In this document: piece after piece, positions 1 through 33,577 of the stretch
Layout: the number at the start of each line of letters is the position of its first letter
How positions within the stretch are numbered: position 1 is the stretch's first letter
NCBI GenBank assembly: GCA_003219435.1
Contig: QHOW01000007.1
Location: 1-33,577, forward strand
Direction: 5' to 3'
Source: Verrucomicrobiota bacterium
GTDB taxonomy: Bacteria; Verrucomicrobiota; Verrucomicrobiia; Chthoniobacterales; UBA10450
DNA length: 33,577 nucleotides
The notes under the pieces: model-generated
The model's database searches: none
Told to the model about the DNA's origin: nothing
What the model saw: only the letters and a program-made list of their open reading frames with translations
Translations under genes and position numbers: made by a program

Positions 1-1159
1 ATCGGCGCGCGCAATCGATCCGCTCTTGAACCAAAGTTTGATGGCGCTCGATGTCGATCTTGCGCCAGCGGAACACGACGAATTCATCAAGGCCCGCGAT
101 AGCGCGCTGACCGCTTTGCATGGCTACGCCGATGAACTCGAGAAACGAGTGCCGAAAATGGCGGATTTCTCGCCGATGGGGGAAGCGAACTACAATTATT
201 ATCTCAAACACGTGCTCCTCTTGCCCCTGAGCGCAGCGCAAGTGGAAATGATCGGCCGGGTTGAGCTGGCGCGTTATCGCGCTCTGGAGGCGCTTCTGCC
301 CGATCCCAAATTGGCCGATCCCGATCCGCAGCGCAGCGCGAACATTCCGCCCGATCAAGCATCGTTTTTAAAGGCTTATGAAAGTCGCGAGGGGGAAATG
401 ATCAGCTTTTTGAAGGAGCATAATCTCATTACTCTGCCCGATGATCTCGGCCTGTTTCAGATTCGGCAGTTGCCGGACGCGTTTAAGCCGACCAACCCCG
501 GCGGTTTCATGAATCCGCCCGGGGTTTACGATAAGGATCCGACCGGGTTCTATTTTATCCCGACCTATAATCCGCAATCGAAGAACTTTTATATTCGCGC
601 GGCCATCGAAGATCCGCGGCCAATCCTTGGTCACGAGGGAATTCCCGGGCATTTTCTACAGCTCTCAATCGCGAATCATTTAACAGACGAGATTCGGCGC
701 CAACACCAGGACGGCGTGTTTGTGGAAGGCTGGGCGCTTTACGGCGAAGAAATGTTGATGAAGACGGGGCTATATCCGGACAATTCCCCGGCGCAGGGGC
801 AGGTCCTTCATCTGTCACGCTATCGCGCGGCACGCATCGGAGTAGATGTAAATTTGCACACCGGCCGCTGGAGTTTCGAACAAGCCGTCAAATATTTTAT
901 GGACGCCGGCGGACTCGATCGTGAAGCAGCCGAAGGCGAAGCGGCCGGCGCAGCTTCAAGTCCACATCAGAAGATCAGCTACATCATCGGCAAATGGCAG
1001 ATCATGAATCTGCTCGGCCGTTACAAAGATCGACAAGGCGACAATTTCCGGCTCGGTCAATTCCACGATGACCTGATCAAGAACGGCAGCCTGCCCGTCT
1101 CAGTGATCGAATGGATCTTACTCGATGATCCGGCCGTGGTGCAGCAACCGACGAAATAA
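1..1159 (+). CDS. DUF885-family (putative metallopeptidase-like) protein, 5' end truncated by the window
   Basis: Open frame 26..1159 enters from the window edge; HEGIPGHFLQ zinc-type motif and FVEGWALYGEEM typical of DUF885 proteins. Confidence 0.8.
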   Translation, partial: SARAIDPLLNQSLMALDVDLAPAEHDEFIKARDSALTALHGYADELEKRVPKMADFSPMGEANYNYYLKHVLLLPLSAAQVEMIGRVELARYRALEALLPDPKLADPDPQRSANIPPDQASFLKAYESREGEMISFLKEHNLITLPDDLGLFQIRQLPDAFKPTNPGGFMNPPGVYDKDPTGFYFIPTYNPQSKNFYIRAAIEDPRPILGHEGIPGHFLQLSIANHLTDEIRRQHQDGVFVEGWALYGEEMLMKTGLYPDNSPAQGQVLHLSRYRAARIGVDVNLHTGRWSFEQAVKYFMDAGGLDREAAEGEAAGAASSPHQKISYIIGKWQIMNLLGRYKDRQGDNFRLGQFHDDLIKNGSLPVSVIEWILLDDPAVVQQPTK

Positions 1160-1273
1160 CCTGGTGATAGCCCGGTTGTTGTAGTCGCCTGAGGATCGCC
1201 GCACGAACCTCTTTATGTCTTGACATGCGGAAGCGAGTTGGCGCAAGATCGACAACCTAACGAGCCGCGCCTT

Positions 1274-1684
1274 ATGAATTCCAAGGATACCATCGTTCGA
1301 AACACGTTTCTCTGCGCAGTTGCATTCGCCCTCGCGAGTTGCGCAACGCTGACCAAGCCCGAGAGCGACGTCAGTTTCGAGAACCTGCGCGCATTCGAAA
1401 TCTCCTTCGTCGATCAATACGCTGTTCTGGGCAAACGTTTCGATGCCGCGGCCTTTGATGCAAAGGTTGCGGAAGGCAACGCCAAGTTTCAGGACGCGAT
1501 GACGAATGAGAAATTCAAGGCGCGTCGGCCTGTGTTAAAGGATCTTGCGGACCAATTCAAAGCCGAAGCCGCACACCTTCGAAAGAAAGCGAGCACCGGC
1601 AAAATTACAAAAGCCCTGGCAGCCGAGAGGAAGCGCGACATCAACGACAACTACGAGCATGCCATCGCGAAAAAAACAGAATAA
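1274..1684 (+). CDS. putative lipoprotein, hypothetical
   Basis: ATG at 1274 starts MNSKDTIVRNTFLCAVAFALASCATL with a lipobox (LASC); ends at an in-frame TAA. Confidence 0.55.
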   Translation: MNSKDTIVRNTFLCAVAFALASCATLTKPESDVSFENLRAFEISFVDQYAVLGKRFDAAAFDAKVAEGNAKFQDAMTNEKFKARRPVLKDLADQFKAEAAHLRKKASTGKITKALAAERKRDINDNYEHAIAKKTE

Positions 1685-1735
1685 GCCTGCAAAACCTCGA
1701 CCGAAGAAGCAGAAAAAATCGTCGAACTCGATTCG

Positions 1736-2056
1736 GTGCTAGACCAGGTCAACGACAGTACCGTCGCGGACGCAAAGAAAGAGCTGCAGAATTTATTGGC
1801 GGACGCGAAAGGTGATTCTGCCACTTTCTTTCAGCAGAATGCACAGAAGCTCGAAGAACGCCTCGTCCTCGTGAGCAAAGGTGAGCTCGATCAAGATGAC
1901 TTCAATTTCTTCGTCGAAAATCAGAAACGTGCCGCGCAGATTTTCATCGACAGCCAACCGCCGCAGGCGCAGGAGCGCGCGGAAAAACTGACCATCCACC
2001 TTCTCGAAGTCGCGGCGACCAAAATCGTGCCGGTGCTGATCGCGGCGGCGTTATAA
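1736..2056 (+). CDS. hypothetical protein; in the same frame as 1274..1684, possibly the 3' part of an interrupted gene
   Basis: Frame stays open right after the TAA at 1682-1684 (ACKTSTEEAEKIVELDSVLDQVND...); charged helical composition. Confidence 0.45.
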   Translation: MLDQVNDSTVADAKKELQNLLADAKGDSATFFQQNAQKLEERLVLVSKGELDQDDFNFFVENQKRAAQIFIDSQPPQAQERAEKLTIHLLEVAATKIVPVLIAAAL

Positions 2057-2073
2057 TCGCCAGTCGGATTCTA

Positions 2074-3291
2074 TCAGGGCAAGCGATTGTATTTTTTCAA
2101 CAACTCGCGCACACGATCGTGCGGCAAAGCATCGACGTGATGATTGTCGCGTCCCGTCATGTCGTGATTGTCGACGAGCGCGTTAACGATCGCTTCTTCG
2201 GTCGCTTGCACAACTGCCTCAAAGATCGGATCGAGCCGATCGTTGGGAATTGTTTCAACGGTGTGTGTGAGCAGGTCGGGGTTCGCGGCGTTCGGATTCG
2301 CGGTGGAAAAGGCGATGAACAAATCGCCCGAACCATTTCCGGAAACGCTTCCCGTGCGGGCGAGACCGAGCGACGCGCGACGGGCGAGGCGTTTCAATTG
2401 GTTAGGCAAAAGCGGCGCATCAGTCGCAACGACGATGATAATGGAGCCGACTTCCTCTTTATAAACCTGGCCTGGAATTTCTTTACCGACTGGAACTCCC
2501 GCAATGGTCAGTTGGGGTCGGCGTCCGCAATTCGCCTGCACAAAGACGCCGACGATAAACGAACGCGCGGGTGCATTCTTGTCCTGTTTCAGATCGACCT
2601 TGCGTGAAGCGGTTCCGTTTCCGCCTTTGAACTCGTAGCAGATCATGCCCGTCCCACCGCCGAGGCTCCCCTCCTCTAGTGCGCCGCCGTGAGCCGAATC
2701 GAGCGCGTGCCAGACGTCTTCCGCTTTGACGTGAAAACCGTTAATGTCATTGAGCCAGCCGTCCCAAGTCTCGGCGACGACGGGCAAACTCCACCAGTAG
2801 CCAGTCTTATCGGCTGCTCCGCGTTTAATGCGCCACGCAATTACGGCATCCCGCGCGACTCCGACGCTGTGCGTGTTCGTAATAATGATTGGTCCTTCGA
2901 GAAACCCGCTTTCTTCGACCCAGGGCGTGCCCGTCATTTCACCGTTGCCGTTCAGGCTGAAGAAACCAGCGTAAACAGGGTCATTGAGCGAATCGTGTCC
3001 GCGCGGAATGACTGCCGTTACCCCTGTGCGCACCGGGCCTTTGCCTACCTCGAGTTTGCCTTCGCCAGTGATCAGGGTGGTGTATCCAACTTCAACACCG
3101 GCCACATCGGTAATGGCATTGAATTCCCCCGGCGTGCCTTCGAACGGAATGCCAAGATCCCGCGCACGCGTTTGTTTGCTTTCTGTCGTCGTCCTTGCTG
3201 GCGGGGATTTCTGAGGCTCTCGTGCCGAAGCATCGAGCGCGACTACGAGCACGAGCAGGAGCAAGAGGCGAGCAAACTGCTTCAATGTCAT
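2074..3291 (-). CDS. P1 family peptidase (DmpA/BapA-like aminopeptidase)
   Basis: Signal peptide; RARDLGIPFEGTPGEFNAITDVAGVEVGYTTL, SLGGGTGMICYEFKGG, GSGDLFIAFSTAN motifs. Confidence 0.88.
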   Translation of the reverse strand: MTLKQFARLLLLLVLVVALDASAREPQKSPPARTTTESKQTRARDLGIPFEGTPGEFNAITDVAGVEVGYTTLITGEGKLEVGKGPVRTGVTAVIPRGHDSLNDPVYAGFFSLNGNGEMTGTPWVEESGFLEGPIIITNTHSVGVARDAVIAWRIKRGAADKTGYWWSLPVVAETWDGWLNDINGFHVKAEDVWHALDSAHGGALEEGSLGGGTGMICYEFKGGNGTASRKVDLKQDKNAPARSFIVGVFVQANCGRRPQLTIAGVPVGKEIPGQVYKEEVGSIIIVVATDAPLLPNQLKRLARRASLGLARTGSVSGNGSGDLFIAFSTANPNAANPDLLTHTVETIPNDRLDPIFEAVVQATEEAIVNALVDNHDMTGRDNHHVDALPHDRVRELLKKYNRLP

Positions 3292-3347
3292 TGTTCATCC
3301 ATCAACTATCAGCTACCAACCATCAACTTTTTCGTTAGATTGAAGGC

Positions 3348-5009
3348 GTGAGCTACGAGGTTTTCGCACGAAAATACCGGCCCCAGACTTTTGACGATCT
3401 GGTCGGCCAGCCGCACGTCTCGCGCACGCTGAAAAATGCGGTCACGCAAAACCGGCTCGCCCATGCCTATCTTTTCGTTGGACCGCGCGGAATCGGCAAA
3501 ACATCGACCGCTCGGATTCTGGCGAAATCACTCAATTGCGTAAACGGGCCAACTGCCACGCCATGCGGAGAATGTCACAACTGCCGCGAGATTGCAGCGG
3601 GCAACAGTCTCGACGTGATCGAGATCGATGGCGCCAGCAACAACAGCGTCGAAGACGTTCGCCAGCTTCGCGAGAATGTTCGTTATGCGCCTGCCAAAGG
3701 CCGTTACAAAATCTATCTCATCGACGAAGTGCACATGCTGTCAGCGGCGGCGTTTAATGCGCTTTTGAAGACGCTCGAGGAGCCACCAGCGCACGTGAAA
3801 TTTATTTTCGCGACCACCGAGCCGCAGAAAGTTTTGCCAACGATTTTGAGCCGTTGCCAGCGCTTCGATCTCCATCGTATCCCGGCAAATCTGATCGCGC
3901 AGCACCTTCAATTCATTGCTGGAAAAGAAAAAATCACATTGGAACCCGCGGCTGCGCATGCGATCGCGCGGGGCGCGGAAGGCGGTATGCGCGATGCAGA
4001 ATCGATGCTCGATCAGCTCGTCGCATTCTGCGGCGAAAAAATCAGTGAAAGTGATGTCTTGAACATATTCGGGTTCACAGCCGAACAAACCGTAGTCGAT
4101 CTTACCGGGCGGATTTTGCGCGGCGAAACACCCGCCGCGCTCGAACTCCTCTACGAGCAATGCGAAAGCGGCAAGGACATGATGCGACTCATGTCGGACT
4201 TGATTGTTTATCTGCGCGATCTGCTTGTGTTCAAGGCAAAACCGGATGTTCTGGATGAAGACATCGATCCTGATTTGAAAAAATCGCTCGCAGCGCATGC
4301 CGAATTGATCGAGACCGATCGTTTGCTCGACCTGATCGATCAATTGGCGGCCGCCGAAGGTCGAATGAAATGGGCGCCCAACAAGAAGCTCCATTTTGAG
4401 GTCGCAATCATCAGGGCGATCCAGAGCCTCGGACAAGCGACATTGGATGAGGTAATTGAGAGACTCAGTGAACTTCGCGATGGTGGTAGGGCGCGACCGC
4501 CGGGCGCGCCGCCCACGAAACCTGCAGCGGCGGGCTCTGACCGCGGCAACGAGGGATCGCGTCGGCAGAAAGCCGGGATCACCGATCCCGGCTACAGCAA
4601 AGCGGAAACCGCGCGCGTGGCCGAGACTGCGGTACAAAGCCAGCCTAACGCGGACGAATTGTGGCACAAGGTCCTCGCAAAAATTCCGGTGAAGGGATTT
4701 TTGCGTACGTTAAGCGAATCAATTCGTCCGATTGGAATCGATGGCCGCAATTTTTTGCTTGGGCATTCGCCGGATGATCAGTCGAAGGTTGAAGCGCTCG
4801 CCAGTCCAAATAATCGCCGCCAGTTGGAAACGCTTCTGGGAGAAGCAAGCGGGTGCGACTGGTCGGTGAGATTTGTGGCAAAGGAGGGAATTGTACCCCC
4901 GAAAGCTTTCGGGGCTGGTTCCGAAGCGGCGAGGTCAGTTGAATGGTTCGAAGATGATCGGCTCATCCAGGAGGCTCTTGAGATGTTCAATGCTCAAATC
5001 AAATCCTGA
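3348..5009 (+). CDS. dnaX: DNA polymerase III subunit gamma/tau
   Basis: YEVFARKYRPQTFDDLVGQ, GPRGIGKTSTARILAKSLNC Walker A, CGECHNCREI zinc motif, IDEVHMLS; GTG start at 3348. Confidence 0.96.
   Translation: MSYEVFARKYRPQTFDDLVGQPHVSRTLKNAVTQNRLAHAYLFVGPRGIGKTSTARILAKSLNCVNGPTATPCGECHNCREIAAGNSLDVIEIDGASNNSVEDVRQLRENVRYAPAKGRYKIYLIDEVHMLSAAAFNALLKTLEEPPAHVKFIFATTEPQKVLPTILSRCQRFDLHRIPANLIAQHLQFIAGKEKITLEPAAAHAIARGAEGGMRDAESMLDQLVAFCGEKISESDVLNIFGFTAEQTVVDLTGRILRGETPAALELLYEQCESGKDMMRLMSDLIVYLRDLLVFKAKPDVLDEDIDPDLKKSLAAHAELIETDRLLDLIDQLAAAEGRMKWAPNKKLHFEVAIIRAIQSLGQATLDEVIERLSELRDGGRARPPGAPPTKPAAAGSDRGNEGSRRQKAGITDPGYSKAETARVAETAVQSQPNADELWHKVLAKIPVKGFLRTLSESIRPIGIDGRNFLLGHSPDDQSKVEALASPNNRRQLETLLGEASGCDWSVRFVAKEGIVPPKAFGAGSEAARSVEWFEDDRLIQEALEMFNAQIKS
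4486..4510 (+). repeat. GTAG-headed REP-like palindrome, copy 1 (inside dnaX)
   Basis: GTAGGGCGCGACCGCCGGGCGCGCC. Confidence 0.85.
4572..4595 (-). repeat. second GTAG-headed palindrome family, inverted, inside dnaX
   Basis: Reverse complement GTA-GCCGGGATC-GGT-GATCCCGGC, 9-bp perfect stem. Confidence 0.7.
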
Positions 5010-5137
5010 TGAAACGGATGGGTTAAAATGTTAAAAGCGTTACAAGGGTTACAACGGAAGAGCAGCGATAGCGTCAAACTGCCATTTTAACTTTGTAACT
5101 CTTTTAACGAATCACTACGACGTCGCAGCCCCAAATT

Positions 5138-5434
5138 ATGAATCTCAACAAGCTCATGAAGCAGGCCCAGAAAATGCAGGAGCAAATGACCAGGACCCAG
5201 GCTGAGCTCGAGAAGAAAACTATCGAAGTGAGCGCGGGCGGCGGCAAAGTGAAAGTAACCGCAAACGGCGCCGGTGACATCGTCGCGATCAAGATCGACA
5301 AGGAAGTCGTTGATCCAAATGATGTCGAGTTCCTCGAGGAAATTGTCCTGACCGCCGTGAAGCAAGCCGCCGAGCAAGGAAAGGCCCTCGCCCAGGAGGA
5401 AATGACAAAGCTGACCGGGGGATTTCAGCTGTAG
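5138..5434 (+). CDS. YbaB/EbfC family nucleoid-associated protein
   Basis: MNLNKLMKQAQKMQEQMTRTQAELEKKTIEVSAGGGKVKVTANG; directly downstream of dnaX. Confidence 0.93.
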   Translation: MNLNKLMKQAQKMQEQMTRTQAELEKKTIEVSAGGGKVKVTANGAGDIVAIKIDKEVVDPNDVEFLEEIVLTAVKQAAEQGKALAQEEMTKLTGGFQL

Positions 5435-5463
5435 CAAGACGTCTCAACTTTTTGAGCTTACAG

Positions 5464-6249
5464 ATGCTAACCGCCATCATTGTCGCGGCCGGCAGCAGCC
5501 AACGCATGGGGTTCGACAAGTTGTTTGCGACAATCGCCGGGAAACCGCTAATTGCGCACACGCTCCATGCGTTTGAGCGCGCCAGTTCTGTTAACGAAAT
5601 CATCGTTGTTGCGCGCGAGGATCGACACGGCGAAATCCGAAAGATCAGCCGTGCTGAGAACTTCAAAAGAATCCATTCGATCATCGAGGGCCGCGAACGT
5701 CGCCAAGATTCGGTTCGCGCTGGTCTGCATCAGCTCAGTGCCGCCGCCAAATATGTTGCTGTGCATGACGCGGCACGGCCGCTGATCACCCCGGAACAAA
5801 TCGAGCGTGTTTTTGAACAATGCCTGATCCACGGCGCTGCTGCACTGGCTGAACCAATCAACGACACGCTTAAGCGCGCCGATGTCGACCCATTGGGCTC
5901 GCGCTCCCACCACGGCGGGAAGGCAGACCAAGTTCTGGCAGTGGCCGGCTCGGTGGATCGGCATCGACTTTACGCGATGCAAACGCCACAAGTTTTCGAG
6001 CGCGCATTGATCGAGACAGCTTATCGCGCCGCTCACACTGAAAATGTTTCATTGACGGACGAAGTTTCCGCGGTCGAGCGACTCGGTCGCACAGTTGTTT
6101 TGGTCCTCAACGACGACTTCAATTTCAAAATCACTTATCAGCGAGATTTGGCGCTAGCTGAATTTCTTCTGAAGCAACGGCGCGCTCCGGCTGCAAATGG
6201 TAGGGCGCGACCGCCGGGCGCGCCCAGAAAAACTGACCACGGCAACTAA
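5464..6249 (+). CDS. ispD: 2-C-methyl-D-erythritol 4-phosphate cytidylyltransferase
   Basis: MLTAIIVAAGSSQRMGFDKLFATIAGKPLIAHTL, VHDAARPLITPEQIE, LTDEVSAVERLG; start taken at ATG 5464. Confidence 0.93.
   Translation: MLTAIIVAAGSSQRMGFDKLFATIAGKPLIAHTLHAFERASSVNEIIVVAREDRHGEIRKISRAENFKRIHSIIEGRERRQDSVRAGLHQLSAAAKYVAVHDAARPLITPEQIERVFEQCLIHGAAALAEPINDTLKRADVDPLGSRSHHGGKADQVLAVAGSVDRHRLYAMQTPQVFERALIETAYRAAHTENVSLTDEVSAVERLGRTVVLVLNDDFNFKITYQRDLALAEFLLKQRRAPAANGRARPPGAPRKTDHGN
6200..6224 (+). repeat. GTAG-headed REP-like palindrome, copy 2 (inside the ispD 3' end)
   Basis: GTAGGGCGCGACCGCCGGGCGCGCC, identical to copy 1. Confidence 0.85.
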
Positions 6250-7235
6250 GCAATCATCGGATCGACCGGCACAACTGGCCGAATCAGGTCAGCTACAGCC
6301 AGAACGTCTTTGCATTTGAAGCCACGGCCGCGCCTTCGAATCCTGGCTGCTTCGAGTTCGTCAGCCCGGAGAAGTTGCCCATGTTTCCAAACCCAGGCGT
6401 TGCGATTGTAAGGACCCACACGGCAAGGATCGGTCCATGTGTGGATCGACAACAAGCAATCGTTGACGGCAGCGGCAATGTGCATCGGGCCACTGTCCAC
6501 GCTCACGACAAATCGCGCGACGCGAATCAGCCAGATTAATTGTAACAGTGACGTTTGGTTAGTCAGGTCAATGCAATTCGCGACCACCTCGATCCCGGCC
6601 CGTGACTGCCCCACTATCACGATACGAGTGGGGGCGAAGGCACGGCAAAATTCCTGGATAACCGCGTTTGAGAGCGATTTGCCGCCGCCTCGCGCAAAGG
6701 GATGAAGAAGGATGAACGGCGGGTATTCATCGAAACGCGGGAGCGGGTCCCCTGTGGGAATCGGGCAACGAAGCCACGGGCTGATCGTGGCGCCCGCGCA
6801 CTCGGCCAGTTTCAGGCACCGGTTAACGGAATGCCCGCGATCATTTACTTTCGCGACGCGATCGTAAAACCACCGCGAACCTTCGCGCGCATCGCTCATT
6901 CCGTAGATTTCTTTGGCGCCGCTGATCTTTGCGATCAGCGCGCTGCGAAGCAATCCTTGAAAATCGAGCGCCAGATCGGGCCGGATGGTCCGGGTTTTCT
7001 TCAACCACGGCAACAAGCTGTAAGATGCGCCCAAGCCGCGAAATTCGCCCCGTGGAAAAAAGTGGACATGATTTACATCAGGATTCCCCCGAAGCAGCGG
7101 CGCAAATTCGGGATTAATCACCCACGTAATCTCGGCTCCAGGGTAGGCATCACGAAGCACGGCCACCGCCGGAAGAGTGTGGACGATATCTCCGAGCGAA
7201 CTCGGCTTGATGATTAGGATCGATTTAGGGTTCAG
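6246..7235 (-). CDS. glycosyltransferase family 9 (ADP-heptose:LPS heptosyltransferase-like)
   Basis: The frame extends upstream of the tracked GTG (7166) to a CTG at 7235, restoring LNPKSILIIKPSSLGDIVHTLPAVAVLRDAYPGAEITW; also HPFARGGGKSL and VSVDSGPMHIAAAV. Confidence 0.82.
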   Translation of the reverse strand: MNPKSILIIKPSSLGDIVHTLPAVAVLRDAYPGAEITWVINPEFAPLLRGNPDVNHVHFFPRGEFRGLGASYSLLPWLKKTRTIRPDLALDFQGLLRSALIAKISGAKEIYGMSDAREGSRWFYDRVAKVNDRGHSVNRCLKLAECAGATISPWLRCPIPTGDPLPRFDEYPPFILLHPFARGGGKSLSNAVIQEFCRAFAPTRIVIVGQSRAGIEVVANCIDLTNQTSLLQLIWLIRVARFVVSVDSGPMHIAAAVNDCLLSIHTWTDPCRVGPYNRNAWVWKHGQLLRADELEAARIRRRGRGFKCKDVLAVADLIRPVVPVDPMIA

Positions 7236-7278
7236 AGGTCAGAGGTCGGAAGACGGCCGTTAGATCGTTAAATCCTTC

Positions 7279-8001
7279 TCAGCGTCCCATTGCAAGCCGT
7301 TCGGCAAGCGGCCGCGGCAGACCGGCCTCGATCACCTTTTTTTGCGCGGTCGCCAGATCGTATTTTACCCGTATCTGCTGGACGAGATTGTTCTCAACGT
7401 CGTAAACGCAGTAGGCGGCGCGCCAATTTCCGTCACGTGGTTGTCCAACACTGCCCACGTTAATGAAATATTTCTTAGCCGGCTCAATACGGACATGATC
7501 GATCAGCTCCCGTCTGACGCCCTCGTCGCGAATAAAAACCATGGGCACATGGGTGTGGCCAAAAAAGCAAATGGTCGTGTGCTGATACGTGAAACTCGCC
7601 GCCGCATCGAGGTTATTAAAAACGTAACCCCATTGCTCCGGCGTATCGAGCGTCGCGTGCACGATGGTGAAATCGCGCACCTGTTTTTGGAACGGCAGGT
7701 CGCGCAGCCATTGCTTGTCCTTTTCTGTCAGTTTATCGCGCGTCCATTTGATGGCGCGCTCGGCCAGCTGGTTAAAGTCGGTCGGGAATCTCGAGACCGA
7801 CGCCTGCTCGTCGTGGTTGCCTTTTACGGTGGGGCAATCCAGTTCGCGAACTCGTTCGAGGCACTCATGTGGATTCGCGTTGTAGCCGACCACGTCGCCC
7901 AGGCAGACAAAATGCGTGCACTTGCGCTGGCGCGCATCGGCCAGGACGGCTTCGAGCGCCTCCAGGTTGGCGTGGATATCACTGAAAATCGCGAAGCGCA
8001 T
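7279..8001 (-). CDS. metallophosphoesterase (YfcE/MJ0936-like)
   Basis: MRFAIFSDIHANLEALEAVL, CLGDVVGYNANPHEC, VKGNHDEQ, FFGHTHVPMVF, INVGSVGQPRD. Confidence 0.92.
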   Translation of the reverse strand: MRFAIFSDIHANLEALEAVLADARQRKCTHFVCLGDVVGYNANPHECLERVRELDCPTVKGNHDEQASVSRFPTDFNQLAERAIKWTRDKLTEKDKQWLRDLPFQKQVRDFTIVHATLDTPEQWGYVFNNLDAAASFTYQHTTICFFGHTHVPMVFIRDEGVRRELIDHVRIEPAKKYFINVGSVGQPRDGNWRAAYCVYDVENNLVQQIRVKYDLATAQKKVIEAGLPRPLAERLAMGR

Positions 8002-8088
8002 TGCGGCGGCTGTTAAAAAGGTTAAAAAGGTTACAACGTTACAACGGAAACGCTTCAACGATTTTAACCATTTAAAAATCGAACGATT

Positions 8089-8856
8089 TCAATGTTGCAA
8101 AGACTTCGAGTCGGGAATCCGCTGGTCCTGCGGGATCCCGAGTTTATCTTCGAGAACTTTTAGCCGGCTAATCAAAGTCGGCAGCCGTTCCTTTTCACCT
8201 TTGTCATAGAGCTGGCGAAGGCGCTCATATGCTTCACGCTCCCGGCCTTCGCAGTAGGAAAGCTCGTAGGCGGAGAAACGCCTGTCATAGGTCCGCGCTC
8301 CAGGCAGGGCCGCTGCCTTGCCGAAGAATTCCGAAGCGCGCTCGTGATCTTTGTATTTCTCTTTGTAAAGCCGGGCAAGTGCTTCGTAGAGCTCGGGACG
8401 ATCGGGATTATTTTTTATTCCGCGCTCAAGAAAATCTTTGCCGAGCGCAAAATATTCGCGTTGCGCTTTGACCCGCAAGGCGAGACGCGGTTGCGTTCGG
8501 TCGTTCATTGCGGCGACGCTGGCGTTCCAGGCCATGTGCCATGCGGCCATGTCCCAAAACAGGAGCGCGCGCGGCTGCAGCGTCGTGACGTGCTGGAATA
8601 ATAACAGCACACGGCCCCACTCTGTCCGCTCCCACGCCACATGCGCTTGAATGAAAAGGCCATCGGCAACAATCGATCGAAATCCGCTCAACGCGGCAAT
8701 GAATCCCAGTTGCCCGATTTTCTCTCGGAGATCGAGATTAAATTCGACCCCTCGGAAATGCTCTTGTCGATGGACCGCGGCTAGGTCTCGCTCCATTGGC
8801 AATTTAAGCGCTCCGAGTGCGAGCAGAATTACCAGCACGAGCAGGCCGCGTATCAT
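8089..8856 (-). CDS. hypothetical membrane-anchored TPR-like protein of the ABC operon
   Basis: N-terminal TM segment, TPR-like helical repeats; start overlaps the stop of the upstream permease gene. Confidence 0.6.
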   Translation of the reverse strand: MIRGLLVLVILLALGALKLPMERDLAAVHRQEHFRGVEFNLDLREKIGQLGFIAALSGFRSIVADGLFIQAHVAWERTEWGRVLLLFQHVTTLQPRALLFWDMAAWHMAWNASVAAMNDRTQPRLALRVKAQREYFALGKDFLERGIKNNPDRPELYEALARLYKEKYKDHERASEFFGKAAALPGARTYDRRFSAYELSYCEGREREAYERLRQLYDKGEKERLPTLISRLKVLEDKLGIPQDQRIPDSKSLQH

Positions 8857-9818
8857 AATTCCTTCCCATAAAAGACGAACGCCGCCAGCAATGTGTAGAT
8901 CGTCGTGTAGAAAACTCCCAGCACAGCAGTCTTGAAAAAGAGGCCGAGTGAAATGGCTGTGCCGGCGACGATGTCATCTACCAAGTTGAACGCTTGCAGG
9001 TCGGGAAATATCAGCGCTACAACTGCGAGAAAAACGCGCGAGATCCACCCGCTGCTGTGTTCCTGTAACCAGTATTCCCGAGCGATCGCCTGTAAGTGGC
9101 CGATAAAGTAAATGAAAGCCATTACCACAATGGTGAAAATATTTGTGGTGGCGAAGGTCGATACAAAAAGCGTGAGCGCCGCGAGCAAACATGCTTTCAG
9201 ATAAATAATGACGATGCCGGGTAATATGTCGCTGTTGAATGCCGAAGCGCGGACTGCGCGCAAAGCTTCATCTATTTGTTCGCGCGGCGCCGCGGCCATT
9301 TGGCGCATGGTCACGTGCACGAGCGTTTGCTCGCGCGCGTAGAGCACAAGGAAAAACACGGCACCCATCACCAAAGTGCCGATCGCCAGCAGCAAAAGCA
9401 CCCCGGCAATTTTCCCAAGCAGATATTCCAATCGCGGGACCGGTTTTGCGAGAATCGTGTAAATCGTGCGATCCTCGATGTCCTGCGGAATGAGTCGCGC
9501 GGTGGCGACAATTGCCAGCAACGACGTAAAGATCGACATCGCGCCGAGCGAAACGTCTTTGAGGATTTGAAACTCCTGCTGAAAAGTTAGCTGCGCCATA
9601 AACATCGAGCTGCCGATCAAAAGCAGGGCGAAAACCAGCAGGAAGTAAAAAACTTTCAGGCGCGTGAGCTCGGTCAATGTGTTGACCGTGATGGCGCCAA
9701 TGCGGCCGACAGAGAAAGCGCGATAAGGCTTTGCCAACGTTGAAGCGTTGCCTCCTTCGCCAGGGCTCCGGCGGCCAGGGAAACGTTGAAGCGTTAAATC
9801 GTTTCTGTCGTTCGTCAT
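8853..9818 (-). CDS. ABC-2 type transporter permease
   Basis: Multiple TM segments, LAKPVPRLEYLLGKIAGVLLLL motif; ATGA overlap with the ATPase gene. Confidence 0.85.
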   Translation of the reverse strand: MTNDRNDLTLQRFPGRRSPGEGGNASTLAKPYRAFSVGRIGAITVNTLTELTRLKVFYFLLVFALLLIGSSMFMAQLTFQQEFQILKDVSLGAMSIFTSLLAIVATARLIPQDIEDRTIYTILAKPVPRLEYLLGKIAGVLLLLAIGTLVMGAVFFLVLYAREQTLVHVTMRQMAAAPREQIDEALRAVRASAFNSDILPGIVIIYLKACLLAALTLFVSTFATTNIFTIVVMAFIYFIGHLQAIAREYWLQEHSSGWISRVFLAVVALIFPDLQAFNLVDDIVAGTAISLGLFFKTAVLGVFYTTIYTLLAAFVFYGKEL

Positions 9819-10705
9819 TTCTGCTTAGTTATTCTTTCGTCATTCGACATTCGGGCTTCGTCATTTTTGGCTGTCGCTTCGAGAAACAATCTTTCAAGGG
9901 TGGTCGTGGATTTTCGACGCTCGATCAGTTTCGCGTTTGAGCGGTTGATGAGTGACTCGATCTCATCGACGAGCGGAGGGGAAGCGTCAGCGATGACAAG
10001 CTCCGTTTGATTTTCAATCGCAATCAATTCCTGCAACCGTCCTTCGCGCACCAGCACACCATCGGCAAGAATGCCGACGCGATCGCAGATTTCCTGCGCT
10101 TGCGCCAGCAAATGAGAGGAAAGCAGCACGGTGATTCCACGTCGCCGCAGATCCAGAATCAGGTCGCGAATCTCGCGGGAGCCCGCCGGGTCGACGCCGG
10201 CAGTGGGCTCATCCAGCACGACGAGTTTCGGATCGTGAATCAATGCTTGCGCCAGGCCGATGCGTTGTAACATGCCTTTCGAATACGTGCCGAGCCGCCG
10301 CTTCCGCGCCTTCGTCAATCCAACGAGAGTCAGTAACTCATTGATTCGATTTTTTAATGGGGCGCCTCCGAGGCCGCAAAGGCGCCCGAAAAAACGCAGA
10401 GTTTCTTCGCCGGTGAGATATTTGTAAAAGTAAGGATTCTCCGGCAGAAAACCGACCGCTTCCCTGCTTTCGACCAAACGGCTGTCACGACCGAAAATCT
10501 CCGTGCGGCCGCGGGTTGGTGAAACCAGCCCCAGGATAATTTTGAGAGTCGTGCTCTTCCCAGAGCCGTTCGGCCCGAGCAGTCCGTAAACTTCTCCCGG
10601 TTCAACGCGCAGATCGAGGTCGCGCACGGCAACAACGGACTGTCGATGGAATGGGACCGGGAAAAGTTTCGTCAGTCCCCGGACAGCAACTGCCGGATCA
10701 GTCAT
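9815..10705 (-). CDS. ABC transporter ATP-binding protein
   Basis: Walker A LLGPNGSGKSTTLKI, signature YSKGMLQRIGLAQAL, Walker B LVVLDEPTAGVDP. Confidence 0.95.
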   Translation of the reverse strand: MTDPAVAVRGLTKLFPVPFHRQSVVAVRDLDLRVEPGEVYGLLGPNGSGKSTTLKIILGLVSPTRGRTEIFGRDSRLVESREAVGFLPENPYFYKYLTGEETLRFFGRLCGLGGAPLKNRINELLTLVGLTKARKRRLGTYSKGMLQRIGLAQALIHDPKLVVLDEPTAGVDPAGSREIRDLILDLRRRGITVLLSSHLLAQAQEICDRVGILADGVLVREGRLQELIAIENQTELVIADASPPLVDEIESLINRSNAKLIERRKSTTTLERLFLEATAKNDEARMSNDERITKQK

Positions 10706-10973
10706 AGCGAATCTTAAAACCGCGGGCAGTAACCGGCTTTTCCAGTTTGTTTTCGACTTGTTTGCGAATCAGCGCGCGGAGTTCGCTCTGAGCGATAGCG
10801 TCCAGGAACGCGCGCACTTCATTCTCTTCTCCGTTGATCTCAAGTTCCACGCGGCCATCTGGCAGGTTGGTGACCCATCCGGTGACATCGAAGCCTTTTG
10901 CGATGTGTTGCACAGACCAGCGAAACCCGACGCCCTGAACGTTGCCCTCGTAAAATACCTGAAGCGAAACCAT
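10698..10973 (-). CDS. acylphosphatase
   Basis: VFYEGNVQGVGFRWSVQHIAKGFDVTGWVTNLPDGRVELEINGEENEV. Confidence 0.94.
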   Translation of the reverse strand: MVSLQVFYEGNVQGVGFRWSVQHIAKGFDVTGWVTNLPDGRVELEINGEENEVRAFLDAIAQSELRALIRKQVENKLEKPVTARGFKIRYD

Positions 10974-11083
10974 GGTCGCTAATTCCGCGATGCTTGCTGG
11001 CTCCTAGATGGCAGCGCTAGGCCGCGTGAAAATCCAGCATCCAGCTTGTCCGCTATGGCGGGAATCCAGAATCCAGCAGCGTT

Positions 11084-11518
11084 TCATTTATACGAGTATA
11101 CCAGACAGAAGCTGCCCTCCCGACCTTCAATCAAATCGACCGAGACAAAATACTGGCCGCTGTTCGCCGGTGAAAATCCGGCCGCCGCCTTTTCCCCGGC
11201 ATTATGGGTGTCGGTGGAGACTTGCTTGCCTGTCTCATTATAAACGCTGACCGCGATTTTTGCCGAAGGCTCAGCCGCGCCGGCGGAAAACCAATATTGG
11301 TTTCCGGCATAAAGATTCACCGCGACCAATGCGTGGTCGTGTGGCTTAACGGTCCCGCACCAATGGCCGTCCCGGGTTTTGAATCCATCGTTTGCAAATG
11401 CTCCGGCAAGATCGAGCGCGGTCTTACGCGCCTCGACCTCGGCATCTGTCTCGGCGCGCACAGAAAAGCCGGCGACCAACACCACGATCGACAGAAAAAT
11501 CGGCGGGAGGCGTTTCAT
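11084..11518 (-). CDS. hypothetical secreted protein
   Basis: Signal peptide MKRLPPIFLSIVVLVAGFSVRA; ATGA overlap with the upstream gene. Confidence 0.6.
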   Translation of the reverse strand: MKRLPPIFLSIVVLVAGFSVRAETDAEVEARKTALDLAGAFANDGFKTRDGHWCGTVKPHDHALVAVNLYAGNQYWFSAGAAEPSAKIAVSVYNETGKQVSTDTHNAGEKAAAGFSPANSGQYFVSVDLIEGREGSFCLVYSYK

Positions 11519-12327
11519 TTCGCGATGGTCTTGTTCTCTATCTTCTCCATCACTTTCCCAACCGCTTCATTCACCTTCCGCACTTGATCAACGCTGGGCG
11601 CCTTATCCGCCGGGAAAGAAACCAGTTTCTCAATGCCGCCAAGCTGTTCGCTCACATCTTTAACCAGCGGCTCGCTGCGAAGCTCGGGCGAGATTTCATT
11701 CACCTTCGATTGCATTAATCTGACGAGCGCCGGCTGGCGCAGTACTTTCGCGCTTCGTTCGTCATAGTTTTGCATGATCGCTCCGCTGACTACCTGCGTG
11801 CCGCGAATCCAGCCACCGACACTGACGAGAATCACCAGGTCCTGGTCGGCGTGGGATTGCATCGAGGATTTCACTTCGTTTTGCGTTGCTTCCAGCTCCT
11901 CGTTTAACGTGTCCCATTCGTTGTGCTCGGCGAACTCGTTGATGCTATTGCCGCGGCTGAGCAGGCTCTCACTTACTCCAAGGGCTTTTGCCAGCCTGAT
12001 GATGTCTGACCCGATATTCTTGACCTGCTGGCCGTCCTTCGCTTCGACGGCAATAAACCCATCGGCGATCAAGCCGCCGAGGTTGAGCGCGATTTGCGCG
12101 CGATTCCGATAGGTCATCGGCATCGGGCCGCGATATTGGCTCGACCAGTTTGTCTTGCCCGGCTTCTCCAGTGCCGCGAAAAGTTCCGCCGGCGTCGGGA
12201 TGCTAATCGAATCGCTCCTGACGGCTTTTGCCAATTGATCGGCGGGCAACTGCCCCGTCTCTGCGCCAAAGGCTGTGAAAATGCTCCCGATCAGCCCGAT
12301 TACGCTCAGTCTTGTCAAACGAATCAT
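11515..12327 (-). CDS. hypothetical secreted protein
   Basis: Signal peptide MIRLTRLSVIGLIGSIFTAFGA; long open frame coupled to 11084..11518. Confidence 0.65.
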   Translation of the reverse strand: MIRLTRLSVIGLIGSIFTAFGAETGQLPADQLAKAVRSDSISIPTPAELFAALEKPGKTNWSSQYRGPMPMTYRNRAQIALNLGGLIADGFIAVEAKDGQQVKNIGSDIIRLAKALGVSESLLSRGNSINEFAEHNEWDTLNEELEATQNEVKSSMQSHADQDLVILVSVGGWIRGTQVVSGAIMQNYDERSAKVLRQPALVRLMQSKVNEISPELRSEPLVKDVSEQLGGIEKLVSFPADKAPSVDQVRKVNEAVGKVMEKIENKTIAK

Positions 12328-12404
12328 CGAACAGATTATCCGGTGCCTCCGCGAAATTGCCAATGCGAATCTGGACCTCAAGAAAGAACCTCAGGTTAAG
12401 TTAG

Positions 12405-13778
<1,374 letters not shown>

Positions 13779-14144
13779 GTGGATCAGACCTACGCCGATT
13801 TTCGCGCGCGTCGCGAAGCCACCGTCTGGCAGCGACTTAACCGAATTCTTCGCGTTCTGCTTGTCCTCGCGATCTGGCTCGTGATTGTGAGCTTGTTTGT
13901 TCCACCGTACAAAAAATTGATGCAGAGCCGCGCCGAAATCGACGAGCTGCAGCGACAGGTAGATGGGCAACAAAGTTTACTCTCGCGTCAGATTCGCGAG
14001 GTCAACCTGCTCAAGACCGACGTGACTTATTTAGAAACCATCGCGCGGGATCGTCTTGATCTGATGAAAGAAGGTGAAACGATTTTCCGCCTTGAGCCGG
14101 CGCAAGGTGCAAAACCGAAGCCGAGCGATTCCGCGCGTAGATAG
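13779..14144 (+). CDS. FtsB/DivIC family septum formation initiator-like protein
   Basis: Single TM followed by coiled coil (AEIDELQRQVDGQQSLLSRQIREVNLLKTDVTYLETIARDRLDLMKEGETIFRL); GTG start adjacent to the eno stop. Confidence 0.8.
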   Translation: MDQTYADFRARREATVWQRLNRILRVLLVLAIWLVIVSLFVPPYKKLMQSRAEIDELQRQVDGQQSLLSRQIREVNLLKTDVTYLETIARDRLDLMKEGETIFRLEPAQGAKPKPSDSARR

Positions 14145-14145
14145 G

Positions 14146-14342
14146 GTAGCGGACGCGTCTCGCGTGCTGGTTTCGGCGTTGCGCCGAAACAATCTTTCCT
14201 TTCGTTTCCGCAGCCAGGGAAGACGAGCGATGGAAAAGAAAGTTCGCGATCGCGAGGACGCGCTCGCTCCGGCGGCTGCTGGACGAGACCCGTACGCTAC
14301 TCGATCTACGCGTTTCGTCGCAAGCTCGCTCGTGCCCGCTAC
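14146..14342 (+). repeat. MITE/REPIN-like intergenic element
   Basis: Left end GTAGCGGACGCGTCTCGCG (14146) versus right end reverse complement GTAGCGTACGGGTCTCG (ends 14300) and a third reverse GTAGCGGGCACGAGCGAGC (ends 14342); internal perfect hairpin GTTTCGGCG-TTG-CGCCGAAAC (14170-14190) and palindrome TCGCGATCGCGA (14244-14255). Confidence 0.65.
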
Positions 14343-14380
14343 GTCTTTGCGATTTGCCGTGACTTAAATTATCTTTCTGC

Positions 14381-15515
14381 ATGCCAGCGGAAATCTCCAT
14401 TCTCGATGCCGAAGATTTGAAATCGCGCGTTCGCGAATTGCGGAGGTTTCTTTGACGTTGAAAAGCTCCAGAAAAATCTAGCCACAATTGAAAGGCGCAT
14501 GGCTGCGCCCGATTTCTGGTCGGATCGCGAGCGTGCGCAGACCGATGTCGAAGAAGTTTCCCGATTACGTGCGCTGGTGAATCCGTTTCAAGCGTTGGAA
14601 CGCGAGATCGATGATTTTAGCGCATTGCAGCAGCTGGCTGCGGAAGAAACCGATGCAACTGCGCGCGCAAAGGTAGAGCAAGAAGTCGCAACCGAACATG
14701 AACGCTTGCTTCACAAGCTGGAGGAATTCGAGCTGCGCCAATTTCTTTCCGGCGAAAACGATCGCGCGAATGCATTTCTCACCATCCACTCCGGCGCAGG
14801 CGGCACTGAGTCGTGCGACTGGGCCGACATGTTGCTGCGGATGTATCAACGCTGGATCGAGCGAAGTGGTTTCAAATCGCAGACCGTGGACATTCAACAG
14901 GGTGAAGAAGTCGGAATCAAATCGGTCACCTTGCTTGTGAGCGGCGAATATGCCTATGGGCATCTGCAGACCGAACGCGGCGTGCACCGGCTGGTACGCA
15001 TCTCGCCATTCGATGCAAACAAGCGGCGCCACACTTCGTTCGCCAGTGTGGATGTCGTCCCTGAAATCGCCGACACCGCTCCGATTGAAATCAATCCGGT
15101 CGATCTGGAGATCGACACATTCCGCAGCGGCGGAAAGGGCGGACAAAACGTGAACAAGGTCGAAACGGCTGTGCGCATTCTGCACAAGCCCAGCGGGATT
15201 GTGGTAGCCTGCCAGGCGGAGCGCAGCCAGGGACGCAATCGCGAACTGGCTATGAAAATGTTAAAGGCGAAGCTTTACCAAATCGAACAGGACAAGAAGC
15301 GGGCGGAGAGAGAACGCCAATATGGCGAGAAGGGCGAGATCGCGTGGGGAAATCAAATTCGCTCATATGTGTTTCAGCCGTACCAGATGGTGAAGGACCA
15401 CCGCACTGGAGCGGAAACAAGCAACGTTCAAGATGTGATGGATGGCAATATCGACATGTTCATCCAGGCAAAGTTGCGGGGAGAAGAAGCGAGGAAAAGT
15501 GAGAACGCTGAGTAG
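14381..15515 (+). CDS. prfB: peptide chain release factor 2 with programmed +1 frameshift
   Basis: ATG 14381 ...ELRRFL then CTT-TGA-C at 14450-14456 preceded by SD-like GGAGG; +1 shift gives [23 protein letters not shown] joined to the 14499 ORF; GGQ motif ([13 protein letters not shown]). Confidence 0.95.
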
Positions 15516-15541
15516 GCGCGTTGTCCGTAAATGCGCCTTTG
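15514..15541 (+). terminator. candidate prfB terminator (hairpin + short T run)
   Basis: AGGCGC (15514-15519) ... GCGCCT (15533-15538) then TTT; starts within the prfB TAG stop. Confidence 0.35.
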
Positions 15542-15550
15542 GCGCCGGCT

Positions 15551-16039
15551 TTATTCTCTGGAGTTGCTCGGTCGATCTTGTCTAAAGGGATCGATGATCC
15601 GTGGCCAGTCTTTCGCCTGCGCGCACAACCCAGCAGCTACGGGATTTTCTCGGATGTAATTCATTTTGGCTGAGAGTTGTTCGCCGCGCTCATCCTCCCG
15701 CAGACGGCGATCGAAATATCCTTCCTGCCACATCACTCCGTTCTTATATGCGTGAAAACGTTTCCAGTCGCCAATGACGCCGCTCATCGATTCATCGCGA
15801 GGGAACGACAAAAGCGCGTGCAAATGATCCGGCATCAAAACGAACAGGTTGATGTGCCATCGGCGTTTAGAGTCATAAAACTGCGCTGACTTAAGGAGTA
15901 CCTGCGCCAACGATGCATCAACTAGCTGGCGTTGTTCCATTTTCCGATCAGGAGAGATACGGATGTGAAACGGCGCGCCTGGTTGAATCCAGTGAGGTAC
16001 TGTGTGATGCAACCGCTGCGGAAATCCGTGGTAAATCAC
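15551..16039 (-). CDS. REP-associated tyrosine transposase-like (Y1_Tnp/HUH) protein
   Basis: LFVLMPDHLHALLSFPRD (HUH), WQEGYFDRRLREDE, MNYIRENPVAAGLCAQAKDWP, typical of RAYT/PF01797-like proteins. Confidence 0.85.
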   Translation of the reverse strand: MIYHGFPQRLHHTVPHWIQPGAPFHIRISPDRKMEQRQLVDASLAQVLLKSAQFYDSKRRWHINLFVLMPDHLHALLSFPRDESMSGVIGDWKRFHAYKNGVMWQEGYFDRRLREDERGEQLSAKMNYIRENPVAAGLCAQAKDWPRIIDPFRQDRPSNSRE

Positions 16040-16048
16040 GGCATTAAA

Positions 16049-16672
16049 TTAGCATCGCGCCCGGAGGTCGCGATCCACCAGCACCAACCGAAAGTGCGCG
16101 TCGAATTTTCCGCGATTATGTGCACGGCAACAGGCCAGACATGCAACTGCACGTTTAATCCGACGCACGCGAGGAAAATTGCGCTGGCAATTTGGACACC
16201 TGTAAAGATAGCGGCGAGCACGTTCGCTGACTGGGAACGGGAGATTATGACAGCGCCTCTCATCGCTAATCCCAAGATCGCGGCAAGCCTGCCGCCACTC
16301 AATACCATGGGGCAGAATCCGGCGCCGGCCCGCGCGAAATTGGGCAAGGATATGGGCCAGTTCGTGGCGCAGCGTTTGATCGATTTCGGCTGGATGCTCA
16401 AACAGCCGCGGATTCAGCGAGATGAGTTTCTGGCGATAATCAGCGCGACCAGCGGCCGTTCGCAGACGTGAATTCCACTTGACGCGAAGGTCCCGCGCGC
16501 CGCGCGCCGCGCCGAGTGAACACAAAAGCGCGCAGGCTTTTGTTTCAAGATTGACATCGCGCTGCCGGAATTTTAGGGCAAGCGCTTCAGTTGGGGTTTG
16601 AGGATTCGGTGGGCGGAGCGCCTCCCATACGACTGTCTGGAACGCGAACTCGAGTTGCCTAAGCAACGGCAT
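16049..16672 (-). CDS. SprT-like zinc metallopeptidase-domain protein
   Basis: DQTLRHELAHILAQ (HExxH), CPNCQRNFPR ... CLAC zinc ribbon; overlaps the upstream gene by 14 nt. Confidence 0.8.
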   Translation of the reverse strand: MPLLRQLEFAFQTVVWEALRPPNPQTPTEALALKFRQRDVNLETKACALLCSLGAARGARDLRVKWNSRLRTAAGRADYRQKLISLNPRLFEHPAEIDQTLRHELAHILAQFRAGRRRILPHGIEWRQACRDLGISDERRCHNLPFPVSERARRYLYRCPNCQRNFPRVRRIKRAVACLACCRAHNRGKFDAHFRLVLVDRDLRARC

Positions 16673-17942
16673 AGGCGCTCTTTCGCTTGTTCAAGCGCGC
16701 AACAATCTTCCCGATGGCGTCTCCGGCGGCTTTGATTTCATCAGCAGTTGTCCATTTACCGAGTGAAAATCGAACTGCGGAGCGCGCGCGCTCGATCGGC
16801 AAGCCCATCGCGAGCAAGACATGGGACGCGACTACTGATCCGACCATGCAGGCCGATCCGCTCGACGCGCAGACGCCCTCCAAATCGAGTGCCATTAACA
16901 TCGTTTCCGAGTCGATGCCGGTGAAACTTATGTTGAGCGTGTTAGCAAGCCGATGACTGATGTCGCCATTTTGCCGCGCGTCAGGAAAAATTTCGGCGAT
17001 TCGTCTCCATAATTCGTCTCGCAATTGCGCTTCACGTTTCTGTTCGCCGTCTCGATTGCGCAGCGCCCACTCAGCCGCCGCTGCCATTCCCGCAATCGCG
17101 GCCACGTTTTCCGTACCGGGTCGCCGCTCATTCTCGTGCGCGCCACCAAACATGATCGGCTGGATCGACAGACCGCTGCGCAAGAAAAGAAATCCGGCGC
17201 CCTTCGGTCCGTAAAATTTGTGTGCAGCGAAACTCGCGGCATCAACAAGAGAAAGATTAACATGGTCATCCAGAGCCCCGAAGGCTTTCGGGGTCGAAGG
17301 ATCCCGCGGCGTTAACTTTGAGGCGGCATCGCCGGATTCCTCGACCCATTCGACTTCGCTCAGGGCGAGACTTTCGCTCGGAATGACAAGTGGCACTTTG
17401 CCGAATGATTGCACCATGTCGCTGTGCAATAGGACGCCGCGCTCCCGGCATATCTGGGAAATTTCATGCATCGGCTGAATCACGCCGGTCTCGTTGTTCG
17501 CGGTCATGATCGAAACCAGCCGCGTTTCGGGTCGGATCGCGGCGGCAAGTTGATCGAGGTCGACAATTCCTTCGCGCGAAACGTTCAACCACGTTACTTC
17601 GAAATTTTCATGCTTTTCCAAGTGCTCGATTGCGTTGAGCACCGCGTGGTGCTCGGTTTTGGCTGAAATCACGTGACCTCCTCGTTCCATCCGACATCGC
17701 GCCAGGCCGAACACAGCGAGATTACACGACTCAGTTCCTCCACTTGTGAAAATGATTTCGTTCGGTTTCGCCCGCAGCAGCCCGGCGAGTTTGTCGCGAG
17801 CATTGTCGATTGCCGCGCGGGCCTCGCGACCGGCTGCGTGCACACTGGACGGATTACCAAAGTGCCGGTCGAGATACGGCAACATCGCTTCACGCGCTGG
17901 CTCGCACAGCGGAGTCGTTGCGTTGCAATCGAGATAAATCAT
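16659..17942 (-). CDS. cysteine desulfurase (NifS/IscS family) with a 42-aa in-frame insertion
   Basis: MIYLDCNATTPLCEPAREAM, SGGTESCNLAV, MTANNETGVIQP, FAAHKFYGPKGAGFL, SSGSACMVG. Confidence 0.93.
   Translation of the reverse strand: MIYLDCNATTPLCEPAREAMLPYLDRHFGNPSSVHAAGREARAAIDNARDKLAGLLRAKPNEIIFTSGGTESCNLAVFGLARCRMERGGHVISAKTEHHAVLNAIEHLEKHENFEVTWLNVSREGIVDLDQLAAAIRPETRLVSIMTANNETGVIQPMHEISQICRERGVLLHSDMVQSFGKVPLVIPSESLALSEVEWVEESGDAASKLTPRDPSTPKAFGALDDHVNLSLVDAASFAAHKFYGPKGAGFLFLRSGLSIQPIMFGGAHENERRPGTENVAAIAGMAAAAEWALRNRDGEQKREAQLRDELWRRIAEIFPDARQNGDISHRLANTLNISFTGIDSETMLMALDLEGVCASSGSACMVGSVVASHVLLAMGLPIERARSAVRFSLGKWTTADEIKAAGDAIGKIVARLNKRKSAYAVA
17264..17391 (-). repeat. in-frame dispersed-repeat insertion in the cysteine desulfurase gene
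   Basis: Encodes VIPSESLALSEVEWVEESGDAASKLTPRDPSTPKAFGALDDH between QSFGKVPL and VNLSLVDAASFAAHKFYGPKG; near-inverted ends GTCATTCC ... GGATGAC on the minus strand. Confidence 0.7.
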
Positions 17943-18003
17943 TAAGTCGTACTCGTATGCTTACTCATGCTCATGCTCGTGCTTATTTGCCTCCGCAATC
18001 CCC

Positions 18004-18028
18004 GGCGCGCCCGGCGGTCGCGCCCTAC
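18004..18028 (-). repeat. GTAG-headed REP-like palindrome, copy 3 (intergenic)
   Basis: Reverse complement is exactly GTAGGGCGCGACCGCCGGGCGCGCC, identical to 4486-4510 and 6200-6224. Confidence 0.85.
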
Positions 18029-18031
18029 CAA

Positions 18032-18961
18032 TCATTCGCGGAATTCGTCGCGCGTGGTGGCGGGTTTGTGTTTCCGTTTTGGCACGACCTTCAGTTGTTT
18101 CTCTTCGTAATAGACAAGTGAATCCGGCGGCACACTTTGGACGAGAAAGACGTTGCCGCCGATCGTCGATCTCGCGCCGATCACCGTTTCGCCCCCGAGC
18201 ACGGTTGAATTCGGGTAGATGGTCACATCATCCTCCACCTTCGGGTGGCGCTTGCCGCCCTTTTTGATTTTGCCGTGCTCGTCCTTCTGAAAACTGCGCG
18301 CTCCGAGTGTGACCCCGTGATAAAGTTTCACCCGGGAACCGATTTCAGTGGTCTCACCGATTACCACGCCCGTCCCATGGTCGATAAAAAAATGCGAGCC
18401 AATTTTTGCCCCGGGATGAATATCGATCCCGGTGCGGCTGTGCGCCCACTCGGTCATGATGCGCGGAATCAAAGGCAGTTCTTCTAAATAAAGTTCATGC
18501 GCCATGCGTTGGATTGCGATCGCTTCGAGCGCGGGATAAGCCAGAATGATTTCCTCATAGCTTTGTGCCGCCGGATCGCCCTCGTAGGCTGCGTCAATGT
18601 CTGTCCAAAGCATCTTGCGCACTTTCGGCAGTTCCGACATGAAATGGCGCAAAATGTCATCAGCTCGTCTGTCGGTCGCTTGATCTGCCGGAATTCTGCC
18701 CAGACTTCTGCAAATTTCGTTTTTTAGTCGGGCCTGCAGATTCCTAATTCGGGTTCGCGTCGTGTCGGCTAAATCTTCGGAGCTGACCAAGGCTTCGCTG
18801 CGAAACCCAGGAAACATCAAGCTCATCAGTTCGGCGCAAGCCGACTCGATTGCAAGGCGCGAAGGTAAGGTCGCGGCAGCGTCGAGGTAATTTATGCCGC
18901 CGGTTTCACTGTAAGTCTGGAGCAGTTCGTCAACCGCATCACGGGTCGTCGCATCCATCAT
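18032..18961 (-). CDS. cysE: serine O-acetyltransferase
   Basis: GIDIHPGAKIGSHFFIDHGTGVVIGETTEIGSRVKLYHGVTLGA hexapeptide region; start set at ATG 18961, not the tracked 19105 start, which lies in the transposon end. Confidence 0.9.
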   Translation of the reverse strand: MMDATTRDAVDELLQTYSETGGINYLDAAATLPSRLAIESACAELMSLMFPGFRSEALVSSEDLADTTRTRIRNLQARLKNEICRSLGRIPADQATDRRADDILRHFMSELPKVRKMLWTDIDAAYEGDPAAQSYEEIILAYPALEAIAIQRMAHELYLEELPLIPRIMTEWAHSRTGIDIHPGAKIGSHFFIDHGTGVVIGETTEIGSRVKLYHGVTLGARSFQKDEHGKIKKGGKRHPKVEDDVTIYPNSTVLGGETVIGARSTIGGNVFLVQSVPPDSLVYYEEKQLKVVPKRKHKPATTRDEFRE

Positions 18962-19074
18962 GGGAAATATGCGCCCGCTTCTCAGTGAACAAAAGCGAAA
19001 CTGTAGGGGATTTCGCTCGTGGTTCAATTCGTGATCGAATTTCGGTGAGCAAGAGCACGAGGTAATCAGCTTCT

Positions 19075-19661
19075 CATTAACACCGGCCTTCAGGCCGGTG
19101 ATCACGAGCGAAAGATAGACATAAGCCGTTTCAACGGCCTACGATCCGGAGGATGTCCGCTCATTCGTACTCTCGTTGCTGGGTTCACTTAATTTGGGGA
19201 ACTCTGAATCGCGAGAAACTGCTGAACAAAACGGCTGCGGCGCGTGTATCTCGCTATCTTGCCGAATACGCTGAAAAGCAAGGCGTTTACATGAAAATCA
19301 ATTACGTAAACGCGGACCACGTTCATACGCTTGTCGATCTTCCAACTGCCCTCTCAATCGAGAAACTGATGCAGCTCATAAAGGGAAGCTCTTCGCATTG
19401 GATCAATTCGTCCAACCTAATCACAGGAAAATTCGCCTGGGGCAGAGGATATGGCGCCTTCTCAGTGTCGGAATCGAATGTGGATCAGGTCGCCGGATAT
19501 ATAAGGCGACAAGAGGAACATCATCGCGTGAGTACATTCGCCGAGGAACTCAGGGAATTCATCGATCGCCACGGACTACGCTGGAAAGATGAGGGAAGCC
19601 GTTAAAACGGCTTCGGATCCCTCGACACGCGTCGTCACCGGCCTCAAGGCCGGTGTTAATG
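19075..19661 (+). mobile_element. minimal Y1-transposase element bounded by mirrored double hairpins
   Basis: 27-bp terminal inverted repeat CATTAACACCGGCCTTCAGGCCGGTGA (19075-19101) versus reverse complement of 19635-19661 (one mismatch); inner hairpins GCCGTT-TC-AACGGC (19125-19138) and GAAGCCGTT-AA-AACGGCTTC (19595-19614). Confidence 0.8.
19153..19605 (+). CDS. Y1/HUH transposase (IS200/TnpA-REP-like)
   Basis: SRCWVHLIWGTLNREKLL, INYVNADHVHTLVDLP (HUH), VDQVAGYIRRQEEHHR (candidate catalytic Tyr). Confidence 0.87.
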   Translation: MSAHSYSRCWVHLIWGTLNREKLLNKTAAARVSRYLAEYAEKQGVYMKINYVNADHVHTLVDLPTALSIEKLMQLIKGSSSHWINSSNLITGKFAWGRGYGAFSVSESNVDQVAGYIRRQEEHHRVSTFAEELREFIDRHGLRWKDEGSR

Positions 19662-19753
19662 AAGATTCCGTCGAACCGATACTCTGTTTTGTAACCCTTT
19701 TTAACGACGTAACGACGAAAACGTGGGGAAGCCCAATCGACTTTCCATCTCGC

Positions 19754-20452
19754 CTAGACCTCGCGCGCATCGACCCATTGAACGGCGAAACGGGCGACCT
19801 CTCTCGCGTTTTTCAACTGAAGTTTTTCTTTAATGTGTGCCCGGTGAGTTTCCACGGTCTTTGGGCTGAGATGCAAAAGCTTCGCAATCTGATGGACATC
19901 GTCGCCCTTGCCGATCAGTTCCAGAATCTCAAGTTCGCGATCGCTAAGCCGGTCGACGGCGTCGGGTTCACCGTCAGACGATTTTTTCGCAAATTTTGTG
20001 ATGACCTGCGCCGCCATTGCCGGGCTGAGATAAGGACGACCGCTAAAGACTTCGTGAATTGCCCGGACCACATTGGCCATCGCTTCATGTTTCATGACGT
20101 ATCCGTTCGCGCCGGCGCGAAGGGAGCGTAAGGCGTAGAGCGACTCATCGTGCATCGAAAGCACCAGAATTGGAAACTTCGGAAATTCCGCGCGGATGTT
20201 CTTGATGAGCTCAATGCCGTTGGCGCCCGGCAGGCTAAGATCGACAATAGCCAAATCGGGACTGAGTTTTCGAATCACGTCCATCGCTTCGGAAGCATTG
20301 CCAGCTTCGCCGCAGACCGTGAAGCCTCCGTCGGAATGAATCAATTGCTCGAGCCCTTTCCGAAATAGCGGATGATCATCAACGATCACGATGCGTTTCG
20401 CGTCCGGCGAATCGCATTTCGGATTCTTGTTCGTCGATCTGGCGCCTTTCAT
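19754..20452 (-). CDS. response regulator, NarL/FixJ family (REC + LuxR HTH)
   Basis: RIVIVDDHPLFRKGLEQLI, PDLAIVDLSLPGANGIELI, LSDRELEILELIGKGDDVHQIAKLLHLSPKTVETHRAHIKEKL; start chosen at ATG 20452. Confidence 0.92.
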   Translation of the reverse strand: MKGARSTNKNPKCDSPDAKRIVIVDDHPLFRKGLEQLIHSDGGFTVCGEAGNASEAMDVIRKLSPDLAIVDLSLPGANGIELIKNIRAEFPKFPILVLSMHDESLYALRSLRAGANGYVMKHEAMANVVRAIHEVFSGRPYLSPAMAAQVITKFAKKSSDGEPDAVDRLSDRELEILELIGKGDDVHQIAKLLHLSPKTVETHRAHIKEKLQLKNAREVARFAVQWVDAREV

Positions 20453-20471
20453 TTCAACTGTATCGGCTACA

Positions 20472-20596
20472 GGTGGATCGACCGCTCCATCGGGCGATGT
20501 TAAATAATGCGCCTTCGGCGCAAAATTAGCATCGAGCTCGCCACAGGACGAGTCCGTGTCGCCGCGGCGACCGGACAAGGGACTGCTCGATCCACC
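20472..20596. repeat. MITE-like element between the sensor kinase and response regulator genes
   Basis: Terminal inverted repeat GGTGGATCGACCGCTCC (20472) versus reverse complement of GGACTGCTCGATCCACC (20580-20596); internal hairpin TGCGCC-TTC-GGCGCA. Confidence 0.5.
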
Positions 20597-20669
20597 TTGC
20601 TTCATTCACCGTCTTTATCGGCCCTCCTTTTACAATTCGCCGCTCGGCGGCTTGCCCGATGTAGGAGAT

Positions 20670-22136
20670 TTAGATCAAGGCGGCTAGTGCTTTCGGATTT
20701 TCGCAGGAAACAGCCTGGGCCGGGTTGTTTTCTCTCTTCTGTGATTGGAGTGCTTTATTCGGTAAATAACAGGCCACACGCGTGCCGCCTTTTTTTGGAC
20801 GTTCGATTTCCAAGCGGCCGCCGATGGCGCGCGCACGATACTTCATGATGTGAAAACCCAACCCCCGTGGGCTACTTACGGTACTGGGAAGTCCGATGCC
20901 GTTATCGGTGACGCTCAAGACGGTTCCTTTCCCCGAACGGGCCAATGCGACCACAATTTCGCGGGCTTGCGCATGTTTGTTGGCGTTAATCACTGCCTCC
21001 CGGGCGATCCGATAGAGATGTGACGCGACCGCATCATCATCGATGTGCAAGGGCGGCTTAATTTCCAGACGACACGGTGTTTTCCAGATTTCGCGGTCAA
21101 CCAAATCTTGCAAGGCTGTCGAGAATCCTGCTGAGTCGATATCGACACGATGTAAGGCGCGGGAAAGATTGCGCGTATCGGTCGCAGCGTCGTTCACTAG
21201 CTCCGCGATTTTCTCGATATCACTTACTTCGATGACGCGATGATTTTTCAATCGCAAGGCAGTCGAGCGCGCCATGAATGCAACCGCCGTAAGGTGCTGG
21301 CAAAGCCCATCATGCAATTCCTGCCCCAGACGCTGCTGTTCGCGATCACTGATTTCAAGAATTTCGCCCTCAAGGCCTTTACGCTGGGCGATCTCGCCTT
21401 CCAATTCTCTGTTTGCCACATGCAACTCGTGTGTTCGCTCGCGCACGCGCTTTCCCAGCAATTTTTTTGACTTTTGCAGCGCGGCTTCCGCAAGTTTACG
21501 CCGGGTGATATCGGAAATCGAAGCGAACCATCCGATGACCTTGCCCTTCGAGTCCCGGTCCGGCGTATAAACACATTGTACGCAAGGCGCACCGACGCCG
21601 CGATAAGGCACTTCCGTTTCGAACTCCACCGTGTGACCTTTCAGCACCTTTTCAATATGGGGAGAAATTGTTTTCAGGCCTGCTTCTCCCATGATTTCAA
21701 CGATCGGCTCGCCGGCGATTTCTTCCGGTGTGCGACCAAGCATTCTGGCGTAAGCGCGACTGACGAATCGATAGCGGAGATCGTAGCTGCAACGAGTGAG
21801 CATGAAAGGCGTGCGGTTGATAATCGCTTCCAGCTCGGACTTCTTGGCACGCAACGTTTTCTCTGCTCGTTTGCGCACGCTCAAATCCATGATGGCGGTT
21901 TGATCGAGCATGGCACCATTTCTCGCCCTCGAAGTGATCGGCGTGCTGCACAGCACCGCCGGGATCCGTTCGCCTTTTCTCGACTTCAACTGACAGCCGA
22001 TTGATTTCTTTTTCGGTTTCGCTCCATCGGGATGCGCGCGTACGTGTCCACGTTGGGAAGGTCGCCGTCCGGCAGCTGCCGGAGCTCGACTGCGCAGCGG
22101 GCTGTTCCTACGTTTTGTTTCGCGCTTCGGGGCCAT
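20670..22136 (-). CDS. PAS-domain sensor histidine kinase (HisKA_3 / NarX-like)
   Basis: PAS (AIINRTPFMLTRCSYDLRYRFVSRAYARMLGRTPEEI...ISDITRRKLAE), REQQRLGQELHDGLCQHLTAVAF, HATPase region (VTDNGIGLP, GLGFHIMKYRARAIGG). Confidence 0.9.
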   Translation of the reverse strand: MAPKRETKRRNSPLRSRAPAAAGRRPSQRGHVRAHPDGAKPKKKSIGCQLKSRKGERIPAVLCSTPITSRARNGAMLDQTAIMDLSVRKRAEKTLRAKKSELEAIINRTPFMLTRCSYDLRYRFVSRAYARMLGRTPEEIAGEPIVEIMGEAGLKTISPHIEKVLKGHTVEFETEVPYRGVGAPCVQCVYTPDRDSKGKVIGWFASISDITRRKLAEAALQKSKKLLGKRVRERTHELHVANRELEGEIAQRKGLEGEILEISDREQQRLGQELHDGLCQHLTAVAFMARSTALRLKNHRVIEVSDIEKIAELVNDAATDTRNLSRALHRVDIDSAGFSTALQDLVDREIWKTPCRLEIKPPLHIDDDAVASHLYRIAREAVINANKHAQAREIVVALARSGKGTVLSVTDNGIGLPSTVSSPRGLGFHIMKYRARAIGGRLEIERPKKGGTRVACYLPNKALQSQKRENNPAQAVSCENPKALAALI

Positions 22137-22342
22137 GGTCCTTTACAGAGAGATTAACGGCTCCTCTACATCCAAGCCGGGGCTTGAATGTAGCGCGAAC
22201 TCGCACAAATGCCTATTCCAACGTTTCCATGATCGGCAGTCGCCCAGCCTCGAAGGCAGGCTCTCGCGGTAACCAGGACCTGTAACGCGTCTGGCCGTCG
22301 CGACTACAGGAGCGACCTCTCAGCACCGGTACGCATGCATTA

Positions 22343-22489
22343 TTACCGAAGTAAAACAATCAGCAGCACAATCAACAGTACAAGGCCCAAACCACCGCTC
22401 GGATAATATCCCCAACCGGTGCTATATGGCCATGTCGGCAAGGCGCCTATTAACAGGAGAATCAGAATAATGAGCAGGATGAATCGCAT
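22343..22489 (-). CDS. DUF3309-like small hydrophobic membrane protein
   Basis: MRFILLIILILLLIGALPTWPYSTGWGYYPSGGLGLVLLIVLLIVLLR. Confidence 0.8.
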   Translation of the reverse strand: MRFILLIILILLLIGALPTWPYSTGWGYYPSGGLGLVLLIVLLIVLLR

Positions 22490-22638
22490 AATTCCTTTCT
22501 TTGTCGTTCGTATTTGAATCGGATCGTGTCTGCTATGCAAGACAATTTGAATTTCACGTCCGATTTGTCACATGCGCGTGTCACTTTCCATCGCGAGAAG
22601 CAACTGATCCTGGTTCCGCGTGCGAATTCTTTATTAGT

Positions 22639-22824
22639 ATGACAAACCTACAATTCAAGGGCAGTTGGAACGAAGTAAAAGGCAAACTCAAACAAAAATA
22701 CGGTCAGCTAACAGATAACGATCTCACATTTGCCGATGGAAAAGAGGACGAACTGCTCGGACGTCTTCAACAAAAACTTGGCAAATCGAAAGAAGATCTC
22801 CGAAAAGAAATCGAGAGCCTGTAA
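22639..22824 (+). CDS. CsbD-family stress protein
   Basis: FKGSWNEVKGKLKQKYGQLTDNDLTFADGKEDELLGRLQQKLGKSKEDLRKEI. Confidence 0.92.
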   Translation: MTNLQFKGSWNEVKGKLKQKYGQLTDNDLTFADGKEDELLGRLQQKLGKSKEDLRKEIESL

Positions 22825-22975
22825 ATCTGAAGGTCCGTCTTGCGTGGCCGAGACGACGAATCGGCTGCGAATTAAATGCGTCTCACTGCGGCGTTTTATT
22901 CGAACTAACTAGGAACCATTTTAGAGACGGAAAGGACCAGAAGGACAACCTAAAAAACAACAGGAGGAAAATTGT

Positions 22976-23167
22976 ATGCCGGCAAAATCAAAGAAACAGC
23001 AAATGGCCGCGGGCGCAGCGTTGGCTGCCAAGAGAGGCAAACGCAAAAAGTCTTCTCTCAAAGGCGCGTCTAAAGGCATGTATGAATCGATGAGCAAAAC
23101 TGAGCTGCGCAGAATGGCCAAGACAAAGCGAAAAGGTAAGCCCACGAGAAAGCAGAAAAAAAGGTGA
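22976..23167 (+). CDS. DUF3008-like small basic protein
   Basis: MPAKSKKQQMAAGAALAAKRGKRKKSSLKGASKGMYESMSKTELRRMAKTKRKG; AGGAGG-like sequence upstream. Confidence 0.8.
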   Translation: MPAKSKKQQMAAGAALAAKRGKRKKSSLKGASKGMYESMSKTELRRMAKTKRKGKPTRKQKKR

Positions 23168-23200
23168 CGTAACGAAGGAAAAGTGATCTGCGCCCCGCGA

Positions 23201-23497
23201 TTACGGGCGCGAATATGCTGAATCGCGAGTTTTCGTTACGTCCGTCGCCGATCCCAGAAAGTCCAAATATTGCGTATCAAAAGCGCGGAGTGCTGCTTCC
23301 ACGCTCGGTCCAATTCCAACGATCCCTTTCTCCACACTCGGCCCAAGGAGCGCAATCCAAAGATCGCCGCGGCTGGACAACTGAGGCCGGCGCACCGCCG
23401 AGGGACCGCGGGGATGAGCTAGACAGTATGATTGCATTTCTTCCCTCGCCACTAATGTTGGATCGTCTCGGCGATAAGTATTTAATGCAGTGTTCAT
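23201..23497 (-). CDS. small hypothetical protein
   Basis: DLWIALLGPSVEKGIVGIGPSVEAALRAFDTQYLDFL looks like a real short domain; start set at MNTALNTY. Confidence 0.45.
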   Translation of the reverse strand: MNTALNTYRRDDPTLVAREEMQSYCLAHPRGPSAVRRPQLSSRGDLWIALLGPSVEKGIVGIGPSVEAALRAFDTQYLDFLGSATDVTKTRDSAYSRP

Positions 23498-23706
23498 TTT
23501 CTTTCTCATTCAGCTCTCTAAACGCGCATTGCGCCGTGGTTGGATGTAGGTTTTTTCGGCAGGAACACGCGTCAGTTAATCTACCGATGCTCAAGTCTGA
23601 CTTGGTCGGGTGAATTTCGATGTCAGGTACCGATTTTACGGCAGGAGAAATCGGCTAGGATTTTAACTGATAGGACAATCCGCCATCCGCCTGATTATGC
23701 GATCGA

Positions 23707-24085
23707 TTGCATGCGACGCATACTCCGGCCGTGGTCTTATCTTCCCCGATCAACTTATCTGAAGTAGATAAGCTGGAAGCGCTGCGAAGGCTCGATCAAT
23801 TCCGGCCATGGCGTTTTCTGGATGAGAAACGTTACTGTCTGGTTTGCGGCAAGATCATCACCGGCGAGCAGATCCAGGTAACGGGCGGAACACGTGGGAA
23901 CGGAGCGTTGCCATTCAATACCAATGGATTGGGTCCTTCCGACCGACGAAGTTCTGGCGAATCTTGCCCTGCGGGAGACCCAGCGCAGCAACGTTCCCGC
24001 AGTGCGTTTTGATCGCACCCCTCGGGAAGATTCAATCGTATCGCGATTGCGCAAGTTAGCGAGGCGATTTACGCGACCAGTTTAA
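23707..24085 (+). pseudogene. frameshifted paralog of the zinc-ribbon protein at 24247..24585
   Basis: N part (23707 frame) KLEALRRLDQFRPWRFLDEKRYCLVCGKIITGEQIQVTGG; C part in another frame (23894) GTERCHSIPMDWVLPTDEVLANLALRE aligns to PTEGCDSGPHQWVYPGTPLVSD of the intact copy. Confidence 0.6.
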
Positions 24086-24246
24086 CAGACTTGGTCCATG
24101 ACATCCGTCATGGCCGGATCTGATTTTGAATTCGCGAACGACAAACGCCTCGTCGGTCCTGATATAGGATTTTGCCTGACCGTACAATCATCCGCTGTCC
24201 CGATTGTGTGTTTTCCGCAATCGCGCAGGCTGTCTTCGCCAAGACA

Positions 24247-24585
24247 ATGAACGCTCATCTTAGACCTGAAGATCGACTATCGATCTTGCACACTGAAGAT
24301 CAATTCAGACGCTGGCAATCGCTCGATGATGAGCGCCTTTGCATCCTTTGCGAGAGAAAGTTCAACGGACGTCAAGTCGAAGTCCGGCGCTTTGCCAATG
24401 GCAAACATGAATTGCACTGTCCGACCGAAGGGTGCGACTCGGGACCGCACCAGTGGGTCTATCCGGGAACTCCGTTGGTTTCCGACATCGTTGATCCAGA
24501 CTGGTGGCACGCTTTAGGAAAAGAACCTCGAACGCTTTCGGGGCTGAGCAGTCGCCCTCGATTCCAAAGGCAAGAACACGTGTGA
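24247..24585 (+). CDS. small zinc-ribbon protein
   Basis: LSILHTEDQFRRWQSLDDERLCILCERKFNGRQVEV...HCPTEGC (CxxC...CxxxxC); 4-nt GTGA overlap with the sigma-factor gene. Confidence 0.65.
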   Translation: MNAHLRPEDRLSILHTEDQFRRWQSLDDERLCILCERKFNGRQVEVRRFANGKHELHCPTEGCDSGPHQWVYPGTPLVSDIVDPDWWHALGKEPRTLSGLSSRPRFQRQEHV

Positions 24586-25178
24586 TCGAAACTCTTGACA
24601 GAGCAGGCGCAGCGGCACCGACAGACGAGGCGCTCATGAGCGATATTTCGCGCCGGCGGCATGACGCGCTCACGGAATTATACGGACGCCACCGGCAAAG
24701 ACTCCGAGCAATGATCGATGGTGTCGTTCATGAAGGAGCCGAAACAGATGATGTTTTACAGGACATTCTCCTCCAGATTTGGAAAGAAGCCGATCAGTAC
24801 TCACCGAAGGCAGGGCGGCCTCTCGGCTGGATGGTGACGATCGCACGTCGCCGCGCCATCGACCGATTGCGCAGGCGTCAGGCCTATTCTCGTGCGCGGG
24901 AACGTTATGGGAAAGGACTGGTGCAACAGCCTGGGAATCTGCGTGGCGAAGCGTATGATCCTTTTGTCTTGAACGATCTGCATCACTTTCTCGAGAAATG
25001 CATACGAGCGCTGCCCCGGCTTCAACGCGAGGCGGTCAAGCTGGCTTTCTTCGAGGGATTGAGTCACCGCGAAATTGCCGCTACGACTCACGCTCCGCTT
25101 GGTACGGTAAAAACGCGCCTGGAACTAGGTCTGCGAAAACTGGCGCACTCGATCAGACCGCTTCGCGGCAAGGTCTGA
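24582..25178 (+). CDS. ECF-like RNA polymerase sigma factor
   Basis: DALTELYGRHRQRLRAMIDGVV, ETDDVLQDILLQIWKEADQYSPKAGRPLGWMVTIARRRAIDRLRR, AFFEGLSHREIAATTHAPLGTVKTRLELGLRKL; GTG start at 24582 inferred from the overlap. Confidence 0.9.
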   Translation: MIETLDRAGAAAPTDEALMSDISRRRHDALTELYGRHRQRLRAMIDGVVHEGAETDDVLQDILLQIWKEADQYSPKAGRPLGWMVTIARRRAIDRLRRRQAYSRARERYGKGLVQQPGNLRGEAYDPFVLNDLHHFLEKCIRALPRLQREAVKLAFFEGLSHREIAATTHAPLGTVKTRLELGLRKLAHSIRPLRGKV

Positions 25179-25228
25179 TCTCAGCGTCACCTTGCTTTTC
25201 TCGCGCACAGTTCGTGGTATATTCGCCA

Positions 25229-25564
25229 ATGCAATCGCTTGAAATTATCGCTTATCTAAAGACTTATTGCGGCTGGAGCGCCGGCGTGCGCGCCGTTCTG
25301 GCCAAATATAATCTCGCCTACACAGAAAAAGACATCATTCAAAACCCCGCGTTCCGGTGGGAGATGGAAACAAAAAGCGGACAGCCGCTTTCGCCGTGTG
25401 TTGAAATCAACGGGCGCATGCTCGCTGATGTCAGCGGCGAGGAAGTCGAGCAGTACTTGATCGACAATAAGATTGTCCAGGCGAGCGACGCGGCGACAGA
25501 TGTTCCGACGAACGCGCCGTGCCCGACCGAGCAGCACGAGGGCGCGGTGAAGCTCAATTTCTGA
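25229..25564 (+). CDS. glutaredoxin-like protein (single Cys, CGWS)
   Basis: IIAYLKTYCGWSAGVRAVLAKYNLAYTEKDIIQNPAFRWEMETKSGQPLSPCVEINGRMLADVSGEEVEQYL. Confidence 0.85.
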   Translation: MQSLEIIAYLKTYCGWSAGVRAVLAKYNLAYTEKDIIQNPAFRWEMETKSGQPLSPCVEINGRMLADVSGEEVEQYLIDNKIVQASDAATDVPTNAPCPTEQHEGAVKLNF

Positions 25565-25606
25565 TTTGGTCGGAGGGCGCCCGCGCGCGTCGGCATCCAA
25601 GTTTTA

Positions 25607-25644
25607 ATATGACCCATTCGACCCACAGGTCATGTGGGTCATAT
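25607..25644. repeat. palindromic element upstream of the PBP gene with two competing hairpins
   Basis: ATATGACCCA (25607-25616) pairs with TGGGTCATAT (25635-25644); inner GACCCAC can instead pair with GTGGGTC. Confidence 0.6.
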
Positions 25645-25712
25645 GCGTTTAACGCATCCGCGCCATCTTTCGCGAACGCGAAATATGTGGCTAAGTTGTC
25701 TTTCTATCTGGA

Positions 25713-27881
25713 ATGAAATTCTTCGCTCGTCTCCGATCTCGAAAAAAGAAGGGCGGGAACCTCTTTCGCTACGGCTGGAAGATTTCGCTGCTTGTCCTCA
25801 TCGCGGGAGCCGGCTTTGCGGTTTTCCTCTTTTACGGAGCGTGGGCGCAGACCTTCGACATGAAGAAGGTCGGCGAAATGCCCGAGCGAAACACTGTTTA
25901 CGATGTCGATGGAAAAATTTATAGCCGTCTCGCGGGCGCGAATCGCCTGAAGGTTTCGCTCAACGAAGTGTCACCGCTCTTTATTGCTGCGGTGCTGGCG
26001 CGCGAGGACTCTCGTTTCTATGAGCACAAGGGAATTGATTGGCGTGGCATTCTGCGAGCCCTGGTCCGCGATATTTTGAGCGGCTCAGCCAAGGAAGGCG
26101 CCAGCAGTATTACCCAGCAGCTTGCGCGCAACAGTCTTCCGCTCGGTGGCCGCACGATCAGCCGGAAATTGCTGGAAGCCATGGTGGCGCTCCGCATCGA
26201 GCGCCAGTTCACAAAGCGGCAGATTCTCGAGCTCTACGTAAACCGCATTTATTTCGGCAATGGCTGTTATGGAGTTGAGACCGCGTCACAGTCTTACTTC
26301 GGCAAGAGCGCGGCGCAGTTGAATCTTCCTGAAGCCGCGCTTCTCGCAGGATTGATCCGTGGCCCAAATCGTTTCTCGCCGCTGAAAAATCCCGAAGGCG
26401 CGGCGGAGCAACGCAACGTTGTTCTGGATCGCCTGGTGGCATTGAAAAAACTCTCGCCAGCGCAAGCCGAAGAGGCAAAGCGCGCGAAAATCAGTACGCA
26501 CCCTAAACGTCTGCCTTTTATCCAGGAGAATTATGCGATGGACGCAGTTCAGCGTGATTTGAATGGATTGCTGACGCAAGACCAGGTCGATGACGGCGGC
26601 CTCTCGATTTACACCACGCTCGATCCAGCCGTGCAAAGCGCCGCCCAGCAAGCGCTCGAGACGAAACTCACCAAAATCGAGCATCAATCCAATTTCCATC
26701 ATCCGATCAAGGCAAACTACCAGCCACCGGAGAACGGAGAAGGCGATTCGTCGATGCCGTATCTGCAAGGCGCGGTTGTCGTGATCGATAATCCCAGCGG
26801 CGGGATTCGCGCGCTGGTCGGCGGCCGCGATTACGCTCAAAGCAAATTTAATCGCGCACTCGCGCCGGCAAACCGGCAGGTCGGTTCCGCGTTCAAACCA
26901 TTCGTTTACACGGTCGCTTTCAGTCACGGACTTTTGCCCGGCGCTGCCATTAGCGATGGCCCTATTCGCCCCGGTGAAATTGAAGGCGCTGGAAATTGGT
27001 CTCCAGGAAACTCCGACGGAACTTATGGCGGCATCCTGCCTTGCTCCTACGGTCTCATCCATTCGCGCAATACCATGAGTGTCCGCGTCGGCCAATTCGC
27101 CGGACTTGATGCAGTGCAGCAAGTTGCTAACACGCTCAGCCTTTCCCAGGATGTTCCTCGCGGGCCGGCGATCTACATTGGTTCATTTGAAACAAACTTG
27201 AAAGATCTCTCTGCCGCTTATTCGGTTTTTCCAAATGCTGGAGTGCGCAAACAGGCTTACATCATTGAGCGCATCGATAACCAGGAGCACAAACCGATCT
27301 ATCGCGCCGCCCATCTTTCTGCGCCGGCACTCGACCCGAGTGCCGCGTGGATGACCTCGCAGCTGATGGAAGACGTCTTGACGCGCGGCACTGCTGCCAG
27401 CGCGAGGTCTCTCGGGTTCACCTTGCCGGCTGCTGGCAAGACTGGCACGACTAACGACTACAAGGATGCTTGGTTTCTCGGTTACACGAGCACATTGACC
27501 TGTGGTGTTTGGGTCGGATTCGATCAGCCAACGACGATTATTTCACACGGCTATGGTGCCGCGCTCGCGCTGCCGGTCTGGACGCAGGTAATGAACAAAG
27601 CGGCGCAGCATTATCCCGCCCAGCCGCTGCAACCCACCATGCCGATTCAACGCGCGATGGTCTGTTCCATTTCAAATCAACTTGCCACCACCGGTTGTCA
27701 GGCAGCCGGGACTGCCTACGACATCGCCTTGCCCGCCGACAAGATTCCCGCAGTCGCGTGCCAGGTGCATGGTGGCGAGCAATGGCCGTTTGCGCAGAGA
27801 GCCCTGCCTTTCCAACAGAAGGCCGCGACTTTCCCGAGCCGTCTCTTCCGGTCATTCCAGAGACTTTTTGGCGGAAGATAG
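25713..27881 (+). CDS. class A penicillin-binding protein (PBP1A-like transglycosylase/transpeptidase)
   Basis: AREDSRFYEHKGIDWRGILRA, GASSITQQLARN, RKLLEAMVALRIERQFTKRQILELYVNRIYFGNGCYG, GSAFKPFVY, KTGTTNDYKDAWFLGYT. Confidence 0.95.
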   Translation: MKFFARLRSRKKKGGNLFRYGWKISLLVLIAGAGFAVFLFYGAWAQTFDMKKVGEMPERNTVYDVDGKIYSRLAGANRLKVSLNEVSPLFIAAVLAREDSRFYEHKGIDWRGILRALVRDILSGSAKEGASSITQQLARNSLPLGGRTISRKLLEAMVALRIERQFTKRQILELYVNRIYFGNGCYGVETASQSYFGKSAAQLNLPEAALLAGLIRGPNRFSPLKNPEGAAEQRNVVLDRLVALKKLSPAQAEEAKRAKISTHPKRLPFIQENYAMDAVQRDLNGLLTQDQVDDGGLSIYTTLDPAVQSAAQQALETKLTKIEHQSNFHHPIKANYQPPENGEGDSSMPYLQGAVVVIDNPSGGIRALVGGRDYAQSKFNRALAPANRQVGSAFKPFVYTVAFSHGLLPGAAISDGPIRPGEIEGAGNWSPGNSDGTYGGILPCSYGLIHSRNTMSVRVGQFAGLDAVQQVANTLSLSQDVPRGPAIYIGSFETNLKDLSAAYSVFPNAGVRKQAYIIERIDNQEHKPIYRAAHLSAPALDPSAAWMTSQLMEDVLTRGTAASARSLGFTLPAAGKTGTTNDYKDAWFLGYTSTLTCGVWVGFDQPTTIISHGYGAALALPVWTQVMNKAAQHYPAQPLQPTMPIQRAMVCSISNQLATTGCQAAGTAYDIALPADKIPAVACQVHGGEQWPFAQRALPFQQKAATFPSRLFRSFQRLFGGR

Positions 27882-27896
27882 GAACATGTTGTTTTT

Positions 27897-27919
27897 GTAG
27901 GGCGTCTGTGTCAGACGCC
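27897..27919 (+). repeat. GTAG-headed perfect hairpin downstream of the PBP gene
   Basis: GTAG-GGCGTCTG-TGT-CAGACGCC, 8-bp perfect stem; may also act as a terminator. Confidence 0.7.
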
Positions 27920-27959
27920 ATTAGCTGAGAGCCCAATTTTTTCACGCCCCGACGCCGTG

Positions 27960-28040
27960 ATTCGATATTCAGTGTTCGACCTTTATTTGCGACCGAAAGC
28001 TGTAAACGCTGAACACCCAGCGTCCAACATCGAACGCAGA
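27960..28040. repeat. imperfect intergenic microrepeat (TTCGATGTTGGACGCTGGGTGTTC type)
   Basis: Reverse strand reads GCGTTCGATGTTGGACGCTGGGTGTTCAGCG...GTCGAACACTGAATATCGAATC. Confidence 0.45.
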
Positions 28041-28306
28041 AAAGGTCAGCGGGAATCGAACCGCCGCATTTGGAAGAGCGAGCCATTCGCGTCTCGGGGC
28101 GCTCGACCGTCCCCCAAAATGCCGATGACGGTGTCCATGCCATCCCCGATGCAGCCGAAAAAAAGTTTGTAGTCTGCGCAGTTTTTTACTATGATCGGTG
28201 TCGGGCGCTGCCAACCTCGCCTGATTCGCGTTGGCAATGCCTGATTAGAAACACGCAAAAAACCGTAGTTGACGTAAATCGCAAAGGTTCCAAGATTAAG
28301 ATTAAA

Positions 28307-29290
28307 ATGAACACCCAACCCGTAAACTCTCCTAAAACTTTACTCCCACTCATCGTTGCGGCTGCGCTGGCCGGCATCGCTCCCAGTTTAGCGAGCGCGA
28401 CGAGTATCAGTATCAACCCCAGCAAAGACAATACTCTCTACGAGTTCGTTGCCGTTGACGGCGACCGCAGCAACGGCATCGGTCTTCACTTTTTCGCCGG
28501 TAGGACAGATCAGGCTGAAAAGCGCCGGGGCGTGCTCGCCTTTAACGTCGCGGGAAGCATTCCGCCCGGCTCAACGATCACCAGCGCGAGCCTGAGCATG
28601 AATATGTCCAGAACACTTCTCAATACCGCTCGAACCATTGAGCTTCACAAGCTGCTCGCCGATTGGGGGCAAGGAACGTCGGATGCATCTGGACAGGAAG
28701 GTCAAGGAATAGCGGCTGCCACCAACGATGCCACATGGCGGCACCGTTTCTACAACACTATTTTTTGGACGACGCAAGGCGGAGACTTTTCCGGCACGGT
28801 GAGCGCAAGCCAGTCGGTTGGCGCCATCGGACTGTACGTGTGGAGTTCGACGCAGATGGTTGCCGATGTGCAGTCGTGGCTGGACAATCCGGCCACCAAC
28901 TTCGGCTGGCTGGTATTGGGGAACGAGGCCATCAACGACACGACGAAGCGGTTCGACACTCGAGAGAGCACCATCCCGCCTGTGCTGACTATCGACTACA
29001 CGACAGCAACTCCCACTCCGACACCCACACCTGGACCGATTATGCTCACCGCCAGGGGGCGCAAGGTGGGCGGAATAAATACTGTGCGTCTCACCTGGAG
29101 CGGAGCGACGTCGGCCAACATCGACGTCAACCGGAATGGAATTGTGATCGCGACGGTACCGAACACGGGCACCTATACTGATTCCACCGGCGACACCGGC
29201 CGGGCTAGCTACACGTATCACGTATGCGAAGCGGGCACCTCGACCTGCTCAAACGATGTGAGAGTGAGGTTCCCCGTAGCAGGAGAATAA
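28307..29290 (+). CDS. secreted DNRLRE-domain-like protein with a TPTPTPTP linker
   Basis: Signal peptide MNTQPVNSPKTLLPLIVAAALAGIAPSLASA; ISINPSKDNTLYE...GVLAFNVAGSIPPGSTITSASLSM; C-terminal Ig/FN3-like segment. Confidence 0.78.
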   Translation: MNTQPVNSPKTLLPLIVAAALAGIAPSLASATSISINPSKDNTLYEFVAVDGDRSNGIGLHFFAGRTDQAEKRRGVLAFNVAGSIPPGSTITSASLSMNMSRTLLNTARTIELHKLLADWGQGTSDASGQEGQGIAAATNDATWRHRFYNTIFWTTQGGDFSGTVSASQSVGAIGLYVWSSTQMVADVQSWLDNPATNFGWLVLGNEAINDTTKRFDTRESTIPPVLTIDYTTATPTPTPTPGPIMLTARGRKVGGINTVRLTWSGATSANIDVNRNGIVIATVPNTGTYTDSTGDTGRASYTYHVCEAGTSTCSNDVRVRFPVAGE

Positions 29291-29308
29291 CCAGGCTACT
29301 TCTCTATC

Positions 29309-29348
29309 AACGCGGCGTCCGGCAGTTGGCTGGACGCCGCGTTTGCTT
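29309..29348 (+). terminator. strong hairpin downstream of the DNRLRE gene, candidate terminator
   Basis: AACGCGGCGTCC (29309-29320) / GGACGCCGCGTT (29332-29343), 12-bp perfect stem, followed by TGCTT. Confidence 0.6.
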
Positions 29349-29728
29349 AGAGCACCACACATGGCGCTCGTGGAGAAGCGTGACATATTTTTCGCTCGCG
29401 CGTCCTGGCACGAACGTCCGAAATCGGAATAACGAAAAGCCGGGCCGCAATTTCCGAAGGCGACTAGGCGCGGAATTATCGCGTAACGATGGGAAGTCTC
29501 TAGGAAAAATCTAAAAAGCTAAAAAGTCTTGACGCGCTTCCACCCACTCGGCTAAAAACGGCTCTCCAGTTCCATAACCACGAGGGAAGTAAAAATAAGA
29601 AAAACGGTGTTGATACCATTCGCAGGCCTGCCGGCGCAGGTGGAATCCGTCGCTACACTTACTGATTACCCTTGAAATAAATCTCGTTTACCCAGACGGC
29701 GTACCCGCGGACAGATACCTTTGATCTA

Positions 29729-30559
29729 ATGAACGAGCCGCGCCTTTTTATGGCAAGCGCGAGACGAAGCTTTGATGAACAAGCCGGGTCTTTTGATCAG
29801 CGCGCCGGACTGCCCGCGAGCGTCTGTGACTTGATTGCCAAGGAGTTGGTGCAGCTCGCCCAGCTTGCTCCCGGCGATGTCGTGCTGGAGGTCGGAGCCG
29901 GAACGGGGCAAATCGGCCTTGCGCTTTGCCAGCTTCCGCTGTGCTACGTAGGATTTGATGCTTCAGCTATGATGCTCGATGTCTTCAAGCGTCGCCGTGC
30001 CAAGAACGCGCCACCGATTTCGCTCATCGCCACTGATGGCAACAACCGCTGGCCGGCTGACGATGGAAGCGTGAACGCGGTGTTTAGTTCGCGGGCGATT
30101 CACCTGTTACGCGTCGAGCATGTGGTGGAGGAAGTCTTTCGAGTGGCTTCACCGAGCGGAGCGACACTGGTGTTGGGTCGCCCGGAGCGCGAGAAGCAGA
30201 GCTTGCGCGCCCTCCTCCGCCAGGAGATGCGCGAGCGCTTGTGGCAACTCGGCTACGCAAGCGACGACGGCCAACAAAAGGAGCGAGAGATTCTGGAGGC
30301 CTGCGTTCGCCGCGGAGCTAATCCGCTCGAACGGCGGGTCGTGGCAACGTGGCCAGTCCAGTACAGCGCCGCTCAGATTCTGACTTCATGGCGAGAGAAA
30401 TCTAGTTTGGCTGGCCTCGAGCTGGAGGCCGAGGTGAAAGAAAAAGTTTTGTCGCAGCTCACTATTTGGGCGAAGGATGTCTTCGGCTCGCTAGAAGCAT
30501 TTCAATCGGCGGAAGAGAAATATATGCTGGAAGGCGTGCGGCTATCCTCGAAGTCGTGA
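29729..30559 (+). CDS. class I SAM-dependent methyltransferase
   Basis: DVVLEVGAGTGQIGLALCQLPLCYVGFDASAMMLDVFKRR; W-ADDGSVNAVFSSRAIHLL. Confidence 0.85.
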   Translation: MNEPRLFMASARRSFDEQAGSFDQRAGLPASVCDLIAKELVQLAQLAPGDVVLEVGAGTGQIGLALCQLPLCYVGFDASAMMLDVFKRRRAKNAPPISLIATDGNNRWPADDGSVNAVFSSRAIHLLRVEHVVEEVFRVASPSGATLVLGRPEREKQSLRALLRQEMRERLWQLGYASDDGQQKEREILEACVRRGANPLERRVVATWPVQYSAAQILTSWREKSSLAGLELEAEVKEKVLSQLTIWAKDVFGSLEAFQSAEEKYMLEGVRLSSKS

Positions 30560-31390
30560 ATGTCACAAATCTCTATGGACAGTGAAGGGTTGACTAATTT
30601 CTCTGAAGCGCTGATGGCCGGCTCACTGACAGATGACCAACTGATCGCGCAAACTGGGCGGCCATCACTGGTCAACATCATTCCCGACGCAAACGTGGTG
30701 AAGATTGGGGGGCAGAGCCTCATCGATCGGGGGCGCTCGGCGGTCTTCCCATTGATTGATGAAATCGTCGCCAACCTGCCGCGACATAAGATGATTATCG
30801 GCACCGGAGCCGGCACTCGCGCGCGCCACGCCTACAGCGTGGGCCTGGACTTAAAAATGCCGACCGGCGTCCTGAGCGTGCTCGGTACGTTCGTCAGCAT
30901 GCAGAACGCGCGCATGATTCATTACCTGCTGGCCAAACACGGAGTGCCGTTCATTGAGCCGGCGCAATTCGCACAGTTACCGCTCTATTTGGAGGAGCGC
31001 CGGGCCGTGGTGTTCTTCGGAATGCCACCTTACACCTTTTGGCATCAGAACCCGGCCGTGGGCCGTATACCGCCGCACCGTACCGACACAGGCGTCTACC
31101 TTGTAAGCGAAGTCTTCGGCACGCGGTCGATGATTTTTGTGAAGGACGAGAGGGGCCTCTTCACCGCCGACCCCAAGAAAGATCGCCACGCGAGGTTCAT
31201 TCCCAAAATCACGGTGGCGGAATTGGAAGCGATGGACCTGCAGGACGTGGTGGTGGAGCGCGCCGTGCTTGAACTGATGAAAGCCGCTGAGAATTGCCGC
31301 TCGATTTATATCATCAATGGCCTCGAACCGGGCAACCTCACCCGCGCCCTCAACGGCGAACACGTTGGCACCATCATCACTGCAGATTGA
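30560..31390 (+). CDS. molybdenum storage protein subunit-like (MosB-type) amino-acid-kinase-fold protein
   Basis: NVVKIGGQSLIDRGRSAVFPLIDEIVANLPRHKMIIGTGAGTRARHAYSVGLDL...GRIPPHRTDTGVYL...IINGLEPGNLTRALNGEHVGTIITAD; starts immediately after the methyltransferase stop. Confidence 0.85.
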   Translation: MSQISMDSEGLTNFSEALMAGSLTDDQLIAQTGRPSLVNIIPDANVVKIGGQSLIDRGRSAVFPLIDEIVANLPRHKMIIGTGAGTRARHAYSVGLDLKMPTGVLSVLGTFVSMQNARMIHYLLAKHGVPFIEPAQFAQLPLYLEERRAVVFFGMPPYTFWHQNPAVGRIPPHRTDTGVYLVSEVFGTRSMIFVKDERGLFTADPKKDRHARFIPKITVAELEAMDLQDVVVERAVLELMKAAENCRSIYIINGLEPGNLTRALNGEHVGTIITAD

Positions 31391-31422
31391 CCGAGAGACT
31401 TAAAGCCGATCCGCCCGAAGCT

Positions 31423-32244
31423 ATGAGTGCCCACACTGACCGACGTCACCACGTGCAATCCCTCCTCATGCGCGAGAGCCTTGTTGACAAGGCAGTCATG
31501 ACGTCCACCGAAACGCCCGTGGTGCGGATGTTGCCGGAGGCGCACGTAGTGAAAATCGGTGGGCGCTCGATTCTGGATGCGGGTCGCAGCGTGGTTTATC
31601 CGGTGGTCGAAACGCTGGCCAGGATTCTCGCGACCAAGAAGCTTATTCTCGGCGTCGGCGGCGGTGTGCGCACGCGGCACGTCTTTTCCATTGCCCTCGA
31701 CCTCGGTTTGCCTACCGGCGTGCTCGCGCAATTGTCCGCGGCAGATGCCAACGGCAATGCCCACATTCTCGGCACGCTGCTCGCGCCGCACGGGGTGGTG
31801 GCGATTCCACCGGAGATGTTCGGCCATCTGCTGCCATTGTTCATCCACGCGGCGCCCGGCGTCATCTTCAACGGCGTGCCGCCGTATTCCCTCTGGGAGC
31901 ATCCGCCGGGCGTGGGCCGTATTCCGCCGCATCGCACGGATGCGGGTTGTTTCCTGCTCGCCGAGTGCTTCGGGTGCAAATCGCTCGTGCTGGTAAAGGA
32001 CGTGGAGGGCGTTTACGACAAGGACCCTAAAGGTCACCTCGGTGCGAGTCTCATCCGCGCAATCAGCGCAACCGAATTGGAACGCCGGGCTGTGCCATCC
32101 CTCCCGTTCGACCGCGTCTTGCTGCGGCTGCTGGGGACGGCGCGATTGCTAAAGCAGTTCCAGGTCGTCAACGGTCACAAGCCAGAATTGATTGAGGCGG
32201 CTGTCAATGGAGAACACGTCGGCACCATCGTGTTTGCTGGCTAG
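31423..32244 (+). CDS. molybdenum storage protein subunit-like (MosA-type) amino-acid-kinase-fold protein
   Basis: HVVKIGGRSILDAGRSVVYPVVETLARILATKKLILGVGGGVRTRHVFSIALDLGLPTGVLAQL...GRIPPHRTDAGCFLLAECFGCKSLVLVKDVEGVYDKDPKG...NGEHVGTIVFAG; ATG at 31423. Confidence 0.85.
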   Translation: MSAHTDRRHHVQSLLMRESLVDKAVMTSTETPVVRMLPEAHVVKIGGRSILDAGRSVVYPVVETLARILATKKLILGVGGGVRTRHVFSIALDLGLPTGVLAQLSAADANGNAHILGTLLAPHGVVAIPPEMFGHLLPLFIHAAPGVIFNGVPPYSLWEHPPGVGRIPPHRTDAGCFLLAECFGCKSLVLVKDVEGVYDKDPKGHLGASLIRAISATELERRAVPSLPFDRVLLRLLGTARLLKQFQVVNGHKPELIEAAVNGEHVGTIVFAG

Positions 32245-32247
32245 CGA

Positions 32248-33300
32248 GTGATGGCGACCGAGGCAGAGACGGCCGCTGTGGCGCGCGCTTTGACCAAGCG
32301 CTATGCGAACGGCGTCCTCGCCCTCGACCAATTCGACCTTGACATTGGACGCGCCAGTATCACGGCACTCATCGGCAATAACGGCTCGGGCAAAACCACG
32401 CTCTTGAAAATTCTTGCGGGCCTGCTCACCCCGGACTCCGGGTCGGCGCAGGCGCTCGGCTGCAATCCCGCCACGCGAGCAACCTGGCTACGTGCGCGGC
32501 TCGGTTACGTTTCTCAGGAGGTCGAGTTGGACCCGGAGATGACCGCTTGGGAAACGCTCAACCTCTTCGCCAAGCTCTACAGCCTGCCTCGCGCGACGTG
32601 TCACGCGCTGGTTGGGGCACTGGCCGAATCCTTCGGCATCGCGCAGCATCTGCCGCGCTTGGTCTCAACGTTCTCCAGCGGGCTGCGCCAACGACTTCAC
32701 CTCGCCGTTGGTGTACTGAACGAGCCGGAGCTGCTGCTGCTTGACGAGCCGACCGCAGCTCTCGACCCGGCTGGCCGCTCCTTTGTGTGGCACTTCCTAC
32801 AAGGACTCCGCAGCGAAGGCCGCGCGATCGTAGTGGTCTCGCATGATTTGGCGGAAGTGTCCCAACATTGCCAGGCAATTGCGCTGTTGCACAAAGGCCG
32901 GCTGTTGGCTAGCGGGTCTCCCGCCGATGTGATCGCCGCGCACGCGAACTGGAGATTAGAAGTCGAGTTGGCCGGGCGCATCGAGACAGACACGACCCGC
33001 TTTCACCAGCTGGTTTCACTGCCTGGCGTGAAGAGCGTGTCTGCTCGCGAGCGGCAACTGGTGGTGGATTTCGCTGAGCGCGAGGCCAGCGTCGTGCAGC
33101 GCGTGACGGAGGCCATCCTTCAACAATTGGTGCGGCTCAATGCAGCTGTGCTGGGGTATCGGCTGCATCCGCCCGATTTGGCGAGTGCCTACTTCAATCT
33201 GACGGGCGCAGGGATTGAGGAGGCAGCGCAAAGCGGCCGCGTTGAATCAGGCAAGGGCGCTGGCGGACGATACCGGCAAGGACAGGAGTCGATGGTGTGA
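32248..33300 (+). CDS. ABC transporter ATP-binding protein
   Basis: Walker A LIGNNGSGKTTLLKI, signature STFSSGLRQRLHLAVGVL, Walker B LLLLDEPTAALDP. Confidence 0.94.
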   Translation: MMATEAETAAVARALTKRYANGVLALDQFDLDIGRASITALIGNNGSGKTTLLKILAGLLTPDSGSAQALGCNPATRATWLRARLGYVSQEVELDPEMTAWETLNLFAKLYSLPRATCHALVGALAESFGIAQHLPRLVSTFSSGLRQRLHLAVGVLNEPELLLLDEPTAALDPAGRSFVWHFLQGLRSEGRAIVVVSHDLAEVSQHCQAIALLHKGRLLASGSPADVIAAHANWRLEVELAGRIETDTTRFHQLVSLPGVKSVSARERQLVVDFAEREASVVQRVTEAILQQLVRLNAAVLGYRLHPPDLASAYFNLTGAGIEEAAQSGRVESGKGAGGRYRQGQESMV

Positions 33301-33577
33301 TGGCGAACACGATGACAATCCTTGGCGCGGTGTGCTGGCGCACTTGGCTCAAGACGGCGCGGCGGCCCGTGGTGCTCGCCTTCTCGTTCGTGCAGCCCAT
33401 TATCTGGCTTCTGTTCTTCGGCTTTCTCTTTCATCGCTTCGATGTCGGCCTGGGCCAGCGCGGGGTCCGTTACCTGGATTTTCTCTTGCCTGGCGTCTGC
33501 GCGATGACGGTGCTGTTCGGCGCCTCTCAGTCGGGCATTGGATTGATTCGCGACATGCAAACTGGGTTTCTTCAGCG
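33300..33577 (+). CDS. ABC-2 type permease, 3' end truncated by the window
   Basis: ATG at 33300 in TGATG overlap; MANTMTILGAVCWRTWLKTARRPVVLAFSFVQPIIWLLFFGFLF...YLDFLLPGVCAMTVLFGASQSGIGLIRDMQTGFLQR (not in the ORF track). Confidence 0.85.
   Translation, partial: MANTMTILGAVCWRTWLKTARRPVVLAFSFVQPIIWLLFFGFLFHRFDVGLGQRGVRYLDFLLPGVCAMTVLFGASQSGIGLIRDMQTGFLQ

Follow-up and report, generated by a model that had tools for sequence, protein, structure and literature searches.

A dispersed palindromic repeat in frame within a cysteine desulfurase gene of Verrucomicrobiota

How does a conserved enzyme gene come to carry, just ahead of the codon for its catalytic lysine, some forty codons that most of its orthologues lack, and what becomes of them in the protein? 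The question is raised by a window of 33,577 nucleotides (the whole stretch analysed, contig C65 here) from an 85%-complete genome of 2.73 Mb in 317 contigs, whose relatives are soil Verrucomicrobiota genomes.

The cysteine desulfurase and its inserted segment

The host gene (16659..17942, minus strand) is an iscS/nifS-like cysteine desulfurase gene, which encodes a stop-free product of 427 aa. Pfam assigned the open reading frame to Aminotran_5 (2.6e-74), with a match that is interrupted after residue 185, and cysteine desulfurases are the nearest solved structures to the product, in sequence as well as in fold matches to the PDB. In an alignment of 34 sequences, D175, Q178, K242, C365, and R391 are invariant, including the catalytic lysine (K242) and cysteine (C365) of the PLP fold, and H99 is present inside a nearly invariant block; the catalytic motifs are intact, as the original prediction had held. 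A second cysteine desulfurase, 52% identical to the insert-bearing one, is encoded in the same genome, and tolerance of the insert may therefore partly reflect redundancy. One of three identical 27-nt GTAG-type repeats of the window, TGGTAGGGCGCGACCGCCGGGCGCGCC, is located some 60 nt ahead of the start of iscS (18003-18030, minus strand), the other two being found at 4484-4511 and 6198-6224 on the plus strand.

The stretch leading to the PLP lysine is interrupted as ...VQSFGKVPL[VIPSESLALSEVEWVEESGDAASKLTPRDPSTPKAFGALDD]HVNLSLVDAASFAAHKFYGPKG... by the inserted segment VIPSESLALSEVEWVEESGDAASKLTPRDPSTPKAFGALDD. The original prediction had placed an in-frame insertion of 42 residues (126 nt) here; the open reading frame and the orthologue alignment both reveal the split of the conserved stretch, and the insert is indeed in frame, while its size was right to within a codon. 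The element proper, running from GTC to GAC in codon phase (17387 down to 17265), comprises 123 nt or 41 codons, with a net gain of about 43 codons over the empty iscS orthologues of 384 aa. This palindromic element, GTCATTCCGAGCG...CTGGATGAC, translated as VIPSE...GALDD (17265..17387, minus strand), is recognised by its sequence, its dispersed copies, the empty orthologues, and low pLDDT, and shows the inverted ends GTCATTCC/GGATGAC that had been pointed out. Its left arm (17335..17387, minus strand) is a long variant of the unit GTC-ATTCC...GGAAT-C, a close copy of which is found elsewhere in the same genome (G000:C180:16496-16551; 93% over 56 nt), and contains a 27-nt in-frame extension, SLALSEVEW (17346..17372, minus strand), which among six carriers occurs only in the iscS copy of this genome. 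The codon of the PLP lysine, K242 (17217..17219, minus strand), within the conserved AAHK motif, follows about 15 codons downstream of the element's last codon.

A second palindrome within the insert had also been noticed, and is present at 17276..17293 as the mini-palindrome CCCCGAAGGCTTTCGGGG, a member of repeat family D5 found again at 4897-4917 and 24526-24546. This inner palindrome, CCCCGAAAGCYTTCGGGG, is a separately dispersed mini-repeat nested in the right arm of the element, with more copies in other contexts. Right arms of the iscS inserts have two forms, PKAFGA and PLRSAQ, and it is the PKAFGA form that holds the nested mini-palindrome. At another locus of the genome (L015, contig C235, ~7844-7861), the mini-palindrome CCCCGAAAGCCTTCGGGG occupies the place expected of the anticodon arm in a truncated tRNA-Lys-like sequence, which adjoins an intact tRNA-Lys gene and is probably a tRNA remnant struck by this repeat. 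The hexamer CCACTT, considered as a part of the element, was uninformative, since it also precedes some unrelated copies.

The AlphaFold model of the insert-bearing enzyme, built with 34 sequences, reached a mean pLDDT of 84, with most of the core over 90, and matched human Nfs1 and E. coli IscS in fold with a TM of about 0.8-0.9. Residues 187-225, within the insert, stayed under 50. The inserted loop is thus predicted to be disordered, and would be located on the surface, judging from this predicted disorder and from the gap into which it falls when the sequence is aligned with solved structures. The model, in which the fold is intact and the loop unstructured, agrees with the extra-loop reading proposed at the outset.

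The repeat family and its relation to known REPs

The proposed origin from a mobile repeat was borne out by a genome-wide search, in which the DNA of the element was by no means unique: a 128-nt query revealed at least 46 matches in the source genome, and the tag end GTCATTCCGAGCG, with at most one mismatch, was found at least 47 times versus once for a reversed-pattern control, genome-wide copy counts being lower bounds throughout. All 35 genomes of the genus carry the element, as do 21 of 117 genomes in an order-wide sample, nearly all of which belong to the same family; G036 displays 88 tag ends. The suspected likeness to dispersed repeats of several phyla also holds, as a 29-nt consensus stretch recurs exactly in Hymenobacter, Chloroflexi, Parcubacteria, Microgenomates, Kiritimatiellae, Lentisphaerae, Clostridia bins, and others; the isolates of Hymenobacter frequently show it twice, in inverted arrangement. 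A plasmid collection searched with the element returned short chance matches only, and a literature search by the sequence letters of the repeat yielded no paper.

Copies are built as a head-to-head pair of units GTC-ATTCC...GGAAT-C flanking a variable spacer. A search demanding both ends, which says nothing on the proportion of dimers, gathered 147 elements, 68-134 nt long, whose two tag ends face outward, with modes at 82-83 and 91-93 nt. Among 257 distinct copies, T or C stands before GTCAT in 214, and the arms read GTC-ATTCC...GGAAT-C or GTC-ATCC...GGAT-C in 210. Compared with shuffled sequences, three of five copies fold into clearly better hairpins (z about -3.5), the iscS copy being weakly better (z -1.4). 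A special coding ability of the element was rejected, with an average of 2.2 open frames per copy versus 2.6 in shuffles; since open frames are not unusually common in it, selection after insertion suffices to explain the open frames that we describe below.

CGTC- and GTAG-tagged REPs, with in-frame intragenic copies, were described by Di Nocera and colleagues in 2013 (PMC3733652). The CGTC-tagged ones, which include RPE-4/RPE-6 of Rickettsia and dRS3 of Neisseria, have a stem of 8-9 bp, a loop of 4-5 nt, and a terminal CGTC, often TGTC, and form mostly head-to-head dimers; five phyla were given for them, Verrucomicrobiota not being among these (PMC3733652). Judged by its sequence, the iscS element resembles CGTC-tagged REP dimers: it shares the YGTC tag, the AT start of the stem, the head-to-head arrangement, the lack of a dedicated transposase, and the occasional location in frame inside genes. 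In comparison with the short stem and loop of those REPs, its arms are longer and less perfect; by reading, the units reveal about five perfect pairs (ATTCC/GGAAT) followed by mismatches at a similar overall unit size. To the eye, their tails read mostly CCC or TCT, the tail consensus of the CGTC-tagged REPs being CCA. Compared by description, the element is also similar to RPE-1, with palindromes of ~100-150 nt in frame in conserved genes and tolerated as extra loops. It differs in its host phylum, and the guanylate kinase activity tests, covered with the Rickettsia elements in a review by Delihas (PMC2229807), belong to RPE alone.

From GTAG-tagged REPs with their RAYTs, the iscS element differs in that it lacks a GTAG tag and is not adjacent to a RAYT gene in this genome. 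None of the 12 Y1 genes (Y1_Tnp) of the genome is flanked by the element, and a mobilisation by RAYT was rejected on this ground. One Y1 (IS200/RAYT-like) transposase gene of the window (19153-19605, within 19074-19662) lies between the copies of a 33-nt inverted repeat that includes the hairpin ACCGGCCTTNAGGCCGGT, an arrangement that is found again at a second locus (L370); another Y1 gene of the window is located at 15551-16039.

Linkers and loops of other conserved genes

The element family is also found in frame in the genes for IleRS, a LigD-type ligase, Tgt, Obg, RNase D, PBP1C, and a ValRS of the CPR, in reading frames and orientations that vary among the hosts. Pfam revealed domains on either side of the insert or one domain split by it. 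For ValRS (L236, Candidatus Magasanikbacteria, PFLZ01000166), the 29-nt consensus lies in frame between the anticodon domain and the C-terminal arm. The N-terminal cases AspRS (C10), XerC (L159), and NuoC-like (L161) were left out of this intragenic set, since the start of translation may lie beyond the repeat; for AspRS, a copy just upstream of the aspartyl-tRNA synthetase gene (L166, contig C10 of the source genome, 4023-4113) creates an open N-terminal extension which is probably untranslated.

Two linkers were read across the genus. The length of the ligase linker is a multiple of three in all 30 genomes read (L316-L345); four of them have GTCATTCC elements there, which are scattered (4 changes on the tree), and in close relatives this position is taken by GTAGGGCGCGACC or GTAGGGCAGGCG repeats. 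The IleRS linkers (L286-L312) are in frame and open in 26 of 26 cases, with a GTCATCC/GTCATTCC element in five genomes, a CTCTCCCC..GGGGAGAGG repeat in three, and a GTAGCCGGGG repeat in at least four, while about ten have no more than a short linker. The CTCTCCCC family apart, three of the other linker-occupying families are dispersed elsewhere in the genomes. Sister species thus hold different, unrelated repeat families in frame at both linkers, some of which (GTAGGGCG..., GTAGCCGG...) bear the GTAG tag of the REPs mentioned above, and this hot-spot pattern is unusually clear. REP hosts reported before include genes for DNA ligase and for tRNA synthetases, linkers and loops have been suggested as REP-tolerant places, and in two Xanthomonas species REPs of different kinds occupy nearly one and the same site in recB; intragenic REPs were most abundant in Rickettsia conorii and the verrucomicrobium Opitutus terrae, in the latter with copies of GTAG REPs (all PMC3733652).

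An alternative in which no loop arises, with the element excised from the RNA or bypassed by the ribosome, could appeal to the strong hairpins of the family. It is hardly credible, as openness and a length divisible by three would then be needless, yet every ligase and IleRS linker read conforms to them, and for the iscS copy the advantage in folding over its shuffles is weak. Rather doubtful, too, is the stronger claim that linkers and loops of essential enzymes in the genus are preferred docking sites where unrelated families insert and displace each other, and that the GTCATTCC element repeatedly enters the same iscS codon across species, which would imply target-directed insertion instead of random hits filtered by selection.

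Carriers and history of the iscS insertion

The insert is found in six of 28 aligned iscS orthologues (G000, G034, G031, G030, G027, and G005) and is missing from the other 22, so that it is not a phylum-wide feature. Site, orientation, and a common spacer motif are the same in all six, and the insert is in frame in five of the six species. The iscS of G005 (L066, contig C78) has the insert and is frameshifted downstream of it, as a pseudogene or through a sequencing error, and the frameshift gives it a long branch on the iscS tree. That the repeat merely misjoined two pieces during assembly can practically be dismissed: fragmentation into 317 contigs invites the suspicion, but one conserved protein is read in a continuous frame to either side of the insert, and six genomes, each assembled separately, share this junction.

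Among the carriers, the inserted peptide shows a dN/dS of 1.09 versus 0.05-0.07 for the iscS flanks; iscS outside the insert is under strong purifying selection, and the inserted peptide is unconstrained in its amino acids. A recruitment of the peptide to serve, for instance, in regulation or in the binding of a partner, to which the open frame in five of six carrier species might point, is very unlikely in view of this ratio, of arms and lengths that differ among carriers, and of the predicted disorder. Synonymous divergence (dS) is 0.17 for the insert as opposed to 1.1-1.6 for its flanks, and the 60 nt on each side have diverged as much as the remaining gene, on account of which a recombination tract around the insertion was rejected. 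With this low value and the scatter of carriers on gene trees, the iscS insertion probably postdates the split of the species, unless a constraint on a DNA or RNA hairpin is at work. Comparison of filled and empty iscS sites of sister species revealed no clean target-site duplication of the kind that marks a MITE.

The shared site, orientation, and spacer motif, as well as the fact that the iscS inserts are each other's best matches and are more alike than they are like most other copies, would suit a single ancient insertion in the ancestor of the clade, inherited vertically with many losses. This is an improbable history, however: with the insert stripped from the alignment, the carriers need 6 changes on the iscS tree, where a single clade is rejected (AU p 0.0002, with G005 as a long branch), and 5 on the ligase tree, the insert dS is far below that of the flanks despite unconstrained amino acids, and each loss would have had to regenerate the empty site free of any footprint. 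Given this dS and the scatter of carriers on two gene trees, a single old event is less likely than either repeated insertion or sideways spread. A single insertion passed sideways among species, via recombination or conversion limited to the repeat, is a real possibility, if still a minority one; it fits the patchy carriers, the closely similar inserts, and a low dS confined to the insert, and the mutual likeness of the six inserts suits independent insertion less well. The transferred tract would, however, have to stop at the repeat, where the diverged flanks begin, and some non-iscS copies are about equally similar to the iscS inserts (90-93% over 70 nt). As the inserts are the most alike, recurrent insertion by one active subfamily and sideways spread both remain candidates.

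The reading that we favour with considerable confidence is that a non-autonomous palindromic repeat, a head-to-head CGTC-like REP dimer, inserted in frame in iscS and is most likely translated as a tolerated, disordered loop without a selected peptide function, linkers and loops in the genus being safe landing sites for several REP families. The element would be transposed by an enzyme acting in trans and would have landed in the loop just upstream of the strand with the PLP lysine, with a length and phase that leave the frame open; landing would be random, with survival only where the frame stays open and the loop is tolerated. The insert-bearing desulfurase may keep its activity, and several unrelated REP families would likewise insert in, and replace each other at, linkers and loops of conserved genes in the genus.

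Intragenic REPs are already known; what is new here is a CGTC-like family of Verrucomicrobiota with evidence of age, of selection, and of repeated linker occupation by unrelated families. For annotators, there is a caution in that peptides such as VIPSEVEES or HSERSRGIP flag repeats and not protein families. Dispersed repeats are seen here adding stretches of peptide to essential enzymes, and sister species offer a given gene empty, filled, or filled with something else. This amounts to a natural experiment on the places where proteins put up with random sequence, on the lifetime of inserts, and on the movement of elements without a transposase of their own.

Follow-up and report, generated by a model that had tools for sequence, protein, structure and literature searches.

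Mirrored hairpin ends and dispersed transposase-free hairpin doublets associated with a subclass 1.2 Y1 transposase gene in soil Verrucomicrobia

What kind of element is a single HUH/Y1 transposase gene enclosed by two mirrored pairs of hairpins? The question is raised by a unit of about 593 bp in the genome of an uncultured soil Verrucomicrobium, located at positions 19072 to 19664 (plus strand) of the 33.6-kb stretch of DNA analyzed here (the window). The original prediction for this locus was a RAYT flanked by a REPIN-like pair of hairpins, or a novel hybrid.

Both ends of the unit are inverted copies of one module, which consists of a TYTCATTAA tag, an outer hairpin, a variable spacer of about 20 nt, and an inner hairpin. 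On the plus strand the left tag, TCTCATTAA (19072–19080), is followed by the outer hairpin CACCGGCCT-TC-AGGCCGGTG (19081–19100), whose homologs show compensatory changes, and by the inner hairpin AAGCCGTT-TC-AACGGCCT (19123–19140), whose perfect part is GCCGTT-TC-AACGGC (19125–19138). The gene tnpA, which encodes a 150-aa transposase of the subclass 1.2 type, occupies 19153–19605 on the same strand. Its TAA stop codon (19603–19605) forms part of the inner hairpin on the right, GAAGCCGTT-AA-AACGGCTTC (19595–19614, plus strand), and this arrangement (AGCCGT-TRA) recurs in the orthologs L058, L059, L060, and L063. The right outer hairpin, CACCGGCCT-CA-AGGCCGGTG (19636–19655, plus strand), is the mirror image of the left one, and the right tag reads CTTCATTAA on the minus strand (19656–19664). 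The outer inverted repeat (19075–19101 and 19635–19661) is identical at 26 of 27 positions and can be extended to 33 nt at 91% identity. The single gene between two mirrored hairpin pairs, the 27-bp repeat with its 26 matches, the two inner palindromes, and the stop codon within one of them had all been predicted, and all coordinates agree. The hairpins of the unit exceed chance. The outer-hairpin pattern occurs exactly twice in the 33.6 kb, compared with an expectation of 0.01; three of the seven perfect hairpins in the whole window (stem of at least 9, loop of at most 4) are inside the unit; and z-scores for single-strand DNA folding are −4.4 to −6.0 for the unit ends and about −10 for the transposase-free doublets described below.

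The boundaries of the unit, slightly wider than the predicted 19075–19661, are taken from a logo of 99 ends, over which conservation starts abruptly at TYTCATTAA with nothing conserved farther out; the search pattern used to collect these ends fixed part of the tag, leaving the outermost T, Y, and T free. An alignment of 42 end sequences has the order tag, outer hairpin, variable spacer, and inner hairpin. The outer hairpin stem covaries: its pair 20–28 is CG in 24 of the 42 aligned ends, GC in 8, AU in 3, and UA in 1. The two helices together contain 23 double changes, compared with 4.2 in shuffles, although the aligned ends are mutually related and these changes are not independent events. 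It is very unlikely that the hairpins are terminators of transcription or signals for RNA processing that flank the gene by accident. They are extragenic and GC-rich, and some lie between convergent genes, as such signals might, but the outer hairpins are not followed by a run of T, ends that pair do so only in convergent orientation and carry a sharp tag, the mirrored plan also flanks unrelated tnpA lineages, and the hairpins have no match in Rfam.

The transposase matches the Y1_Tnp family (PF01797, 91.2 bits) and the IS200 model NF033573 (71.2 bits, above the cut-off of 55), and its best solved relative is the TnpA of IS608. Against the REP-associated (RAYT) model NF047646 it scores 26.9 bits, below the cut-off of 80. 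Its HUH motif is DHVH, and its single catalytic tyrosine is found in YIRRQEEHH, which has the form Y---Q--HH. In a tree of 50 proteins, from which the published subclass 1.2 reference members are absent, 35 Y---Q--HH proteins form one clade (support 100/98), IS200-type TnpA proteins are sister to this clade, and the class-2 RAYTs form a separate clade (100/99). Subclass 1.2 was characterized by Quentin et al. (2018, PMC6006769) by Y---Q--HH, DH[IV]H, and a length of about 148 aa, with WQ as the MEME consensus of its W motif. The window protein resembles this subclass in its Y---Q--HH and DHVH motifs, its length of about 150 aa, its low copy number, and the low identity between copies within a genome. 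Its W motif is WG (FAWGRGYG), unlike the consensus. Because this motif deviates, we assign the protein to TnpA_Y1 subclass 1.2 by its tyrosine motif and its place in the tree; the relatives L071, L073, and L076 have WQ, and by comparison of these sequences WG is a residue-level difference within the clade.

A class-2 RAYT identity was accordingly rejected for the protein, which has Y---Q--HH instead of Y---NP, scores far below the RAYT cut-off, and falls outside the RAYT clade. The GTAG-tagged REP reading fared no better. The minus strand from 19142 to 19125 does read GTAGGCCGTTGAAACGGC, as predicted, but GTAG adjoins the inner palindrome in only 1 of 36 ends scored, that of the window copy, and is therefore ascribed to chance; the GTAG or GTGG that marks the foot of RAYT REP hairpins is not a feature of this family. 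A true RAYT (class-2 TnpA_REP) with GTAG-type REPINs is thus scarcely credible here, even though REPIN-like doublets, their extragenic position, a stable tnpA locus, the extra end modules that adjoin tnpA in L058 and L062, and the one copy reading GTAG would all suit it. The part of the original prediction that stands is the REPIN-like, convergent arrangement with mirrored ends, and its wording of a novel hybrid comes near to what the evidence shows.

End modules are dispersed, many of them without a transposase gene. The source genome contains a second tnpA unit (C307; 67% amino acid identity, with a frameshift in the assembled sequence), a tnpA-free unit of 145 bp with all four hairpins (C146), and single ends. 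The sequence CATTAACACCGG occurs six times in this genome, compared with none for the reversed control; one of the six, in C54, is without a hairpin and is probably a chance occurrence. The original prediction had looked to transposase-free double hairpins as support and to hairpins found nowhere else in the genome as evidence against it; C146 and the large numbers of doublets in relatives provide the former, and C146, C307, and the single ends exclude the latter. Of 35 genomes from the genus, 27 have matches to a covariance model of the end module (R1). G023 has at least 80 such ends; no more than 82 candidates were scored per genome, which makes the high counts lower bounds. Outside the genus, the model matches 1 of 23 genomes of the same order, and this match is marginal (E = 0.0099). 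No close relative was found in phage and plasmid collections. The 92 ends of four further genomes comprise 34 convergent doublets of 97 to 225 bp, 3 tnpA-bearing pairs of 601 to 607 bp (spans that include about 5 nt of flank per side), and 18 other ends. There are no direct-repeat pairs among them, and two pairs that look divergent result from matches overlapping at a single palindromic place. The doublets avoid coding frames and are extragenic: an open frame spans 5 of 28 doublets, compared with 70% of control windows. Inverted palindrome doublets of this kind, dispersed and extragenic, are what defines REPINs.

Several end-rich genomes, such as G015 (96% complete, 17 ends), lack a close tnpA, so the doublets in them may be relics or may have been moved by another enzyme. 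A doublet subfamily with the same tag and plan has other stems, CACCTCGC..., and an inner hairpin AACCGCTT...AGCGGTT (L263–L265, L268, L269, L271, L272). Contig 94 of G023 contains, at 11–1143, three copies of a tandem unit of about 485 bp with a hairpin doublet in each.

Searches with joined flanks revealed doublets (L274, L273, L258, and L260) that are present in one genome and absent at the orthologous site elsewhere; at the L273 site a lone degenerate outer hairpin persists in one relative. Occupied sites differ from unoccupied ones over some 25 to 60 nt of flank as well, and other repeats are sometimes found there instead. No clean empty site was seen among the relatives of either tnpA locus described below (A and B) or in the joined-flank searches, which give presence or absence without an exact junction. 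Comparison of these sites, with their unclean junctions and differing flanking bases, indicates that the doublets are likely mobile. An insert of 630 to 740 bp at the doublet site L267 was considered as a possible carrier of tnpA and rejected; it has a GIY-YIG-like ORF, named by eye. A small GIY-YIG-like ORF between the inverted repeats TCATCCCGAGC and GCTCGGGATGA lies in L302 (about 1600–2300) and L299 (about 1600–2400), at the site that in G058 has a hairpin doublet. Together with its inverted repeats, this ORF is possibly another mobile or repeat-spreading unit.

Mirrored ends are widespread in subclass 1.2. Each upstream flank was compared with the reverse-complemented downstream flank, and 47 of 51 tnpA loci scored above the 95th percentile of the shifted controls (n = 167); nearly all of the 51 loci have an intact Y---Q--HH motif, they are not independent of one another, and a few of the controls happened to land on hairpins. 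The mirrored loci are from Verrucomicrobiota, Planctomycetota, Ignavibacteriota, Bacteroidota, and others, and include two on Bacteroidota plasmids (L316, L317). None of five IS200-type control loci is mirrored (scores of 11 to 16, within the range of the controls), in agreement with the earlier remark that typical IS200 ends are not perfect mirror images. In a second subclass 1.2 lineage, which has the tag ATAG and the unrelated hairpin CCCAGCGTT, pairs with tnpA between them measure about 600 bp and empty pairs 110 to 139 bp.

The gene itself behaves as a resident. At locus A, between cysE and a response-regulator gene, tnpA is found in five genomes, and these copies form one clade (96/98). 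At locus B, in four other genomes, it adjoins the end of what is, by sequence, a putative ftsZ; it is oriented one way in L059 and L061 and the opposite way in L064 and L065, for which the tree requires one inversion. tnpA is under strong purifying selection, with a dN/dS of about 0.07 for L017–L058, the other pairs being at or near saturation at synonymous sites. Many copies are broken, and some of the breaks may be errors of metagenome assembly. The gene is stable, selected, and kept at fixed loci, its copies falling into clades by locus. In G009 and G018, locus A (L171, L181) has a different hairpin series (AGCGCC..., CCTGGGGC...), which resembles that flanking other subclass 1.2 genes such as L041–L046.

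These observations bear on whether the unit is an ordinary insertion sequence of the IS200/IS605 family with non-autonomous deletion derivatives (MITEs). Elements such as IS608 and ISDra2 share with it the HUH/Y1 catalytic core and hairpin ends, and the match above cut-off to the IS200 equivalog, the sister relationship to IS200-type TnpA, the compact one-gene plan, and the presence of copies at several different loci would all be expected of such an element. We nevertheless regard this as unlikely, given the contrast between the mirrored ends of the relatives and the unmirrored IS200-type controls, the fixed loci, and the report that the Y---Q--HH subclass lacks insertion sequence properties (PMC6006769). 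Copies are also few per genome and divergent rather than near-identical; the closest other copy in the source genome, a draft that is 85% complete, is the one with 67% identity. The original prediction held that grouping of the protein with IS605 TnpA would count against it: the protein is indeed related to the IS200 type, but it belongs to a clade of its own and has different ends.

The unit is probably a REPtron/TIRtron-like element built on a subclass 1.2 HUH/Y1 transposase, whose TnpA would copy or move the doublets in trans. This reading is preferred because both the anatomy of the unit and the population structure of its repeats agree with the elements described in BMC Genomics (2013, PMC3733652), in which a Y1 gene lies between inverted repeats; some TIRtron repeats are double palindromic, and some repeat families occur as dimers (PMC3733652). 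Here, too, the repeat on either side of a Y1 gene has dispersed copies elsewhere in the genome. The 26 described TIRYTs fall in subclasses 2.1, 2.2, and 2.5 of class 2 (PMC6006769), whereas the window enzyme is of class 1. The system resembles that of RAYTs and REPINs (Bertels and Rainey 2011, PMC3116915) in having a resident low-copy enzyme gene and dispersed extragenic doublets of inverted palindromes, and differs from it in enzyme class, in its two hairpins per end, and in its tag, TYTCATTAA instead of GTAG.

TnpA would recognize the hairpins once they have folded in single-stranded DNA, such as the lagging-strand template, and its tyrosine would cleave at or beside the tag, by chemistry that is known from studied relatives (PMC8266576) and presumed for the window protein. 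Short doublets could then be copied or moved in trans, while the tnpA unit itself would seldom move and, like a RAYT gene, would stay in residence.

Subclass 1.2 was described as IS200-like proteins from mainly Cyanobacteria and Bacteroidetes that have no REPs, generally no IS200 secondary structures at the ends, and no shared insertion sequence properties (PMC6006769). The mirrored two-hairpin ends and dispersed doublets of the window family differ from this description, which appears incomplete, and open-licence papers yielded no description of hairpins accompanying subclass 1.2. In several phyla, genes of this subclass appear to come with mirrored hairpin ends of their own, and in the genus studied the miniature doublets are a likely repeat partner. 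If TnpA moves them, palindrome systems resident in genomes have arisen from Y1 transposases on more than one occasion, and one intergenic palindrome family of soil Verrucomicrobia has been traced to its source. More tentatively, and with less than even confidence, subclass 1.2 enzymes may constitute separate, phylum-spanning palindrome-disseminating systems, with two or more hairpins per end and a mirror-image plan that would allow either strand of the DNA to be processed; they would represent a domestication of IS200-like transposases independent of the RAYTs.

Other repeats and HUH genes were also noted. About 3 kb away, the minus strand (15551–16039) encodes a second, RAYT-like HUH protein with a Y---NP motif, which scores 76.5 bits against NF047646 (cut-off 80); the sequence directly adjoining its gene shows no conspicuous hairpins. 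The source genome has 14 matches to the NF047646 family, some of which are fragments or subclass 1.2 genes. Parts of the region upstream of the response-regulator gene (20471–20600) recur many times in genomes of the genus, most of which also contain numerous copies, on either strand, of a palindromic repeat of about 85 bp (L065:408–495).
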